NCBI RefSeq assembly: GCF_900103485.1 | Contig: NZ_FNHW01000002.1 | Span: forward strand, 186,001-250,000 | From: Fictibacillus solisalsi | GTDB lineage: Bacteria > Bacillota > Bacilli > Bacillales > Fictibacillaceae | DNA length: 64,000 nt | Direction of reading: 5' to 3' | Shown here: piece by piece, positions 1-64,000 of the stretch | Layout: every line of letters starts with the position of its first letter | Numbering within the stretch: position 1 is the stretch's first letter | Notes under the pieces: model-generated | Told to the model about the DNA's origin: nothing | The model's database searches: none | The model's input: only the letters and a program-made list of their open reading frames with translations | Position numbers and translations under genes: made by a program

Positions 1-80
1 TTTTTCCTGAAACTAAAACTTTTCTTCGAGTTCTTAGTCTAATATATACAACAGAGAAAGAAAAAGGGGGATCACGGCAT

Positions 81-605
81 TTGAAACCGGAGGAACAGTG
101 GGTTTTGGACGCAATCAAAGGGGACGGAGAGGCGTTTATGAAACTCATGAAACTATTCAAGCTGGATTTGTATAAAACCGCCCTGTCATATCTCCATAAT
201 GAGGAAGAAGCGCTGGAAGCCATACAGGAGGTTACGTACCGTGCCTATAAACATCTTCGCAGCATGAAGCAGCCTGCCTATTTTAAAACATGGTTGATCC
301 GTATTATGATCAATTATTGCAATGACCAGTTGAAAAACAACATACGCATAACGGTAAATGCTGAACTATTACAATCTTATGGCATATCGGAAAATCATAC
401 GGTGATGGAGCTGAAGGATGCCATGCAGGGGCTCGACGAGCGTTCAAGGGAGATACTAACATTAAAATATTTTCACGATCTGAAGATAAAAGAAATCGCA
501 CAAGCTTTGCAATGTCCGGAAGGAACGGTGAAGACCTGGCTTAATAAGGCGCTGAAAATGCTGCGGGACAGGTTGGATGAGAAGGGAGGGAGCTTGAATG
601 TATAG
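81..605 (+). CDS. ECF-type RNA polymerase sigma factor
   Basis: A 174-residue sigma-70 family protein of the extracytoplasmic-function class. Region 2 lies at about residues 20-80 (with the ALSYLHNEEEALEAIQEV stretch) and region 4 at about 110-165 (ILTLKYFHDLKIKEIAQAL, a helix-turn-helix that would read the -35 element). The start is TTG, preceded by an AAGGGGG ribosome site. The stop overlaps the start of the following DUF4179 gene by 8 bases, the usual sigma/anti-sigma arrangement. It should redirect RNA polymerase after an envelope signal; which B. subtilis sigma factor it matches cannot be decided from sequence alone. The partner gene carries a nonsense codon, so its control may be altered. 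Confidence 0.9.
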   Translation: MKPEEQWVLDAIKGDGEAFMKLMKLFKLDLYKTALSYLHNEEEALEAIQEVTYRAYKHLRSMKQPAYFKTWLIRIMINYCNDQLKNNIRITVNAELLQSYGISENHTVMELKDAMQGLDERSREILTLKYFHDLKIKEIAQALQCPEGTVKTWLNKALKMLRDRLDEKGGSLNV

Positions 606-1923
606 CAAGGAAGAAGAGCGGTTATTGAAACTGAAAAAGCAGTATGATGATGTGGAAATCTCCATGGATGCACTCGACGAAGCCATTTTTGCCGGATTCC
701 AAAAGGCAAAATCCGAAGAGAAAATCGGGATTAAAAAGAAGCGCTGGATGTATAGCATGGCCGTGGCTGCTGTCCTTCTTATCGGGTTATTCTGGTCCAT
801 TCGGTTCTCTCCTGTATTTGCGGACTATATGATTAACATCCCCGGTATGGAAAATATCGTTGAATTACTTAGAGAGGATAAAGGGCGCATGGCAGCCGTT
901 GAAAATAAATATTACCAGGAAATTGATGTTTCGCAAGAAAAAAACGGACTGAAGGTAACGATCGATGGAGCCATTGCTGATGAAGAAGGCATGGTGTTGT
1001 TTTATACCCTTCATTCTGATAGGAAACTTAAAGAAGCTACAATAAAGGAAGTTAATCTTAAAAGCAGAGAAGGGGAGCAGCTGAAAGAGTCATTCAGAAT
1101 GTTTGGGGAACCTCATTATTCACAGGAAGGGAAGAAACAATATAGCGGGGAGATCGAGTATTTCTTTGACAAACCAATTACATCCAAAAAGTATGAAATC
1201 AAATTGAAGGTAACAGGAAGCCATAAATTGAATGAAGACTTTAAACTCGCATTTCATTTACCAAAGGAGTTAAAAAAGAAGAAAGTGATTCATCTCAATA
1301 AGATGGTAGAGATCGCAGGACAGAAAATTAAATTTGAACGGGCGGATGTATATCCTTTACGTGTGGCTGTGAAAGTAAAAATGCCAGAAACAAATACAAA
1401 ACGTATATTGGCGTTTGAAGACTTACGGCTGGTTGATGAAAATGGAGAGTCATGAGGGCGAATTGCGGATGGTATTACCGCCAGTTTAATCTCAAATGAT
1501 GAGAAAATTATTTATCTGCAAAGCAACTACTTCCGGACGCCAAAAAAATTATATTTAAAGTTAAATAAGGTACAAACGATTGATAAAAATTCAAAGTTAA
1601 TTGTTGATACAGAAAAAGAAAAGATTATCAATCAGCCAAAGGGGAGTGTTTTTTCCCATTTAAAAGTTAAAAAGAATAGTCTTTCCTTTCAGATGTATAC
1701 GGAAAAACCTTTTCATGCTTTTCCGTTTGGTGAGGTTTGTGATGGCAACGGGAAACAAATAAAAAAGAGAACATTTTATTGGGAAGGCCAGAATCCTGAA
1801 ACCAAACTCAGCCTTCAAGGAATTTCAATTAAAGATGTTAAACAGTATAAAAATCCTATATCTATTGATTTTTCTTTTTTTCCGGAATGGATCCACGGTG
1901 ACGCAAAAATCCGTATCCGATAG
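598..1923 (+). pseudogene. DUF4179 anti-sigma factor interrupted by one in-frame TGA
   Basis: The first open part (598-1455, 285 residues) has a cytoplasmic N-terminus, one membrane helix at about residues 51-70 and an extracytoplasmic DUF4179-like domain. The frame is closed by TGA at 1453-1455, just after Asn-Gly-Glu-Ser, but the same frame then stays open to TAG at 1921-1923. The whole would be about 441 residues, and the downstream part (YTEKPFHAFPFGEV, FFPEWIHGDAKIRI) reads like normal protein. A single CGA-to-TGA change would explain it. The shortened protein keeps its cytoplasmic and membrane parts and might still hold the sigma factor. Sequencing error or stop readthrough are other explanations. 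Confidence 0.8.
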
Positions 1924-1979
1924 ATGGGCAATGAATCTTTTTTCTGATATATTCGTAATATTGGAAAAAGGAGGAAGGT

Positions 1980-2162
1980 TTGTTGTTGCCAGTCGGTGCA
2001 GTAATTTTAGCATTGTTATTTGGTGTGTTTGATTATTGGATATTCCATGATGAGTCCAAGCGGTATTCGTTTTACAAAAAATTAACGAAAAAGCAGAAGG
2101 TGCTAATTGCTGTGGTTGCTGTTGTGGTGTTAGCTTCAGTGGATTATTTCTGGTTGTTCTAA
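1980..2162 (+). CDS. Small two-helix membrane protein, unknown function
   Basis: A 60-residue protein starting at TTG with a very good ribosome site (AAGGAGGAAGG) a few bases upstream. It has a hydrophobic segment at about residues 3-20, a charged loop (HDESKRYSFYKKLTKKQK) and a second hydrophobic segment at about 41-60, so it should be a membrane hairpin. It follows the sigma/anti-sigma pair by about 55 bases and could share its transcript. I do not recognise the family. Confidence 0.6.
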   Translation: MLLPVGAVILALLFGVFDYWIFHDESKRYSFYKKLTKKQKVLIAVVAVVVLASVDYFWLF

Positions 2163-2180
2163 TTTTATTTACTACGAAGC

Positions 2181-2214
2181 AGCCCAGGGTTTCCAAAACC
2201 TCGGGCTTTCTTTT
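2181..2214 (+). terminator. Rho-independent terminator
   Basis: An imperfect hairpin (AGCCC with GGGCT, inner pairs interrupted by a mismatch, loop near CCAA) runs into TTTCTTTT. It closes the sigma-factor transcription unit. Confidence 0.65.
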
Positions 2215-2350
2215 GGTCACAAACATTTCCTTAGACCAACACTTTTTTAGGTGTGTTGCTTTTATACCAGAACCCAAAAACGTTGCTATAGACCCACCCG
2301 GATTGCACCTGCTACGATATTTATGAAAAAGAATTCGGGGGATGGCTATT

Positions 2351-3223
2351 ATGGATGAGCAGCGCTATCAAAACTTGAAATTGGGAGAAAGAGGGGCAGT
2401 TATCAGTATTGCGGCTTACATTTGTTTGTCCGTTCTGAAGCTGGCCATCAGTTACTTCAGCCATTCGGAAGCTTTAAGAGCTGACGGATTAAACAATGTG
2501 ACGGATATCATCGCTTCACTCGCCGTATTGATTGGGCTAAAATTATCCCGCAAGCCGCCGGACAAAGATCATCCATACGGCCACTGGAAAAGTGAAACGA
2601 TCGCTTCGTTAACGGCTTCGTTTATTATGGCAGCGGTTGGGCTCCAGGTATTATTTGAAGCTGTTTCCTCCATGTTTTCAGGTGTAAAGGAATCCCCGGA
2701 TTTAATAGCCGGCTGGACGGGACTTTTCTGTGCGGCTGTTATGTATTTTGTGTATCGGTATAACCATGCCCTGGCAAAAAAAATTAACAGTTCTGCCGTT
2801 AATGCAGCAGCAAAAGATAATCTTTCCGATGCATGGGTGAGTATCGGAAGTGCAATGGGGATCTTTGGCTCCCAATTGAACCTGCCATGGCTGGACCCGC
2901 TTACTGCTTTAATTGTTAGCATATTGATTTGTAAAACCGCATGGGATATTTTCAAAGACGCATCCCATCAACTTTCTGACGGGTTCGATGAAAATCTGAT
3001 TAGCTCCTATCGTGAGACGATTCAAAACGTGGAGGGGGTAAAAGGAGTCAAGGAAATCAAGGCCAGGAACTACGGCAATAATGCGGTCGTCGATATTGTG
3101 ATATTTGTAAAATCGACACTCGATATCAAGGCTGCTCACGACATATCAACCATTGTGGAAAAAACGCTTGTGAAAAAGCATGACGTCTATAACGTGCATG
3201 TTCATGTTGAGCCAAATTCATAA
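2351..3223 (+). CDS. Cation diffusion facilitator (CDF) metal exporter, MneS/YeaB-like
   Basis: A CDF-family cation/proton antiporter of 290 residues with about six N-terminal membrane helices and a C-terminal cytoplasmic ferredoxin-like domain (DISTIVEKTLVKKHDVYNVHVHVEP). The helix-2 metal site reads N-x-x-x-D (in ADGLNNVTD) and the helix-5 site D-x-x-x-D (in KDNLSDAW). The lack of histidine resembles manganese exporters such as MntE and MneP/MneS rather than zinc exporters such as CzcD or YiiP; that assignment is inferred. I start at the second ATG because GGGGG at 2337-2341 lies at proper distance from it and only one base from the ATG at 2342. It stands alone, with a terminator just after it. 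Confidence 0.85.
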   Translation: MDEQRYQNLKLGERGAVISIAAYICLSVLKLAISYFSHSEALRADGLNNVTDIIASLAVLIGLKLSRKPPDKDHPYGHWKSETIASLTASFIMAAVGLQVLFEAVSSMFSGVKESPDLIAGWTGLFCAAVMYFVYRYNHALAKKINSSAVNAAAKDNLSDAWVSIGSAMGIFGSQLNLPWLDPLTALIVSILICKTAWDIFKDASHQLSDGFDENLISSYRETIQNVEGVKGVKEIKARNYGNNAVVDIVIFVKSTLDIKAAHDISTIVEKTLVKKHDVYNVHVHVEPNS

Positions 3224-3224
3224 A

Positions 3225-3262
3225 AAAAGGGACATCTCCGATAAAGAGAGTCCCTTTTGTTT
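3225..3262. terminator. Bidirectional terminator
   Basis: AAAAGGGAC pairs with GTCCCTTTT around a short loop, with A- and T-runs on the two sides. It lies between two convergent genes, the CDF exporter and the glucosaminidase. Confidence 0.8.
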
Positions 3263-5704
3263 TTACTGTTTTTGTGCATAAACCGGTACTTCCATGATGA
3301 TTTTATAGGAGGACAAGAGACTGTAAAGATTGTGCATTTGCGTGGTCTGTTTAACCGCCCATCCGATATCTGTTGCATATTGATGGGCAGCTTTTCCGCT
3401 GGTTGACGCAGCAAGCGGATTCCATCTCATTTTGTAGAGCGTGTCTTGCTCCGCCTGAATGTAATCCTGAGAGATGAATTTTGCGCCGCCAATGATCGCG
3501 GCTTCCGGTGTAAACCATCCTTCTGCATAAGCTTTTGCAGCTCCCTTGTTGATTGGATCGCTGTCCACCGCACCGATACCATACATGTTATAGACCGTTC
3601 TTCCGTTGTATTGAACGCCTGTTGCGAGCTTTGAGATTCCGTTTCCGGTTTCGAGCAGCGCATGAGAAATCAGGTAGATTTCATTGATACGGTAGGTTTC
3701 CCCTGCTGTGATAAAAGCTGCGGCTTGTCCCTGGAGAATACCTTTACCGGTGAGAATGCGTTGATTGACCTCATCGGCATTCAAACTGGCTGATTGTGAA
3801 AGCTTAATAAACTGATACGATTTTACAGGATCATTTTTAAAATTATTGGAATCCATATAGTACTTCACGTCATCCGGGCTGGCATTGGCCCACGTTTTAT
3901 AGGCGACCTGATACCAAGTTTTCCCATCTGTTCCTTTGACACTGCCAAGAACCTTTAGCTTGGTTCCGTTGTTCACTGTGCCAAGGGACCAAAATCCTGT
4001 TCCGGCACCGTTTCTCACATTCCAGTTATCCCCTATCACTGTGGCGGTTGTTCCTGAGACGGTCACTGCATTCTGATGAATATAGTTTTTATATAGATCG
4101 GTTTGCGGGCTGACTTTCATCTGCATGTCCACCATTTCATCAAGGGTTCTGCCATAGAGTGCTTCATAATCTGAAGAAGGTACAGTATCTCCTTTTACGG
4201 TAAGGTAGGAAGAGCTGACATAGCCGGTTTTTCCATTGGCATCAACCTTGGCCCATCCGTTTTCTTCAGAGAGCACTTTTACTGCTGTATCATGCGCCAG
4301 CTGAAGCACAACGGAATATGAGGTTGCTGGGCCAGATCTCATATTCAGGGTGTCCGCAGTGACAAACATAACTACTGAAACAGGTTCAGGAGCAGGAGTC
4401 GGTTTGGGAGCCGGAACTGGAGCAGGCTCAGGTTTTGGAGCAGGTGAAGTCGGAGCGGGCACTGGCTTTGGAGCCGGAGCTGCCGGTTTTTTATCAGTGA
4501 GGTATTTTACACTGACGTAGCCGTCCTTACCGCTTGCTTTTACCTTTGCCCAGCCGTTTGCTTCAGAGTAGACATCAACCGGTGATCCGTCCTTTAGTAC
4601 CGAAACGACTGCCGAATCCATAGATGCACTTTTTCTCAGGTTCAAATTTCCGCCGGATAATGTTACATATTTGGTTGTTGGTTTAGTTGCCGCCGGAGCA
4701 GGTGCGGGTTTTGGAGCCGGTTTTTTATCGGTAAGATATTTCACACTGACGTAACCATCCTTGCCGCCTGCTTTTACTTTCGCCCAACCGTTGGTTACGG
4801 CGTAGACATCAACGGTTGATCCGTTCTTTAGCACCATCACCACTGCCGATCCGGTAGATGCGCTTTTGCGCAGGTTCAGGTTTCCGCCCATCACGTAATG
4901 GGTTGTGAATTTGGGTGCTGCTGATTGTGGTTTGCTGACGACTGGCTTTTTGCCAGAAAGATTTTTACTGCTGACATAGCCGTCTTTACCATTGGCTTTA
5001 ATTTTCGACCACCCTTTCGACTCGGAATAGACCGTAACGGCCAAACCGTTTTTAAGTGTGGTGACAATTGCTGAGGTCGAAGATGCGCTTTTGTATACTT
5101 TCAGGGTTCCGCCTGAGCTGACCACTGAATATTTCGTGACTGGCTTCGGAGCTGAAGGTTTGGGAACTGCAACGACCGGTTTTTTTGCTGTTAAGTACTT
5201 AAGGCTGACGTAGCCGTCTTTGCCATTGGCCTTAATTTTTGCCCACCCGTTGGTTTCGGAATAGACGGTAACCGATAGTCCATTTTTCAGGGTTGTGACA
5301 ACGGATGAAGCGGTGGTGGCACTTTTTCTCAAGTTAAGATTCCCGCCTGAACCCACTGTAACATATTTGGTTGTTGTTTTTGGAGCCGCAGCTGCCTTGG
5401 CGGCTGAAGGCTTTGAAGCTGTTAGATACTTTGAACTGACATATCCCAGCTTGTTGTTATATTTTAGTCTGGCCCAACCTTTGCTTTCGGAATAGACGAT
5501 GACTTTGTTGCCTTTAACCAGCTTTCCGATAATGGCCGCTTTTGCAGAGGCGCTTTTGCGCAAATTCAGACTGGACGTTGCACTGACATTCACATATTTC
5601 GTTTTTGCTTCCTGAGCGGATACTGCATCCGCATGAAGACTTTGATATAAGGCAGCTGTAGTAAGTACAGCGAAACATATCCCCGGAATAAATGATTTTT
5701 TCAT
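3263..5704 (-). CDS. Secreted N-acetylglucosaminidase with SH3b repeat array (autolysin)
   Basis: An 813-residue exported cell-wall hydrolase. A signal peptide occupies about residues 1-30. Six bacterial SH3 repeats of about 58 residues follow, each with an NLRKSAS-like start and a KDGYVSxKYL end, joined by Lys/Pro/Ala linkers, including a Pro-Ala-rich hinge before repeat six. A seventh, divergent SH3-like segment (NWNVRNGAGTGFWSLG) precedes the C-terminal glucosaminidase domain (about residues 640-800). The catalytic glutamate should be in HALLETGNG. SH3b domains bind peptidoglycan and the enzyme cuts the glycan backbone, so a role in wall turnover or cell separation is likely. The start has a GAGGAGAGGG ribosome site. 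Repeats 2-5 are very alike, so the repeat number may vary between strains. Confidence 0.92.
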   Translation of the reverse strand: MKKSFIPGICFAVLTTAALYQSLHADAVSAQEAKTKYVNVSATSSLNLRKSASAKAAIIGKLVKGNKVIVYSESKGWARLKYNNKLGYVSSKYLTASKPSAAKAAAAPKTTTKYVTVGSGGNLNLRKSATTASSVVTTLKNGLSVTVYSETNGWAKIKANGKDGYVSLKYLTAKKPVVAVPKPSAPKPVTKYSVVSSGGTLKVYKSASSTSAIVTTLKNGLAVTVYSESKGWSKIKANGKDGYVSSKNLSGKKPVVSKPQSAAPKFTTHYVMGGNLNLRKSASTGSAVVMVLKNGSTVDVYAVTNGWAKVKAGGKDGYVSVKYLTDKKPAPKPAPAPAATKPTTKYVTLSGGNLNLRKSASMDSAVVSVLKDGSPVDVYSEANGWAKVKASGKDGYVSVKYLTDKKPAAPAPKPVPAPTSPAPKPEPAPVPAPKPTPAPEPVSVVMFVTADTLNMRSGPATSYSVVLQLAHDTAVKVLSEENGWAKVDANGKTGYVSSSYLTVKGDTVPSSDYEALYGRTLDEMVDMQMKVSPQTDLYKNYIHQNAVTVSGTTATVIGDNWNVRNGAGTGFWSLGTVNNGTKLKVLGSVKGTDGKTWYQVAYKTWANASPDDVKYYMDSNNFKNDPVKSYQFIKLSQSASLNADEVNQRILTGKGILQGQAAAFITAGETYRINEIYLISHALLETGNGISKLATGVQYNGRTVYNMYGIGAVDSDPINKGAAKAYAEGWFTPEAAIIGGAKFISQDYIQAEQDTLYKMRWNPLAASTSGKAAHQYATDIGWAVKQTTQMHNLYSLLSSYKIIMEVPVYAQKQ

Positions 5705-5943
5705 TTCCCTCTCCTCTATCCATGAAATGTATTTAGAATTTTGAATCTATGAAGTTTATCGGCTGGGAGAGGAAAAGTTTTATTACAATCAGTTAATAAT
5801 TTATAAAAATAATTTTTGATGATGAAATTCAAGGGTTTTCGGTATTTCTGGGGAAGTAGTACATATCAGAAAAAAGACTATCACCATTTGCGATCATATA
5901 TGCAGGGCTTGTTTCTACACTGAAACGTGGGAGGAAGAACGAT

Positions 5944-7503
5944 ATGTATCCAACAATTGGAAAGCTGTTTGATCAGACCGTTAAAAAGTATCCGAAGAAA
6001 GAAGCACTTGTGGATGTGTCACAGGGGAAAAGATGGTCGTACGAAGAATGGAATCAATATGTAAACCGGGTGGCCCAGGCCATTATGTCATCCGGTGTGA
6101 GAAAGGGAGATATTGTTTCGGTTTTCATGTACAATACGAGTGAGTTTGCGACGGTTTACTTTGCGTGCGCCAAAATTGGTGCCGTATTGAACCCGATTAA
6201 CTTTCGATTAAAGTCAGGCGAAGTATCGTACATTCTTAACGATTCGAATCCTGTTCTTTTTATTTATGAAAAAGCGCTGGAAGATGAGGTTAAGCTCCTG
6301 TTTGATGAGTTTCCGCTTGTGTCGTTCTGGTCGACCAGCGAAGATGTGCCAGATCAGGCAATAAGCTTCCATGATCGGGTTAAGTCCGCAGGGGCTGTAG
6401 AACCTGGAGTGGAGCTTGATGAGAATGATCTTTATGCGATTATGTATACGAGCGGAACCACGGGTAAGCCAAAGGGAGTCATGCACAGGCATCGTGACAT
6501 GATCGAGCAGAGCCTGACCTGCATGCAGGCGTTGCAGCTCAGGCCGTCGGACAGGGGCTTAACTGCAGCCCCGATGTTTCACTGTGCAGAGCTGCATTGC
6601 GCATTTTTGCCGCGCGTACATAATGGGTGCACTACGGTAATTCTTCACCATTTTGACGCGAAAAAAGTGCTTGAAACGATCGAGCGTGAAAGAATTACCG
6701 TAATGTTTGGGGCACCCACGATGTGGAACATGATGCTGCAGGAGAACCTGAGTGATTATAACCTTTCAACCATGCGATTTGGTCTCTACGGTGGTGCTTC
6801 GATGGCGCCGGTTCTTGTACGGGCCTTGGGGGAGAAAATAGGGATACATCTGGTTCAGGCGTATGGCATGACAGAAATGGGTCCGGCCATCTCCTTTTTA
6901 TTTGAGGATGAACAGGAGACCAAAGCTGGTTCTGCGGGAAAAGCTTGTTTCAATCATGAGATGCGGGTGGTACGGCCGGGAAGCACCGGTCCGTCTGATC
7001 CTGATGACATTCTCCCGCCAGGAGAGCCGGGCGAAATTATTGTCAGGGGACCTGGTGTGATGAAGGGCTATTACAGGAGAGTTGACGCGACAGAGCGTGC
7101 CCTTTATAAGGGGTGGTACCATAGCGGGGACATCGGGTATATGGATGAGGACGGCTATTTATTTGTCTCGGACCGTATGGACGATATGATTGTCAGCGGT
7201 GGGGAGAACATTTATCCCCGGGAAGTGGAAGATGTGCTGTATGAACATGAAGGCGTTCTGGATGTTGCGGTGCTTGGGGCACCTGATGACAAGTGGGGAG
7301 AACAGGTGACTGCTATTGTGGTCAAAAAGGACGAAAACCTGACGGAGCTGGAACTCGATGAGTTTTGCCGGAACAGCAGGAAACTGGCCGATTACAAACG
7401 TCCGCGCAAATTTATATTTGTACCGGAGATGCCAAGAAATGCAAGCGGAAAAATCCAGAAGTATTTGCTCCGTAACACCTATACCGAACTGCCTGCACAA
7501 TAA
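5944..7503 (+). CDS. Acyl-CoA synthetase, AMP-forming (fatty-acid-CoA ligase type)
   Basis: A 519-residue ANL-superfamily enzyme that activates a carboxylic acid to an acyl-adenylate and then to an acyl-CoA. The P-loop-like motif YTSGTTGKPKGV is at about residues 167-178, the AYGMTE motif near 308, the YHSGDIG hinge region near 395, and the C-terminal lysine motif GKIQK near 500. The substrate cannot be told from sequence; short-to-long chain fatty acids are the common choice in Bacilli. It stands alone between the divergent autolysin and the convergent CBS gene, preceded by GTGGGAGGAAG as ribosome site. Confidence 0.88.
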   Translation: MYPTIGKLFDQTVKKYPKKEALVDVSQGKRWSYEEWNQYVNRVAQAIMSSGVRKGDIVSVFMYNTSEFATVYFACAKIGAVLNPINFRLKSGEVSYILNDSNPVLFIYEKALEDEVKLLFDEFPLVSFWSTSEDVPDQAISFHDRVKSAGAVEPGVELDENDLYAIMYTSGTTGKPKGVMHRHRDMIEQSLTCMQALQLRPSDRGLTAAPMFHCAELHCAFLPRVHNGCTTVILHHFDAKKVLETIERERITVMFGAPTMWNMMLQENLSDYNLSTMRFGLYGGASMAPVLVRALGEKIGIHLVQAYGMTEMGPAISFLFEDEQETKAGSAGKACFNHEMRVVRPGSTGPSDPDDILPPGEPGEIIVRGPGVMKGYYRRVDATERALYKGWYHSGDIGYMDEDGYLFVSDRMDDMIVSGGENIYPREVEDVLYEHEGVLDVAVLGAPDDKWGEQVTAIVVKKDENLTELELDEFCRNSRKLADYKRPRKFIFVPEMPRNASGKIQKYLLRNTYTELPAQ

Positions 7504-7528
7504 AAAAACAGTCCCCTGCAAGGGACTG
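7502..7528 (-). terminator. Terminator of the CBS-domain gene
   Basis: CAGTCCC pairs with GGGACTG around a five-base loop. Read on the minus strand the hairpin is followed by seven T, so it mainly serves the minus-strand CBS gene. It sits directly after the stop of the acyl-CoA synthetase and may help that gene too. Confidence 0.75.
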
Positions 7529-7541
7529 CTGACGTGTGTTT

Positions 7542-8006
7542 TTATAACTGTCTAAGTATGGTCTGTTCAATCTTTCGAATTACATCTCCCCGGCTGATTA
7601 CACCGACCACACGTTTCTCCTCGTTTACCACCGGCAGTTTTTTAAAGTGATGCTTTGCCAGCAGCTGAAGGACTTTTTCCATTTCATCCTCTGGAGAAAC
7701 GGTGATCAGACCGTTCCGCTTGGCAATTTTAATGACGCTGACTTCTCCGAGTTCTTTTAGGAATTGCTCCAATTCTTGTTTTTGCTCATAAATGACAAAG
7801 GTGAAAAAATCATAGATCTGACGTTCGCGCGGTTTGATGGCGCGCAGGATATCGCCGTCCGAAACCATGCCCAGCAGTTTTCCTTGATCATCGACAATAG
7901 GCATACCGCCAATTTTCTTGTGAACAATTAGGCTCATGACATCCTGAAGGGTATCGTCTGGTTTTGCAGTAATGACATTTGAAATCATGAATTCTTTTAC
8001 TTTCAT
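7542..8006 (-). CDS. Tandem CBS-domain protein
   Basis: A 154-residue protein made almost wholly of two CBS motifs (about residues 1-60, MVSDGDILRAIKP; and 95-150, KHHFKKLPVVNEEKRVVGVISRGDVIRK). CBS pairs bind adenine nucleotides such as AMP, ATP or SAM and usually regulate a partner. I start at the ATG giving MKVKEFM because GAGGTG stands a few bases upstream; the longer frame has no ribosome site. No partner is obvious nearby. Confidence 0.85.
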   Translation of the reverse strand: MKVKEFMISNVITAKPDDTLQDVMSLIVHKKIGGMPIVDDQGKLLGMVSDGDILRAIKPRERQIYDFFTFVIYEQKQELEQFLKELGEVSVIKIAKRNGLITVSPEDEMEKVLQLLAKHHFKKLPVVNEEKRVVGVISRGDVIRKIEQTILRQL

Positions 8007-8046
8007 AAGGCACCTCGTATCATATTGATTAAAAAAAGATGGATGA

Positions 8047-8074
8047 AAAGCCATAGAAGATTCTATGGCTTTTC
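8047..8074 (-). terminator. Hairpin terminator overlapping the end of the yhcC-like gene
   Basis: AAAAGCCATAGAA pairs perfectly with TTCTATGGCTTTT around two bases. On the minus strand the stem includes the last codons and the TAG stop (8063-8065) of the yhcC-like gene, and a T-run follows further on. It should end the efflux operon and shield the CBS gene. Confidence 0.7.
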
Positions 8075-8482
8075 ATTATCCCGTTTTTGCTGCATGGATT
8101 TCAGTGCGTTACGGTAATCATTGTCCTTCATGGACAGTTTCTCCTTTGGCTCAGCAGGAGCAGCAGGAGAAGGTTTGGTTTTTAATTTTTGCAGCGCTTT
8201 GCGGTATTCATCGTCACCCATGGAATTGGGATCTTTTTCAGGCGATTGTGCGCTGCCCTTTGGTGATGATGGAGAAGCCGGCTCTTGCTCTTGATGCTGA
8301 TCAACAGCTGCTGACGTTTCTTCCCTGAGAAAATCCCCAACAGGCTTATCTGTGTTTGGAGACTGTTTCGGCTCTTCGACAGGAGAATCCTCTTTATTGC
8401 GGGATGAAAACGCCCTCGTGTTAATCACAATCAAAACAACAATCAAGATCACGGCAACTGCAATCAGTAAAATCGGGAGCAT
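8063..8482 (-). CDS. Membrane-anchored low-complexity protein (YhcC position)
   Basis: A 139-residue protein with one N-terminal membrane helix (residues 1-22) and a long, charged, Pro/Ser/Glu-rich tail that should be disordered. Two similar short motifs lie in the tail, DDEYRKALQKL and DNDYRNALKSM, about 38 residues apart. It is the last gene of the yhbJ-yhcA-yhcB-like operon, the place held by yhcC in B. subtilis. Orthology is likely from position but not certain from the sequence. Function unknown. Confidence 0.6.
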   Translation of the reverse strand: MLPILLIAVAVILIVVLIVINTRAFSSRNKEDSPVEEPKQSPNTDKPVGDFLREETSAAVDQHQEQEPASPSSPKGSAQSPEKDPNSMGDDEYRKALQKLKTKPSPAAPAEPKEKLSMKDNDYRNALKSMQQKRDNEKP

Positions 8483-8492
8483 TTTTCATCAC

Positions 8493-9020
8493 CTACCGTT
8501 CTGTAAATTGTCGTGCTACTGTAGCTACACGTTCTCCCAATGCCCGGCCAAGTGCCTGGTCATCCTCTGTAATAAGTTCATTCCCTTCAATCGGGCATGT
8601 TATTCCTACTCCATAATACGAACCATACAGCGCGTTTTCAGGAATATTGCCAGGAAGTCCTGCAATGATCATCCCCTGATGAAGCATCGGTGTGATCAAA
8701 TTAAGCAGTGTGGCTTCCAGACCACCGTGTGTGGTCGCTGTGGTACAAAACACAGCACCGACTTTATTGATTAATTTTCCTTCGGCCCATAAATAGCCAA
8801 GTTTATCAATCCAGGTTTTTAATCCTGAGCTTATGGTGCCAAAATGTCCGGGGCAACCCCAGATGATGGCATCCATTTCGGGAAGGGTATAGACATCTGC
8901 TTCATCTACATGCTGTAGATAAACAGTGGCTCCTTCTACCTGCTCTGCTCCGCGCGCAATCGCTTCTGCAAGAGATTTAGTATGTCCGCCTTCACTATCA
9001 TAGACTACACATATTTTCAT
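8493..9020 (-). CDS. yhcB: Flavodoxin-family NAD(P)H:quinone reductase-like protein (YhcB/WrbA type)
   Basis: A 175-residue flavodoxin-fold protein. The phosphate-binding loop for FMN is at the N-terminus ([18 protein letters not shown]), and the flavin-contacting segments [15 protein letters not shown] and [12 protein letters not shown] match the WrbA family. It probably reduces quinones by two electrons with FMN. The start giving MKICVVYD is chosen because GGAGG lies 8 bases upstream; the longer ATG overlaps that site. It follows the MFS pump closely, as in B. subtilis yhcA-yhcB, suggesting quinone-like toxic compounds as the operon's trigger (inference). Confidence 0.82.
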
Positions 9021-9051
9021 CAAACATTCCTCCATTTAGTAAAGTAATGCG

Positions 9052-10671
9052 TCAGGATACGTTTTTAGGTGCCGGCAGCAGAAGAACTTCTTCCTTCTTC
9101 TGTTCAGGGGCTGATACATTGGCTTTATCCTTACGTACGTCACGAAGGAACAGGCTCAACACAAGACCGATTGCCGATATAACGGTAGCCCAGATAAACG
9201 CATCATTAATGCCGGCAATACTTGACTGTTGGCTTGCTTTTCCGGCCAGAATCTGCACAGCTTGTGACTGTGCCTGTGAGACAGGCAAATGCAAGGTCGT
9301 TGCTACTTTTTGTACAAATTCATGGAAGGATGCCATAAAGAACGGATCGGCTGTGTTCATTGCACCTTCCATTTCATTCACGTGAAACGTTGTACGGTTT
9401 GTAAAAATGGTTGTGATCAAGCTGATTCCGATGGATCCGCTGACCTGACGGAGCGTATTCGACATGGACGTACCGTGGCTGCTCAAATGTTTCGGCAGCT
9501 GATTCAAACCAGCCGTCATAATCGGCATCATCAGGAATGACATGCCGAACATTCGGAACATGTAAAGAACCACAATAAATGTATATGTTGTGTCCATTGT
9601 TAACTTCGTAAAATAATACGTTGTTGCAGTTGTAATCGCCATACCGAAGATGGCCAGAGGGCGGGGCCCTACTTTATCAAAAAGAGTACCTGAAACAGGG
9701 GACATGACCAGCATAATCAATGCACCCGGCAGCAAAAGCAGACCGGAATCCAATGGAGAATATCCACGGATGGTTTGCAGATAGATTGGAAGCAGGAACA
9801 TCCCTGAAAACAAGCTGATTGTTAAAACGACGTTAATAACACTGGATAGTGAAAAGATGCTGTATTTGAAAATGCGCATATCCAGCAATGGTTTTTCGAT
9901 GCGAAGCTGTCGAATAACAAAAATCGCCAGCAAGACCGCACCTGCAATCATGGTTGAAAGTACTACAGCATCATCCCAGCCGTCATTTCCAGCTTCACTG
10001 AAACCGTAAAGCAACAGCGCCATTCCGGCCAGTGATGTAACGACGGATGGTGCATCCACCTTTACTTTCTTGGCAGGCTGAATGTCTTTCAGGCTGAAAA
10101 AGGCAAATATCAGAACAATAGCTCCCAGAGGAACCATTCCTGTGAAAAGAAGATGCCAGTCATAATTTTGTACAACCCAACCGGAAAGGGTTGGACCAAC
10201 GGCCGGAGCGAACATCATGGCAAGACCAAAGATACCCATACCTCGGCCACGGATTTCAGGCGGGAAGATAAACAGAATGATGGTCATGACGAGCGGAGCG
10301 AGAACACCACCGCCCACCGCCTGTATTAAACGACCGATTAACATGACCGGAAAACCTGTAGCTATACCGCAAATCAATGAACCCAGGGTGAAACAAAACA
10401 TCGCAAATAAAAACAGCCGCCGAACCGCAAATCGTTCAATCAAGAACGGTGATAATGGAATAAGCGCTCCGTTGACGAGCATGTAGCCGGTCAATAACCA
10501 TTGCGCCGTGTTGGCTGAAACACCGAATTCCGTAATCAAGTGGGGAATGGCCACGTTCAGCAATGTCTGATTCAGGATGGCAAGGAACAATCCGACCATG
10601 AGGATGACCAGCAAAGGAATATATCTTTTGATTCCATGTGCGTCTTGGGGTTGTTGTAATTCATCTGTCAT
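9052..10671 (-). CDS. yhcA: MFS drug exporter, DHA2 (14-TM, EmrB/QacA) family
   Basis: A 539-residue proton-driven exporter with about 14 predicted membrane helices. Family signatures include LNVAIPHLITEFG in helix 1 and the motif-C region GPTLSGWV in helix 5. Length and neighbours match B. subtilis YhcA. The start has AAAGGAGG at good distance. It is preceded by the HlyD-like adaptor, forming an EmrAB-like pair adapted to a single membrane. The divergent MarR gene and a palindrome in front of the operon suggest drug-induced expression. Confidence 0.9.
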   Translation of the reverse strand: MTDELQQPQDAHGIKRYIPLLVILMVGLFLAILNQTLLNVAIPHLITEFGVSANTAQWLLTGYMLVNGALIPLSPFLIERFAVRRLFLFAMFCFTLGSLICGIATGFPVMLIGRLIQAVGGGVLAPLVMTIILFIFPPEIRGRGMGIFGLAMMFAPAVGPTLSGWVVQNYDWHLLFTGMVPLGAIVLIFAFFSLKDIQPAKKVKVDAPSVVTSLAGMALLLYGFSEAGNDGWDDAVVLSTMIAGAVLLAIFVIRQLRIEKPLLDMRIFKYSIFSLSSVINVVLTISLFSGMFLLPIYLQTIRGYSPLDSGLLLLPGALIMLVMSPVSGTLFDKVGPRPLAIFGMAITTATTYYFTKLTMDTTYTFIVVLYMFRMFGMSFLMMPIMTAGLNQLPKHLSSHGTSMSNTLRQVSGSIGISLITTIFTNRTTFHVNEMEGAMNTADPFFMASFHEFVQKVATTLHLPVSQAQSQAVQILAGKASQQSSIAGINDAFIWATVISAIGLVLSLFLRDVRKDKANVSAPEQKKEEVLLLPAPKNVS

Positions 10672-10714
10672 TCATTCTTCCTCCTTTCTTCGGAAGTAGT
10701 AAGTTAATTAATGA

Positions 10715-11353
10715 TTAGTTCTTGGAAATTTTAACTTCAGCGTTCATTCCAGGTAAAACTTTGTTGGAAGAATTCGTAATAGAAATTTTAACCGGTACAG
10801 TTTGTGTTACTTTAGTATAATTGCCGTCATCATTGGATTTTGGCATTAAAGAAAATAGAGAGTTGGTTGCATAACCAATTTTTTCAACGCTTCCGTCAAT
10901 GGTGGTATCGTTATCGCCATCTACAGTAACGTCGACTTGGTCGCCTTCCTCGATATCTTTTAGTTCATCTTCCTTAATATTAGCAATCACATAAAGTGAA
11001 TCCATGTCTACTTCGCTTGCTAGTGTTTGGCCAGCTTGAACCATTTGGTCGTTGTTGGCTTGTTTTTTGATAATGGTTCCATCAGCTGGAGTTTTGACGG
11101 ACATTGATTTTTCAGCTCCGGAAACTTTTCCCAGCTCATCATCCTTGGAAACCTTTTTTCCTTCTTCAAGATTAAATCCAGAAAGTTTTCCGTCGGCAGG
11201 AGCTGTGATCGTATGAAGATCACCTGATACTTTAGCGTTATCGGTTTTCACATAGTTGTTGTTTTGAACATAGTAGTACGCTCCTCCTGCAATTAAAGCA
11301 AGTACCACAATAAATGCAACGATGTTGGTCATGAGCAATCGGCCTCTTGACAT
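10715..11353 (-). CDS. yhbJ: HlyD/EmrA-like membrane-fusion subunit of the MFS pump
   Basis: A 212-residue protein with one N-terminal membrane helix (about residues 8-28) followed by a biotinyl-lipoyl-like barrel-sandwich (VKTDNAKVSGDLHTITAPADGKL and the matching SVKTPADGTIIKKQ) and a beta-barrel end (VLPGMNAEVKISKN). It lacks the long coiled coil of Gram-negative EmrA, as expected in a Firmicute. It is the first gene of the operon, behind a GGAGG ribosome site, and matches YhbJ of B. subtilis by size and neighbours. Confidence 0.85.
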   Translation of the reverse strand: MSRGRLLMTNIVAFIVVLALIAGGAYYYVQNNNYVKTDNAKVSGDLHTITAPADGKLSGFNLEEGKKVSKDDELGKVSGAEKSMSVKTPADGTIIKKQANNDQMVQAGQTLASEVDMDSLYVIANIKEDELKDIEEGDQVDVTVDGDNDTTIDGSVEKIGYATNSLFSLMPKSNDDGNYTKVTQTVPVKISITNSSNKVLPGMNAEVKISKN

Positions 11354-11381
11354 TTAGTTTTCCTCCTTAATGGTTAATGTT

Positions 11382-11404
11382 GTTAACTGTGTCGCACAAT
11401 TAAC
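11382..11404. promoter_or_regulatory. Palindrome, probable MarR operator in front of the efflux operon
   Basis: Two ten-base arms, GTTAACTGTG and CACAATTAAC, flank TCG; they are inverted repeats with one mismatch. The site is about 30 bases in front of the yhbJ-like start, within its 5' region, between this operon and the divergent marR gene. Position and form fit a MarR dimer site. Confidence 0.6.
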
Positions 11405-11585
11405 TATTTATGAGATATACCTTTTCCTCAAAGTTTTACTTTTTTGCAAAGATACTTTATGATAAAGGTATTGTCTAAGTAAACACTTTACCACAAAGAA
11501 ATGATGGGCACAATAAATATATACTTTAAATTTTTGGTGTAATTTTATCATCACATTGAACAAAGGAAGGCAAAGGGGAAAGGGT

Positions 11586-12038
11586 ATGGACGAACAAATG
11601 CAAAAGAAGATTAATGAGCTGGACAAGATCAAAGATACCTTCTTTCAATTGCGGCGTGCATTTATTGAAGACCAAATGAAGGAGTTCTCATATAGCTTAA
11701 CCGCAACTAAATACTCTGTACTGAAAATGCTCTTTGAGAACCATAAGTGCATGGTTGTTGATATATCGAACAAGATGGGGCTGACTTCCGGGGCCACGAC
11801 CACACTTCTTAACCAGCTGGAGAAGGATAAGCTGATTGAACGGATGCGTGATGCAAACGACAGGCGTGTGGTGTGGATTGTTCTGTCAGAGGATGGCAAA
11901 GAACTGATAGAAACCATCTTGGGAAAAAGGGACTATTTTTGGATGGAGATGCTTTCCACGCTGGAAAAGGAAGAGCAGGAAGAATATATTCGATTGTTAA
12001 AAAAAATAGAAGCAGGCATCCGCGCGAAGGTCAAGTAA
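11586..12038 (+). CDS. MarR-family transcriptional regulator
   Basis: A 150-residue winged-helix regulator. The recognition helix region is MVVDISNKMGLTSGATTTLLNQLEKDKLIER, followed by the wing DANDRRVVWIVLSEDGKEL. I use the ATG at 11586, which has AAGGGGAAAGGG upstream, not the earlier TTG. It is divergent from the yhbJ-yhcA-yhcB efflux genes, the place of yhbI in B. subtilis, and is likely their repressor. Confidence 0.87.
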   Translation: MDEQMQKKINELDKIKDTFFQLRRAFIEDQMKEFSYSLTATKYSVLKMLFENHKCMVVDISNKMGLTSGATTTLLNQLEKDKLIERMRDANDRRVVWIVLSEDGKELIETILGKRDYFWMEMLSTLEKEEQEEYIRLLKKIEAGIRAKVK

Positions 12039-12086
12039 GCTTCGGCTTCAGCCATTATCTGCTTCAAAAGCAAGGAGATCTTTTAT

Positions 12087-12506
12087 ATGAAAACCAGAGG
12101 ACGGCTCGTACAGGATTTAGTGATAAGTTACCGGAATCAGACCAAGAAGATCAGGTCTTGTTTTCATCCGCTGCTCAAAGACTATATCCCTTATAATGAA
12201 TATGCAGTGCTTAAAGTATTGAACTGCTTTGGTGATCAGATGGTATCTGAAATTGCGGATCATCTGCATGTGACCAACAGCCACATCTCTGTTACGAGTG
12301 ATAAACTGATCAACCGCAGACTAGTGAAACGGACCCACAGCAGTGAAGACCGCAGAATCGTCTATCTGTCCATCACCTTTGAAGGAAAACAGATGGCGGA
12401 GAAAATGGAAGAAGTACTGCAGGGTTTTTATGAAAAAACATTTGAAGGATTGACAGAAGAAGAAATGGAAACGTTTATTTCCTTATTAAACAAAATAAAA
12501 ATGTAA
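12087..12506 (+). CDS. Second MarR-family transcriptional regulator
   Basis: A 139-residue MarR protein directly after the first, with helix-turn-helix MVSEIADHLHVTNSHISVTSDKLINRRLVKR and wing SSEDRRIVYLSITFEGKQ. An AAGGAGAT ribosome site precedes the ATG. The two MarR proteins are clearly different in sequence, so this is not a recent duplication. They probably share a transcript; whether they act on the same operator or form heterodimers is unknown. Confidence 0.85.
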   Translation: MKTRGRLVQDLVISYRNQTKKIRSCFHPLLKDYIPYNEYAVLKVLNCFGDQMVSEIADHLHVTNSHISVTSDKLINRRLVKRTHSSEDRRIVYLSITFEGKQMAEKMEEVLQGFYEKTFEGLTEEEMETFISLLNKIKM

Positions 12507-12608
12507 TGGAAGTAGGAAATTAGCCGTATAGTATAGGAAAAGGAATTGTAAATTCCATGAAATGCATTAGTATAGAAGGGTATAGTTTACATACAAAGGA
12601 CGTGCTAC

Positions 12609-13316
12609 ATGAAGAAGCATATACCCAATTTGCTTACGCTCGGAAACCTTTATTGCGGCTTTTTTTCGATCGGCTATATTATTGACGGCGACAGTAAAAA
12701 CGCAACCATCCTGATTTTTATTGCGATTATGCTTGATGCGGTGGATGGCAGGGTAGCCAGAATTCTCGGAGTAACCAATGAGATGGGGAAGGAATTGGAT
12801 TCCCTTGCAGACGTGGTTTCTTTCGGGGTCGCTCCGGCGTTTTTAGCGGCCCATACGTATTTGGCGGACTTCCATTATATTTATGGTGTAGCGATGGCGG
12901 GCATATTTCCTGTCTTTGGGGCGTACCGGCTCGCACGTTTCAATGTAACCTCATCAGAGGAATCAATGAAACGATTTACCGGCATTCCGATTACCCTCGC
13001 AGGTGCAATTGTTACATTCCTGGTACTGTTCGTAAAAACCATTCCGTTATGGGTATTTCTTCTTGCCTTTTACGGATTGGCTGTTCTGATGGTCAGTACC
13101 CTTAAGATACCGAGCTTTAAAAACATCAAGCTGCCCAAAAACGGTGTTATTGTTACTCTGTTCTTATTCTATATGTTCTATCTTTTGGCAAAAGCGAGAT
13201 TTGAAAAAGTTCCTGTATTTTTCTATGTGGCCCTCGCCATTTACATGCTGTTCATCATCATCCGCTTCATCCGGGTAAAAGAACCAAAACTCCCGAGATG
13301 GAAGCGTGGAAGATAA
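12609..13316 (+). CDS. pssA: CDP-diacylglycerol-serine O-phosphatidyltransferase
   Basis: A 235-residue membrane enzyme joining CDP-diacylglycerol and L-serine into phosphatidylserine, the precursor of phosphatidylethanolamine. The CDP-alcohol phosphotransferase motif is seen as DGRVAR then G-x3-D-x3-D (in GKELDSLADVVSFG), about residues 43-68. Around seven hydrophobic segments follow. In B. subtilis pssA is joined to psd; here no decarboxylase gene follows and the gene ends in its own terminator. It is somewhat longer than the B. subtilis enzyme. Confidence 0.93.
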   Translation: MKKHIPNLLTLGNLYCGFFSIGYIIDGDSKNATILIFIAIMLDAVDGRVARILGVTNEMGKELDSLADVVSFGVAPAFLAAHTYLADFHYIYGVAMAGIFPVFGAYRLARFNVTSSEESMKRFTGIPITLAGAIVTFLVLFVKTIPLWVFLLAFYGLAVLMVSTLKIPSFKNIKLPKNGVIVTLFLFYMFYLLAKARFEKVPVFFYVALAIYMLFIIIRFIRVKEPKLPRWKRGR

Positions 13317-13322
13317 CATGAA

Positions 13323-13358
13323 AACACCCATTCTTTAAAAAAGGATGGGTGTTTTTTT
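13323..13358 (+). terminator. Terminator after pssA
   Basis: AACACCCATTC pairs with GGATGGGTGTT and is followed by a run of T. Confidence 0.85.
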
Positions 13359-13413
13359 GCTTTTAGAAAGTTGTTTGATTGAAGTACAGCACTTAACAGG
13401 ATCTCCATTGAAC

Positions 13414-13594
13414 GTTGATTGGAGTGGAAGGTGCGGGATCCTCGAAAATGAACACCGCATTTTCTTCGTGCGATGTCTTGCTGCCGCAGCGTTCCTTGTC
13501 CTGCTGAAGCCTGACATGTGAGTCTAGGTGGCGCTTGCGCCAATGGGCTCACCGTACGCCCCACGGAAAGCGAGCGTCCTGGAGCGGAAATAAC
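13414..13594. repeat. Decayed copy of a dispersed Bacillaceae intergenic repeat
   Basis: The left edge reads GTTGATTGGAGTGGAAGG and the right edge GGAAAGCGAGCGTCC then TGGAGCGGAAAT, with GCTCACCGTACGCCCC just inside. From memory these edges match a non-coding repeat of about 150-200 bases that occurs many times in genomes of Bacillus and relatives. The middle looks degenerate. No believable gene lies here; the minus-strand frames across it have no ribosome site. The stretch from pssA to the tetR promoter otherwise holds only the terminator. Confidence 0.5.
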
Positions 13595-13641
13595 TGCTCC
13601 CAGCTGCGGGGAATGGGGAAAATCATGTCGAAAAGATATTG

Positions 13642-13691
13642 TTGACCAGAGTGGTCAATCGGCATATACTGACGTTGACCGAAGTGGTCAA
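13642..13691 (+). promoter_or_regulatory. Promoter of the tetR-ABC operon with two overlapping operators
   Basis: A sigma-A promoter TTGACC (13642-13647), 17-base spacer, TATACT (13665-13670) stands in front of the TetR gene. Two palindromes overlap it: TTGACCA-GAG-TGGTCAA at 13642-13658, covering the -35 box, and TTGACC-GAAGT-GGTCAA at 13675-13691, covering the expected transcription start. Their centres are 33 bases apart, about three helical turns, so two dimers would bind on one DNA face. This is strong evidence for autorepression by the TetR protein. Confidence 0.8.
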
Positions 13692-13698
13692 TGAAAAA

Positions 13699-14337
13699 AT
13701 GAAAGAAGTGCTGCTCTTGAATTCTAAATTTTTCAGTCTCGATGACGAGAAGCAAATCAAAATTTTAAATGCCGCCATAAAAGTATATGTACAAAAGGGT
13801 TATGACCATGCATCGACCAATGAAATTGTGAAGGAGGCGGGCATATCGAAAGGACTGCTGTTTCATTATTTCAAGAACAAGAAAACGCTCTACCTGTTTT
13901 TATTTGACCACTGTGTAAAGGTCGTCATGGAGGATTTTTATAAAAAAACGGTTATGGGGGAGCCCGACTTCTTTAAAAGGCTTAATGACATGACGCTGAT
14001 CAAAATAGAACTGCTTCAAACATATCCCGATATTTTTCGCTTTTTTGAAAGGGTGATGCTGGAGGAGTCGGAGCAGATTCGAAGCGACTTTCAAAGCAGG
14101 ATTAAGGAATTCTCAGCAAGCAGCTCAACGTGGCTGTTTGACGGGATCGACCATTCCCGGTTCCGGGAAGACCTGGACCTCGAGAAAGCAATAAAAAGTA
14201 TGATGTGGACGTTCCAGGGGCTAAGTGAAGAATACTTGATGAAAGCGAAAATGAAACAGCAGGAACTGGATTATGATGAGGTGTTTGCTGAATCGAAAGC
14301 TTATATAGAAATGTTTAAACAAGCATTTTATAAATGA
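13699..14337 (+). CDS. TetR/AcrR-family repressor of the following ABC transporter
   Basis: A 212-residue regulator with the N-terminal helix-turn-helix DHASTNEIVKEAGISKGLLFHYFKNKKTLYLFL at about residues 34-66 and an all-helical ligand domain. The longer upstream frame runs through the promoter and operators, so I start at the ATG giving MKEVLLLN. No good ribosome site is seen and the leader is only about 20 bases, so translation may be weak. It is the first gene of an operon with an ABC ATPase and two permeases, which it probably controls together with itself. Confidence 0.85.
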   Translation: MKEVLLLNSKFFSLDDEKQIKILNAAIKVYVQKGYDHASTNEIVKEAGISKGLLFHYFKNKKTLYLFLFDHCVKVVMEDFYKKTVMGEPDFFKRLNDMTLIKIELLQTYPDIFRFFERVMLEESEQIRSDFQSRIKEFSASSSTWLFDGIDHSRFREDLDLEKAIKSMMWTFQGLSEEYLMKAKMKQQELDYDEVFAESKAYIEMFKQAFYK

Positions 14338-14352
14338 CGGGAGGCTGCTTCC

Positions 14353-15270
14353 ATGAACGTGATCGAACTGAATCAGTTAACCAAACGATATGGCCAGTCA
14401 AGAGGAATTGAGGACATTACGTTTTCTGTGAAGGAAGGGGAGATCTTTGGTTTCATTGGCCCCAATGGTGCAGGCAAGTCCACTACGCTACGAACCCTGT
14501 TGTCCATCATTTACCCGACGAGCGGAAGTGCATCCATTTTCGGAAAGGATGTTGTAGCGTACGGCCCTGAAATTAAAAAACAAATTGGATATTTACCGTC
14601 GGAGGTCTTTTATTACGACAAGATGAAGGTAAAGGACCTTCTCCATTACTCGGCCAGCTTTTACAAAAAGGACTGTAAAAAGCGAATCCATGAATTGGCA
14701 GAGAGAATGGATCTCGATCTGAACAAACGAATTGATGACCTGTCTTATGGAAATCGAAAGAAGGTAGGGATCGTTCAAGGATTGCTGCACGGACCGAAGC
14801 TGATTATTTTGGATGAACCAACAGGCGGACTGGATCCATTAATGCAGCAAACGTTCTTTGAACTATTAAAAGAAGAAAACCAGAAAGGAGCCACCATTCT
14901 CTTTTCTTCCCACATCCTCAGTGAAGTGCAAAAGATGTGTGACCGTGTCGCCATTATTAAGGAAGGAAAACTCATCACGGTTGAAAAAATCAGCACTCTG
15001 AAGGAAAGAAACCACAAGAAAATCAGAATTGAAACCAGAGTGCCTGTTGATGCCGGGCTGTTTGCAATGGATGGGGTGACGAAAATTGAAAGTGAAGAGG
15101 GAAACCGGATCAGCTTTTTATACAGCGGGGATATCAATCTGATCATGAGGAGACTTGCGGAAGTACAGCTTGTCAATTTGTGGGTGGATGAACCCGATCT
15201 GGAAGAGATTTTTCTTCACTATTATGAAAAGGAGGATGTTCAAGATGAACATGTTCCGGCACGAGCTTAG
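14353..15270 (+). CDS. ABC transporter ATP-binding protein (ABC-2 exporter type)
   Basis: A 305-residue ATPase with Walker A GPNGAGKST (about residues 37-45), signature LSYGNRKKVGIVQG, Walker B LIILDEP and the switch histidine in FSSHILSE. The C-terminal extension of about 80 residues is common in ATPases of ABC-2 exporters. It starts 15 bases after tetR with GGGAGG before the ATG and overlaps the next permease. Substrate unknown; the TetR control suggests efflux of a toxic or signalling compound. Confidence 0.88.
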   Translation: MNVIELNQLTKRYGQSRGIEDITFSVKEGEIFGFIGPNGAGKSTTLRTLLSIIYPTSGSASIFGKDVVAYGPEIKKQIGYLPSEVFYYDKMKVKDLLHYSASFYKKDCKKRIHELAERMDLDLNKRIDDLSYGNRKKVGIVQGLLHGPKLIILDEPTGGLDPLMQQTFFELLKEENQKGATILFSSHILSEVQKMCDRVAIIKEGKLITVEKISTLKERNHKKIRIETRVPVDAGLFAMDGVTKIESEEGNRISFLYSGDINLIMRRLAEVQLVNLWVDEPDLEEIFLHYYEKEDVQDEHVPARA

Positions 15271-16042
15271 GGAGAACCGGCGCTCCATGATGATCTGGAC
15301 CTTTTCGCTTGCGGCGGTAACGGTTTTATTTTTCTCGATGTATCCGTCCATTGAAAAGGATGGAGATCAATTTATCAAGGTGCTTCAAAATTATCCGGAG
15401 GGTGTTTTGAAGGCATTGGGTGTACAGATCAACAGCATCACCTCTCTTCTTGGATTTTACTCCTATTTCTTCTTATATATCATGCTGTGCGGTGCCATTC
15501 AGGCCATGAACCTGGGAATTGGAATCTTGTCAAAGGAAGGGAGCGGGAAAACGGCGGAGTTTATTTTAACCAAACCAGTGACTCGGGGGGGGATTATTAT
15601 CTCCAAACTATTTGCTGTGCTGGCGATCCTGGTAATCACTAACCTGGTCTTTCTTGTGGTTTCCTATGCGATGGCTAGGGCAGTAGCCGTAAATGACTTT
15701 GATATTCGTGCCTTTTTTCTGATATCAGCCGCTAATTTTTTTGTGCAGCTTATGTTTGCGGCGCTTGGTTTTTTTGTCTCTGTCTTATTTCTAAGAATTC
15801 GTTCGGTTCTTCCGGTATCACTCGGTGTGGTTTTTGCCTTTTTTATCATCGGTATGTTCGGCTCGGTCATCGGCGATAAAGCCTCCCGTTATTTCACACC
15901 GTTCAAGTATTTTAATCTGCCTTATATTATGAAGCATTCAGCATATGAACCCTTGTATCTGGGCATTGGAGCAGCAATCATTGCCGTGAGTGTTGGAGCG
16001 GGCTGCCTTCTGTTTATAAAAAAAGACTTCCACGGGGCGTAG
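15245..16042 (+). CDS. ABC-2 type permease subunit, first of two
   Basis: About 265 residues with six hydrophobic helices. The segment GSGKTAEFILTKPVTRGGIIISKL, between helices 2 and 3, is a coupling-helix region also seen in the next gene. I use the ATG at 15245 because AGGAGG at 15230-15235 is at proper distance; the start overlaps the end of the ATPase gene by 26 bases, indicating translational coupling. Confidence 0.82.
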   Translation: MNMFRHELRENRRSMMIWTFSLAAVTVLFFSMYPSIEKDGDQFIKVLQNYPEGVLKALGVQINSITSLLGFYSYFFLYIMLCGAIQAMNLGIGILSKEGSGKTAEFILTKPVTRGGIIISKLFAVLAILVITNLVFLVVSYAMARAVAVNDFDIRAFFLISAANFFVQLMFAALGFFVSVLFLRIRSVLPVSLGVVFAFFIIGMFGSVIGDKASRYFTPFKYFNLPYIMKHSAYEPLYLGIGAAIIAVSVGAGCLLFIKKDFHGA

Positions 16043-16066
16043 GTGGATTTAAAAGAGGTGAAAACG

Positions 16067-16861
16067 GTGAATATCTTTTGGAGAGAGTTGGGGAATAGTA
16101 GGAAATCCATGATCTTGTGGGGTGTTGGCCTTCTTTTTATAGTTGTGTCCGGCATGAGCAAATATGACACGATGAAAAGCACCGGCCGGTCCGTGAACGA
16201 GATCTTTGGAGCGATGCCGAAATCGCTGCAGGCCATTTTTGGATTGACTTCGCTGGATTTAACCACCATCACAGGGTATTTTGGAATGCTGTTTTCCTAT
16301 CTGGTTCTTATGGCTGCCATTCATGCTGTGCTGCTTGGCTCCACGATGATTGCAAAAGAAGAGCGGGATAATACGTCTGAATTTTTGATGGCCAAACCGG
16401 TATCCCGAACGCGGATTATTGCCTCTAAGCTTGCCGCTTCTCTCGTTCTGCTTTTCCTTTTTAACCTTGTGACATACGGTTTATCGGCCGGGATGGTGAA
16501 TTACTATGAACCTTCAGCAGGCTTAAGTGGGATTGGAAGATTGATGATAGGGATGTTGATCTTGCAGATGATTTTTCTGTCAGTGGGAATGGCAGTGGCT
16601 GCTGTCAGCCGCCGTCCCAGAATGACAGTATCCATATCGACAGGCCTTCTTGTCTTCACATATATTTTATCGATAGCGATTGAACTGAACGACAAGCTGG
16701 ATGCCCTGCGGTATATCACGCCTTTTAAATATTTTGAAGCTGAAAAGCTCGTGGGCGATACAGGGTTCAAAGGAGTGTATATCGGATTGTCCGCCGTTAT
16801 CATTCTGGGTGCTGTCACCCTGGCATTTGTGGCTTACCAGAAGAGAGATTTGAAGATATAA
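16067..16861 (+). CDS. ABC-2 type permease subunit, second of two
   Basis: About 264 residues, six helices, and related to the preceding permease (EERDNTSEFLMAKPVSRTRIIASKL matches its coupling segment). The two permeases probably form a heterodimer on an ATPase dimer. The start is taken as GTG at 16067, which has AGAGGTG six bases upstream; an in-frame GTG at 16043 directly follows the previous stop but has no ribosome site. Confidence 0.8.
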   Translation: MNIFWRELGNSRKSMILWGVGLLFIVVSGMSKYDTMKSTGRSVNEIFGAMPKSLQAIFGLTSLDLTTITGYFGMLFSYLVLMAAIHAVLLGSTMIAKEERDNTSEFLMAKPVSRTRIIASKLAASLVLLFLFNLVTYGLSAGMVNYYEPSAGLSGIGRLMIGMLILQMIFLSVGMAVAAVSRRPRMTVSISTGLLVFTYILSIAIELNDKLDALRYITPFKYFEAEKLVGDTGFKGVYIGLSAVIILGAVTLAFVAYQKRDLKI

Positions 16862-17100
16862 AAAAGGATGTTTTTTGCCGGAAAACAGCTGAATGCAGTT
16901 TTTTTCTTATATGTCACAAAAGAAGCAGTGGTTAGGAAAGTCTGTAAGCGTAAAATAATGAGTTCAAAACCATGTGGTAAGGGAAATACAGGCAGAAATG
17001 GAGAACTTACTGTCTGCCGCCCTTTATATTAAAAATCTTTTAATCTCGTAAACGTTTGTACAATCCTCGATGACAAGGAACCAAGCAAAAAAGAAATGCA
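16862..17100. other. Intergenic stretch with no recognised gene
   Basis: Between the permease gene and the terminator at 17101 I see no convincing gene. A 24-codon frame near 16958 lacks a ribosome site. A weak cre-like sequence (CGTAAACGTTTGTA) is at about 17047, and a short inverted repeat GGCAGA/TCTGCC near 16992-17019. A small RNA ending at 17137 cannot be excluded. Confidence 0.4.
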
Positions 17101-17137
17101 AGAATAATGGACACATGGTGTTCATTATTCTTTTTTT
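17101..17137 (+). terminator. Hairpin terminator upstream of the dehydrogenase cluster
   Basis: AGAATAATG pairs with CATTATTCT, with inner ACAC/GTGT pairs, followed by seven T. It insulates the LacI-controlled cluster from upstream transcription. Confidence 0.75.
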
Positions 17138-17141
17138 AAAA

Positions 17142-17201
17142 TAAAAGCGTTTACATTTTTCGCGAATTCCGTTAAAATGAATTTTGCATACGTATTCAAA
17201 A
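17142..17201 (+). promoter_or_regulatory. Promoter, cre-like site and LacI-type operator of the dehydrogenase cluster
   Basis: A sigma-A promoter is seen as TTTACA (17150-17155), 17-base spacer, TAAAAT (17173-17178). A near-cre sequence (minus strand TGTAAACGCTTTTA, 17142-17155, one deviation from the CcpA consensus) covers the -35 box. The near-palindrome TTTTGCATACGTATTCAAAA (17182-17201) lies just after the -10 box, where a repressor would block transcription. An identical 20-mer stands before the HisD-like gene. Dual control by CcpA and the cluster's own LacI protein is inferred. Confidence 0.75.
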
Positions 17202-17230
17202 ACGAGATTATTCAGAAAGTTGGTGATTAC

Positions 17231-18187
17231 GTGGAAAATTTAACGGTTCTTGGCTGTGGTACGATGGGACATTCCATTGCGTTAAATGCCGCATGGGCAG
17301 GAATGGATGTGACCCTTCAGGGGATCGATGAACAAAACTGTGAGACAGGCTGGAAAAGCCTTGTGAGGAAGCTGAATGTTCTTGTGGACCATGGTTTGTT
17401 CAGTGGCTTGGAGGCTCAGCAAATCAGAGACCGCATCACCATGGCCATGTCCATCGAAGAGGCAGTCAAAGGTGCAACCTTTGTCATTGAAGCCGTCCCT
17501 GAAAACCTTGAATTAAAAAAATCATTGTTTACCAGACTTGATGCTTTGTGTGGTGAACATGTTATCCTTGCCAGCAATACTTCCGGCTTAAGTCCGACTT
17601 CAATTGCTTCAGAAATACGTCTGCCAGAGAGGGTTGTCGTTACTCATTTTTGGAATCCGGCTCATTTGATTCCCCTTGTTGAGGTGGTGCGTGGAGAAAA
17701 TACGAACGATGACACGGTAAAACGCAGCTTTGATCTTTTAAACGAGATGAAGAAGAAACCGATTGAAGTCAAAAAGGAATTGCCGGGCTTTATTGGCAAC
17801 CGGCTTCAATATGCGTTGTTCCGTGAGGCGCAGTATCTCCTGGAAACAGGCGCTGCCTCCAAAGAAGACATAGATGCGGCGGTCACCTACAGCATTGGCC
17901 GCAGGCTCCCGGTCACCGGTCCCCTGCAGTCAGCAGACCTTGGTGGTTTGGATGTATTTTCTTCGATCTCCGACTATTTATTCAGCGATTTATCCTCTGC
18001 CGAAGAATCGCTTCCTGTTTTAAAAGAACTGGTGAAAAAGGAAAAACTCGGCGAGAAAACGGGGGAAGGGTTTTACAAGTGGGATGAGCCGTTTTCAGAG
18101 GAGATTCAGCTGAAACGTGAAAAAGAACTTATCCGTTACTTGAAAGAAGATCTGGCAGCTGATCATGTGATGGGAGGCCAATCATGA
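17231..18187 (+). CDS. 3-hydroxyacyl-CoA dehydrogenase-family oxidoreductase
   Basis: A 318-residue NAD-dependent dehydrogenase with the Rossmann motif GCGTMG at the N-terminus, NTSGLSPTSIA and the HFWNPAHLIPLVEVV motif with the catalytic histidine, and a C-terminal dimer domain (PGFIGNRLQYALFREA). Stand-alone members of this size include carnitine dehydrogenase and L-gulonate 3-dehydrogenase, so the substrate need not be a CoA ester. The promoter and operator lie inside the longer open frame, so I start at GTG 17231, after GGTGAT. Its last base overlaps the SDR start (ATGA). Confidence 0.82.
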   Translation: MENLTVLGCGTMGHSIALNAAWAGMDVTLQGIDEQNCETGWKSLVRKLNVLVDHGLFSGLEAQQIRDRITMAMSIEEAVKGATFVIEAVPENLELKKSLFTRLDALCGEHVILASNTSGLSPTSIASEIRLPERVVVTHFWNPAHLIPLVEVVRGENTNDDTVKRSFDLLNEMKKKPIEVKKELPGFIGNRLQYALFREAQYLLETGAASKEDIDAAVTYSIGRRLPVTGPLQSADLGGLDVFSSISDYLFSDLSSAEESLPVLKELVKKEKLGEKTGEGFYKWDEPFSEEIQLKREKELIRYLKEDLAADHVMGGQS

Positions 18188-18945
18188 AATATTTTCCGGA
18201 CCTTGAAGGCAAAGCGGTCCTTGTGACTGGGGGCGGAAAAGGAATTGGAAGGGATATTGCGCTGGCGTTTGCAGAGCATGGAGCAAACGTTGTGATCGTC
18301 GGGCGTAATGAAAAGGATTTGGCTGAAACCACACAAGCATTGAAACAGCACCAAACCCAATGTTCCTACATTACCGGTGATTTAAGTGCGGTGGATGAAG
18401 TCCATCGGGTGGTTGATTATGCAGCTGCAGAATTGGGAACCCTCGATATCCTGATCAACAATGCTGGTATTAATATCGCCAAACCGGCTCTTGAAGTGAC
18501 CGAGGAGGACTGGGATCGTATTCAGGATATTAACCTGAAGGGCGCATTCTTTTGCAGTCAGGCAGCAGCAAAAATCATGTTGCCAAAAAAAGAGGGAAAG
18601 ATTGTGAACATCGCCTCCCAAATGGCCTTTGTCGGGTATTTCAACCGTGCGGCCTATTGTGCGAGCAAGGGCGGTATGGTGCAGATGACGAAGGCGCTGG
18701 CTGTGGAATGGGCACAGCATAAGATTAATGTGAATGCGGTCGCTCCAACGTTTATCGAGACAGAGATGACCGGAAAAATGTTCAGGGATGAAGCTTTCAA
18801 GGAAGACGTGCTTCGCCGGATTCCGCTCGGTGGACTGGCGGAACCTTCGGATATATCAAACGCTGCATTATACCTTTCATCAAACGTCTCAAAGTTTGTG
18901 ACGGGAGAAACGATCAAAGTAGATGGCGGCTGGACAGCCATATGA
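18184..18945 (+). CDS. Short-chain dehydrogenase/reductase
   Basis: A 253-residue classical SDR with cofactor motif TGGGKGIG, the structural NNAG motif, and catalytic Ser in NIASQMAF and YCASK. It resembles gluconate 5-dehydrogenase and FabG-like enzymes. The start overlaps the previous stop (ATGA), so the two are translated together. The substrate is probably a hydroxy acid or polyol handled by the cluster (inference). A second copy of the LacI-type operator follows directly after its stop. Confidence 0.85.
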   Translation: MKYFPDLEGKAVLVTGGGKGIGRDIALAFAEHGANVVIVGRNEKDLAETTQALKQHQTQCSYITGDLSAVDEVHRVVDYAAAELGTLDILINNAGINIAKPALEVTEEDWDRIQDINLKGAFFCSQAAAKIMLPKKEGKIVNIASQMAFVGYFNRAAYCASKGGMVQMTKALAVEWAQHKINVNAVAPTFIETEMTGKMFRDEAFKEDVLRRIPLGGLAEPSDISNAALYLSSNVSKFVTGETIKVDGGWTAI

Positions 18946-18947
18946 TT

Positions 18948-18967
18948 TTTTGCATACGTATTCAAAA
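18948..18967 (+). promoter_or_regulatory. Second LacI-type operator
   Basis: TTTTGCATACGTATTCAAAA, identical over all 20 bases to the operator at 17182-17201, lies between the SDR stop and the HisD-like ribosome site. It is close to a palindrome centred on ACGT. It suggests an internal promoter or a repressor roadblock or loop between two sites 1.77 kb apart. Confidence 0.75.
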
Positions 18968-18990
18968 ATAGAAAAGGAGAGAAAAATAAC

Positions 18991-20280
18991 ATGGCATACT
19001 TTTTAAAAGAAGGAAAATCCAATCAGGAAGTACAAGAAGCGGATTCCAAAGTAAGGGACGCCGTAAGCTCAGTTATTAAAAACGTGGAAGAAAACGGAGA
19101 CAAGGCAGTTCGCGAGCTATCCGAAAAGTTTGACAAGTGGTCACCGGAGTCTTTCCGCTTAAGTGAACAGGAAATTCAGGAGATCGTAAACAGTGTGCCT
19201 TCTCAGGTGATTGAGGATATTAAATTCGCACAAGCACAGATCCGCAATTTTGCCCAAAAGCAAAAGGAATCCCTTCAGGATCTTGAAGTGGAAACACTGC
19301 CTGGCGTTGTGCTGGGCCACAAGAACATTCCGGTGAACAGCGTGGGCTGCTACATTCCAGGCGGACGTTACCCAATGGTTGCTTCCTCCCACATGAGTGT
19401 TCTTACAGCAAAAGTGGCGGGCGTCAAACGGGTAATTGCCTGCACACCTCCTATTAAAGGAGAAATCCCTGCAGCAACTGTGGCAGCGATGCATTTGGCA
19501 GGAGCAAATGAAATCTATCTTCTTGGTGGCATCCAGGCGATGGCGGCAATGGCGATCGGTACGGAAACCATTGAACCGGTGGATATGATTGTAGGACCGG
19601 GTAATGCATTTGTTGCGGAAGCGAAACGCCAGTTGTTCGGAAGAGTGGGGATTGACTTGTTCGCCGGACCAACAGAAACACTTGTTATTGCTGACGAAAC
19701 GGCGGATGCAGAAATGATCGCGACGGATATGCTTGGACAGGCTGAACATGGACCAACATCTCCAAGCGCTTTGATTACGACGTCTGAAACATTGGCCAGA
19801 GAAACACTGGAGGAAGTAGAACGCCAGCTGCAGATTCTCCCGACAGCTGATATTGCCAGTGTATCCTGGAACGATTATGGCTCCGTTATCGTTGTTGACT
19901 CTCTTGAAGAAGCCGTTGTTGAAGCGGATAAATTGGCGTATGAGCATGTCGAAGTGCTGACAGAAGACCCGAACTACTTTTTAGAGAACATGACCAACTT
20001 CGGAGCGCTTTTCCTTGGTAAGGAAACCAATGTGGCTTACGGGGACAAAGTGATCGGCACCAACCACACATTGCCGACCAAAAAGGCCGCGCGCTATACC
20101 GGCGGCTTGTGGGTAGGGAAGTTCCTCAAGACATGCACCTATCAGCGGGTGACACCTGAAGCGAGTGCAGAGATCGGGGAATATGCATCACGGCTTTGTG
20201 AGCTGGAAGGATTCATGGGTCACAAAGCGCAGGCAGATTTACGTGTGAAACGCTATGGCAAAGATAAAGCAAAAATCTGA
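18991..20280 (+). CDS. Histidinol-dehydrogenase-like NAD-dependent alcohol dehydrogenase (catabolic)
   Basis: A 429-residue HisD-superfamily enzyme. The zinc ligands of HisD seem present (Gln250, His253, Asp352, His411), as does the catalytic pair Glu318-His319. HisD-type enzymes oxidise an alcohol to a carboxylate in two NAD-dependent steps. No histidine genes are near; the neighbours are a LacI regulator, a GntP permease and two other dehydrogenases. This fits a catabolic paralogue such as HpsN, sulfopropanediol 3-dehydrogenase. I infer oxidation of a small polyol or hydroxysulfonate to an acid; the exact substrate is open. A good AAAGGAGAG site precedes the ATG. Confidence 0.82.
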
Positions 20281-20320
20281 TATAATCTTTTCTGTCTAGA
20301 TCGGCAGGAGGAATACTATT

Positions 20321-21322
20321 TTGAATAAAAAAGTGACAGCGATGGATGTCGCCCGGTTGGCAGGAGTCTCCCAATCGAGCGTCTCCAGAGCGTTTAGTAA
20401 AAATGCGAGCATTTCAAATAAAAAAAGAAAATTGATCCTGGATGCAGCTGAGAAGCTGGGGTATCAGCCCAATGCGATCGCCAGAGGGCTGATAACCAAT
20501 CAATCAAGAATTATTGGCATTGTAATGCGTGATGTGCAAAACCCATTCTATCCAGAGGTGCTTGAGAAATTTTACAGCAGGCTGTCGGAAGAAGGGTATC
20601 AGATCATGTTCATCAATTCCCAGAATGATGAAATCCAGGAACATGAAGTGAGCCAGCTGATTGAGTATAGTGTGGAAGGCGTGATCATCACTGACGCCCT
20701 TTTAACCTCAGCCGCGGTTCAAAAACTCAATCGAAATGGCATTTCTGTTGTGCTGTTTAACCGCTATATTAGCGATTCTATGAGTAATGCCGTCATCTGC
20801 AACAACTTTTCGGCAGGTCAGAAGATCGGTCAATACCTTTTGGACACCGGTCACCGGCATTTGGGATTCATCTCCGGGCCGGCTAATACGTCCACATCCC
20901 TGGACAGGAGCAGGGGATTCATGGATACACTGCAAAAGCATGGCATCGAATTCATCCCGATGGAGGATGGCAGCTTCACGTATCAGGGCGGGTTTGCTGC
21001 AGCAAAAAATTTGATGAAGCATCATGATGAAATTGATGCGTTGTTTTGCGCGAACGATATTATGGCATTCGGTGCCATTGATTATTTGACTACCGCCGGA
21101 TACCGGATTCCTGAAGATATCTCGGTTATTGGATTTGATAATGTGAAAATGGCGGACTGGTCATCCTATACGCTGACCACCTGGCAGCAGCCGGTGGATG
21201 AAATGATTCATCAGGCGGTAAAACTTATGCTGGAAGATATTAATGGACAGCAGGAAGAACCGGAAATGAATTTTGTGGACGGATGCCTCATAGAACGTGC
21301 TTCGGTTAAAGACAGACGCTGA
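20321..21322 (+). CDS. LacI-family repressor of the cluster
   Basis: A 333-residue regulator with N-terminal helix-turn-helix MDVARLAGVSQSSVSRAFSKN (residues 6-26), hinge near residue 55, and a periplasmic-binding-protein-like effector domain. The start is TTG with GCAGGAGG upstream. Since an identical LacI-type palindrome stands before both transcription units of the cluster, this protein is the natural candidate to bind them, with the cluster's substrate as inducer. Confidence 0.87.
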   Translation: MNKKVTAMDVARLAGVSQSSVSRAFSKNASISNKKRKLILDAAEKLGYQPNAIARGLITNQSRIIGIVMRDVQNPFYPEVLEKFYSRLSEEGYQIMFINSQNDEIQEHEVSQLIEYSVEGVIITDALLTSAAVQKLNRNGISVVLFNRYISDSMSNAVICNNFSAGQKIGQYLLDTGHRHLGFISGPANTSTSLDRSRGFMDTLQKHGIEFIPMEDGSFTYQGGFAAAKNLMKHHDEIDALFCANDIMAFGAIDYLTTAGYRIPEDISVIGFDNVKMADWSSYTLTTWQQPVDEMIHQAVKLMLEDINGQQEEPEMNFVDGCLIERASVKDRR

Positions 21323-21350
21323 CAGGCCAAGTCTTTACGGGAGGTAAGTT

Positions 21351-22661
21351 ATGCTTAGTATGATTGGTTTGATTGGCGGGCTTGCGCTGTTGATTCTGCT
21401 TACCATGATTGGAATGAATTTATTGGTTGCAGGGCCGCTATCTGCATTTATTGTAGCGATTACGAGCGGGTTGCCGCTTTTCCCGCAGCTTGCAGGTAAA
21501 AATGAACCAGATTTTGTGACAAACTATATGGGTGGATTTACTGGGTTTATCGCGTCCTGGTACTTTATGTTTTTAATCGGCGCCATTTTCGGCAAACTGA
21601 TGGAAGACAGCGGAGCCGCGGACAGCATCTCCAAATGGGTGACCGACCGGATTGGTGTAAAGAAGGCGGCGCTTGCTGTTGTTATTGCCTGCGCGGTGCT
21701 CACATACGGGGGAGTTAGTCTTTTTGTTGTTGCGTTTTCCGTTTATCCCATGGCATTAAGCCTTTTTAAAGAAGCAGATCTGCCGAGGCGGTTTATCCCT
21801 GCTGCTCTCGGATTTGGCTCCACGACGTTTACCATGACCAGTGCGGGTTCACCAGAAATCCAAAACTGGATTCCCATTGAATTTTTGGGAACGACACCTT
21901 ATGCAGGGTGGCAGGTAAGCTTGGTTGTAGCTGTGTTTATGATGATTTTTGGTTACTGGTGGCTTAAAAAAATGATTAAAAAAGCCATCTCTCGCGGGGA
22001 ACGTTTCGAATCCCGGGAGACTGATTCTACTCAAGTGCGTGAGAAGCTGCCTAATCCTTATCTAAGCTGCATTCCTTTGCTTATTGTACTGGGTATTTCG
22101 TTTTCGCTTCATAAGTCTCTTGCGCAGTCCTCATTAATTATTGCTCTGCTGGGAGGATGTATTTCGGTTTACCTTATTAATCGAAAGTACTTTATCAATT
22201 TTTCGAAAGCGGTTACAGAAGGTACAATCGGCGCGATTATCGCCATATCCAATACCGCAGCAGTTGTCGGTTTTGGAGGAGTCGCCAAAGCCACCCCTGC
22301 ATTTTCACACGTGGTGGATGCAATGACGAATATCCCGGGAAGCCCGCTCATTGGCGGAGCGATCGCGGTTTGTATTATAGCCGGTCTTACAGGATCTTCA
22401 TCCGGAGGACAGAGCATCGCCCTGCCTCTTTTGGCCCCTCATTATCTCGATATGGGCGTCAATCCTGACGCACTTCACCGGGTGGCCGCTATTTCTTCCG
22501 GATCTTTGGACTCCCTTCCTCAAGGGGGCTATGTGGTTACGACCATCCGGGCGATTGCCGGTGAAAAACATAAGGACGCCTACCCGGCTTTTGGAGCCTT
22601 GACGGTTGTTGTTCCCCTGCTTGGAGTAATATTGGCAGTTATGTTATTTGTAATTTTTTAA
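21351..22661 (+). CDS. GntP-family organic acid permease
   Basis: A 436-residue membrane protein with about 12 hydrophobic helices. It has GntP-family features: an N-terminal GLIGGLALLILLTMIGMNLL helix and a conserved GLTGSSSGGQSIALPLLAPHYLDMG region at about residues 346-370. GntP proteins import gluconate, hydroxybutyrate and similar hydroxy acids with protons, so an anionic hydroxy compound is the likely substrate of the cluster. It is the last gene, followed by a terminator. Ribosome site GGGAGG. Confidence 0.88.
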   Translation: MLSMIGLIGGLALLILLTMIGMNLLVAGPLSAFIVAITSGLPLFPQLAGKNEPDFVTNYMGGFTGFIASWYFMFLIGAIFGKLMEDSGAADSISKWVTDRIGVKKAALAVVIACAVLTYGGVSLFVVAFSVYPMALSLFKEADLPRRFIPAALGFGSTTFTMTSAGSPEIQNWIPIEFLGTTPYAGWQVSLVVAVFMMIFGYWWLKKMIKKAISRGERFESRETDSTQVREKLPNPYLSCIPLLIVLGISFSLHKSLAQSSLIIALLGGCISVYLINRKYFINFSKAVTEGTIGAIIAISNTAAVVGFGGVAKATPAFSHVVDAMTNIPGSPLIGGAIAVCIIAGLTGSSSGGQSIALPLLAPHYLDMGVNPDALHRVAAISSGSLDSLPQGGYVVTTIRAIAGEKHKDAYPAFGALTVVVPLLGVILAVMLFVIF

Positions 22662-22666
22662 CAGTT

Positions 22667-22698
22667 AAAGGTCTCTCATGAGGCCTTTTTTCTTTTTA
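22667..22698 (+). terminator. Terminator of the dehydrogenase/GntP cluster
   Basis: AAAGGTCTC pairs with a GAGGCCTTT segment (one wobble), followed by TTTTTTC. Confidence 0.7.
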
Positions 22699-22775
22699 AT
22701 AAAAACTGTAAATGGTGGAAAGGTATTGTAAGATAAGGGAAAGCATACATACCACAACATAACGGAGGTTTTTTC

Positions 22776-24233
22776 ATGTACAACCATCCTTACCGGCCGC
22801 AGTTTCATTTTTCGCCAAAGGAAAAGTGGATGAATGATCCGAACGGTCTTGTGTATTACAACGGGGAATATCATTTGTTTTATCAATATCATCCGGAAAG
22901 CACGGTGTGGGGTCCGATGCACTGGGGTCATGCGGTGAGCCCTGACCTTATCCACTGGGAGGAGCTCCCCGTGGCGTTATATCCGGATGAACTCGGCATG
23001 ATTTTTTCCGGATGTGCCGTTGTTGACCGTGACAATACGAGCGGATTAAAAGAAGGGGAAGAAGATGTCCTGGTTGCCTTTTACACCCAGCACGAGGAAA
23101 ACAACGAGAAACAAAGCCTGGCCTACAGCCATGACAGGGGGCGGACTTGGATTAAATATGACCAGAATCCGGTTATTGCCAATCCCGGACTGAAGGACTT
23201 TCGTGATCCAAAAGTATTTTGGAGCCAGGAAAACGCCAAATGGATCATGTGCCTGGCCGCGGGTGACGAGATTCAATTTTACGAGTCATCCAATTTGATC
23301 AACTGGGAGTACATGTCGTCATTTGGACAAGGTTTTGGTGCCCACGGCGGAGTTTGGGAATGCCCTGACCTGTTTCAACTGAAGGTGGACGGCACCGGCA
23401 CGAAAAAGTGGGTGCTGATCGTGAGCATCAATCCCGGGGGGCCAAATGGCGGATCGGCAACCCAGTATTTTGTCGGCGAGTTTGACGGCAAAGCTTTCCA
23501 CCCAGATGAGGGACCGGCCGATATTCGCTGGGCAGATGGCGGAAAGGATTTTTATGCGGCGGTTTCCTGGAGCAATACGGAAGTAGAGCGCAAAATCTGG
23601 ATCGGCTGGATGAGCAACTGGCAGTATGCCAATGAAGTGCCTACAGATCCGTGGAGAAGCGCGATGTCCTTGCCGAGGGAGCTTGGCTTGAAAATGACCG
23701 AGAGCGGTTGGTGCTTGACCCAAAAAGTCGTTAAAGAGTTTGACATTATAAAGGAAGAAAAGTTAAACACGTATGAAAATGTGGTTGTAAAAGATGAGCA
23801 GCCGTTTGTGTTTCCAAGCAAGGACGAGCTGTTTGAATTAAAGCTCAAACCAAAAAGTATAGACCCTGATACGAAGGAATGGGGCATTGTTCTTCGAAAA
23901 GGTGAAAAAACCGAAACATGTGTAACCTACAGCCGGGTAAACCGGCAGTGGAGTGTGGACCGCCGCAGAAGTGGAACGATTGATTTTTCCGAGCATTTTC
24001 CGAGCCTCGATGCGGCGGTGGCTACCCGCCAGCACACCGATCACCATGTTCAGCTGATTTTGGATGCCTGTTCGCTGGAACTCTTTGCTGCTGATGGGGA
24101 GTTAATGATGACAGAGCTTCTTTTTCCGTTTGATGAAGACTTTACCATGCAGCTTTATTCTGTTGGCGGAGAAGTTGCCTTTGAAGAAGTGAAGCTCACC
24201 CGCTTGAAATCCATTTGGAATCCAAAAGCCTAA
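22776..24233 (+). CDS. GH32 beta-fructosidase, intracellular
   Basis: A 485-residue glycoside hydrolase family 32 enzyme, hydrolysing beta-fructosides such as sucrose, levan or inulin oligosaccharides. The nucleophile aspartate is in WMNDPNG (about residues 18-24), the transition-state stabiliser in FRDPK, and the acid/base glutamate in WECPDLF. The beta-propeller is followed by a beta-sandwich at about 340-485. No signal peptide exists, so it acts on imported sugar. No PTS or sugar transporter gene is adjacent, which is unlike sacPA or levanase operons. Good ribosome site (ACGGAGG). Confidence 0.9.
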   Translation: MYNHPYRPQFHFSPKEKWMNDPNGLVYYNGEYHLFYQYHPESTVWGPMHWGHAVSPDLIHWEELPVALYPDELGMIFSGCAVVDRDNTSGLKEGEEDVLVAFYTQHEENNEKQSLAYSHDRGRTWIKYDQNPVIANPGLKDFRDPKVFWSQENAKWIMCLAAGDEIQFYESSNLINWEYMSSFGQGFGAHGGVWECPDLFQLKVDGTGTKKWVLIVSINPGGPNGGSATQYFVGEFDGKAFHPDEGPADIRWADGGKDFYAAVSWSNTEVERKIWIGWMSNWQYANEVPTDPWRSAMSLPRELGLKMTESGWCLTQKVVKEFDIIKEEKLNTYENVVVKDEQPFVFPSKDELFELKLKPKSIDPDTKEWGIVLRKGEKTETCVTYSRVNRQWSVDRRRSGTIDFSEHFPSLDAAVATRQHTDHHVQLILDACSLELFAADGELMMTELLFPFDEDFTMQLYSVGGEVAFEEVKLTRLKSIWNPKA

Positions 24234-24236
24234 ATG

Positions 24237-24274
24237 AAAAGCCCATCCTTGAAAAGAAGAGGATGGGCTTTTTC
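24237..24274 (+). terminator. Terminator after the GH32 gene
   Basis: AAAAGCCCATCC pairs with GGATGGGCTTTTT around a purine-rich loop. Confidence 0.8.
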
Positions 24275-24367
24275 TGATCAAAGGGTTTTATGAAAAAATG
24301 ACGTCATACGCAGCTAAACGTTATCGAACCGCAACTAAATCACACAACCGTTCCTGAATGCCCATTT

Positions 24368-24667
24368 TTAATCCTGTTTCACCGGATACTTCAACGCATT
24401 TTTCTTGATCTTGTCCCGAATGATCTGTTCTACATCCAGATCCAGCTTGTCTGCGAGCTGCAGGGAATAAATCATAACATCAGCAAGCTCTTCCTTAATG
24501 TTTTCCAGGTTTTCATCGACGGCTTCCTGGCTCTCCTTCCATTGGAAATTCTCGAGAAGTTCAGAAGCCTCCAGCGTTATGGAGAGAGCAAGGTCTTTGG
24601 CATGATGGTACGGCCCCCAGTTTCGCTCGTCCCGGAATTTCCGGATTTCTTCAATTAAATGATTCAT
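24368..24667 (-). CDS. MazG-like nucleotide pyrophosphohydrolase
   Basis: A 99-residue all-alpha NTP pyrophosphatase-like protein. The metal-binding acidic residues are seen in LEASELLE (ExxE) and in KEELADVMIYSLQLAD (ExxD). Such proteins remove pyrophosphate from non-canonical or excess nucleoside triphosphates, a house-cleaning role. It stands alone between a terminator and a divergent methyltransferase gene. Confidence 0.85.
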   Translation of the reverse strand: MNHLIEEIRKFRDERNWGPYHHAKDLALSITLEASELLENFQWKESQEAVDENLENIKEELADVMIYSLQLADKLDLDVEQIIRDKIKKNALKYPVKQD

Positions 24668-24763
24668 GGCAAAATAAGCTCTCCTTTACGAATTAATGAT
24701 TTCTTTTAAGATAAGTATTATAATGACAGAATGTGATGAGGAAATATAGGATCACCATAAAAT

Positions 24764-25981
24764 TTGTGGATGAATTGGGTGAATGGATTGAGTATAAACG
24801 CTCGTTTGAAAATAAAGTCTTCTGATAAGGGGATCAAAGGCGGATCACCGCTGATTAATAGCAATGCCGTGTCTTATGTCGATGCCGGTCTTGCTGAAGG
24901 CACGATTATTGAAGTGGTGGATGAAAAGGGCAAGTTTATCGGAAAAGGATACTACGGGAAGCAGAACAAAGGGCTGGGATGGATTTTAACCCGTAGTGCC
25001 AATGAAAAAATCAATCAGTCTTTTTTTGAAAAGAAAATAAAAGCTGCATTTGAGAGCCGGCAAAGGTTCTTTGACGATCCGAACACTACAGCTTTTCGGG
25101 TGTTTAACGGAGAAGGAGACGGAATCGGCGGTCTGACCATCGATTATTTTGACGGTTATTATGTTATCAACTGGTACAGCGAGGGCATCTATCAATTTAA
25201 AGGAGAGGTTCTTCAATCGTTACAGATGGTGGCAGATTATAAAGGAGTTTATGAAAAGAAGCGGTTTGCTGAAAAGGGATCATACATTGAAGACGATGAT
25301 TTTGTTGCAGGTGAGCGGGCACAGTTTCCGCTCATTGTGAAGGAAAATGGGATTCATTTTGCGACCTATTTAAATGAGAGCGCCATGGTTGGTGTGTTCC
25401 TTGATCAGCGGGACGTCAGGAAGGCGATCCGGGATAAGTACGCCAATGGCAAAAAAGTACTGAACACATTCTCTTATACGGGTGCTTTTTCTGTAGCGGC
25501 GGCTTTGGGCGGAGCAGAGAAAACAACGAGCGTGGATCTGGCCAACCGCAGCCGAAGCAAAACACAGGAACAGTTCACCATTAACGGACTGGATTATGAA
25601 GCGCACGACATTATTGTGGAGGATGTCTTCCACTATTTTAAATACGCCGTAAGGAAAAAGCTACTGTTTGATCTGGTCATTCTGGATCCGCCAAGCTTTG
25701 CGCGTTCGAAAAAGCATACCTTCAGCGCCGGGAAGGACTATCCGGCGTTGCTTGAACAGGCCATTGCGATTACCGAAAAAAATGGTGTGATCGTTGCTTC
25801 TTCCAACTGCAGTACATTTGATATGAAGAAGTTTAAAGGTTTCATTGAAAAAGCATTCCGTCAAACCGGAGGTAAGTATAAGATTTTGGAAGAACATACC
25901 CTGCCGGAAGACTTCAAGACCATCAAAGAGTTCAAAGAAGGAGATTACCTGAAGGTCGTCATCCTGAAAAAATTATCATAA
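24764..25981 (+). CDS. Class I SAM-dependent rRNA methyltransferase, RlmI/YwbD-like
   Basis: About 405 residues: an N-terminal PUA-like domain (roughly 1-80), an EEHEE-type middle domain, and a C-terminal Rossmann methyltransferase domain (about 190-400) with NTFSYTGAFSVAAALGGA as the SAM motif and LDPPSFARSK as the catalytic motif. RlmI methylates a cytosine of 23S rRNA in E. coli; the Bacillus homologue is less studied. The start is unsure: TTG 24764, ATG 24770, GTG 24779 and TTG 24788 are all possible and none has a strong ribosome site. Confidence 0.85.
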   Translation: MWMNWVNGLSINARLKIKSSDKGIKGGSPLINSNAVSYVDAGLAEGTIIEVVDEKGKFIGKGYYGKQNKGLGWILTRSANEKINQSFFEKKIKAAFESRQRFFDDPNTTAFRVFNGEGDGIGGLTIDYFDGYYVINWYSEGIYQFKGEVLQSLQMVADYKGVYEKKRFAEKGSYIEDDDFVAGERAQFPLIVKENGIHFATYLNESAMVGVFLDQRDVRKAIRDKYANGKKVLNTFSYTGAFSVAAALGGAEKTTSVDLANRSRSKTQEQFTINGLDYEAHDIIVEDVFHYFKYAVRKKLLFDLVILDPPSFARSKKHTFSAGKDYPALLEQAIAITEKNGVIVASSNCSTFDMKKFKGFIEKAFRQTGGKYKILEEHTLPEDFKTIKEFKEGDYLKVVILKKLS

Positions 25982-25986
25982 AGGGG

Positions 25987-26018
25987 AGCATCTGCCGCCA
26001 ACGGCAGGTGCTTTTTTA
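25987..26018 (+). terminator. Terminator after the methyltransferase gene
   Basis: AGCATCTGCCG pairs with CGGCAGGTGCT around CCAA, followed by six T. Confidence 0.85.
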
Positions 26019-26081
26019 TTGCAAAAGTGAAAGAGAGCTACTTGACTGGCTTTCTCATTTCCTTTACTCTTAAGAAGAGAA

Positions 26082-26277
26082 ATTTGAATATTTTGTTAAC
26101 TGGATTCAAATCATCTTCTGGCAAGGAACAGCGAACCTGTCACCTGCTTAAAAGGTCTTTTGTAAGCGTTTTAAAAACCGGTTAGGGATACCATAGCGAA
26201 CCTGTGATTCTGCTGCCGCTGCATTCTTCGTCCTTATAGTGGATAAAAACTATAAGGAGAGTTTGTGGCGGCTTTTT
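26082..26277 (+). ncRNA. Structured 5' leader with terminator upstream of the OFA transporter gene
   Basis: The stretch between the methyltransferase terminator and the OFA gene is rich in hairpins. ATTTGAAT/ATTCAAAT pair at 26082-26111. ACAG-CGAAC-CTGT is at 26128-26140. A longer imperfect hairpin starts at GCTTA and ends at TAAGC (26146-26167). CATAG-CGAAC-CTGTG is at 26192-26206. Last, GCTGCCGC (26212-26219) pairs with GTGGCGGC (26265-26272), enclosing the perfect hairpin CCTTATAGT/ACTATAAGG, and is followed by TTTTT. This final element looks like a terminator only about 30 bases before the start codon, so attenuation is likely. I do not recognise a known riboswitch, T-box or Moco RNA. Confidence 0.55.
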
Positions 26278-26306
26278 AATTTTACATAAAAGGGAGAGGG
26301 TTAGGA

Positions 26307-27578
26307 ATGAGCAAGGTCAAAAGTCGATGGCTGATCGCGCTTTCGGGAGTAGGCATTCACATCTCGATCGGATCAGTGTATGCATGGAGCAATTTTACCA
26401 ATCCATTAATGGAAAAGTTCAACTGGAGTGCGAGTGAAGTTCAATTGACCTTCAGTCTGGCTATTCTGTTTCTTGGGTTATCCGCTGCCTTTTTGGGGCA
26501 TTTTGTTGAAAAATACGGGCCAAGGAAATCGGGATTGCTTGCTGCGGTGTTCTTCGGAGCAGGTGTGGCGGGTTCCGGTTTTGCCGTGCAAATGGAGTCA
26601 CTGCCCTTATTGTATGTTTTTTACGGCATGCTTGGCGGAATCGGGCTTGGGGTCGGCTATATCGCGCCGGTTTCTACACTTGTTAAATGGTTCCCTGACC
26701 GGCGGGGGCTGGCGACGGGTCTTGCCATCATGGGCTTTGGCTTTGCTGCCGCCATCAGCTCTCCGATCATGGACAGCCTGATCAAATCGGTCGGCATCGC
26801 CAATACCTTTTACATTTTGGGGGTCTCTTATTTTGTTGTTATGCTGGCGTCGTCTCTCTATCTGGAAAAGCCGTCAGAAGGCTGGATGCCCAAAGGATTT
26901 CAGGAAAAGGTGGACAGCGGGAAAACGACGATACGCAAGGATTTGTCCCAGCTGACCGCCAATCAGGCTGTGAAGACTAAACGATTCTATTATCTATGGC
27001 TCATGCTGTTCATCAATGTAACATGCGGGATCGCAATTCTGTCAGCGGCCAAACCTCTCGCTGAGGAAAGCATTGGCCTGTCGACGGCAGAGGCGGCAGC
27101 TCTTGTCGGTGTGCTCGGACTTTTTAATGGATTTGGCCGGATTGGGTGGGCTTCGGTTTCGGATTACATCGGAAGAACAAACACATATACCACGTTTTTT
27201 GTGCTTCAAACGGTTCTGTTCTTTCTGCTTCCAAACATTACAACAGCCATTGTTTTTCAGATCATGCTCGCCATCATCTATACGTGCTATGGTGGAGGTT
27301 TTGCTTCCATTCCTGCCTACATCGGCGATCTTTTTGGAACCAAACAGCTTGGCGCCATTCATGGGTACATCTTAACCGCCTGGGCGGCGGCTGGTCTCGC
27401 CGGACCGCTTTTTGCAGCATGGGTGAAGGATACAACCGGAAGTTATGCTGAAAGTTTGACCTTCTTTGCGGCCCTGTTTATCGTGGCTTTGATTGTCACA
27501 TTCCTCGCCCGGATGGATATCCGCCGTCTTGAGAAGGAAAATACCACCGGTGAACAGTTGCAAGCCCAGAATTTCTGA
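26307..27578 (+). CDS. OFA-family MFS transporter (oxalate/formate antiporter-like)
   Basis: A 423-residue major-facilitator protein with 12 hydrophobic helices. The N-terminus GVGIHISIGSVYAWSNFTNPL and the GGIGLGVGYIAPVSTLVKWFPDRRGLATG segment are typical of the oxalate/formate antiporter group (OxlT, YhjX). With a formate-dehydrogenase-type enzyme and FdhD downstream, transport of formate, oxalate or a related acid is likely. A GGGAGAGGG site precedes the ATG, and a structured leader with terminator lies in front. Confidence 0.87.
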   Translation: MSKVKSRWLIALSGVGIHISIGSVYAWSNFTNPLMEKFNWSASEVQLTFSLAILFLGLSAAFLGHFVEKYGPRKSGLLAAVFFGAGVAGSGFAVQMESLPLLYVFYGMLGGIGLGVGYIAPVSTLVKWFPDRRGLATGLAIMGFGFAAAISSPIMDSLIKSVGIANTFYILGVSYFVVMLASSLYLEKPSEGWMPKGFQEKVDSGKTTIRKDLSQLTANQAVKTKRFYYLWLMLFINVTCGIAILSAAKPLAEESIGLSTAEAAALVGVLGLFNGFGRIGWASVSDYIGRTNTYTTFFVLQTVLFFLLPNITTAIVFQIMLAIIYTCYGGGFASIPAYIGDLFGTKQLGAIHGYILTAWAAAGLAGPLFAAWVKDTTGSYAESLTFFAALFIVALIVTFLARMDIRRLEKENTTGEQLQAQNF

Positions 27579-27622
27579 TTTATACTTTTTATAGCAGAAT
27601 GTATAAATAAAGGTTGTCGTTT

Positions 27623-27985
27623 ATGAATAATTATGAAGCAGAGTTTAGTAATCTGGTAAGAGCTTTTCGTAAGCGCCATATGGGCAAGGGCCCCCGGCAG
27701 ATCAAAACGACCTTTTGCAAAAACTGGGCGATTTGCGAGATGGAAGGCAATCTTTCTCCAGTCGAAAAGTTTATTTCAGGATACAGTGAGGGCAAGCAGA
27801 TGCTCCGCTCCGCTCGGACCGAAATGGTGAAGGACATGTACAAAAAGAATCATCCCGTCGAGATGGAAGAATTGCTCGGAGCAAAGTTTGTGGATCTTTT
27901 TGTAGATATCGATATAGAAAAAGACTTTGGAATGTCGATTTTCGTTTTTGATGAAAACCTGGAAGAAAAACTAGCTAAAAAATAA
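27623..27985 (+). CDS. MpsC-family (formerly DUF2294) protein
   Basis: A 120-residue soluble protein of the family once called DUF2294 and later named after MpsC of the staphylococcal Mps system, which has been tied to membrane potential and inorganic-carbon uptake. Visible traits are the basic N-terminus (RAFRKRHMGKGPRQIKTTF), VEKFISG and the end DIEKDFGMSIFVFDENLEEKL. ATG 27623 is preferred over TTG 27614 because AAAGG lies nine bases upstream. It sits between the transporter and the molybdoenzyme; its task there is unknown. No MpsA or MpsB gene is near. Confidence 0.75.
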   Translation: MNNYEAEFSNLVRAFRKRHMGKGPRQIKTTFCKNWAICEMEGNLSPVEKFISGYSEGKQMLRSARTEMVKDMYKKNHPVEMEELLGAKFVDLFVDIDIEKDFGMSIFVFDENLEEKLAKK

Positions 27986-27993
27986 CAGCCCTT

Positions 27994-28082
27994 AGTGTTG
28001 GCACTTGGCAGCGATCCTGTTAAAGACTACCACCGCGGTTTCCGATTTTTTTAACACACAATCGGGCTCCCGGTGGTTTTTG
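27994..28082 (+). promoter_or_regulatory. Leader with repeated hairpin motif and attenuator before the formate dehydrogenase gene
   Basis: Right after the MpsC gene come the small hairpins AGTG-TTGG-CACT (27994-28005) and GCAG-CGATC-CTGT (28008-28020). Then a long hairpin forms: ACCACCG (28029-28035) with CGGTGGT (28071-28077), inner CCGATT with AATCGG, and a T-run. The second small hairpin is nearly the same as the two CGAAC-loop hairpins before the OFA gene. The layout suggests controlled termination between the MpsC and dehydrogenase genes. Confidence 0.6.
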
Positions 28083-28118
28083 TTTTGTTTAAATAAAAAA
28101 AGAAAAGGGGCAGAAATC

Positions 28119-30476
28119 ATGGGAAAAACGAAGCATCAAGGACCAATCAAGCTACCAAAAACACCAGATCCGAAAAACTGGGTCAGCCCTGTACCGTTCG
28201 GCCTGGGCAAAATAAAGCCCGGTCATATCCGCGATACGATGAAGGTCGCCTGGGAAAACCGGGATAATCTGTCGTATGCCGGCAAAATTCTGACACAAGG
28301 GGTTTGCGACGGATGTGCTCTCGGAGTTTCCGGTCTGTATGATCAAACGCTCGCCGGTCCGCATGTATGCACAACGCGATTGAACGTGTTGCGCTTGAAC
28401 ACAATGCCGGCCATGAAAAAAGAAATTCTTCATGCGGACATAGATGAGCTTCGAAAGTATTCCAGCGCGGAACTGAGAAAGCTTGGCCGCATTCCGTATC
28501 CGCTGATCCGCAGGAAAGGTGAGCGTAAGTTTTCCCGTCTGACATGGGACGAAGCGCTGAACCTGATTGCAGACAAAATGAAGAAGCTTGATCCCAAGCA
28601 GGTCTCGTTCTTTCTGACGTCAAGGGGGATTACGAACGAATCGTACTATGTGGCTGCCAAAGTGGCCCGGTACCTTGGTGTGAACAATATTGATAATGCT
28701 TCACGCATTTGCCATTCTCCGTCCAAAACAGCTCTAAAGCGATCCATTGGTGCAGGGGCTTCCACCTGTAACTACCAGGATTGGATCGGATCCGATGTTA
28801 TTGTATTCTGGGGATCGGTCGCGGCGAATAACCAGCCGGTTTCCACCAAATACATGTATGCCGCCAAACGTAAAGGAACAAAGATCATCTGCATCAATCC
28901 ATACCGGGAACCTTCCATGGAAAAATACTGGATTCCGTCCATTGCTGAGTCTGCGCTTTTTGGCACAAAGCTGGCGGATGACTTCTACCAGGTTAATATC
29001 GGGGGAGATATTGCTTTCATGCATGGCATCATGAAGCATTGGTTTGAAATGGAGGAAAAACAGCACGGATCCGCGATTGATCATTCGTTTGTGAAAAACC
29101 ATGTCAACAACTATGAGGAGTTAAAGACGAAGGTCCAGCAGCAGAGCTGGGCAGAAATTGAAGCCTCATCCGGAGTAAGCAAAGAGCGCATCCTGGAACT
29201 TGCTTTGCTTTTGGCAAAAAGTAAATCCGGCGTGTTTGTCTGGTCCCTTGGTTTAACCATGCATACCTTTGCGTCCGACAACATCTCCCAGGTGGCAAAC
29301 CTTGCGTTGCTGCGCGGATTTCTGGGCCGCAAGCATTGCGGACTGATGCCAATTCGTGGCCATTCCAGTGTTCAGGGAAGCGGTGAGATGGGGGCCGATC
29401 CATTCGTGCTGCCCGGCGGTGATTTTGAACCGAACAACATCGAACGCATTGAAAAACTGTGGGGCTTCACGATTCCGAAATGGCAGGGAGACGTTCTTGG
29501 AGTGTCTCTTGAAAACAGTTTATTGCCTGAGGACCATGAACGGAAAATTAAAATGTACTATCTGTCGGGAGGCAACTTCCTTGAAACGATGCCAGATCCC
29601 GATTTTGTTGAGCGGGCGTTATCATCGCTGGAACTGCGGGTTCATCAGGATATCATCTATAATACGTCCACGCTTGTGGATGCGAAGCAAGCTGTCATTG
29701 TGCTTCCGGCCAAAACTCGTTATGAACAGGAAGACGGGGGAACCTCAACTTCAACTGAACGCATGGTGTACTTTTCACCTGAAATTAAAGGAAACCAGCA
29801 ACAGGTGGCGGAAGCACGTGCCGAGTGGAAAATCTATGTTGATCTGGCCAAGCGGGTGAAACCACAGCGATCTCATCTGATTGATTTTAAAAGCGGACAG
29901 CAAATTCGCGAAGAAATTGCCCTGGCCAATCCCAATTACGACGGAATCCAGTATTTAAAAGAACGGGGTGATGTGTTCCAGTGGGGCGGTGCATGGCTTT
30001 GCGAGGACGGGATCTGTCCTACACCGGATGGTAAAGGGAATTTGATTCCGGTTGATATACCGGATTTGAAAAAGGGTAAAGATACGTATTATGTGACAAC
30101 GAGAAGAGGTAAGCAGTTCAATTCAATGGTCTATCATGAAAGTGATCCGTTCAACGGGGCCGGGAGATATGATGTCCTCATGAATCGGAACGATGCGAAG
30201 GAATTGTCCATTCATGAAGGAGAAACCATTGTGGTGTATAATCAGCATGGTGTCTTCCAGGGCCGTGCCAAATTTATTGATATTGCGAGAGGGAATCTGG
30301 AGGTTCATTTTCCAGAAGGAAACTTCCTTCTTCCGAAAGGTGTATATGAGAAATATGCCAAGATTCCAAGCTATAATGTAGCCGTCAAGGTGGAAAAAGC
30401 GGAGCGTTTTAACGCCCGCAAAGATATAAAGTACCTGGAAAAACCGGTCCCGGACCTGGAAACGGAGATCAGCTAA
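28119..30476 (+). CDS. FdhF/YdeP-family molybdopterin oxidoreductase (formate dehydrogenase-like)
   Basis: A 785-residue molybdenum enzyme of the DMSO-reductase superfamily. Near the N-terminus Cys63, Cys66 and Cys84 may bind an Fe-S cluster; a fourth ligand is not obvious. Cys198, in NASRICHSPS, is the likely molybdenum ligand, matching the Cys/SeCys of formate dehydrogenases. Its length fits the YdeP branch more than the larger Fe-S-rich FdhA proteins, so formate oxidation to CO2 is probable but not certain. The downstream fdhD gene supports a formate-dehydrogenase type enzyme. The longer open frame runs through the leader; ATG 28119 has AAAAGGGG upstream. Confidence 0.85.
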   Translation: MGKTKHQGPIKLPKTPDPKNWVSPVPFGLGKIKPGHIRDTMKVAWENRDNLSYAGKILTQGVCDGCALGVSGLYDQTLAGPHVCTTRLNVLRLNTMPAMKKEILHADIDELRKYSSAELRKLGRIPYPLIRRKGERKFSRLTWDEALNLIADKMKKLDPKQVSFFLTSRGITNESYYVAAKVARYLGVNNIDNASRICHSPSKTALKRSIGAGASTCNYQDWIGSDVIVFWGSVAANNQPVSTKYMYAAKRKGTKIICINPYREPSMEKYWIPSIAESALFGTKLADDFYQVNIGGDIAFMHGIMKHWFEMEEKQHGSAIDHSFVKNHVNNYEELKTKVQQQSWAEIEASSGVSKERILELALLLAKSKSGVFVWSLGLTMHTFASDNISQVANLALLRGFLGRKHCGLMPIRGHSSVQGSGEMGADPFVLPGGDFEPNNIERIEKLWGFTIPKWQGDVLGVSLENSLLPEDHERKIKMYYLSGGNFLETMPDPDFVERALSSLELRVHQDIIYNTSTLVDAKQAVIVLPAKTRYEQEDGGTSTSTERMVYFSPEIKGNQQQVAEARAEWKIYVDLAKRVKPQRSHLIDFKSGQQIREEIALANPNYDGIQYLKERGDVFQWGGAWLCEDGICPTPDGKGNLIPVDIPDLKKGKDTYYVTTRRGKQFNSMVYHESDPFNGAGRYDVLMNRNDAKELSIHEGETIVVYNQHGVFQGRAKFIDIARGNLEVHFPEGNFLLPKGVYEKYAKIPSYNVAVKVEKAERFNARKDIKYLEKPVPDLETEIS

Positions 30477-30488
30477 AAGGAGAAGTAT

Positions 30489-31274
30489 ATGAAAGACAAC
30501 GTCATGAAGAACATAAGCATTATTAAATACAATGATGGCTCATTCCATGCGACAGAAGATACTGTGGCAACAGAATATGCACTGACCATCCATGTAAATG
30601 GAGAAGAATTTGCAACCATGGTCTGTACACCAACTTATCTTCGGGACCTTGTCACCGGTTTTCTTGCATCGGAGGGGGTGATTCGTTTTCCGAGAGAAAT
30701 TGAATCGCTATCCATTGATGAAGACCGCGGGTTTGCCTATGTGCAGCTGGAGAACAAGGCGCCAGTGACCAATCAGCTGCATTCAAAACGGTTTATCGGA
30801 TCATGCTGCGGAAAAAGCCGGCAGTTCTATTTTCAGAGCGATGTAAAAAATGCTAAAACGATCGTAACCAAATCAACGATTGAAGTGGAGCAATGCATCA
30901 AGCTGATGGAAGCAATGCAGGAATCCTCCGATGATTTTCACTCAACAGGCGGGCTGCATAACGCTGCGCTTTGTACAAATGAGGAGCTGCTGATTTCCCG
31001 GTCGGATATCGGCCGTCACAATGCGCTTGATAAAATTTACGGATATTGCCTTGAAAACAAGATTACCCTTTCCGATAAGGTGATTGCCTTCAGCGGCCGG
31101 ATCTCTTCCGAAGTTTTACTGAAGGTTTCGAAAATCGGCGCCGGCATTATATTGTCCAAATCTGCACCGACTACGCTGGCACTGGAGCTTGCAAATGATC
31201 TCGGGATTACCGCAGTCGGTTTTATCCGCGGAACCCGGCTCAATGTGTACACCCATCCTGAACGAATAAAATAA
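30489..31274 (+). CDS. fdhD: Formate dehydrogenase accessory sulfurtransferase FdhD
   Basis: A 261-residue protein that passes sulfur to the molybdenum cofactor of formate dehydrogenases, which makes them active. The conserved cysteine loop is seen as GSCCGKSRQ (Cys106, Cys107), and the cofactor-binding parts FSGRISSEVLLKVSKIGAGI and SKSAPTTLALELA fit the family. It begins 12 bases after the dehydrogenase gene with AAAAGGAG as ribosome site, so it is in the same operon. Confidence 0.92.
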   Translation: MKDNVMKNISIIKYNDGSFHATEDTVATEYALTIHVNGEEFATMVCTPTYLRDLVTGFLASEGVIRFPREIESLSIDEDRGFAYVQLENKAPVTNQLHSKRFIGSCCGKSRQFYFQSDVKNAKTIVTKSTIEVEQCIKLMEAMQESSDDFHSTGGLHNAALCTNEELLISRSDIGRHNALDKIYGYCLENKITLSDKVIAFSGRISSEVLLKVSKIGAGIILSKSAPTTLALELANDLGITAVGFIRGTRLNVYTHPERIK

Positions 31275-31278
31275 AAAG

Positions 31279-31309
31279 GAGCGAATCGAAGAGATTCGCT
31301 CTTTTTTAT
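31279..31309. terminator. Bidirectional terminator after fdhD
   Basis: GAGCGAATC pairs with GATTCGCTC followed by TTTTTT; A-run on the other side. It lies between fdhD and the convergent dinB-like gene and overlaps the end of the latter. Confidence 0.85.
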
Positions 31310-31776
31310 GCCGTGATATATTTAATCATTTGTTTGATAGCACCCAAATGGTAGGCTGAGTGCGCAATACATCCCAGAGCTTCATCTGCATTGGTTTCAT
31401 CCCAGTGGAGGGCGGAATCAAGGGTCTGCACTAACCGTGTGTATTCATCTCTTAATTCTTTTTGGATTTCCTTCCACCGGTCCTCGTCAACGGAAGCGAT
31501 CATCCAGCTCTGTTTCCAGTCCATCTCAGGCATCTTGCCTGTTTTCAAAAATTCAATCGTTCCCCACATTTGATATCGGACATGATCGGCATGGGCAGCC
31601 AGGTTTGTACCATGAATGGACAGGGAAACTTGTTCTGCCGACAGCCGGGAGAGTGCAGCTAATATTCCCGAATCCGGCTCAGTGTTCGTAAACCAGCTTA
31701 CGTTTGACGGAAAAGGCGGCCCTTCAAAGGCTTCCGATATCATCTTTTTTGTTGAACGTAAAAAAAGATCACTCAT
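31306..31776 (-). CDS. DinB-family protein
   Basis: A 156-residue DinB/YfiT-type four-helix protein. Histidines that could bind metal are in HGTNLAAHADHVRYQ and GCIAHSAYHLGAIKQ. The family includes thiol-dependent metalloenzymes such as bacillithiol transferases. I start at the ATG with CTAGGAGG upstream. A tiny membrane-peptide frame overlaps its start by eight bases. Confidence 0.82.
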   Translation of the reverse strand: MSDLFLRSTKKMISEAFEGPPFPSNVSWFTNTEPDSGILAALSRLSAEQVSLSIHGTNLAAHADHVRYQMWGTIEFLKTGKMPEMDWKQSWMIASVDEDRWKEIQKELRDEYTRLVQTLDSALHWDETNADEALGCIAHSAYHLGAIKQMIKYITA

Positions 31777-31858
31777 GCTTTTTCCTCCTAGTTTTGATGA
31801 CATTGGTTAAAAAAAAGCGAAATACAATAAAGGCTGAAACGGCAACAAGATTGGACAT
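31769..31858 (-). CDS. Possible 29-residue membrane peptide overlapping the dinB-like gene
   Basis: A short frame starts at ATG 31858 behind AGGAG at the right distance. It reads as one hydrophobic helix (NLVAVSAFIVFRFFLTNVI) with a basic tail (KTRRKKHE), and its TGA overlaps the dinB start out of frame by eight bases. The ribosome site for dinB lies inside its last codons, so translation could be coupled. It may be a leader peptide or small membrane protein. There is no homology evidence. Confidence 0.4.
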   Translation of the reverse strand: MSNLVAVSAFIVFRFFLTNVIKTRRKKHE

Positions 31859-32093
31859 TACAGCGCTCCTGTTTGGAAATATATAGTTGTTTTGTTCCAT
31901 TTATGACGGTCAGGTAAACGCCTAAAACAGTTATTGTTGATCCTGGAAGACTTTATTATCAAAACGAACCTGTTTATTTTCAATTTGTCGAATATTGGGG
32001 AAGAGTTAGTTGAGCCAATTTTTTTCATTTGAACAGGCCTTTTGCTACGATTATAAGGAGTACAAACTTATCTTAGAAGGAGTTGAGCAACAC
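31859..32093. other. Intergenic stretch before the aldo/keto reductase gene
   Basis: No further gene is seen. One CGAACCTGT sequence (31965-31973) shares nine bases with the hairpin motif of the formate cluster leaders. The open frame of the following gene can be read back to 32010, but without ribosome site. Confidence 0.35.
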
Positions 32094-33026
32094 ATGGCAC
32101 AGAAAACGAAACTTGGAAAAACAGACTTATTGGTAAACCCGATCGGACTGGGAACAAATGCCGTTGGAGGACATAATCTGTATCCTGACTTGAATGAACA
32201 GGCAGGAAAGGATCTGGTAAAACGGGCATTGGAGATCGGCATCAACTTTTTAGATACCGCCTTTATTTACGGACCTGAGCGTTCGGAGGAATTGGTCGGG
32301 GAAGTCATAAAAGAAACAGGAAGCCGCGATCAAGCCGTGATCGCAACCAAAGGGGCGCACAAGTTTGTTGGTAAAGACGTCGTGTTCGACAACTCGCCAG
32401 CCTTCTTAAAAGATGCGGTGGAAGGAAGCTTGAAACGGCTTCAAACGGATTATATTGATTTGTTCTATATTCATTTTCCTGATGAAGAAACACCAAAGGA
32501 TGAAGCAGTCGGAGCATTAAAAGAACTGAAAGACCAAGGAAAAATCCGTGCAATCGGGGTTTCAAACTTTTCGATGGAACAGCTGAAACAGGCAAATAAG
32601 GACGGTTACGTCGACGTGTTTCAAGGGGAGTACAACCTGTTGCAGCGCGATGCGGAGAAGGAATTGCTTCCGTATTTAGAGGAAAAGGGAATTTCCTTTG
32701 TTCCATACTTTCCACTGGCCTCCGGACTCCTTGCCGGTAAATACAGTAAAGACATGAAGTTTGATGATCTGCGCAAGGACATGCCTCATTTTCAGGGCGA
32801 AAACTTCGTTAAAAATCTGGAAAAAGTGGACCAGCTTCGCGGTATTGCCGAAGCCAAGGGAGTTGAAGTGGCTCACGTTGTTCTTGCATGGTATCTTAAA
32901 CAGCCGGCAATCGACTCCATTATTCCAGGAGCCAAACGAGCCGATCAGGTCAGCAACAACCTGAAAACATTGGAAGTTCGTCTCACCGATCAGGAAGTTC
33001 AGGAAATCAGCAGGATTTTTTCTTAA
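32094..33026 (+). CDS. Aldo/keto reductase (YhdN/IolS-like)
   Basis: A 310-residue NADPH-dependent TIM-barrel oxidoreductase. The catalytic tetrad appears as Asp in FLDTAFIYG, Tyr in the same motif, Lys in ATKGAHK, and His in FYIHFPD. The C-terminal [15 protein letters not shown] binds the cofactor phosphate. It resembles the AKR11 enzymes YhdN and IolS of B. subtilis, probably a general aldehyde reductase. The start at ATG 32094 has AGAAGGAG upstream. Confidence 0.88.
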
Positions 33027-33120
33027 TTTCTTAAACTCTTGAAGAAAACTCCAAATGGGTGGATAATGTGATGGATATGGTGCTGTGAACGATAATAAGC
33101 ATTTAAGAAAAGGTGAAATC

Positions 33121-33351
33121 ATGTATCTGACTCTAAAGGAAACGGCGGAATTTCTGGATCTGCCTGAAACGTATATTGAGAGCTTGATTCAACAGAAAAA
33201 AATTCGTGCCTTTCATGACGGCAATGAATATCTCATCAATAAGGAGCAATTCAATACCCATCTTGAACAGATGGAAAAGTACAAAACGCTTGTTGAGGAG
33301 TATATGAATGAACCGATTCCGGAAGATTGGGACGCGAAGGACGAAGATTAA
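33121..33351 (+). CDS. Small excisionase-type helix-turn-helix protein
   Basis: A 76-residue protein with a MerR/excisionase-like DNA-binding fold at residues 1-50 (LTLKETAEFLDLPETYIESLIQQKKIRAFHDGNEYLINKEQF) and an acidic tail (NEPIPEDWDAKDED). No integrase or phage gene is near, so it is probably a small host regulator. AAAAGGTGA precedes the ATG. Confidence 0.7.
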   Translation: MYLTLKETAEFLDLPETYIESLIQQKKIRAFHDGNEYLINKEQFNTHLEQMEKYKTLVEEYMNEPIPEDWDAKDED

Positions 33352-33357
33352 ACATGA

Positions 33358-33398
33358 AAGAAGCAGACGATCGCCTGGATCGTCTGCTTCTTTCTTTT
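33358..33398. terminator. Bidirectional terminator
   Basis: AGAAGCAGACGATC pairs with GATCGTCTGCTTCT, one of the strongest hairpins in the window, between two convergent genes. Confidence 0.88.
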
Positions 33399-33771
33399 AG
33401 TTGATGATGGCTGAAGTTCCCATTAGAGATTCGGGAGACCGTCCAATCGCCAGCAAACTGATTTTTGCATAACCAGCATTGTTAAACTTGCTGATCATTT
33501 CGCGAAGGGTATCAATGTTTTCGTCTGCAGTAAGCTTTTCGAGCTCACTTTTATAAAGACGAACAACAGATTCCTGACAAAATTCAGGAGCGTATCGGCG
33601 GCAATCTTCGTTCATGATCAATGCACCCATGTATTGATATTTAAACTGAAGAGCACGAGTCAAATTGATGATATGCACCCATTTTTCATACAAATCAGGG
33701 CACGACCGTTCAATGTTTTCAAGTTCTTCTTTCGCTGCTTTTAACTCATTATGGCTGACAAGGGTAATCAT
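33397..33771 (-). CDS. Unknown helical protein coupled to the thioesterase gene
   Basis: A 124-residue protein that I do not recognise. It looks mostly alpha-helical and soluble (KAAKEELENIERSCPDLYEKWVHIINLTRAL, then YKSELEKLTADENIDTLREMI), with two cysteines in the middle. Its ATG overlaps the stop of the thioesterase gene (ATGA), so the two are translated together. Confidence 0.65.
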   Translation of the reverse strand: MITLVSHNELKAAKEELENIERSCPDLYEKWVHIINLTRALQFKYQYMGALIMNEDCRRYAPEFCQESVVRLYKSELEKLTADENIDTLREMISKFNNAGYAKISLLAIGRSPESLMGTSAIIN

Positions 33772-34310
33772 ACTAATGCACCTTCTTGTTGCCAAGGCTT
33801 ACGCAATGAAATAACCTCGGCTAATTCTTTGCTGCGCGCTCTGCGGACTTTACGCATTTCGGCCCGGTCTGCGGCTGTTTCAAACAAGAATTTTTCTTCT
33901 TCTGTTTCAGGGATGACGGCAGGTACTTCAACCGGACGTTTGTCTTCTCCCAAAGCCACGAAGGTTAAGAATGCTGTAGCGGCAATTCTTCGTTCTCCTG
34001 TAAGAATATCTTCAGCAATAACTTTACAGAAGATTTCCATTGAGCTTTTTCCTGTGTAGGATACGAAAGATTCAATACATACTGAATCCGTTTGATGAAT
34101 CGGATGCAGGAAGTCGATGGAGTCGGTGGAAGCTGTAACACAGGTTTTCACACGGGCATGGCGGCGTGCAGAAAGTGATGCAGCAGCATCAAGCTTTTTC
34201 ATAAGTACTCCGCCGAACAATGTATTGTAGTTATTTAAATCACCAGCTAATACCTGGTCTGTATTAATAATGCGGCTTTCGCTTGTTTTTTTAGCGTTCA
34301 AAACAATCAT
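33768..34310 (-). CDS. ykhA: Acyl-CoA thioesterase, hotdog fold (YkhA-like)
   Basis: A 180-residue acyl-CoA hydrolase. The hotdog core has NTLFGGVLMKKLDAAASLSARRHA, with the Asn and Asp active-site region of the YciA/BACH type, and the CVTASTDSIDFLHPI strand. A C-terminal charged helix (AADRAEMRKVRRARSKELAEV) is typical of Bacillus YkhA. It releases free fatty acid from CoA esters. GAAAGGA precedes the ATG. Confidence 0.88.
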   Translation of the reverse strand: MIVLNAKKTSESRIINTDQVLAGDLNNYNTLFGGVLMKKLDAAASLSARRHARVKTCVTASTDSIDFLHPIHQTDSVCIESFVSYTGKSSMEIFCKVIAEDILTGERRIAATAFLTFVALGEDKRPVEVPAVIPETEEEKFLFETAADRAEMRKVRRARSKELAEVISLRKPWQQEGALV

Positions 34311-34492
34311 TTCCTTTCATGATTAACGTACTGGTTTAAGGGACGCTTGTTGTGTTTCTTGCGTTTCCCTCTTACAGTTTCCTAGTGTACGCCTCCAAGA
34401 AAAGGAAGTAAAATTGTTATTTTTTATCGTTTGCATAGATGGGCTCTATGTAAATGCTTTCAGGTATAAAGAATGGGCATAGAAAAATCTTG

Positions 34493-34528
34493 GCAAAATG
34501 CGGCATTCCCCTACAGGGAAAACCGCCT
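34493..34528 (-). terminator. Terminator of the LysR gene
   Basis: Read on the minus strand, GGCGG and inner TTCCC pair with GGGAA and CCGC, followed by ATTTTG. Confidence 0.6.
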
Positions 34529-34536
34529 TTTATTGA

Positions 34537-35424
34537 TTACTCAAGCTCCGCGAGCTGTTCTTTCGCATAATTGAGCCACTCTTTGGCAGCGAACGATAAG
34601 TATTGGTCCTTGTTCCATATGAGAGCCAAATGCCAGCTGATCGTCGGATTGACAACTTTAATGACCCGCACTTCATCGTTCAGATGGCGGCAAATGCTTT
34701 CGGGCAACAGAGAAACGCCAAGCTTGCAGATAACCATTTCTTCAATAAAGGACCATTGTGAGCTTTCGGATGTGATATGCGGATTAAATCCCGCCTGGTT
34801 GCAGGATGATATGATCCGGTCATGAAGCACGAAGTCCTTGTTGAACAAAATAAAGGGCTCCTCGCTGAGTTCGCTCAAATCAATTTCATCACGGTCTGCC
34901 AGCTCGTGTTCCGGATGGATGATCAGTCTAAGGTCTTCCTCTTTAAACGCAAAGTACTGAAAGAGTTCATTGTTGGTAGGAAGCACAATTACGCCAATAT
35001 CAAGCTGATGGTTGGCAACATCCTCTTCGATCCGTTTTGATCCATCCTCCATAAGTTCGAACGTGATATTCGGATATTGATCATGAAAGCTGCCGATCAA
35101 TTTGGGAAAGAGTCTTGGATCCAGAATCGGAGGCAGACCGATGCGAATGTGCCCCTTTTTTAATCCAAGGAGGTTATCCAGTTCCATTTCCAGATTGTTA
35201 AACGCTTTATCGACGAGTACAGCCTGTTCAAAAATCGTCCGTCCGGCGTCCGTGAGGGTCAGTCCTTTTCGCGATCGGTCAAAAAGTACGACACCGAGCT
35301 CATCTTCCAGGTTTTTAATCATTTTGCTGATCGTCGGCTGGGTGATAAAAAGAGCGTCAGCTGCCCGTGTAAAGCTATTGTATTTTGCTACTTCTATAAA
35401 GTACTGTAGTTGTTTAATATCCAC
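34537..35424 (-). CDS. LysR-family transcriptional regulator (CidR/YwbI-like)
   Basis: A 295-residue regulator with the helix-turn-helix NSFTRAADALFITQPTISKMIKNLEDELG at about residues 16-45 and a two-lobe effector domain. The N-terminus MDIKQLQYFIEVAKYNSF is close in form to YwbI/CidR, which controls the cidAB holin-like genes in B. subtilis, but no such genes are near. The start is taken as GTG 35424, with AGGTG upstream. It is divergent from the FG-GAP protein gene, a typical LysR target position. Confidence 0.82.
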   Translation of the reverse strand: MDIKQLQYFIEVAKYNSFTRAADALFITQPTISKMIKNLEDELGVVLFDRSRKGLTLTDAGRTIFEQAVLVDKAFNNLEMELDNLLGLKKGHIRIGLPPILDPRLFPKLIGSFHDQYPNITFELMEDGSKRIEEDVANHQLDIGVIVLPTNNELFQYFAFKEEDLRLIIHPEHELADRDEIDLSELSEEPFILFNKDFVLHDRIISSCNQAGFNPHITSESSQWSFIEEMVICKLGVSLLPESICRHLNDEVRVIKVVNPTISWHLALIWNKDQYLSFAAKEWLNYAKEQLAELE

Positions 35425-35530
35425 GAATGCACCTGCTTGATTTTTTTTGTAGTGTATCACGATTGAGGAATAAAAACCAAAACCGGGCCTTTCTCATACA
35501 ATGTGTTAGGAAATCAGGCGAAGGCAGGGG

Positions 35531-36241
35531 ATGGAAATGTACAGACAGCGACAGGTCGTCGATATGAAAAAGGGGAATGTCATCGGCGGCAACTCCATCG
35601 ATACCGTTTATATTACTGCTGAAAAAACACAGGACAGCCCATTTTGGGTCAATATCATGGTGGTTGTGCAGGATGGAAGGACCAATCAATATTCACAAAT
35701 ACCGCTCAAGCAAAACCAGGGATATCAACCTACGCTTTTTCTTAGGGACTTTACCGGAGACAGGGTAGATGACATCATGGTGGTCATGGATACAGGAGGA
35801 AGCGGCGGCATGATCAATGCCTATATGGTTGCCTACAGGGACAGACAGTTCAGGCCGTTGTTTGACTCAGATGTCTTTAATGACCGCTTCAAATACCGGG
35901 TCTTTTACCTCGACTATTACCAAGCCCAGGTAAACAGCTACAACACGAACCAGAAATTTATTATCGATCTAACCACCAGGGGCAAGGAGTACTTGTCTGA
36001 GGTTTATTATCCCAATGGCAAGTTGAAAAAAACCATCCAAGGATTTGTTTCTGGACTTTCAGGTCTTTATCCTGTTGATTTTGACCGAAATGGCGCATAC
36101 GAATTACTGGCTTACCAGAACATTGCAGGCCAGTATAACGCCGACCGGCTCGGTTATGTGCAGACCACAATGAAATGGGGTGGCCGGGTGTTTACGCCAG
36201 AAGTGCAGAATGTTGCGATCTTTGGCGGGGAAATTTCTTAA
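35531..36241 (+). CDS. FG-GAP/VCBS-like repeat protein
   Basis: A 236-residue protein without signal peptide or membrane helix. Two loops look like calcium-binding propeller repeats: DFTGDRVDDIMVVMDTGGSGG (about 75-95) and DFDRNGAYELLAYQ (about 180-193). The protein is Tyr- and Asn-rich. Such proteins in spore-formers are mostly unstudied. ATG 35537 is another possible start with better spacing to GGGG. Confidence 0.65.
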   Translation: MEMYRQRQVVDMKKGNVIGGNSIDTVYITAEKTQDSPFWVNIMVVVQDGRTNQYSQIPLKQNQGYQPTLFLRDFTGDRVDDIMVVMDTGGSGGMINAYMVAYRDRQFRPLFDSDVFNDRFKYRVFYLDYYQAQVNSYNTNQKFIIDLTTRGKEYLSEVYYPNGKLKKTIQGFVSGLSGLYPVDFDRNGAYELLAYQNIAGQYNADRLGYVQTTMKWGGRVFTPEVQNVAIFGGEIS

Positions 36242-36354
36242 TTCATCCGTAGCAGCGTTGAATAAAAGCGTGTTTTATACGTTAGGATATAGACTTCAAT
36301 TCGTAATTTAGATACACCAGGATGAGTGAAAATCCATTAAATTTTCAAAACATA

Positions 36355-36383
36355 TTGACTTTCCTCTCTCCGCCGATTAAAGT
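36355..36383 (+). promoter_or_regulatory. Promoter of the S-box operon
   Basis: TTGACT, a 17-base spacer and TAAAGT lie about 35 bases before the first riboswitch helix, so the transcript would start near 36390. Confidence 0.5.
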
Positions 36384-36414
36384 AATAACTATATTTTTAA
36401 CTAACTCAATATTC

Positions 36415-36534
36415 AATCTCTTATCAAGAGTGGCAGAGGGACTGGCCCTATGACGCCCGGCAACCGTTCCATTTATGGAATTGGTGCTAAATCCTGCAAA
36501 ACAGCTATGCTGTTTTGAAAGATGAGAGAGGACG
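36415..36534 (+). ncRNA. SAM-I (S-box) riboswitch
   Basis: All S-box hallmarks are seen: P1 strands CTCTTATC (36417-36424) and GATGAGAG (about 36522-36529), the conserved AGAGTGGCAGAGGGACTGGC, ATGACGCCCGGCAACC, the GGTGCTAAATCCTGC segment, and a P4 hairpin AAAACAGC/GCTGTTTT. When SAM binds, P1 forms and the terminator at 36558 can fold; without SAM the 3' strand of P1 (GAGAGAGG) can pair with CCTCTC of the terminator. The ABC transporter genes below are thus on when SAM is low. Confidence 0.96.
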
Positions 36535-36557
36535 AATCCTGTATGCATATGCGATGA

Positions 36558-36585
36558 AACCTCTCTTTTCCGGAGAGGTTTTTTT
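36558..36585 (+). terminator. Riboswitch-controlled terminator
   Basis: AACCTCTC pairs with GAGAGGTT around TTTTCCG, followed by five T. It is the expression platform of the SAM riboswitch. Confidence 0.9.
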
Positions 36586-36652
36586 ATGTGCCTGGACTTA
36601 AGTCCCGCCGCTTTTGAGAAAAGATAGACATACAGAAAAGGGGATAGGGGAA

Positions 36653-37768
36653 ATGAAGAAGTTTTTTAAAAGCGCAGCGGTCTCTGCGGTCGCAATCTCA
36701 TTATTGTTAACAGGCTGCTCATCAGGCAGTAACACAGCATCATCTGAAAAAAAACACGAAAATGTGTCGTTTGATAATGTGCCAAAACGGTTCGCTAAGG
36801 GGCAGGGTGCCAAAATCAAAGTCATCCGAAAGATCGGCGGGGATGATCATACGGCACAGTTTTTGGCAGGAGCGAAGGCCGAAGGGGAAGCGCTCGGTTT
36901 TACTGTGGATATCTATACGGCCAACGGAGATACAGCGAAGTTCCACGATGCGATTGCCCAAGCGGCCAATGAGGACTATGACGGCTTCATTATTTCTCAT
37001 GGAGATGATGCGGCGACAATCAATGATATCCAAAAACTCAGAGAAAAAGGAAAGAGTGTCGTGACTTTTGACTCTAATCCGGACCTCGCGAAGGTGGATG
37101 GCGTGACACTGACATCCCAGGACGATGAAGCATTGGCCAAGCTGGCACTGGACAAGCTTGTGAAAGAACAAAAAGGCAAAGCGAACATTGTGTACCTTTG
37201 GGTAGACGGATTCCCGCCAATGGTTCGCCGTAACGCCGTTTATAAAGAAACACTGAAAAAGAACCCTGGCATTAAAGAAGTGGAGCGCTTTGGCGTTGCA
37301 TCAGCGGATACCTCCGTTCAAACGCAAAATGCGGTTACGGCCATGCTGAACAAGCATAAAAAAGGAGAGATTGATGCGATCTTTGCGACATGGGATGCAT
37401 TTGCGATAGGAGCGGCTCGTGCCATTAAGGAAGCTGGCAGAGATGAAATCAAAATTTACGGCATTGATGTCTCGAACGCTGATCTCCAGGAAATTCAAAA
37501 GAAGGACAGCTCATGGAAGTATACTGCAGCCGTTGATCCCAAGCTGATCGGTGCAGTGGATATGAGAATCCTTGCCAAAAAAATTGCCGGTGAAAAAACA
37601 CCGCAAAAATATGACCTGGACGCTTCACTCATTTCTCAAAAGGATCTTCAAAAATCCTCCGAAGGGGTAAATATGGTGAACCTCTCGAATGAAATTAAAG
37701 GGTGGGGACAATCAGATGCGTTTGAAGAAGACTGGATGGAGACATTGAAGGACCATTACAAAAAATAA
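36653..37768 (+). CDS. Sugar-type ABC transporter substrate-binding lipoprotein (SAM-riboswitch controlled)
   Basis: A 371-residue lipoprotein with signal peptide and lipobox LLLTGCSS (cysteine near residue 22). The rest is a type-I periplasmic-binding fold of the RbsB/LsrB kind (DGFIISHGDDAATINDIQKLREKGKSVVTFDSN; IDAIFATWDAFAIGAARAIKEAG). Since SAM controls it, the ligand is probably a sulfur compound with a ribose part, such as 5-methylthioribose, rather than plain ribose (inference). ATG 36653 has AGGGGA upstream. A strong hairpin follows the gene. Confidence 0.85.
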   Translation: MKKFFKSAAVSAVAISLLLTGCSSGSNTASSEKKHENVSFDNVPKRFAKGQGAKIKVIRKIGGDDHTAQFLAGAKAEGEALGFTVDIYTANGDTAKFHDAIAQAANEDYDGFIISHGDDAATINDIQKLREKGKSVVTFDSNPDLAKVDGVTLTSQDDEALAKLALDKLVKEQKGKANIVYLWVDGFPPMVRRNAVYKETLKKNPGIKEVERFGVASADTSVQTQNAVTAMLNKHKKGEIDAIFATWDAFAIGAARAIKEAGRDEIKIYGIDVSNADLQEIQKKDSSWKYTAAVDPKLIGAVDMRILAKKIAGEKTPQKYDLDASLISQKDLQKSSEGVNMVNLSNEIKGWGQSDAFEEDWMETLKDHYKK

Positions 37769-37772
37769 GCAT

Positions 37773-37810
37773 GCAAACACTCTCTTCGGCTAGCAGCAGA
37801 GAGTGTTTGC
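37773..37810 (+). terminator. Intra-operon hairpin, probable partial terminator or mRNA stabiliser
   Basis: GCAAACACTCTCT pairs with AGAGAGTGTTTGC (13 pairs) between the binding-protein and ATPase genes. Only a short T-rich tail follows, so it probably lets some transcripts pass and protects the upstream mRNA, giving more binding protein than transporter. Confidence 0.7.
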
Positions 37811-37832
37811 TTTGACGAAAGGAGACAGGCCG

Positions 37833-39332
37833 ATGGCACTGCTCAAGATGAAGAACATAAGTATTGAGTTTCCCGGGGTAAAGGCGCTGAATGAGGTTGA
37901 TTTTACAAGTGAAACCGGCCGTGTTCATGCACTGATCGGGGCAAATGGCGCAGGGAAATCAACACTGATGAAGGTGCTAACGGGTGCTTATACTCATTAT
38001 ACCGGCTCTGTTCAGATTGACGGGAAGAGCGTAGATATATCCTCACCAAAAGACGCGCTGAATGAAGGCATCCAGATTGTCCATCAAGAGGTTGATACCG
38101 TCCTGGTTCCCTATTTGACGGTAGGGGAGAATATCCTTCTGCATGGCCTGGTCAATGAAATGGGAAAAAAGCAGCTCGTTCGCTGGAAAACTCTCCACCA
38201 AAAAGCCTCACAGCTTTTGAAGGATATGAACATACAGGTGTCCTCCAAAAAGCTCGTCAGCGAACTGACGCTTGCCCAAAAGCAAATGGTGTTGATTGCG
38301 CGGGCTGTTTCGGCTCAATGCCGGTTTCTCATCCTTGATGAACCGACAGCTCCTCTGAGCCATGCAGAAACGCGTGAACTTTTCCGGATTGTCAGGGAGT
38401 TAAAAGCAAAAGATGTTGGCATTATTTTTATCTCTCACCGCTTGCCTGAGATCTTTGACATTTGCGACGACATTACCGTCATGAGAAACGGAGAAAAAGT
38501 TGCGGAGGAAGAAATTGCACAAAGCTCCATCAACCGCGTCATTGAGCAGATGTTGGGAAAAGCACTCGACGAGCAGTTCCCTGCCGTAAATGGTGAGACA
38601 GGTGAAACCCTGCTTGAAGTGAAGGGGCTTTCTGATAGGGAGAAAATAAAGAATTTGAGTCTGACCGTCCGTGCGGGGGAAATTGTAGGAATTGCCGGAC
38701 TGGTTGGGGCAGGAAAAACCGAGCTGTGCAAAACATTGTTCGGAAGCACGGCCATCACCGCGGGGGATGTGCTGTTGAAAGGCAAAAAACTCAAGCTGAA
38801 GAGCCCGTATCATGCAGTTCGGCAGGGGTTGGCCCTTGTACCTGAGGAGCGGCGTAAAGAGGGGATTCTTGTAGAGGAAACGGTAGCTGCCAATTTGTCT
38901 GCTGCAAGCCTGGCTCAGTTTACCAAAGCATTTAGCTTTCTGAATCGCCGGGCGGAAAAGAGAAAATCACTTGAGATCATACAAACGTTGGGCATCAATA
39001 CCCCGTCCGAGAAAAGCAAAGTACAGCATCTGTCGGGCGGGAACCAGCAAAAGATCGCGATTGGCAAGTGGCTGCTTGCCGATGCAGAAGTATATATTTT
39101 TGATGAGCCGACCAAGGGCGTTGATGTCGGGGCGAAACGGGATATTTTTGAACTGATTTCGGCCCTCGCCAAACGTGGAAAAGCAGTCCTTTACGCATCG
39201 TCAGAATTTCCGGAAATTCTGGGGATTACGAACCGGGTGTACGTCATGTATGACGGACGTACGGTAAAAGAGCTGGAAACCGTAAAAACCACCGAGGAAG
39301 AGCTATTATTTTACAGTACAGGAGGAAGGTAG
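37833..39332 (+). CDS. Sugar-type ABC transporter, duplicated ATP-binding protein (RbsA-like)
   Basis: A 499-residue protein with two ATPase halves. The first has Walker A GANGAGKST and LTLAQKQM in place of a standard LSGGQ; the second has GLVGAGKTE and LSGGNQQK, with Walker B IFDEPTKGVD. This asymmetric pattern is typical of RbsA/LsrA-type importers. The ATG has GAAAGGAG upstream; the stop directly touches the permease start. Confidence 0.9.
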   Translation: MALLKMKNISIEFPGVKALNEVDFTSETGRVHALIGANGAGKSTLMKVLTGAYTHYTGSVQIDGKSVDISSPKDALNEGIQIVHQEVDTVLVPYLTVGENILLHGLVNEMGKKQLVRWKTLHQKASQLLKDMNIQVSSKKLVSELTLAQKQMVLIARAVSAQCRFLILDEPTAPLSHAETRELFRIVRELKAKDVGIIFISHRLPEIFDICDDITVMRNGEKVAEEEIAQSSINRVIEQMLGKALDEQFPAVNGETGETLLEVKGLSDREKIKNLSLTVRAGEIVGIAGLVGAGKTELCKTLFGSTAITAGDVLLKGKKLKLKSPYHAVRQGLALVPEERRKEGILVEETVAANLSAASLAQFTKAFSFLNRRAEKRKSLEIIQTLGINTPSEKSKVQHLSGGNQQKIAIGKWLLADAEVYIFDEPTKGVDVGAKRDIFELISALAKRGKAVLYASSEFPEILGITNRVYVMYDGRTVKELETVKTTEEELLFYSTGGR

Positions 39333-40337
39333 ATGGAGTTATCAAAACCGATACCCGCCAAGGCGGCTCCCAAAAAGAGGTTTGAGCTGTTTGAGTTTTT
39401 TTATAAATACGGAACGATCCTGACGATTCTTGTGTTGATCGGAGTGTTTACAGCCGCACATCCTTCATTTTTGCAGGGCCAAAACCTAATGAACATTTTG
39501 CGGTCCATCTCAATCGTGACCATCATTGCGATAGGCATTACCATCTCCCTGTCGGTGAATGGCTTTGATTTGTCAGTGGGATCGGTTGCTTCTTTATCCA
39601 ATGCGATCGTCATTTCGATGTTCGTCTGGTTTTCACAAAACACGGTGGTTGCGATCTTCTCAGCCTTGGCCGCTGCCCTGATAGTAGGGATCATCAACTC
39701 GGTACTCATTGTAAAGGTGAAGATTCCGGATATGCTCCTGACGCTTGCCACGATGTTTATTATTCAGGGGATTGCGCTTACTTATACGAAGGGTGCGACC
39801 ATCTCACAAAATATGGTTATGCCTGACGGAAGATTTGCGACCGGAAAAATTTCTGAGGCATTCCAAAAAATCGGCCAGGTTCCGTGGATTATTTTGATTA
39901 TGGCGCTTGCCGTGGTGCTCGTCCATGTGCTTCTCAATTATACGAAGCACGGCCGCTATATGTATGTGATCGGAGGCAATGAAGAAGCGGCCAGGCTTTC
40001 GGGGATTCCGGTCAACAAGTATAAAGTGGCTGCCTACCTCTTGTCCGCACTTTTTGCTTCTATTGGGGGGATTGTTCTGGCATCAAGAGTAATGACTGCG
40101 GAAATCAATGCCGGTACGCCTTATCTCATGGACGGGGTTGCAGCGGCTTTCATCGGTTTTTCTGTTTTTGGAGCGGGGAAGCCCAATGCGTTCGGAACGC
40201 TCGTTGGCGCGATATTGATTGGTATCCTGCAGAACGGCCTCGTCATGATGTCTGTCCCGTACTATTCCATGGACATTGTAAAAGGAGCCGTACTCGCGTT
40301 TGCGCTTGCTTTAACCTACTATAAATTGAAAAAATAA
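39333..40337 (+). CDS. Sugar-type ABC transporter permease (RbsC-like)
   Basis: A 334-residue membrane protein with about nine to ten helices. GFDLSVGSVASLSNAIV and the coupling segment GGNEEAARLSGIPVNKYKVAAYLLSALFASIGG are typical of RbsC/LsrC permeases. The start follows the ATPase stop with no gap and has AGGAGG upstream. No kinase or isomerase (MtnK/MtnA) follows; the operon ends in a terminator. Confidence 0.9.
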   Translation: MELSKPIPAKAAPKKRFELFEFFYKYGTILTILVLIGVFTAAHPSFLQGQNLMNILRSISIVTIIAIGITISLSVNGFDLSVGSVASLSNAIVISMFVWFSQNTVVAIFSALAAALIVGIINSVLIVKVKIPDMLLTLATMFIIQGIALTYTKGATISQNMVMPDGRFATGKISEAFQKIGQVPWIILIMALAVVLVHVLLNYTKHGRYMYVIGGNEEAARLSGIPVNKYKVAAYLLSALFASIGGIVLASRVMTAEINAGTPYLMDGVAAAFIGFSVFGAGKPNAFGTLVGAILIGILQNGLVMMSVPYYSMDIVKGAVLAFALALTYYKLKK

Positions 40338-40346
40338 CAGATCAAG

Positions 40347-40380
40347 CCTGGAAGTTCTTTTTGACCTTCCGGGTTTTTTT
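40347..40380 (+). terminator. Terminator of the S-box operon
   Basis: CCTGGAAG pairs with CTTCCGGG, followed by seven T. Its tail forms the first part of a tandem repeat array. Confidence 0.85.
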
Positions 40381-40524
40381 GATGCTCTCGCAAAAAAATA
40401 AGGGTTTTTTTGATGCTCTCGCAAAAAAATAAGGGTTTTTTTGATGCTCTCACAAAAAAATAAGGATTTTTTTGATGCTCTCACAAAAAAATAAGGGTTT
40501 TTTTGATGCCCTCGCAAAAAAATA
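40371..40524. repeat. Tandem array of five 31-bp units
   Basis: Five head-to-tail units begin at 40371, 40402, 40433, 40464 and 40495. Each reads GGGTTTTTTTGATGC, then TCTCGC (or TCTCAC), then seven A, then TAA, with only a few base changes between units. Within each unit T7 and A7 can pair. The first unit starts in the T-run of the terminator, so the array probably grew from it by slippage. The 31-base period breaks any reading frame, so it is not coding, and there is no spacer variation as in CRISPR. Confidence 0.92.
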
Positions 40525-40601
40525 CGACTGTCTGTCCATTCCCGGCATACCTTATGATAGGGAGTTCTAATCTCCACTAAGCAGGGATAGAGGATAGGCC
40601 A

Positions 40602-41957
40602 ATGAAAAAACTCAATTTAAAGGGGCTTACGGGGGAAGTGGTCACCCGCTTCTCCCCTCAATATGATGAGGCAAGGCAGGAATGGAACCGTGCCGTGCAA
40701 AAGTTCCCTCTTGTAATCGTATATTGCAAAGTGGTCGATGATGTCCGGAATGCCATTCTTTGGGCACGGAAACATGAGGTGAAGATCAGAATCCGTTCAG
40801 GCGGCCATCATAACGAGGGCTATTCGGTGGGCAACGGTGTGATCGTCATCGATATCAGCCGGATGGACGGGATTGTTCTTAACAACAATGAGCAGCTCAA
40901 GATTCAGGGCGGTGTAAAAAATGAACAGCTTTACGAGTTTGTGGGTTCTCTTGGCTGCCCCTTTCCGGGTGGAGCGTGTACGACTGTCGGTGTCAGCGGG
41001 TATACTCTGGGAGGCGGATGGGGGTTTTCCAGCCGGTATTTGGGACTTGGATGCGACAGCCTGATTGAGCTGGAGCTGGTGGATTATACAGGCAGGGTAT
41101 TGAAAGCAAACCAGAAGGTGAACCAGGACTTGTTCTGGGCATGCCGCGGAGCGGGCGGTGGCAATTTTGGGGTGGTCGTCTCTATGACGTTTGCCCTTCC
41201 GGAACCGGTCGGTAACATTTCTTTCGTCGAAATCTATGCGCCAAAAGCGGATGCAAAGCTGCAGGAGAATTTCCTCAACGCCTGGCAATATTGGCTGGAG
41301 GATTTGGACGAGAGAATGACGGCCAACGCCAGTCTATATAACTCACTGGAAGAGGGAACAGCCATCTACGGCCGGGGCTTTTTTTACGGGCCGCCTGAGG
41401 ATGCGGCTAAGGTGATGGAGCCGCTGCTGATCAACGGTAAAGTACAGCTTTTTGTTAGATACCTTCCCTTCCTGGAAGCCGTTAGTGCTGTTGAGGCCAC
41501 GTATCCGGAGTATGAGCGGTTTAAATCCACCGGAAGGTTTGTCTATCGGAAATTTAGCGAGCGGGAAATCCGGAATCTCGTGGGTCTGATTCAGAAGAGG
41601 GCGGAAGGTTCCATATCCGCCGGATTGACGGTGTATGCACTGGGCGGCAAGGTCAGTGACATCAACCCGTTTGAAACAGCGTTTTTTTACCGCCAGGCGG
41701 ATTATATTCTGGGCATACAAACGATCTGGGAGGATCCGGGTTTCGAACCCGAAAACATTCAATGGATGAAAAAGCGGTTTCCCTATGTTAAATCCATAAC
41801 AAAAGGATCGTTTGTTAACTTACCATACAGTCCGCTTCGGCATTATGAAAAAGCCTATTTTGGGTGGAATACGCCACGTTTAAAGAAAGTCAATAAAAAA
41901 TACGACCCGTACAATGTGTTTTCCTTTCCACAGGGAATCAACCGGGCACCCAGATAG
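40602..41957 (+). CDS. FAD-linked oxidase, berberine bridge enzyme (BBE) family
   Basis: A 451-residue PCMH-type flavoenzyme. His69, in SGGHHNEGYS, and Cys126, in GGACTTVGVSGYTLGGGWG, are at the places where BBE-like enzymes bind FAD by two covalent bonds. The C-terminal BBE motif is seen as YDPYNVFSFPQGI. Bacillus relatives include YgaK, YitY and the spore-coat protein CotQ. Substrate unknown. No signal peptide. It is monocistronic with a terminator. Confidence 0.88.
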   Translation: MKKLNLKGLTGEVVTRFSPQYDEARQEWNRAVQKFPLVIVYCKVVDDVRNAILWARKHEVKIRIRSGGHHNEGYSVGNGVIVIDISRMDGIVLNNNEQLKIQGGVKNEQLYEFVGSLGCPFPGGACTTVGVSGYTLGGGWGFSSRYLGLGCDSLIELELVDYTGRVLKANQKVNQDLFWACRGAGGGNFGVVVSMTFALPEPVGNISFVEIYAPKADAKLQENFLNAWQYWLEDLDERMTANASLYNSLEEGTAIYGRGFFYGPPEDAAKVMEPLLINGKVQLFVRYLPFLEAVSAVEATYPEYERFKSTGRFVYRKFSEREIRNLVGLIQKRAEGSISAGLTVYALGGKVSDINPFETAFFYRQADYILGIQTIWEDPGFEPENIQWMKKRFPYVKSITKGSFVNLPYSPLRHYEKAYFGWNTPRLKKVNKKYDPYNVFSFPQGINRAPR

Positions 41958-41960
41958 ATC

Positions 41961-41985
41961 CAGCCTGACGTGCTGGATTTTTTGC
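41961..41985 (+). terminator. Terminator after the BBE gene
   Basis: ATCCAGC pairs with GCTGGAT, followed by five T. Confidence 0.8.
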
Positions 41986-42055
41986 TTTGAGTAAAAAAGG
42001 GGAACAGCCTGAAGTATCGAACTTATCTAGTAGATTATTTTGATGGGAGCGATAG

Positions 42056-42547
42056 ATGATGGAACAATACTATACGCATTGGCTGAAACACCGCACGGTT
42101 CTGCACGAGCTTTTGGAAGAGGTTGGGCCGCAGCATGTGTTTTTTAAACCATGGAGCGATGGATTTGCCCTGGGCGATCTGGCGGTGCATATTGTAAGCT
42201 CTACGGATATGTTTCTCGAAACGATAAAAAAGGGGCGGTTTGTCTCACCGCGCACACCCCGTGAGTTTCAGACCATGGATGAAGTGCGTGAGATTCTTGG
42301 CGAATTCACTGAAAAATCAAAGCGGGATTTTCAGGAGCTGCATACGTCCAATCTGGAAAGAGAGATTGACATCTTTAAATATACCGCTCCTGGCAGCTAC
42401 TGGCTTGAAAGCATGATTGACCATGAAGTCCATCATAAGGGACAGTTGTTTACTTACGCGCGCATGACCGGTGCGCAGAAGATGCCATTTTTCAAGCGGC
42501 TTCCTTCCCAGGCTGTAAACGATGGAGCCGCAAACAGGGAGGGATGA
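42056..42547 (+). CDS. DinB-family protein
   Basis: A 163-residue DinB protein with a likely three-histidine metal site (DLAVHIV near residue 42; DHEVHHKGQ near 124-128). ATG 42059 directly follows as another start. It heads a group with a broken small gene, a DUF4442 protein and an SCP2 protein, all on one strand with tight spacing. Unlike the DinB protein at 31.3 kb in sequence. Confidence 0.82.
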   Translation: MMEQYYTHWLKHRTVLHELLEEVGPQHVFFKPWSDGFALGDLAVHIVSSTDMFLETIKKGRFVSPRTPREFQTMDEVREILGEFTEKSKRDFQELHTSNLEREIDIFKYTAPGSYWLESMIDHEVHHKGQLFTYARMTGAQKMPFFKRLPSQAVNDGAANREG

Positions 42548-42772
42548 TGGATGAATGGCTGCTTGATTACCTGGAATGTATGTTATCATTTTCGCTGTTC
42601 CGCCGCTTTTTTAAAGTAGAAAAAAAGGCAATGGAGTATTTCAGGTGTGCCAGTAAGGTGCTGGCGAAAGCAGGGCGTTCAATGTCCGGATTTTAAAGAT
42701 TACGTATCCGATATAGTTGCCTATTACAAGGAAAACAGAAAGGATCCGGATAAATTGGTTTACATAAAGTAG
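42544..42772 (+). pseudogene. Small gene, probably frameshifted
   Basis: A frame opens at ATG 42544, overlapping the DinB stop (ATGA), and codes MMDEWLLDYLECMLSF and further to about residue 45, then stops at TAA near 42697. In the next frame a natural-looking stretch VQCPDFKDYVSDIVAYY, ending at TAG 42770-42772, continues to the ribosome site of the DUF4442 gene. The two halves together would give a protein of about 75 residues, so one indel near 42660-42690 likely broke it. A truly short 50-residue protein or a sequencing error are alternatives. Family not recognised. Confidence 0.5.
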
Positions 42773-42781
42773 GAGGTTCCA

Positions 42782-43276
42782 ATGAAAGAATCCTGGAAAA
42801 CCCGATGTGTCCGCTACGGCTTTAATTTGTTTCCTGCGTACCGGGGAACAGGAGCAAGGGTGATCTATATTGCTGAAGATTATTCGGAGATTACAATACA
42901 GCTTCCTTTAAACTGGCGGACCCGCAACTATGTGGGAACGATCTTTGGAGGGAGCATTTACGGGGCTGTGGATCCCATGTATATGTATATGTTCCTGAAA
43001 CTGCTAGGGGACGACTATATCGTCTGGGACAAAGCGGCCTCGATTTCCTTCAAAAAGCCGGGGAAGAGTACCCTGTACGCTACATTCAAGGTTACCCCAG
43101 AGGAAGTTGAAGATGTGAAGCGGCAGCTTAAAAGCAGACACAGTCTTGATCGGATATACGAGGTCGAACTGGTGGATGAAACCGGACTTGTCCATGCGGT
43201 GGTGGAGAAAACCATTTACATCCGGAGGAAGGCCAGGGCTGACTCTGAAAACATAGTTTCGCTGCAAAAGTCATAA
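42782..43276 (+). CDS. DUF4442 hotdog-fold protein (thioesterase-like)
   Basis: A 164-residue protein of the DUF4442 family, related in fold to acyl-CoA thioesterases (NYVGTIFGGSIYGAVDPMYMYMFLKLLG is the hotdog helix; AASISFKKPGKSTLYATFKV the strands). Activity is unproven. AGGAGG overlaps the TAG of the preceding small frame. It is followed ten bases on by an SCP2 protein, pointing to lipid handling. Confidence 0.82.
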   Translation: MKESWKTRCVRYGFNLFPAYRGTGARVIYIAEDYSEITIQLPLNWRTRNYVGTIFGGSIYGAVDPMYMYMFLKLLGDDYIVWDKAASISFKKPGKSTLYATFKVTPEEVEDVKRQLKSRHSLDRIYEVELVDETGLVHAVVEKTIYIRRKARADSENIVSLQKS

Positions 43277-43285
43277 GGAGGCAGA

Positions 43286-43660
43286 ATGATGTCAAAAGCA
43301 ATAGAAGATTTAACAGTACAGGAAACGGTTAAAAAGATTGAAGATGTCATTAATGATAACCCCAGTCCGATTGAGGGAGTTCAGGCGGTATACCAGTATG
43401 ACATCCCGGATGAGGACTATTCATTCCAGCTGCATATCAAGGATGGAAAAGCAGAGGTAAAGGAAGAGTTCACTGAACGCGGAGATTGCACGATCATCAT
43501 TTCGTATCCGAACTTTAAAAAGATGCTACTCGGAAAATTGAACGGTACAGCGGCATTTATGATGGGGAAATTGAAAGTCAAAGGTGACATAAGCAAAGCG
43601 TTGAAAGTGGAGGCGTTGCTCGGCCAATATAACATGGAAGCGGAATTTGGGAAGATTTAA
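43286..43660 (+). CDS. SCP2 sterol-carrier-like lipid-binding protein
   Basis: A 124-residue SCP2-domain protein (YSFQLHIKDGKAEV; DCTIIISYPNFKKMLLGKLNGTAAFMMGKLKVKGDISKALKVEALL). SCP2 domains bind fatty acyl chains or similar lipids in a hydrophobic tunnel. The start has AAGGAGG upstream. With DUF4442 and DinB genes it forms a probable operon of lipid-related function. Confidence 0.87.
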   Translation: MMSKAIEDLTVQETVKKIEDVINDNPSPIEGVQAVYQYDIPDEDYSFQLHIKDGKAEVKEEFTERGDCTIIISYPNFKKMLLGKLNGTAAFMMGKLKVKGDISKALKVEALLGQYNMEAEFGKI

Positions 43661-43714
43661 GCTTTACTCGTTATTTATTTAAAGCGCTTTCCTGGAAATG
43701 TGATTATATGCTGG

Positions 43715-43745
43715 AAAAAGCAGACGTGGTATGCGTCTGCTTTTT
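43715..43745. terminator. Bidirectional terminator
   Basis: AAAAAGCAGACG pairs with CGTCTGCTTTTT between the SCP2 gene and the convergent epimerase gene. Confidence 0.85.
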
Positions 43746-43750
43746 CATGT

Positions 43751-44770
43751 CTAAGGCTGAATTTTTGCGTTCTGCTGCTTCATGATTTCATTTTCGGCAT
43801 CATAGATGAGCGTCGGGTTTTCGGGAGGATGCTGAAGTTCCCATGCAATGGTGCGTTTTAATCCTTCTTCAAACGACACAGTTTCTTTATATCCCAATTC
43901 ATGACGTATTTTATCAGAGGAGAAAATCACATGCTGTTCCGCATTTATTCCCCAGCCAAAGCCTTCAGGAAGCTGATCGTCCGGCAGAACAATAACGTCT
44001 CCGCTCCAATTCATAAGAGTCGCAAATCTTTCAACCCACTCTCTGGTGGTCCATGCATCTTTTTCACCAACATTATAAACTTTGCCCGCCGCTTCCGGGT
44101 TTAGTATGGACTGAACAATGGCTTCTGCCATATTTTCCACATAGCCGCGTGTCCATCGCCAGTCGGCCAGACTCTTGGCCAGCAGGATATAAGGCCTTTG
44201 ATCACTCATTGGTTTGATGAACGAATACCAGCGATGCTGGTGGTCATTTGGTCCGTAAACCGCAGGCAATCTCAAGATCGTGCCACCGATTCGGGGATGG
44301 CCCATCACGGTCTGCTCCACTAGTATTTTGTCATACATTCGTCTTTCTTGGGTTTCCGCAAATGCTCTGTGTGGATAAAGGTTATGGCGCAATTCTCCGT
44401 TTTCATCGATCGGAACGGGTTCAGCTTCTCCTGTTTCGGTTCTGTTCATCCGACCGAATGCCCGGTATACATCCTGCGAGCTCGCCACAATCACGCGCTT
44501 TACGATACCATCGAGCGTGTCAACCAGCTCTTTTGCCTGCAATTCGGTCAGACACATCATATCGAGCACCGCATCAGGCTTGATCTTCTGAATTTTGTCT
44601 CGATAGGAAGGTAAATTATTTCTGTCTCCCAGCATTCGTGCTACCTCAGGTGGCAGTTCTGCTTTGGTTTCTCCTCTGTGAAATACCGTAACCTTATGGC
44701 CAAGATCAACTAACCGTTTAATAATTGCGGGGCCCATGAATCGGGTACCGCCAATGACAAAAACATGCAT
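43751..44770 (-). CDS. NAD-dependent epimerase/reductase-like protein
   Basis: A 339-residue extended-SDR protein. The N-terminal motif GGTRFMG is an atypical GxxGxxG as in atypical SDRs; the YxxxK pair is not clear (YRAFGRMN and YDKILVE are candidates). The C-terminal part (YNVGEKDAWTTREWVERFATLMNW) resembles nucleotide-sugar epimerases. ATG 44770 has GGAGAGGAG at good distance, better than ATG 44776. It has its own strong promoter with an overlapping palindrome. Confidence 0.78.
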   Translation of the reverse strand: MHVFVIGGTRFMGPAIIKRLVDLGHKVTVFHRGETKAELPPEVARMLGDRNNLPSYRDKIQKIKPDAVLDMMCLTELQAKELVDTLDGIVKRVIVASSQDVYRAFGRMNRTETGEAEPVPIDENGELRHNLYPHRAFAETQERRMYDKILVEQTVMGHPRIGGTILRLPAVYGPNDHQHRWYSFIKPMSDQRPYILLAKSLADWRWTRGYVENMAEAIVQSILNPEAAGKVYNVGEKDAWTTREWVERFATLMNWSGDVIVLPDDQLPEGFGWGINAEQHVIFSSDKIRHELGYKETVSFEEGLKRTIAWELQHPPENPTLIYDAENEIMKQQNAKIQP

Positions 44771-44824
44771 AATCATTTCTCCTCTCCGTTTGGGGTATTT
44801 GAGGAAACCAGATCTTAACATAAA

Positions 44825-44874
44825 AATATTGTTTTACGTAAAATAATATTATTATGTTATTTTTGTTTTGTCAA
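44825..44874 (-). promoter_or_regulatory. Strong promoter with overlapping palindromic operator
   Basis: On the minus strand TTGACA (44869-44874), 17 bases, TAATAT (44846-44851). Just after it, a 26-bp palindrome at 44825-44850 has the perfect core TTTTACGTAAAA flanked by AATATT arms, with one mismatched position per arm. It overlaps the -10 box and start region of the epimerase gene. TetR-type dimers often bind such ACGT-centred sites, but no regulator gene is adjacent. Confidence 0.7.
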
Positions 44875-44963
44875 TATTTAACTTGAAAATGGAGACAGCC
44901 GTGTTCTTTTGTCTTCCTTGTGAATAGAGTACTAGTAATCACTTTTAAGAAGGTAGGACGAGC

Positions 44964-45377
44964 ATGGCAACAACCATTCAAACCCGGACACAGTTCAAAT
45001 TTGCGGCGAATGACAGCACTGTCAGCCTGATCCTCAAAAAGATCGCGAGCCTGCAGATTAACATTACCGCATTTAGCCTCGTAAAGGACAAGTTAAATAC
45101 AGTCATTCTGGTTGTTGGACCAAGTGATGCCAACAATCAGAATGACAACCGCATGGTGCAAAGGATTTTGTCAGCAGGCAATGTCCCGTTTTACGAAAAG
45201 AATGTGATTCAAATCAATTTTGAACCTGGTATCCCCGGAGTTTTTCGTAAAATCTATAATGCTATTTACCGAAAAGTCGGGATAGAGGCCATCTATAACG
45301 GTGAAGATAATTCTCTCTACCTGAGTGTCTCAAACATCACACGTGCTATGAGGATTCTGCGAAAAACCCTTTCCTAG
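44964..45377 (+). CDS. Small ACT-domain-like protein, unknown
   Basis: A 137-residue soluble protein whose first half (STVSLILKKIASLQINITAFSLVKDKLNTVILVVG) has the beta-alpha-beta pattern of ACT-like domains. A second similar pattern may be at residues 60-100. ACT domains sense small ligands such as amino acids. No catalytic domain is joined. AGAAGGTAGG precedes the ATG. Confidence 0.6.
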   Translation: MATTIQTRTQFKFAANDSTVSLILKKIASLQINITAFSLVKDKLNTVILVVGPSDANNQNDNRMVQRILSAGNVPFYEKNVIQINFEPGIPGVFRKIYNAIYRKVGIEAIYNGEDNSLYLSVSNITRAMRILRKTLS

Positions 45378-45378
45378 G

Positions 45379-45403
45379 CTCCCTGTTTCAGGGAGTTTTT
45401 TTG
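45379..45403 (+). terminator. Terminator
   Basis: CTCCCTG pairs with CAGGGAG around TTT, followed by seven T. Confidence 0.88.
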
Positions 45404-45490
45404 TTTGCCAATCCTTAGAGAGACGGACGGGGATATGGTACGATAGAATAGAAGAGGAACTATTACTTGTGGAAGAGGTTTTTGTAGCGA

Positions 45491-46045
45491 ATGAGCGCAT
45501 CCAAGAGAGGACCAACGGTGAACAGCTGGATTCTTTTTCTGCTCATGGTGGGAGCGTGTCTCTTTATCTATATTCAAACGGATATTGTGGAGAAGAAAAG
45601 GAATGTTCCGCTTCCGACCAAGCTTCATCCGGTGGTAGAAAAGGATAAAGACGAATTGATCAAAAGAGCAAAGGCCAAAGGGATTTCTATTGTCATTACC
45701 GACGGATTCAGGACGTTTGATGAACAGGATAAATTGTATGCGAAAGGCCGCAGTGATAAAGGCGATATTGTAACAACCGTCAGAGGCGGCGAATCTTATC
45801 ATAATTATGGGCTGGCGGTTGACTTTGCGTTAAAGACTGCGAATAGGGATGTGGTCTGGGACATGCAGCGCGACAGCAATCACAACGGAAAAGCCGACTG
45901 GATGGAGGTGGTTGCCATTGCCAAAGATTTGGGATTCAGCTGGGGAGGGGACTGGGAGTTTAAAGATTATCCCCACCTTCAAAAAAACTTTGGCCTCTCC
46001 ATTGAGGATTTGAAAAATGGAGAACGCCCTCCAGAACAAGAGTAG
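45491..46045 (+). CDS. M15 peptidase, CwlK-like L-Ala-D-Glu/D-Ala-D-Ala endopeptidase
   Basis: A 184-residue membrane-anchored cell-wall peptidase. An N-terminal helix (residues 13-29) is followed by the M15 (VanY/CwlK) domain, with zinc ligands in SYHNYGLAVDFAL (SxHxxGxAxD) and DYPHLQ. CwlK cuts peptidoglycan peptides; location is outside the membrane. The start at ATG 45491 has GGAAGAGG further upstream than usual. Confidence 0.88.
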   Translation: MSASKRGPTVNSWILFLLMVGACLFIYIQTDIVEKKRNVPLPTKLHPVVEKDKDELIKRAKAKGISIVITDGFRTFDEQDKLYAKGRSDKGDIVTTVRGGESYHNYGLAVDFALKTANRDVVWDMQRDSNHNGKADWMEVVAIAKDLGFSWGGDWEFKDYPHLQKNFGLSIEDLKNGERPPEQE

Positions 46046-46060
46046 AGAAAGGGAACCAGA

Positions 46061-46495
46061 ATGAAATCGTTACGAACAGAATGTGTACTCCCATATCCGG
46101 TCGACGTGGTATGGAAGGTGATCTCGGATACAGAAAAACACGCGCTGTGGAATCCGCAGATCGTTTCCATCAAAGGGGAGTGCAACAAAGGCAGCTCCTT
46201 GTCGGTATGTGTACGGTCACCAGTAGGAGGAGGCGTGCCTTTTCGTTTTAAAGCAAGTGTAAAAGACTTTGATTCCGGAAAGAAACTGGCATGGACAGGT
46301 GGAATTCCCGGCATTATGACAGGGTATCATTATTGGGAGCTCACGGGTTTGGGGGATCAGACCAGAGTGGTCCAAGGAGAGGTGTTTACAGGACTATTTA
46401 CTTCGGTTTTGTCACAGAAAAGGATCGATACCATGCGGCCGGCTTATGAATCCGCGAATACGGGGCTTGAAGACTATCTGAAAAGGCATTTTTAG
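46061..46495 (+). CDS. SRPBCC (polyketide-cyclase-like) protein
   Basis: A 144-residue START-like fold protein (VDVVWKVISDTEKHALWNPQIVSIKGE at the N-terminus; long C-terminal helix). The family binds hydrophobic ligands; the ligand here is unknown. It follows the M15 gene by 15 bases with a GAAAGG site, so the two probably share a transcript. Confidence 0.8.
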   Translation: MKSLRTECVLPYPVDVVWKVISDTEKHALWNPQIVSIKGECNKGSSLSVCVRSPVGGGVPFRFKASVKDFDSGKKLAWTGGIPGIMTGYHYWELTGLGDQTRVVQGEVFTGLFTSVLSQKRIDTMRPAYESANTGLEDYLKRHF

Positions 46496-46512
46496 TTACG
46501 GCGCTGTCAAAA

Positions 46513-46543
46513 AGGCTGACTCCCTCAAGGGTGTCAGCCTTCT
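46513..46543. terminator. Bidirectional terminator
   Basis: AAGGCTGAC pairs with GTCAGCCTT between two convergent genes. Confidence 0.8.
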
Positions 46544-46546
46544 TGC

Positions 46547-47191
46547 TTACAGGTTTTTCAGCGCATCACTGATGGACTGCTCTCCGGATGTCAGGTCAAA
46601 TCCACGTTTAAACGTGTTTTCCTCGGTTAATGCCGTGAATACGGTTTGGGCCACGTCCTCACGCGGAATGGAGCTTCTCTCCAAGTTTTCACCTGCCTGG
46701 ACTTTTCCTGTTGCCGGTTTGTTCAGCAGGCCTCCAGGGCGTACAATCGTATAGTTCAGCTCGCTTGCTTCCAATGCCTTATCCGCATAGTGCTTTGCCA
46801 CGTAATAAGGTTTGATTTTTTCGTTCCAGTTTTCACGGTTATGCGCCTGAAGGGCACTCACCATAACAAAACGGTTTACCCCCGATTGTTCGGCTGCTTC
46901 CATCACTTTCACCGCGCCATCTAGATCGACGAGCAAGGTTTTGTCTGACCCTGTGCTTCCGCCTGATCCGGCAGAGAAAATAACAGCATCATGGCCTTTA
47001 ACGGCTGCTGCGAGGTCGTCCACACTGCCCTCAAGGTTGGCGACAGCGGTCTGGGCGCCGATCTTCTCAAGATCACCCGCTTGGTCAGGATTTCGAATCA
47101 TGGCTGTAACCTCATGCTCTGGGCTGTCAGCGAGAAGCTTCACCAATTTTTGTCCGATCTGTCCGTTTGCTCCTACTAAAAAGACTTTCAT
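46547..47191 (-). CDS. Atypical SDR, NAD(P)-binding protein (YhfK-like)
   Basis: A 214-residue NAD(P)-binding Rossmann protein. GANGQIG is the cofactor loop; AVIFSAGSGG and YTIVRPGGL fit the atypical SDR group of B. subtilis YhfK, with a Ser/Tyr-x3-Lys site less clear (YVAKHYADK). It is perhaps a sugar- or quinone-oxidoreductase. AAAGGAG lies before the ATG. Confidence 0.83.
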   Translation of the reverse strand: MKVFLVGANGQIGQKLVKLLADSPEHEVTAMIRNPDQAGDLEKIGAQTAVANLEGSVDDLAAAVKGHDAVIFSAGSGGSTGSDKTLLVDLDGAVKVMEAAEQSGVNRFVMVSALQAHNRENWNEKIKPYYVAKHYADKALEASELNYTIVRPGGLLNKPATGKVQAGENLERSSIPREDVAQTVFTALTEENTFKRGFDLTSGEQSISDALKNL

Positions 47192-47332
47192 GTACACACT
47201 CTCCTTTTCTATAGGATTGACAACTCACTTCAAAGTATTTCAAACGAGCCTGCTTTCTTCAAACTTCCTGCTCACTGGGGCAAAAAGAGCAGGGGCAATT
47301 ATCTGTGGGCCAAAAGAAAAGCCGACGTTTGT

Positions 47333-47908
47333 TCAACGAAGTTCTTCTTCTCTTATATTGCATAATAATTCATGTGTAGTCATTACTTTTGCAAACTCTT
47401 CGTTCAAGGTGGCTAAGGAAACTTGATGTACCGTTTCAGCATCAAGGATTTTTCCATTGATATTCCTTAATTCGAAGGCGGCAGTGGCATCGGAAAGCAG
47501 AGTGGTTTTAAAACCGAGGTTGCCACTCATCCTTGTAGTGGTTGATATACAATGAGGGGTAGTTAATCCAGTGATGACCACTGAAATAATATCACTTTTT
47601 CTAAGATAACTTTCCAAATCCGTCCCGATAAAAGCACTGTTTACCTTTTTTGTAAATACGGGTTCGCTGCCGGCAGGCTTTACAATATCTTTTATCTCGA
47701 AGGTTTTATTGGATGGGTGGAAAAGTGAAGTAGGATTATCAGAATAGTGCTGAATATGAACAACAGGCCAATCCTTTGTTCTCCAAAGGTCCAGGAGCTC
47801 TTTTATATTTTCTTCTGCCATCAAATTATTTCGCTTACCCCATTTTTGATCTTCAAAAGCTTTCTGTATGTCTACCAGTATTAGGGCAGGGTGATTATTT
47901 CTTTTCAT
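47333..47908 (-). CDS. Isochorismatase-family cysteine hydrolase
   Basis: A 191-residue hydrolase with the D-K-C triad: Asp in ILVDIQ (about residue 13), Lys in FTKKVNSAF (about 87), Cys in TTPHCIS (about 119). Members cleave amides and related bonds, such as nicotinamide. It is divergent from an Lrp/AsnC regulator, with an inverted repeat between the two, so its expression is probably controlled by that regulator. AAGGAGG before the ATG. Confidence 0.88.
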   Translation of the reverse strand: MKRNNHPALILVDIQKAFEDQKWGKRNNLMAEENIKELLDLWRTKDWPVVHIQHYSDNPTSLFHPSNKTFEIKDIVKPAGSEPVFTKKVNSAFIGTDLESYLRKSDIISVVITGLTTPHCISTTTRMSGNLGFKTTLLSDATAAFELRNINGKILDAETVHQVSLATLNEEFAKVMTTHELLCNIREEELR

Positions 47909-47958
47909 AGAATCCTCCTTGTTAAATTAAGTGTTCATCTATTATAGGAAAAGAATTG

Positions 47959-47997
47959 AAATTGTTACATGTGTTTATTAAAGTAGAATAACAATTT
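47959..47997. promoter_or_regulatory. Long-spaced inverted repeat between isochorismatase and Lrp genes
   Basis: AAATTGTTA (47959-47967) and TAACAATTT (47989-47997) are perfect inverted nine-mers with centres 30 bases apart, about three helical turns. This fits binding of an Lrp-type multimer to the divergent promoter region. Confidence 0.6.
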
Positions 47998-48056
47998 AAC
48001 TTTAAAAAATGCGAATAAAATTAACTTTTACTTTTATTTTTGAGGAGGTATATGGG

Positions 48057-48485
48057 ATGGATGAAATAGACAAGGAAATACTGGTTTGTCTTCAGGAAAA
48101 CGGGAGACTTTCAATGACAGAGTTAGGGAAGAAAGTAAAGCTTTCTAACCCGGCAATAAATGAAAGGGTTAAAAAGTTGGAGGAAAGGGATATTATTTTA
48201 GGTTACAGAGCGGTCATTAATCCGGCAGCCGTTAATAAGGTGATAACGGCTTATATCCTGTACAACACAACAAGGTGTAAACCCTTTGTTTCTTTTTGTA
48301 AGGAGCATCCCGATGTCATTGAATGCAACCGATTGGCTGGCCAATACGATTATTTAATTAAGGTCGTAACAAAGTCTGTAAAAACATTGGAGGACTTTAT
48401 TGATCGTTCGATGGAATACGGAAAACCCTCATCCTTAATAAATCTTTCATCTCCCGTCTCGAACAAAGTAATTCGAAATTTTTGA
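48057..48485 (+). CDS. Lrp/AsnC-family transcriptional regulator
   Basis: A 142-residue regulator: helix-turn-helix MDEIDKEILVCLQENGRLSMTELGKKVKLSNPAINERVKKLEERDII, then a RAM ligand domain (VIECNRLAGQYDYLIKVVTKSVKTLEDFI). ATG 48057 has GAGGAGGT upstream; the earlier frame lacks one. Divergent to the isochorismatase gene, which it probably controls in response to an amino acid or similar ligand. Confidence 0.88.
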   Translation: MDEIDKEILVCLQENGRLSMTELGKKVKLSNPAINERVKKLEERDIILGYRAVINPAAVNKVITAYILYNTTRCKPFVSFCKEHPDVIECNRLAGQYDYLIKVVTKSVKTLEDFIDRSMEYGKPSSLINLSSPVSNKVIRNF

Positions 48486-48591
48486 AATACATTCAACATA
48501 GACTTCTCTTCTTCTTTACCCCGTTATTTTGTTATGGACCCGGCTCCTGCCGCATAAACTGTGGAGTAGTCTGCAAATAGGAGGGATTTCG

Positions 48592-49245
48592 GTGTATTAT
48601 GACCGGCCGGATACATCCATTCGAAACACCATCAGAGTGTATGGGGAAGGGACTGCTTATGCCGTGCCGGACCAGGCGCAACTTACCCTTGGTGTCATCA
48701 CCGAGAATAAGGATGTCAGTGCCGCACAAAAGCAGAACAATGAAGTGATGAACCAGGTGATTCATGGTCTGATGACGATGGGCATTCCATCCAAAGACAT
48801 CCAGACGTCGCTCTATCGGATTGATCCGCAATATAGTTATGAAAACGGACAGCAGCATTTAAAAGGCTATCAGGTGAATCATCAGCTTCAGGTTACCGTT
48901 CGGGATATAAGCCAAACCGGTGCCGTTATCAATATGGCTGTTAGCCAGGGAGCCAATTCTGTTTCGTCTATCCAATTTGTTGTGTCGTCACAGGATGCCT
49001 TTTATAATCAAGCGCTAACGCTGGCCGTTCAAAATGCTCAGCAAAAGGCGATGAATATCGCAAGGGATCTGGGTGTCACCATTAACCGCTACCCGGCAAA
49101 AGTGACTGAGTTACCCAAAAGTTCACGACCAGGCCCTGTCCCTTTTCAAGGAGCCATGCTGGCGCATGCGGAACCGGTGCCTATTCAAACCGGTGAAAAT
49201 GAAATCACAGCAGCCATTGAGGCGGAATTTTTTTATATGCCATAA
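48592..49245 (+). CDS. SIMPL-domain (DUF541) protein
   Basis: A 217-residue protein with the SIMPL domain (IRVYGEGTAYAVPDQAQLTLGVITENKDVSAAQKQNNEVMNQVIHGL and the ALTLAVQNAQQKAMNIARDLG helix). No signal peptide is visible with the GTG start at 48592, which has AGGAGGG six bases upstream. The family is of unclear function; some members protect against oxidative or wall stress. Confidence 0.82.
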   Translation: MYYDRPDTSIRNTIRVYGEGTAYAVPDQAQLTLGVITENKDVSAAQKQNNEVMNQVIHGLMTMGIPSKDIQTSLYRIDPQYSYENGQQHLKGYQVNHQLQVTVRDISQTGAVINMAVSQGANSVSSIQFVVSSQDAFYNQALTLAVQNAQQKAMNIARDLGVTINRYPAKVTELPKSSRPGPVPFQGAMLAHAEPVPIQTGENEITAAIEAEFFYMP

Positions 49246-49253
49246 AAAGGAAT

Positions 49254-49292
49254 GAGTTAGGCTCTTATTGAAGGGTTACCTAGCTCTTTTTT
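49254..49292 (+). terminator. Terminator after the SIMPL gene
   Basis: GAGTTAGG pairs with CCTAGCTC (one wobble) and six T follow. It lies just before the ABC operon. Confidence 0.7.
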
Positions 49293-49321
49293 ATGATGTA
49301 GTTAAGAAATGGGGGATAACC

Positions 49322-50248
49322 TTGAGTTCTCATGAGACGATTATTAAAGCCGAGCATCTGGTAAAACGATATGGAGACTTTTACGCGGTGAATGGTGTTG
49401 ACTTTGAGGTACATAGAGGAGAAGTTTTCGGCCTTCTTGGTCCAAATGGAGCGGGGAAGACGACCACCCTTGAAATGCTGGTTGGGCTCCGAAAACCAGA
49501 TGAGGGAACTGCGTGGATCGGGGAATTCGACATTCGGAAAGACCTGGAGCGGATTAAAGAGGTAATCGGTGTGCAGCTGCAGTCCACTACCTTGTTTGAA
49601 CTCTTGACCGTTGAAGAGATTTTAAAAATGTATGCGAGCTTTTATCCGAAGCACATTTCAATTCCTGAACTAATTGAAGACATGATCCTGACGGACAAAC
49701 GCAAAAGCCGGATCAAGAGCTTATCCGGAGGACAAAAGCAGAGGCTGGCGATTGCCCTTGCTCTAGTACATGATCCGTGGATCATTTTTCTGGATGAACC
49801 AACGACAGGTCTCGATCCGCAGGCAAGGCGGACATTGTGGGACATTGTCTTGAACCTGAAGCAAAAAGGGAAGACGATCATGCTGACGACTCACTATATG
49901 GATGAAGCGCATGTGCTGTGTGACCGGATTGCCATCATGGACCAAGGGAAGATGATCGCACTGGATACACCGGAAAATCTGGTGAAAAACCTTCAGTCAG
50001 ACAGTGCGGTCGAGTTCCGTGTGGATGAGAATGCCCCTTTTCATTTGGAAGACATTAAAGGGGTGACACAAATCGGTGGACATAAAGATGTTCAGGTTCT
50101 ATACACCGACAACCTTCAGGAAACGTTAACGAGCCTGATTGAGACCGCTTCGGAAAAAGGGTTAAAACTGACCGATCTGCAGACCCGTACCGCCACATTG
50201 GAGGATGTGTTTATTCACATGACAGGAAGGAGTCTGAGAGAAGGATGA
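49322..50248 (+). CDS. ABC transporter ATP-binding protein (drug-exporter type)
   Basis: A 308-residue ATPase of the CcmA/DrrA class. Walker A GPNGAGKTT, signature LSGGQKQRLAIALAL, Walker B IIFLDEPTTGLDPQ, switch His in LTTHYMDEAH. The frame is open back to 49268, across the terminator, so I use TTG 49322, with GGGGGATAA upstream. It overlaps the permease gene by four bases. Confidence 0.88.
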   Translation: MSSHETIIKAEHLVKRYGDFYAVNGVDFEVHRGEVFGLLGPNGAGKTTTLEMLVGLRKPDEGTAWIGEFDIRKDLERIKEVIGVQLQSTTLFELLTVEEILKMYASFYPKHISIPELIEDMILTDKRKSRIKSLSGGQKQRLAIALALVHDPWIIFLDEPTTGLDPQARRTLWDIVLNLKQKGKTIMLTTHYMDEAHVLCDRIAIMDQGKMIALDTPENLVKNLQSDSAVEFRVDENAPFHLEDIKGVTQIGGHKDVQVLYTDNLQETLTSLIETASEKGLKLTDLQTRTATLEDVFIHMTGRSLREG

Positions 50249-51345
50249 AGGCTTATTGGCAGTTAACGCTTGCTCAGCTGCGAATTTTCCTGCGCAACCG
50301 GCAGGTGCTGTTCTGGACGCTTGCATTTCCGATCTTCCTCATGGTCATGCTTGGCTCCTTTTTAGGAAATGGGAACGGCATGTCGGTGACGATCGGCTAT
50401 GTCGATCTGGATCACTCTTCCCAGTCCAAGCAGCTTGCGGGTGTTTTAAAGAAAAATGAGGCGATCTCCCTTGAGAAAGCATTCAGTAAAAAAGACGCGC
50501 TCGCCCAGCTGAAGCAAGGGGATGTCCAGCTCGTAGTAGAAGTTCCCAAGGGCTATGAAAAGAGAATGAAGGACTCCTCACAGAATGAAAAACCGTTTTC
50601 ACTGCCTGTTTTTTATAATGAAACCGACATGGCCGTTTCCCAGATCGGCCAGCAGCTCGTTTACAATGCAGTAGATGCGGTTAGCAAACAAAAAGCAGAT
50701 TATAAGCCAGCCGTCGTGATTAATCCAAAAGGCGTGGAGGCGCTCAATCTTCGTTATATCGATTTTCTCGTTCCAGGGATCGTGGCGATGATGATCCTGA
50801 GCAACAACATGAACGGAGTTGCAGGCCAGATTGCTTCGTGGCGTGAACGGGGCATTTTACGGAGGATGCAGGGAACCACTCTGAAGGCCCACACTTTCAT
50901 TGCGGCTCAGATCACTGCACGTCTTATGCTGAACGGACTGCAGGCTTTGATCGTCTTGATGGTCGCACGTCTCGTATTTGACGTCGAGGTAAGAGGCTCG
51001 TGGCTGACGCTTATTAGTTTTGTCATCCTTGGAACGCTGGCATTTATGGCGATTGGCTTTATTATTGCCGGTATCGCGAAAACACCGGAAAGCGCCGGTC
51101 CGATTGCTGGATTTCTGTCGTTTCCGATGTTGTTTTTGGGCGGAGTCTTTTTCCCGATTAAAAACATGCCGGAATTTCTCCAGCCGATCGTTCATATCCT
51201 TCCAATAGCACATCTGACGACAGCGATGAGGGAGACGATGAACGTGGGGGCGTCATTTATGAGTCTGGGAACGGAGGCGCTCGTTCTTGGCGGCTGGATC
51301 ATCGGTGCTTTTATTGTGGCAAGTCTGACCTTTAAATGGGAATAA
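50245..51345 (+). CDS. ABC-2 type permease
   Basis: A 366-residue exporter permease. One N-terminal helix (about residues 21-42) is followed by a large extracytoplasmic domain (to about 170) and five C-terminal helices with the ABC-2 signature region GIVAMMILSNNMNGVAGQIASWRERGILRRMQGTTL. With the preceding ATPase it should form an exporter for drugs or lipids. ATGA overlap with the ATPase gene. Confidence 0.88.
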   Translation: MKAYWQLTLAQLRIFLRNRQVLFWTLAFPIFLMVMLGSFLGNGNGMSVTIGYVDLDHSSQSKQLAGVLKKNEAISLEKAFSKKDALAQLKQGDVQLVVEVPKGYEKRMKDSSQNEKPFSLPVFYNETDMAVSQIGQQLVYNAVDAVSKQKADYKPAVVINPKGVEALNLRYIDFLVPGIVAMMILSNNMNGVAGQIASWRERGILRRMQGTTLKAHTFIAAQITARLMLNGLQALIVLMVARLVFDVEVRGSWLTLISFVILGTLAFMAIGFIIAGIAKTPESAGPIAGFLSFPMLFLGGVFFPIKNMPEFLQPIVHILPIAHLTTAMRETMNVGASFMSLGTEALVLGGWIIGAFIVASLTFKWE

Positions 51346-51369
51346 GCAAATATCTTGCAGGAGGGAAAT

Positions 51370-51804
51370 ATGGAGAATCAAAATTTAAAAAACCACGCAA
51401 GGATACATCCTTTATATCATTTCGTGCTGCTGATTTTTGTGTTGGGCTCGCTTGGCACAGCTGTTACTTACTTCATCGATGCTTTGATTGAGTGGAGAAA
51501 CATCAATCTGGCGGTCGTACTGCTTCTAATGGCCGGATCGCTTGTGGCCCTTTTCATGCTTGTACGGCTTTACCCGCTAAAAGCCCAGGACCGGGCCATT
51601 CGGGCAGAAGAAAACCTGAGACATTATGTGCTGACCGGCAAACTGCTCGACAAGCGGCTGTCCGCCAGGCAAATTGTCGCATTGCGCTTTGCGAGTGATG
51701 AAGAATTTCCTGCACTGAGTGAGAAAGCAGCCGAAAACAATTGGAATACGAAAGAAATTAAGGAGAAAATTCAGGATTGGCGGGGAGATTATTATCGAAT
51801 TTAG
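51370..51804 (+). CDS. DUF6526-like membrane protein
   Basis: A 144-residue protein with two hydrophobic helices (about residues 17-38 and 46-68) and a soluble C-terminal half (RAEENLRHYVLTGKLLDKRLSARQIVALRFASDEEFPAL). The KNHARIHPLYHFV start fits what I recall of the DUF6526 family in Bacillus. Its ATG follows AGGAGGG. Placed 24 bases after the exporter genes, perhaps in the same transcript. Confidence 0.7.
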   Translation: MENQNLKNHARIHPLYHFVLLIFVLGSLGTAVTYFIDALIEWRNINLAVVLLLMAGSLVALFMLVRLYPLKAQDRAIRAEENLRHYVLTGKLLDKRLSARQIVALRFASDEEFPALSEKAAENNWNTKEIKEKIQDWRGDYYRI

Positions 51805-52014
51805 TAAAAAATAGCTCATTGAGTGTTTTTATGCTGGTTTTTGGGCCCATCAGGCAGGCCAGGGGCTCAGTTGAAAGATGGTGGAACCTCATACGAGCCG
51901 AAATCGGGAACTAACTGTCCGGAATTTACTTTTTACTGGCGAGAATAAGAGATTTACTGGCCAAAAATGAAATTTTACTGTCCAAACCCGGATTATAGTA
52001 AACTGCTAATCAAT

Positions 52015-52051
52015 CAAAAAAGGAAAGCCCGTGGGCTTTCCCTTTTTTTTT
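52015..52051. terminator. Bidirectional terminator
   Basis: GGAAAGCCC pairs with GGGCTTTCC around GT; A-run and T-run on both sides. It ends the exporter operon and the citM gene. Confidence 0.88.
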
Positions 52052-52059
52052 GCATCCTA

Positions 52060-53358
52060 TTAAAATGGTATGATCGACAGCCCGACGGCGACCAGAATCA
52101 TCACAAGGGTGGAGCCGCAAGCCCATTTCAGGAAGCCGCGCTGCAAATCTCCAAAGTCTTCGCCGACCATTCCCACTAGTAAATAGGTGGATGGAACGAG
52201 CGGGCTCAACAGGTGGACAGGCAAGCCCATCAGGGAAGCTCGTCCGATCATGGCCGGGTCGATGCCATATCCGGCAGCAGCCTTGGCAAGGAGCGGGAGC
52301 ACTCCGTAGTAAAACGCGTCATTGGACATAAAGAAGGTAAATGGTGCACTGATGATGGCGGTAATGATCGCAAAGTGTGATCCAAGGCCATCAGGAATAT
52401 GAGTAATCATGGAACTGGCCATCGCATCGACCATTTTCGTTCCTGTCAAAATTCCTGTGAAAATTCCAGCTGCGAACACCATCGTAACAACAGACAATGC
52501 ATTATCCGCATAGTGTGCTACACGTTCTTTCTGGTCTTTTAGCTTAGGATAGTTCAGAGTGATGGCGATTGCAAAACCAACCATAAACAGCACAGTCGTT
52601 GGCAATAGTTCTTTAATCAAGGCAACCAGCAACAGAATGGTTAGCGCATAGTTGATTACAATAAGTTTCGGGCGTTTAAGCGCAAGGACCTCTGGGTCAA
52701 TCGTTGCCGCCTGCATGGCCATCGTGCTGTAGTCAATCTCTGCCACACCAATTCGTTTCCGTTCTTTCTTACCAAGGACATAGGACATGAACAGCACAAA
52801 GATGACGCCGCCGATCATGGAAGGAATGACCGGAGTAAAAATGTCGGACATTTCCAGCTTCAGAGCGGTCATGGCTCTGGCGGTCGGTCCGCCCCAGGGA
52901 AGCAGATTCATAACGCCGGAAGCAGATACGGCAATACCCGCCAAAACGAGAGGTCGCATGCCAATTCGCTTATACAGCGGAAGCATGGCGGAAATCGTAA
53001 TCATATAGGTGGTAGTTCCGTCACCGTCAAGGGAAATCAGGAGAGCAAGAACCGCGGTACCGATCGCAATCTTTACCGGATCGCCTTTGGCAATTTTTAA
53101 AATGCGTGAGATGATTGGATCAAATACGCCGGCATCGATCATAATGCCGAAGAAGAGAATGGCAAACAAAATCATGATTCCTGTAGGAGCTACATCTTTT
53201 ATTCCTTGAAGAGCCATCGGTCCAATGTCTTTACCGAAACCGCCAATCAATGCAAAAATAACTGGGATCACCATCAGGGCGATCATGGCAGATAAACGTT
53301 TTGTCATAATTAAAAACATGAAAGTCAGGATTAATAAGAAACCTAATAATGCGAGCAC
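52060..53358 (-). CDS. citM: Citrate-metal symporter, CitMHS family
   Basis: A 432-residue transporter with about 12 hydrophobic helices. LALLGFLLILTFMFLIMTKRLSAMIALM at the N-terminus, DGDGTTTYMITISAMLPLYKRIGMRPLVLAGIA and TFFMSNDAFYYGVLPLLAKAAAGYGIDP are CitMHS family regions. Such proteins carry citrate bound to Mg2+ or Ca2+ with protons. The GTG at 53358 is preferred; AGAGGTG lies before it. A cre site and the adjacent citST genes fit the B. subtilis mode of control: induction by citrate and repression by CcpA. Confidence 0.9.
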   Translation of the reverse strand: MLALLGFLLILTFMFLIMTKRLSAMIALMVIPVIFALIGGFGKDIGPMALQGIKDVAPTGIMILFAILFFGIMIDAGVFDPIISRILKIAKGDPVKIAIGTAVLALLISLDGDGTTTYMITISAMLPLYKRIGMRPLVLAGIAVSASGVMNLLPWGGPTARAMTALKLEMSDIFTPVIPSMIGGVIFVLFMSYVLGKKERKRIGVAEIDYSTMAMQAATIDPEVLALKRPKLIVINYALTILLLVALIKELLPTTVLFMVGFAIAITLNYPKLKDQKERVAHYADNALSVVTMVFAAGIFTGILTGTKMVDAMASSMITHIPDGLGSHFAIITAIISAPFTFFMSNDAFYYGVLPLLAKAAAGYGIDPAMIGRASLMGLPVHLLSPLVPSTYLLVGMVGEDFGDLQRGFLKWACGSTLVMILVAVGLSIIPF

Positions 53359-53410
53359 GGTCTTCACCTCTTTCGTAAACTAACCACAGTGTAAACGAAA
53401 TTTTCTGACA

Positions 53411-53424
53411 TGAAAACGTTTACA
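53411..53424. promoter_or_regulatory. cre site (CcpA binding) in front of citM
   Basis: TGAAAACGTTTACA agrees at every position with the cre consensus TGWAANCGNTNWCA. It lies about 53 bases before the citM start, so carbon catabolite repression of citrate uptake is expected. Confidence 0.8.
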
Positions 53425-53481
53425 AAATAAAGTTATTAACGTACTTTAGTGTCATTTTGTACATTAAGTTCATGAAGGAGG

Positions 53482-53513
53482 ATAAGAAAGAGGTGGCTGC
53501 TGTTCTGCCACCC
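53482..53513 (-). terminator. Terminator of the citST operon
   Basis: On the minus strand GGTGGC pairs with GCCACC and is followed by TCTTTCTT, directly after the citT stop. Confidence 0.7.
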
Positions 53514-53514
53514 T

Positions 53515-54198
53515 TTATACGGGGTAATATTTCTTTTCAGGGCGGCCAACGATGCCGTAGACGACTTCTGTCCTAAGCTCATTGACCGACGACATGTATT
53601 CCAGGTAACGCCGTGCGGTAATTCTTGAGGCGCCTATGGCATTTCCGACTTCCTCGGCAGACATGCCCTGTTGTTGGGACTCCAGAACGGCTTTCACTTT
53701 TTTAAGAGTAATTTCATCGATTCCTTTCGGGTAGGCGGTTCCTTTTTTGCTCTGTTCCTGTTTGGATTTTTTGAAAATCTGGTCCACAATATCCTGGTTT
53801 ACTGGACCGTTTACTGACAGAAGTGCATGCTTTTTGATAAAGCTCTGAATCACTTCTTCAAAGCGTTCCTGAGTGACAGGCTTGATTAAATAATTGTCCA
53901 CTCCATAACCGAGCGCTTTCTCAAGGATTTCTTTGTCGGTGGCAGCGGTAATCATAATAATGGTGATTCCCTGAAAACGTTCGCGGATAAGAGGAAGTAG
54001 CTCCGATCCCAGCATATCCGGCAAATAGACATCAAGTAAAAGTAAATCAGGATTTGTGTCCTTCAGCAATTGAAGGGTGTTTTCTCCGGTCAGCGCCTTT
54101 CCCACAACACGAATTTCGCTGAACTTTTGTAAAAACTTTTCATGAATACCGGCAATTCGAAAATCATCTTCTGCGATGGCTGCCTTGATCAATTTCAT
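53515..54198 (-). CDS. citT: CitB-family response regulator CitT-like
   Basis: A 227-residue regulator. The receiver domain has acidic pocket residues Glu10/Asp11/Asp12, phosphorylation site Asp56 (LLLLDVYLPDM) and Lys near 107 (NYLIKPV). The C-terminal helix-turn-helix is LESQQQGMSAEEVGNAIGASRITARRYLEYM. Length and neighbours match B. subtilis CitT, the activator of citM. The start overlaps the end of the kinase gene. Confidence 0.9.
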   Translation of the reverse strand: MKLIKAAIAEDDFRIAGIHEKFLQKFSEIRVVGKALTGENTLQLLKDTNPDLLLLDVYLPDMLGSELLPLIRERFQGITIIMITAATDKEILEKALGYGVDNYLIKPVTQERFEEVIQSFIKKHALLSVNGPVNQDIVDQIFKKSKQEQSKKGTAYPKGIDEITLKKVKAVLESQQQGMSAEEVGNAIGASRITARRYLEYMSSVNELRTEVVYGIVGRPEKKYYPV

Positions 54199-55793
54199 CA
54201 GCTCCCCTGGTTGTTCTTTGGAAGGTACACTGTAAATATTGTGCCACTTTCCGGTTGGCTGTGTACCTCGATAATCCCGTTCAATTCTTTTACTGCTTTA
54301 TCGGCGTTCGCGAGTCCAAATCCCCGCGGGTTGCTTCCTGTTTTCGAGGTATAGCCCCGGTTAAAAAGCTGAGGGATATCCTTTTCTTTGATGCCTGTGC
54401 CATTATCTTCAACCTCAAAAATGATATCGCTGCCAATATCGGTGACAAACAGCTTTACGCTTGGAGATTCCAACCCAGACACAGCGTCAAAGGCATTATC
54501 AATAATGTTTCCGAGGATGATAATCAGTTTGGACAGTTTGATATGCTGCGGCAGCACTTCCAATGTACTGTCTGTAGCGATTTCGAACTGGATCTTCTTT
54601 TCGGACGCTTTTCCGAGTTTACCCAAAAGAATGGCTTGTACTTTTGTATCTTGTATTTGCCTGAATACGACGGAATGCTGCAGCTGAAGAAGCTGGGTTT
54701 CATTTTTGATCATATCAATCGCCTCTTCATATTCGCCGAGCTGAAGAAGGCCATACAAAACATAAAGCTTATTCGTATATTCATGGGTTTGTGAACGCAG
54801 GTCATCAGAATACTGTTTTACTTCAGAAAGCGTATTGAGCATTTGTTCGATCTCGGTTTTGTCACGGAAAGAAGCTACAACCCCAGTAATTTCACCGCTT
54901 CTATTTCGGAGCGGCGTACAGTTCACGATCACTGTCTGGCCTTTCCAGTACATTTCCTTGTCAGGCTCCGGGTTGCCGCGCTTCATGACTTCATAAAGAT
55001 ATTCCGACGGAAAAAGCCCATCCACTTTCATGTTTCGTACAGAACCTTCAATGTTAAGAAGCCTCTTTGCCGGCTGGTTCATGTTGGTGATTCGCCCATC
55101 CTTTTTAATGGCGAGAATCCCTTCTTTTACCGAATGGTAGACCGCATTTTTTTCCTTGTAGAGAGCGGCAATCTCATAAGGCTCCAGCCCCATTGTATCT
55201 TTTCGGATGTCTCGGGATAACACGTAGCTCCCAATAATCGAAACGATGAGTGCAAGAAAGGACACGACCAGTCCTTTTTGCAGATTATTCGTAATCTGTT
55301 CGTTGATATCCTCCAATAAAAATCCTACCGATACAAGGCCAATAATCTCGCCTTGTTTGTTATATATCGGAGCTTTTCCCCTTAATGAAGGTCCAAGAGA
55401 ACCTTTTGCTTTTGAAACGTAATATTTTCCCTTTAGCGCTCTGTTATTGTCGCCGCCCCTCATTTTCTTGCCGATCTCGGAGGGCACGGGATGGGAATAC
55501 CGGATACCTTGCCGGTTTCCTACAACAATAAATTCCGCACCGGTCGATTTCCGGATTTTTTCTGCAAGGGGCTGTATCATTTTGGCCGGGTCATCTGAAT
55601 CGAATGCCTCAATGACCGAGGGCATGAAGGAAATGGATTTTGCGAGTTCAAGGGCAAGCCTTCCCTTATTTTCTTCAATCTGATTGCTTTCTTTATAACT
55701 AAAATAGCCGGTCAGCAGGACGATCAAAAAGAATCCAAATAAGAGCACCAGCCCGAGAATTTTAATTTGCAGCGATAACTTTACGGCTTTCAG
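54198..55793 (-). CDS. citS: Citrate sensor histidine kinase CitS-like, probable CTG start
   Basis: A membrane sensor kinase of the CitA/DcuS type: N-terminal helix, extracytoplasmic PAS-like sensor (about 45-180), second helix (about 185-205), cytoplasmic PAS (about 225-320), a SpoOB-type H-box (SQTHEYTNKLYVLYGLLQL) and HATPase (ELNGIIEVHS, EDNGTGIKEKDIPQLFNRGYTSK). Without an earlier start the first codon would be GTG 55748, inside the first helix and with no ribosome site. An in-frame CTG at 55793 lies 7 bases after AAGGAGGA and adds LKAVKLSLQIKILGL, giving the usual basic N-terminus. No ATG, GTG or TTG lies between. I therefore start at CTG (531 residues). Confidence 0.8.
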   Translation of the reverse strand: MKAVKLSLQIKILGLVLLFGFFLIVLLTGYFSYKESNQIEENKGRLALELAKSISFMPSVIEAFDSDDPAKMIQPLAEKIRKSTGAEFIVVGNRQGIRYSHPVPSEIGKKMRGGDNNRALKGKYYVSKAKGSLGPSLRGKAPIYNKQGEIIGLVSVGFLLEDINEQITNNLQKGLVVSFLALIVSIIGSYVLSRDIRKDTMGLEPYEIAALYKEKNAVYHSVKEGILAIKKDGRITNMNQPAKRLLNIEGSVRNMKVDGLFPSEYLYEVMKRGNPEPDKEMYWKGQTVIVNCTPLRNRSGEITGVVASFRDKTEIEQMLNTLSEVKQYSDDLRSQTHEYTNKLYVLYGLLQLGEYEEAIDMIKNETQLLQLQHSVVFRQIQDTKVQAILLGKLGKASEKKIQFEIATDSTLEVLPQHIKLSKLIIILGNIIDNAFDAVSGLESPSVKLFVTDIGSDIIFEVEDNGTGIKEKDIPQLFNRGYTSKTGSNPRGFGLANADKAVKELNGIIEVHSQPESGTIFTVYLPKNNQGS

Positions 55794-55983
55794 GCGGCAT
55801 TCCTCCTTTGCATCTTTTACTATTACTATACGCCAACAGTCTTGCTGTCATCAAATGGAGTATTGAAGGGAAGTATGACTGCATGAAGCGGGTACGGGTA
55901 CTGCATTACCCGGGGATGGTGGATTTACCGGAAGATTGCATATTGTGTAAAACAGGTGAGCCATCATAATCAGTACACATTAG

Positions 55984-56016
55984 AAAACCCGGCTCTCCTT
56001 AAAGAGCCGGGTTTTA
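55984..56016. terminator. Terminator of glnS
   Basis: AAAACCCGGCTCT pairs with AGAGCCGGGTTTT around a short loop. On the minus strand a T-rich end follows. Confidence 0.85.
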
Positions 56017-56019
56017 AGA

Positions 56020-57678
56020 TTACAGCTTAAATGAACTTTTCAGGGAAACGATACGGTTAAACACAAGCTTCTCGCTGTTCGTATGCTTAGGATCCACATT
56101 GAAATAGCCGTGGCGGAAGAACTGGAATTTGTCCTGTGGTTTGGCGTCTTTCATGTTTGGTTCGATAAAGCCTTGTTGGATGGTTAACGAATCTTCATTG
56201 ACAAAATCGATGAACGTTTTGTCTTCACTTTCGTCAGCTGCCTTAAGGTCCTCATCACGAATCAATGGCTCATATAGACGGAACTCGGCAGGAAGAGCTT
56301 GTGTGGCTTCTACCCAATGCAGCGTTCCTTTAACTTTACGGCCAGTAAATCCAGTGCCGCTCTTCGTTTCCGGATCGTACGTGCAGCGCAGCTCCACCAC
56401 TTCACCGTTTTCGTCCTTGATCACTTCTTCGCATTTAATGAAGTAAGCATGCTTCAAACGTACTTCATTGCCTGGGAAAAGGCGGAAATATTTCTTTGGC
56501 GGGTTCTCCATAAAGTCCTCGCGCTCCACGTAAATCTCACGGGAGAACGGAATTTGGCGAGTTCCCATCTCAGGGTTTTCCGGATTGATCTCCGCATCAA
56601 GCATTTCAACCTGTCCTTCCGGATAGTTGGTGATGACGACTTTTAGCGGATCCAGTACGCCCATGGTACGTGGTGCTTTCAACTTTAAATCTTCGCGTAC
56701 AAAGTGTTCAAGCATGGCCTCATCTACTGCACCGGAGCCTTTCGAAACGCCTGTTGCTTGCACGAACTCACGAATCGCTTCAGGAGTATAACCCTTGCGG
56801 CGCAGTCCGGAAATGGTCGGCATGCGGGGATCATCCCAACCGTCCACATAACCTTCCTCAACCAGCTGTTTCAGTTTTCGTTTACTCATTACTGTATTTT
56901 CAATGTTCAAACGGCCGAACTCGATTTGCTGAGGCTTGCTTGACATTTCACACTCTTCTACAACCCAGTTATACAGCGGGCGCTGTTCTTCAAACTCGGT
57001 CGTACAAAGAGAATGCGTCACCCCTTCAATTGCATCTTCAATCGGATGGGCGAATGCATACATCGGGTAAATGCACCACTTGTCCCCTGTATTATGATGA
57101 GTGGCATGGGATACACGGTAGATAACAGGGTCCCTCATATTGATGTTGCCCGACGACATATCTATCTTGGCGCGGAGCACCTTTTCACCGTTTTGGAATT
57201 CACCCTTGCGCATGCGATCGAACAGGTCAAGGTTTTCTTCGACTGCACGGTTGCGGTACGGACTGTCTTTTCCAGGTTCAGTCAATGTGCCGCGGTATTC
57301 TCGGATTTCCTCGATGGAAAGGTCATCCACATATGCTTTTCCTTTTTTAATTAATCGGACGGCGCGGTTGTACATTTCCTCGAAATAATCGGAGGCATAG
57401 CGGAGGTTCTCCCATTCGTAGCCGAGCCATGTGACGTCGTTTTTAATGGAGTCCACATACTCCTGGTCTTCTTTTAAAGGGTTTGTATCGTCAAAACGAA
57501 GGTTGGTTTGTCCGTTGAACTCATCTGCGATTCCAAAATTGATTACAATGGATTTGGCGTGCCCGATATGCAGGTAGCCGTTCGGTTCCGGAGGGAATCG
57601 GGTAACAACGGTATCGCGTTTTCCGGACTCCAGATCCTCTTTAATGATGCTTCTTATAAAATTAGAGTTTTCTTCCAT
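56020..57678 (-). CDS. glnS: Glutaminyl-tRNA synthetase
   Basis: A 552-residue class I synthetase that charges tRNA-Gln directly. Seen: [16 protein letters not shown] (HIGH at 37-40), VMSKRKL (KMSKS-type loop at 263-267), the GlnRS segment [23 protein letters not shown], and the C-terminal anticodon-binding beta-barrels (about 340-552). Most Bacilli lack GlnRS and make Gln-tRNA through GluRS and GatCAB, so its presence is unusual and suggests old transfer from other bacteria. No T-box leader is apparent upstream. It is monocistronic. Confidence 0.93.
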
Positions 57679-57899
57679 CCCGTATCAGCCTTTCTATTAA
57701 CATTTCTATCCGTACATTATATCACTCACAGCAAGGAAACAAAATTCCCCTTGGTTACCTTAGCTATTATAAACAAAAAAACAGTTTAACTCCTCATCCA
57801 TTCTATGTTTTTTTATAATTTTTGAAAAAACTTTAAGTGAAAGCAGGAAAAATGAAATGGAAGAAATACGCTAGACGGTACATATAGAATGAGGTAAAA

Positions 57900-57943
57900 T
57901 ATTTTCAGAATATTGATTTTATTTACAATATTTAAATATTGTA
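57900..57943 (+). promoter_or_regulatory. CodY box and 20-bp palindrome over the liv promoter
   Basis: TATTTTCAGAATATT (57900-57914) matches the CodY consensus AATTTTCWGAAAATT at 13 of 15 positions. It touches the likely -35 box TTGATT (57913-57918); with an 18-base spacer the -10 box would be TATTGT (57937-57942). A perfect palindrome TACAATATTTAAATATTGTA fills 57924-57943, across the spacer and -10 box. CodY repression when branched-chain amino acids and GTP are high fits the transporter; the palindrome suggests a second regulator. Confidence 0.7.
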
Positions 57944-57983
57944 GAGGGTGTTCTTTTTTATAAAAAAAGAGGGGGATGGAAAC

Positions 57984-59156
57984 ATGAAGAAGAGGAAATT
58001 GGCAGGTATCTTACTTTCTCTATCATTATCCGCAGGAGTGATGGCGGGCTGCGGTGCGGCATCGACAGGAGGTTCTGGGGGCAAGGAGACTATCAAAGTA
58101 GGAGCCAACCTTGAACTATCAGGTGGCGTAGCGTCCTATGGACAGTCGATTGCCGAAGGGCTTCAGCTTGGATTGGACGAGCTGAACAAAAAGGGAATTG
58201 ACGGAAAGAAAATTAAACTGGTCAAAGTAGATAATAAATCAGAAGCTGCAGAAGCAACAAGCGGATCGCTTAAACTCGTCAGCCAGGATAAGGTGGCGGC
58301 TGTGATCGGGGCTGCGACCAGCACCAATACACTTGCACAGGTGCAAATTGCCCAGGGCAACAAAGTACCTTTAATCACACCGACAGGAACGAACCCGGAA
58401 ATTACAAATAAAGGCGGCAAGGTTAATGATTATGTCTTCCGGACTTGCTTTATTGATCCGTTCCAGGGAACAGTGGCTGCAAACTTTGCGACAGACAAGC
58501 TGAAAACGAAAAAAGCGGCTGTCTTTATTGACAGTGCGAGCGACTATTCCAAGGGGCTTGCGTCCGCGTTCAAATCTGCTTATAAGAAAAATGGCGGATC
58601 CATTGTGGCCGAGGAAGCCTATGTGGCAAAAGATACTGATTTCCGTGCTACGCTTACACGTCTGAAAGCAGCCAAGCCAGATTTCATCTTCCTGCCTGGC
58701 TATTATGAAGAAGTCGGCTTGATCATCAAGCAAGCGCGTGAAATCGGCATTGAGGCTCCGTTCATGGGCGGAGATGGCTGGGATTCTCCGAAACTTGTAG
58801 AAATTGCCGGTCCAAAAGCGCTGAACAATACGTATATCACCAACCACTATTCTTCAGGAGATCCGGATAAGAAGATCCAGGATTTCGTCAGTGCTTATAA
58901 GAAAAAATACAAAGGGAAATCACCGGATGCCTTTAGTGCATTAGGTTATGATACGGCATATTACCTAGCGGACGCCATTAAGCGTTCTGGTGATGCAAGC
59001 CCTGAAAAAATCGCAAAAGCACTGGCCAAAACAAAAGACCTGTCTCTTGTTTCCGGAAAACTGACGCTGGATAAAAACCACGATCCGATCAAATCGGCAT
59101 CCATTCTTGAGTACAAAGACGGCAAGCAGGAGTTTAATACAAAAATCAATCCATAA
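57984..59156 (+). CDS. livJ: Branched-chain amino-acid ABC transporter substrate-binding lipoprotein
   Basis: A 390-residue lipoprotein: signal peptide with lipobox VMAGCGAA (Cys near residue 23), then a Leu/Ile/Val-binding type-I fold (IKVGANLELSGGVASYGQSIAEGLQLGLDELN; VAAVIGAATSTNTLAQVQIAQGNKVPLITPTGTNPEI). It should bind Leu, Ile or Val outside the membrane. ATG 57984 has GAGGGGGA upstream. First gene of livJHMGF. Confidence 0.9.
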   Translation: MKKRKLAGILLSLSLSAGVMAGCGAASTGGSGGKETIKVGANLELSGGVASYGQSIAEGLQLGLDELNKKGIDGKKIKLVKVDNKSEAAEATSGSLKLVSQDKVAAVIGAATSTNTLAQVQIAQGNKVPLITPTGTNPEITNKGGKVNDYVFRTCFIDPFQGTVAANFATDKLKTKKAAVFIDSASDYSKGLASAFKSAYKKNGGSIVAEEAYVAKDTDFRATLTRLKAAKPDFIFLPGYYEEVGLIIKQAREIGIEAPFMGGDGWDSPKLVEIAGPKALNNTYITNHYSSGDPDKKIQDFVSAYKKKYKGKSPDAFSALGYDTAYYLADAIKRSGDASPEKIAKALAKTKDLSLVSGKLTLDKNHDPIKSASILEYKDGKQEFNTKINP

Positions 59157-59167
59157 GAGCAAGTTGG

Positions 59168-59191
59168 AATAGGGGGCTCCGTCCCCCTATT
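59168..59191 (+). terminator. Intra-operon hairpin after the binding-protein gene
   Basis: AATAGGGGG pairs with CCCCCTATT around CTCCGT; only a weak T-tail follows. It probably raises binding-protein mRNA over the membrane subunits. Confidence 0.65.
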
Positions 59192-59270
59192 CTCCGTTTT
59201 AAGCTTTTATTCAATAAAGTGCTGCAAGTGTGCAGTGCGAAAAAATATGATTTCTCAAGGAGAGACTGAG

Positions 59271-60149
59271 ATGGAATTGATTCAACAGCTGGTGAACGGA
59301 ATCTCACTTGGCAGTATTTACGCCCTGATTGCCTTGGGTTATACAATGGTTTATGGAATTGTCAAGCTTATCAATTTTGCGCACGGCGACGTGTTTATGG
59401 TTGGTTCATTTGTTGGCTTTTATTCGATTACAGTGCTGCATCTGCCATTCCTGGTTTCATTGATTCTTTCCATGGCCGCTTGCGCCGTATTTGGCGTGCT
59501 GATTGAGCGCATCGCCTACAAACCGCTGCGCAATGCGACAAGGATAGCTGCACTCATCACAGCAATCGGGGTTTCGCTCTTAATTGAATACGGATTTATC
59601 TATGTGCGCGGCGCGCAGCCGGAAGCGTATCCGGGAGATGTGCTTCCAGAGCATGCGATTCAAATTTTTGGAGCTAAGATTAACAGCCAGTCGCTTTTAA
59701 TTCTTGGTGTATCTGTTGCCCTGATGATTATTCTTCAATTTATTGTACATAAAACAAAAATCGGGAAAGCGATGCGTGCGGTATCTTTCGATGCAGAGGC
59801 TGCACGGCTGATGGGCATCAATGTGGACCGCACCATTTCCGCCACCTTTGCTATCGGATCGGCACTTGCCGGTGCTGCAGGCGTTGTTTTCGGAGTTTAC
59901 TATATTAAGATCGAGCCTCTAATGGGTGTTATTCCTGGTCTTAAAGCCTTCGTTGCAGCGGTGCTTGGAGGCATTGGCATCATTCCTGGGGCGATGGTAG
60001 GAGGATTGCTCCTTGGTGTCATTGAATCACTGGTCAGTGCTTTTGGATATTCCTTATGGCGTGACGGTGCAGCCTTTATTGTTCTTATTTTAATTCTTAT
60101 ATTTCTTCCTTCGGGACTATTTGGTAAGTACAAAAGAGAAAAGGTATAG
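59271..60149 (+). CDS. livH: Branched-chain amino-acid ABC transporter permease LivH
   Basis: A 292-residue permease with about eight helices. NGISLGSIYALIALGYTMVYGIVKLINFAHGDVFMVG and the coupling region GKAMRAVSFDAEAARLMGINVDRTI are LivH signatures. The ATG at 59271 has AAGGAGAG upstream. Confidence 0.93.
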   Translation: MELIQQLVNGISLGSIYALIALGYTMVYGIVKLINFAHGDVFMVGSFVGFYSITVLHLPFLVSLILSMAACAVFGVLIERIAYKPLRNATRIAALITAIGVSLLIEYGFIYVRGAQPEAYPGDVLPEHAIQIFGAKINSQSLLILGVSVALMIILQFIVHKTKIGKAMRAVSFDAEAARLMGINVDRTISATFAIGSALAGAAGVVFGVYYIKIEPLMGVIPGLKAFVAAVLGGIGIIPGAMVGGLLLGVIESLVSAFGYSLWRDGAAFIVLILILIFLPSGLFGKYKREKV

Positions 60150-60161
60150 GAGGGGACAGGA

Positions 60162-61136
60162 ATGGCGGTTTTTAAACAGGCAAAATTCTTTTGGTCATCG
60201 ATCGTTATCTCTCTCGTACTCTTTGCCGTTGTACAGATTTTGATAACTGGTGGGATGCTGAACCTTTTTTATGTAAATACACTTGTCTTTATTGCCATTA
60301 ATATCATGCTTGCCGTTTCGCTGCATTTGATTATTGGCATTACCGGGCAGTTTTCGATCGGACATGCGGGCTTTCTTGCGGTAGGAGCGTATGCCTCCGG
60401 AATCATTACGATGAAGCTGGAAATGCCGTTCATTTCAGCTCTGATCATCGGCGGCATTGTGGCTGCAATCGCGGGTTTCATTATCGGTTTTCCGTCCTTG
60501 AGGCTAAAGGGAGATTATCTGGCCATTGCGACCCTTGGATTCGGAGAAATTGTCCGCATCTTGTTTTTAAACTTGGATTATGTCGGCGGGGCAAGTGGAA
60601 TGCAAGTTAATCATCTGACCACATGGCCTTGGGTATTCGGCTGCATGCTTGTTGCGATCCTGGTCATTGTCAACTTCACCAACTCTACCCATGGGAGGGC
60701 GTGCATCTCCATCAGGGAGGATGAAACCGCAGCGGACGCGATGGGGATCAATACCACTTATTATAAAGTAACTGCTTTTGTGATTGGTGCTTTTTTCGCC
60801 GGTGTGGCCGGAGGATTGTATGCGCACAATTTCTATATCATTCAGCCGTCCAACTTCGGCTTCTTGAAGTCATTTGATATTTTGATATTTGTTGTGCTTG
60901 GCGGGCTGGGTTCTCTGTCAGGATCGGTCATTGCCGCCATTCTGTTAACTGTCATCTCTACATTTCTTCAGGATTATCCTGAAACGAGGATGATCATTTA
61001 CAGCCTTGTTCTGATTGTTGTAATGCTGTACCGTCCTCAAGGCTTGATGGGAACGAAAGAGATCACCTCTGTTTTCAGCAGAGGCCAGAAATTAAAAGGA
61101 GGGAAGAAGGATGGAAAAGGACAAACCGTTGCTTAA
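60162..61136 (+). CDS. livM: Branched-chain amino-acid ABC transporter permease LivM
   Basis: A 324-residue permease with about nine helices. NIMLAVSLHLIIGITGQFSIGHAGFLAVGAYASGI and RACISIREDETAADAMGINTTYYKVTAFVIGAFFAGVAGGLYA are LivM signatures. It starts 12 bases after livH with GGAGGGG; its end overlaps livG by 26 bases. Confidence 0.93.
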   Translation: MAVFKQAKFFWSSIVISLVLFAVVQILITGGMLNLFYVNTLVFIAINIMLAVSLHLIIGITGQFSIGHAGFLAVGAYASGIITMKLEMPFISALIIGGIVAAIAGFIIGFPSLRLKGDYLAIATLGFGEIVRILFLNLDYVGGASGMQVNHLTTWPWVFGCMLVAILVIVNFTNSTHGRACISIREDETAADAMGINTTYYKVTAFVIGAFFAGVAGGLYAHNFYIIQPSNFGFLKSFDILIFVVLGGLGSLSGSVIAAILLTVISTFLQDYPETRMIIYSLVLIVVMLYRPQGLMGTKEITSVFSRGQKLKGGKKDGKGQTVA

Positions 61137-61890
61137 AGTGGAAAACGTCGGAATACGCTTCGGGGGCCTGCGGGCAGTCTCGAATGTAAACATTGAACTG
61201 TATTCCGGCGAGATGGCGGGCTTAATCGGGCCGAACGGTGCGGGTAAAACCACCTTCTTTAATATGCTGACAGGGGTGTATGTGCCGACGGAAGGACAGA
61301 TCGTTCTGAATGGGAAACAGCTGAATAATCTGTCTCCGTATAAGATTACGCGAAATGGCATTAGCCGTACGTTCCAAAACATCCGTTTATTCGGTGAGCT
61401 TTCCGTGATCGATAATGTCAAAGTAGCTTATCATTCTCAGGCAAAGCATACGCTGTTCAGTTCCATCCTTCGTCTGCCGTCCCATTTTGCGGGTGAGCGT
61501 GAAATGGAAGAGAGGGCAACGGAATTTTTAAAGATTTTCAGCCTCGACAGGTTCAAGAACGAGAAAGCCAAAAACCTGCCGTATGGACAACAAAGGCGGC
61601 TTGAAATCGCGCGGGCGCTTGCGGCGAATCCAAAGCTTCTGCTGCTTGATGAACCGGCCGCCGGAATGAATCCGCACGAAACGAGAGAGCTCATGAACCT
61701 GATTGCTCTTATCCGGGAGCGGTTTGATCTTACGGTTCTTTTGATTGAGCATGACATGCCACTTGTCATGGGGGTGTGTGAACGCATCTTCGTTCTTGAT
61801 CACGGACAGCTGATCGCAGAAGGCACGCCTGCTGAAATCAAGAACAATCCGAAAGTCATTGAGGCGTATCTGGGCGAGGAGGTTTCGTAA
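61111..61890 (+). CDS. livG: Branched-chain amino-acid ABC transporter ATP-binding protein LivG
   Basis: A 259-residue ATPase with Walker A GPNGAGKTT, NGISRTFQNIRLF (Q-loop), LPYGQQRRLEIARAL as signature, Walker B LLLLDEP and IEHDM switch. Starts within livM behind AAAGGAGGGAAG; its stop shares a base with the livF start. Confidence 0.93.
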   Translation: MEKDKPLLKVENVGIRFGGLRAVSNVNIELYSGEMAGLIGPNGAGKTTFFNMLTGVYVPTEGQIVLNGKQLNNLSPYKITRNGISRTFQNIRLFGELSVIDNVKVAYHSQAKHTLFSSILRLPSHFAGEREMEERATEFLKIFSLDRFKNEKAKNLPYGQQRRLEIARALAANPKLLLLDEPAAGMNPHETRELMNLIALIRERFDLTVLLIEHDMPLVMGVCERIFVLDHGQLIAEGTPAEIKNNPKVIEAYLGEEVS

Positions 61891-62597
61891 TGCTGAAAGT
61901 GGAAAACATTAATGTATACTACGGTAATATTCAGGCGCTCAGCGGCATTTCCCTTGATATTCAAGAGGGGGAGATCGTGACCTTAATTGGGGCGAACGGA
62001 GCTGGAAAGAGCACGTTGCTGAAAACCGTTTCCGGTCTGTTAAAGCCAAAACAGGGTAAGATCATATATGAAGGCAAACCCATTAACGGAAAAGCCGTAC
62101 AAACCATCGTAAAGCAGGGGATTTCCCATGTGCCCGAGGGAAGAAGAGTATTTGCCAACATGACTGTGGAAGAGAACCTGCAGCTCGGAGCTTTCCTTCG
62201 CAAGGATAAAGAAGGGATCAAGCAGGATCTTGAACGGGTATACGAGCTGTTTCCGCGTCTTCTGGAGCGGCTGAAACAACAGGCAGGAACGCTGTCAGGG
62301 GGGGAGCAGCAGATGCTCGCCATGGGCCGTGCCTTAATGGCAAAGCCGCGATTGCTGCTGCTTGATGAGCCATCGATGGGGCTTGCACCTCTCCTGGTCA
62401 AAACCATCTTCCGAATCATTGAAGAAATCAACAAAGCGGGAACCACGATTCTCCTGGTGGAGCAAAATGCGAATTTGGCACTTTCCATCGCTAACCGGGC
62501 ATACGTCGTGGAGACTGGCAGGATTGTCCTTTCTGGTGATGCGGCAGAGCTGACGTCAAGCGAGCAAGTGAAAATGGCATATCTGGGTGGTCATTAG
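61890..62597 (+). CDS. livF: Branched-chain amino-acid ABC transporter ATP-binding protein LivF
   Basis: A 235-residue ATPase: Walker A GANGAGKST, GISHVPEGRRVF, signature LSGGEQQMLAMGRAL, Walker B LLLLDEPSMGL, and VEQNA, the typical LivF change of the switch histidine region. It pairs with LivG to power import. A terminator follows. Confidence 0.93.
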   Translation: MLKVENINVYYGNIQALSGISLDIQEGEIVTLIGANGAGKSTLLKTVSGLLKPKQGKIIYEGKPINGKAVQTIVKQGISHVPEGRRVFANMTVEENLQLGAFLRKDKEGIKQDLERVYELFPRLLERLKQQAGTLSGGEQQMLAMGRALMAKPRLLLLDEPSMGLAPLLVKTIFRIIEEINKAGTTILLVEQNANLALSIANRAYVVETGRIVLSGDAAELTSSEQVKMAYLGGH

Positions 62598-62611
62598 GCC
62601 ATTTATTGGAC

Positions 62612-62640
62612 AAACCGGTTCCTTGTGAACCGGTTTTATC
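62612..62640 (+). terminator. Terminator of the liv operon
   Basis: AAACCGGTTC pairs with GAACCGGTTT around CTTGT. A second hairpin (AGGGGG/CCCCCT with TTTT, about 62659-62684) follows and may reinforce it. Confidence 0.8.
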
Positions 62641-62749
62641 GTACTTCCCGGCAACAGGAGGGGGGAAACCTTACCCCCTTTTCTTGTGCGGCATGCAATT
62701 GTAACGTTATAATTCACAAAAAAGCTCTTTTGGCGGAGAGGAGGACAAA

Positions 62750-64000
62750 ATGAAGTATTGGTTATACCGGCTGGCGGCATCGGACCCGGGCAGGAAACGG
62801 CTCCGTACGGCGAGTAAAGTGACACTGAGTGTAATCAGCTCAGTAGGGGTTATGCTGTCGTTCGTTTTAAACGCTGGCGGCCAGGTTACCGCTGCGATTT
62901 TTGCAGGAGTAATCGGAATGATGGGGATTCTGGTGGTGAACGATGATACCGAAAAAGAGAAGAAGGCAACGACACTGCTAATTGGAATCTCCAGTGCGTT
63001 CTCTGTTACTTTTGGCTCCTTACTGGCAAAATGGGGCTTTGCAGCTGACTTTTTTCTTCTGTTAGTCGTTTTCCTTGCACTGTATCTTCAGCGGTTTGGC
63101 AGCCGGTACTTTTCCATTTGCATGATCGCTTTTATGTCCTTTTACTTTGTCACCCTATTAAAGGTCGGCTTTCCCCAGGTTCCATCGCTTCTGTTATCGA
63201 TCCTGACGGGAATCACCTTTGCCTATTTATATAATTTCATTCTGATTAGGGACAAGCCGGATGAAGTGCTGAAACGGTCGATGGACTCCTTTCATATTCA
63301 GGCCAATTTAACACTTTACCTTGTCAGTGATATTGTCAGGGATATCAATCTTGAAAAGAAGAGACTCGCCAATTTGGACCGCAATGTACAAAAGCTTGGA
63401 GATTACGCACGGGTAGTATCCAATGAGCTGGGTTCTACCGATCCTGGATGCATTTGGCCGGGACTGAGTACAAATCAAATGCGTTTGTATATATTTGATA
63501 CCGCCATGCTGATGGAAACGCTGTCTCCGACCATCCGCCGGTTAAAAGAACACAATGCGCTCCAAAACAAAGCTATTCGTGCCGCGCTATTGCAGGTCAT
63601 TCAATCCATCCGTGAGGCAGAAGTTCTCAATACCAATCAGATGCATCACCTGGAAAATGCAGCAGCGAGTGTGCAGTCACTGCGCAGTCTGCTCAGAACA
63701 CTTAAGCCGGATGAAACGAACCGGGAATGGCTATATCTGATACGCAGGCTGGAGTCGATTGCCAACCATATTATTGATGGTGCATTCGAGCTTCAGCAGT
63801 CTCTGCAGAAAGAGAATAAACAAAACAATCCGGATGCGGTCAAAGAGGATGATAATGAAGAGGAAAAGAAAAATGAAGAAGAGACAGGAATTCGGCCGAC
63901 AACAAAAAAAGCGATCCAGGCCGTCATCGCTGGAGGGTTAGCCATTTTGGCCGGGCATCTGTATTCACCTGCACATCAATATTGGATACTGCTTTCGTGC
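62750..64000 (+). CDS. FUSC-type membrane protein (aromatic acid exporter-like), 5' part only
   Basis: The frame opens at ATG 62750 behind GGAGAGGAGG and runs 417 codons without stop to the window end. The N-terminal part has about six hydrophobic helices (residues 22-165). A soluble helical part with an acidic, Lys-rich stretch (about 358-380) follows, then the start of a second membrane domain (KKAIQAVIAGGLAILAGHLY). This two-halved plan is that of FUSC/YccS/AaeB-like proteins, which export aromatic acids or related compounds. Family placing is from architecture. Confidence 0.75.
   Translation, partial: MKYWLYRLAASDPGRKRLRTASKVTLSVISSVGVMLSFVLNAGGQVTAAIFAGVIGMMGILVVNDDTEKEKKATTLLIGISSAFSVTFGSLLAKWGFAADFFLLLVVFLALYLQRFGSRYFSICMIAFMSFYFVTLLKVGFPQVPSLLLSILTGITFAYLYNFILIRDKPDEVLKRSMDSFHIQANLTLYLVSDIVRDINLEKKRLANLDRNVQKLGDYARVVSNELGSTDPGCIWPGLSTNQMRLYIFDTAMLMETLSPTIRRLKEHNALQNKAIRAALLQVIQSIREAEVLNTNQMHHLENAAASVQSLRSLLRTLKPDETNREWLYLIRRLESIANHIIDGAFELQQSLQKENKQNNPDAVKEDDNEEEKKNEEETGIRPTTKKAIQAVIAGGLAILAGHLYSPAHQYWILLSC

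Follow-up and report, generated by a model that had tools for sequence, protein, structure and literature searches.

The five genes described here probably form a LacI-controlled operon whose products take up and oxidize a small hydroxy-carboxylate. Its HisD-like dehydrogenase (HisDL) may act on 3,4-dihydroxybutyrate and release malate, a tentative pairing that we consider plausible but short of probable. All five genes were confirmed in the ORF listing of the window, which is the whole 64,000-nucleotide stretch of Fictibacillus solisalsi DNA that was analyzed. They are closely packed on the + strand; the HAD and SDR ORFs share 4 bases, and the remaining intergenic gaps are 45, 40, and 28 bases. 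Both the ORFs and their Pfam families agree with the earlier note's description of three dehydrogenases joined to LacI and GntP genes. The features are as follows.

17047..17060, strand not assigned: LacI/cre-like operator candidate CGTAAACGTTTGTA, upstream of the operon, with 4/7 palindromic positions
17142-17155, + strand: second LacI/cre-like candidate site TAAAAGCGTTTACA, overlapping the promoter-like -35; consensus match only
Within 17142..17178, + strand: promoter-like -35 TTTACA from 17150 and -10 TAAAAT ending at 17178; consensus match only
17231..18187 (likelier GTG start) or 17177-18187 (mechanical ORF), + strand: HAD, a 3-hydroxyacyl-CoA-dehydrogenase-family protein and proposed free 3-hydroxyacid dehydrogenase (Pfam 3HCDH_N, 195 bits)
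18184..18945, + strand: SDR, a short-chain dehydrogenase (Pfam adh_short; TGGGKGIG, S145, Y158, K162)
18991..20280, + strand: HisDL, a HisD/HpsN-family dehydrogenase (Pfam Histidinol_dh, 486 bits; motif PGGRYPM)
20321..21322, + strand: LacI-family repressor with a TTG start (Pfam LacI/Peripla_BP)
21351..22661, + strand: GntP/CitMHS-type permease, proposed importer of a hydroxy-acid anion (PF02447, 36.6 bits; PF03600, 41 bits)
22667..22688, + strand: terminator-like hairpin and T run from a sequence scan, a possible operon end

Since the promoter-like -10 overlaps the ATG at 17177 and many relatives have HAD ORFs of 311-318 aa, HAD may start at the GTG at 17231 instead. Promoter-like sites were no commoner than in shuffles (5 vs 10.8), and the region held 12 terminator-like sites against 9.7 in shuffles. 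LacI/cre palindromes were counted from 5 matching positions of 7, a threshold that both window sites fall below. A qualifying palindrome lies upstream in 12 of the 80 HisDL loci of our first scan, at 0.38 per kb vs 0.16 across whole loci, an enrichment too weak to claim a conserved LacI operator. The operon is probably under LacI control.

In an alignment to CpHpsN (window numbering), HisDL has the Zn ligands Q250, H253, D352, and H411 and the catalytic residues E318 and H319. By these residues, whose full presence the earlier note had stated, its sequence is that of a HisD superfamily (PF00815) enzyme. It shares this family and the catalytic residues with L-histidinol dehydrogenase (HisD), but it differs in its motif, in having no his neighbors, and in keeping the anion-contacting Lys353, which is Tyr in the genome's own HisD. 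Among solved proteins, HisDL comes closest to HpsN (400 bits), followed by (R)-DHPS dehydrogenase at 369 bits. In our tree, the HisDL clade is sister to HpsN and apart from biosynthetic HisD, with support of 96/96 for the window clade and 100/99 for HpsN and with long-branch warnings. The phylogeny and the solved relatives thus bear out a kinship to HpsN rather than HisD, the comparison that had been proposed as a check. The tree took in 25 of the 80 loci, and its HpsN clade consists of five rows labeled by motif, one of them annotated hpsN. L110 (Sinorhizobium sp. C101), whose frame is broken by a stop codon, was excluded from the tree.

One study of HpsN gives its motif as G-R-Y-A/S-H, with the sulfonate-contacting His126 distinguishing HpsN from HisD (PMC11382572). 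At the equivalent position HisDL has Met129, a change that the earlier note did not mention, and it reads GRYPM in place of that motif; RYPM is present in 80/80 loci. HisDL is thus not a typical HpsN, and its membership in HpsN was rejected on this motif and on a position outside the HpsN clade. Compared with HpsN of Cupriavidus pinatubonensis (PDB 8v35), HisDL belongs to the same family and a sister clade and has the same Zn ligands, Glu318/His319, and Lys353, but it is only 46% identical and has His126 replaced by Met, Tyr131 by His, and Ser226 by Thr. The HisDL clade occurs in Bacillota, Proteobacteria, Deinococcota, Bacteroidota, and Chloroflexota. Among 16 plasmid regions carrying it, 13 annotate histidinol dehydrogenase and 3 are without annotation.

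HAD matches the Pfam families 3HCDH_N and 3HCDH, and the solved protein closest to it in sequence is FHMPC dehydrogenase (4om8, 199.6 bits), a member of the same 3HCDH family. FHMPC dehydrogenase is not known to act on a CoA ester, and the substrate of HAD presumably differs from its own; HAD reached 241.9 of the 500 bits needed on the corresponding NCBIfam model. None of the 20 curated NCBIfam models listed for HAD was passed, and none of them places it as a 3-hydroxyacyl-CoA dehydrogenase with a CoA substrate. Two HAD orthologues (62-63%) were found apart from HisDL, one beside scoAB (L125) and one in a cluster with TRAP, thiolase, and FadX genes (L124). Given the 3-oxoacid CoA-transferase genes beside these orthologues, HAD probably makes free 3-oxo acids, and the neighborhoods suggest that it acts on free 3-hydroxy acids. 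The SDR is of the classical type, with TGxxxGxG (as TGGGKGIG) and the Ser-Tyr-Lys residues S145, Y158, and K162, and is 36% identical to CpHpsO. The GntP-like protein lies weakly over the Pfam cut-offs for GntP_permease (36.6 bits) and CitMHS (41 bits) and scores 32.6 of 292.75 bits on TIGR00791 gntP; it probably imports a hydroxy-acid anion.

Gene-neighborhood comparison, another of the proposed checks, showed that the five-gene set recurs in many other Bacillus-like genomes, which argues that the cluster is not due to chance. Around HisDL, 38/80 loci have the full set of LacI, GntP, HAD, and SDR. HAD and SDR occur together in 45/80 loci and accompany HisDL in several gene orders; SDR is alone in 5/80 and neither is present in 30/80. 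A further arrangement, LacI+HisDL+GntP without HAD or SDR, makes up 16/80 loci. Of these, 13 were covered by a HAD search (L018, L024, and L025 were left out), and an orthologue of at least 58% identity was absent from 11 of the 13 genomes. Import and a single four-electron oxidation may therefore be enough to yield a central metabolite.

We propose that GntP would bring in the hydroxy-carboxylate anion, which would be held on the HisDL Zn via its secondary hydroxyl and acid group, aided by Lys353. Two NAD-dependent oxidations would then convert the adjacent CH2OH to COO-, as in HisD and HpsN. On this scheme 3,4-dihydroxybutyrate would give malate; these are the carboxylate counterparts of DHPS and sulfolactate, respectively, and a dedicated kinase, aldolase, or CoA ligase would be unnecessary. 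HAD and SDR would interconvert the 3-hydroxyl and the 3-oxo acid, making the other enantiomer usable. The earlier note had the partner dehydrogenases inverting a hydroxyl; their partnership holds, as the pair tends to co-occur (45/80 loci), and the two enzymes could carry out the inversion. The complete assignment, with HisDL as a 3,4-dihydroxybutyrate 4-dehydrogenase making malate and HAD and SDR epimerizing via 4-hydroxyacetoacetate, is possible and should be held with some reserve. The scheme resembles the epimerize-and-oxidize scheme of HpsNOP in pairing one HisD-family oxidase with two dehydrogenases that could invert a secondary hydroxyl, but here the inverting pair would be a 3HCDH-family enzyme and an SDR, and the substrate anion is probably a carboxylate. 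Among the substrates suggested from the sequence, a hydroxy acid fits best. We found no assay of any enzyme of the HisDL clade, and the open-licence literature, among the matches listed, held no description of bacterial use of 3,4-dihydroxybutyrate and named no pathway with the same gene set, in line with the earlier view that no such pathway is known from Bacillus.

HisDL also scores 481 bits on the TIGR00069 hisD model, above the cut-off, as it would if it were another histidinol dehydrogenase, serving to make histidine or to use histidinol. Such a role is very improbable. The true hisD (566.8 bits) sits in a separate hisZGDBH operon of the genome (L002), HisDL is 39-41% identical to its product and falls outside the tree rows labeled HisD, and no his genes adjoin HisDL. 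The separate his operon, which was to be looked for, and the tree position rule out a biosynthetic HisD and leave HisDL as a HisD paralogue outside histidine synthesis. An HpsN function, with HisDL oxidizing DHPS to sulfolactate, is improbable, even with HpsN and (R)-DHPS dehydrogenase as nearest solved relatives, the sister position of the clades, and an SDR resembling HpsO. At a great distance from the operon, the genome encodes SuyA-like (44% over 57 aa) and SuyB-like (38%) proteins as an unfused pair, as well as a second SuyB-like protein (37%), and unfused SuyB-length relatives at 35-40% occur in 4/16 other carrier genomes. However, on the galactarate dehydratase model the genome's own SuyB-like proteins score 257 and 224 bits vs 152 for CpSuyB, the 16 other carrier genomes yielded no SuyB candidate exceeding 40% identity, and 6/16 are without a SuyB relative at E 1e-30. 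For comparison, CpSuyB shares 66% identity with a SuyB candidate from the hps cluster of a Paracoccus; this control does not reach beyond Proteobacteria. The genome's own Xsc matches stay under the cut-off, the best with 314 of 676 bits. The 13 annotated plasmid regions of the HisDL clade list neither a sulfo-lyase nor a sulfopyruvate decarboxylase, and the operon has no MDR gene (cf. HpsP). The HpsN analogy that led the earlier note to a sulfonate substrate thus survives as kinship, together with the distant SuyAB-like pair, while the substrate is disfavored by the lack of a close SuyB in carriers and by Met in place of His126, the sulfonate contact according to the HpsN study.

There are two further readings. 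HisDL might make an aldarate from a longer aldonate (threonate, erythronate, deoxypentonate, or gluconate-like) by oxidizing its terminal CH2OH, with SDR/HAD acting on an inner hydroxyl, which we regard as a minor possibility. The importer is of GntP type, the best SDR models are glucose 1-dehydrogenase, GolD/DthD, gluconate 5-dehydrogenase, and KduD, three UxaA/GarD-family genes lie elsewhere in the genome, and related clusters in other phyla contain PcaD-like hydrolases and HpcH- or RraA-type proteins, all under curated cut-offs. Against this, the ORF list and Pfam showed neither a dehydratase nor an aldolase gene for the window operon, and a lone LacI+HisDL+GntP unit would leave an aldarate needing more dedicated enzymes, though those could be elsewhere in the genome. 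Alternatively, two modules may share the repressor, with HisDL+GntP on one substrate and HAD+SDR on a different 3-hydroxy acid, without inversion. HAD, once with SDR, is also found apart from HisDL, among genes of CoA-transferase type, TRAP genes, and thiolase genes, and the 30/80 HisDL loci without HAD and SDR fit such a division. It is nonetheless unlikely, as 45 loci have the pair together with HisDL, in more than one gene order, and no CoA-transferase or thiolase to use the 3-oxo acid was found in the window operon (ORF list and Pfam).

3,4-Dihydroxybutyrate is often seen in metabolomics. If the malate scheme is true, it would name a sink for this compound and an undescribed route in many Bacillus-like bacteria that feeds an acid from sugar degradation directly into the TCA cycle. 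It would also mean that one Zn pocket has been retuned between imidazole, sulfonate, and carboxylate. Whatever its substrate, knowing what HisDL does could give the whole clade a function and would help to curb wrong annotations as histidine-synthesis or sulfonate enzymes.

The HpsN locus of Cupriavidus pinatubonensis likewise has LacI and SDR genes adjacent, but its importer is annotated MFS, and the MDR enzyme HpsP stands where HAD does here. In 5/80 loci the cluster is followed, on its own strand, by a malic-enzyme-like gene, a link to malate limited to Planococcus. An extra SDR best matches 3-hydroxybutyrate dehydrogenase models in the three loci scanned (L035, L045, and L031). An iron-ADH and a PrdR-like regulator are present in 13/80 loci, 12 of which also have an IolA-like semialdehyde dehydrogenase (7 of the 12 rows are cut by the locus end); the malate scheme requires none of the three. 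Malonate-semialdehyde dehydrogenase was rejected as a regular partner. Single-linkage clustering had wrongly grouped three Sporosarcina ALDHs (L045, L048, and L051) with the IolA-like ones, and 8 loci were counted at first. These ALDHs were dropped because that of L045 scores as an ExaC acetaldehyde dehydrogenase (993 bits) and all three are ~30% identical to the IolA-like ones. HisDL relatives in Proteobacteria and Deinococcus (59-70% identity) have as neighbors transporters (sugar ABC or TRAP), ester cyclases, cupins, HpcH/RraA-type genes, enzymes of the GMC and TPP kinds, or else an arylsulfatase with acyl-CoA enzymes. Based on these differing neighbors, at least those relatives may use another substrate.

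The operon is a same-strand run of five genes (17177-22661) encoding a 3-hydroxyacyl-CoA-dehydrogenase-family protein (HAD), a short-chain dehydrogenase (SDR), a HisD/HpsN-family dehydrogenase (HisDL), a LacI regulator, and a GntP/CitMHS-type permease (GntP). The HAD and SDR genes share 4 bases; gaps of 45, 40, and 28 bases separate the rest. Two candidate signals accompany the run, both consensus matches only and of a kind whose count in the region is not above that of the region's shuffles:

Ends at 17178: promoter-like pair covering the mechanical ATG of HAD
22667-22688: terminator-like hairpin, 3' of GntP and ahead of a GH32 gene

Because the promoter-like pair sits on the mechanical ATG, GTG 17231 is the likelier HAD start, judging from sequence. 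Of the 80 first-scan loci, only L003 and L004, both Fictibacillus, show a relative of the GH32 gene (22776-24233) at the matching place, downstream of the operon beyond the hairpin. Gas-vesicle-like genes, judged by eye, lie near the cluster in these two (L003:2242-5288, L004:2223-5270) and in Bacillus thermotolerans (L066:9995-13395), and the window also holds a SAM riboswitch (36418-36528, 94.7 bits).

The first scan, of named genomes, gave 299 encoding stretches, the best 80 of which were retained as loci. Counting same-strand genes up to 6.5 kb away, by identity to the window's proteins, LacI was present at 40% or more in 66 of the 80 and GntP at 60% or more in 56, while 49 had an SDR and 45 a HAD at 50% or more; all four surround HisDL in 38. 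Gene orders include HAD-SDR-HisDL-LacI-GntP, LacI-HisDL-GntP-HAD-SDR, and HisDL-GntP-SDR-HAD. Counted over whole loci, some of which end at contig ends, 45/80 have HAD and SDR, 5/80 SDR without HAD, and 30/80 neither, while HisDL, LacI, and GntP without HAD or SDR occur in 16/80. The cluster is patchy, with 23 of 299 genomes of the order (own included) and 19 of 113 genera carrying it; another genome of the genus in that sample lacks it, and two named Fictibacillus carry it at 98%.

The earlier note's proposal of a HisD-like paralogue outside histidine synthesis is borne out. The 4.80 Mb genome (14 contigs) has one further HisDL match, at 41%, whose neighbors score as HisZ, HisG, HisB, and HisH; this separate HisD and the tree position make a role for HisDL in histidine synthesis very unlikely. 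The maximum-likelihood tree has 54 rows (the window protein, own HisD, 25 of the 80 first-scan loci, 26 plasmid-record loci, and one paralogue), labeled from motif and annotation, with an hpsN annotation on one HpsN row and his operons around two HisD rows. The window clade of 42 rows lies on one side of a branch supported 96/96. Its sister is five HpsN-labeled rows (100/99; joint branch 100/99), and the four HisD-labeled rows are set apart (100/99), though the tree tool warned that long branches meet and that such joins are possibly false. The paralogues L022:13238-14515 (GRFPL; beside HpcH-family and amidase genes) and L109:7923-9221 (GRYPL) belong to none of the HisD, HpsN, and window clades in the tree. 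A second HisD-like protein, L125:11504-12772 (54% to HisDL, motif GRYPI), adjoins a threonine-synthase-like enzyme and an amino-acid permease and is perhaps an amino-alcohol-using sister subfamily. A HisD-like copy on a Sinorhizobium plasmid record (L110:8001-9240) has an in-frame stop.

HisDL is not a typical HpsN, the 2,3-dihydroxypropane-1-sulfonate (DHPS) 3-dehydrogenase. PMC11382572 describes His126 of Cupriavidus pinatubonensis HpsN (CpHpsN) as contacting the sulfonate and separating HpsN (GRY-A/S-H) from HisD, with Lys353 as the other sulfonate contact. HisDL has Met129 at the His126 position, and RYPM, followed by His at the CpHpsN Tyr131 position, is found in 80/80 first-scan loci. 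Proteobacteria plasmid relatives have K-Y/F-P-M/L at the motif, and Deinococcus plasmid relatives have RYPM with Ile at the Tyr131 position. Since Lys353 (Tyr in own HisD), the Zn ligands Q250, H253, D352, and H411, and the pair E318/H319 are retained while His126 is replaced, the pocket looks suited to an anion, though unlike HpsN's manner. According to the same paper, CpHpsN had no activity with glycerol phosphate or histidinol, and its text mentions neither malate nor dihydroxybutyrate.

The earlier note had also suggested a sulfonate substrate, for which the evidence is mixed. In its favor, the genome encodes two SuyB-like proteins at a great distance from the operon, one (38%) unfused and paired with a SuyA-like protein (44% over 57 aa), the other at 37%. 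Against it, all Xsc matches in the genome are under cut-off (best 314 of 676 bits), and the SuyB-like proteins score 257 and 224 bits on a galactarate dehydratase model versus 152 bits for CpSuyB. Among 16 other carrier genomes the best SuyB match is 40%; four carry unfused relatives of SuyB length at 35-40%, and six have no match at E 1e-30. As a control, from Proteobacteria only, a Paracoccus hps-cluster SuyB candidate is 66% identical to CpSuyB. Judged on the Xsc and SuyAB matches, DHPS use by the cluster is unlikely. The SuyA-like/SuyB-like pair (L092, in the region of G000:C4:3026228-3026611) adjoins a GntR-type-looking regulator and may be either a sulfo-lyase or a sugar-acid dehydratase.

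We instead propose 3,4-dihydroxybutyrate as the substrate, which HisDL would oxidize to malate. HisD-family enzymes take a CH2OH that adjoins an amino or hydroxyl group bound to Zn and oxidize it to a carboxylate (PMC11382572). If HisDL and an anion importer are sufficient alone, the product should be a central metabolite, and malate would enter the TCA cycle with no need for a kinase, aldolase, or CoA ligase. The proposed substrate is DHPS with a carboxylate replacing the sulfonate, and also a 3-hydroxy acid, as HAD requires. Malic enzyme would turn malate into pyruvate, as a sulfo-lyase does with sulfolactate in sulfonate catabolism. In five Planococcus loci (L036, L044, L059, L065, L068) a malic-enzyme-like gene is the next same-strand gene past the SDRs. 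The two proteins scanned fall short of the 1178-bit cut-off of a long malic-enzyme model, at 449 and 441 bits, and the other three cluster with them. Among the top matches of full-text literature searches, none describes this five-gene cluster.

A HAD search covered the genomes of 13 of the 16 LacI-HisDL-GntP-only loci: two have a HAD orthologue elsewhere (62-63%), two have only 37-43% relatives, and nine have no match at E 1e-60. Two further loci, L046 and L054, gave 37%, and the positive control L036 58%. In the two genomes with a separate HAD, it follows a 3-oxoacid CoA-transferase pair (TIGR02429, TIGR02428, over cut-off) at L125. At L124 its neighbors are a TRAP transporter, a thiolase, 3-hydroxybutyryl-CoA dehydrogenase, LacI, an SDR that shares 50% identity with the window's SDR, and a FadX-like protein (below cut-off), presumably a CoA-transferase. 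These neighbors suggest that HAD acts on a free 3-hydroxy acid, oxidizing it to the 3-oxo acid. Since the window operon has neither CoA-transferase nor thiolase, the 3-oxo acid there is more likely an intermediate of hydroxyl inversion.

Two sets of contexts do not fit the malate model. An iron-ADH and a PrdR-like regulator (sigma-54 type) occur in 13/80 loci (L082:3114-7764, L072, L081, L055, L015, L005-L010, L012, L013), 12 of which also have an IolA-like semialdehyde dehydrogenase. The proteins scanned were all three in L082, the ADH in L005, and the dehydrogenase in L015. Next to the cluster, the set, which may be a 3-hydroxypropionate-type module, is arranged in at least three ways, in several cases with a second GntP-like permease. 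Outside Bacillota, the neighbors are sugar ABC or TRAP transporters with SDR, LacI, cupin, hydrolase, ester cyclase, and HpcH-/RraA-type genes; TPP and GMC enzymes; a lactonase-like protein with HAD at only 32% identity; acyl-CoA enzymes with an arylsulfatase; or transhydrogenase genes, which the HpsN locus has as well. The compounds used by these clade members may be related yet distinct. In Paracoccus, Ruegeria, and Deinococcus (L104, L123, L098, L107), the HisD-like gene lies amid several "ester cyclase" genes together with a cupin and an alpha/beta hydrolase, which looks like a larger pathway.
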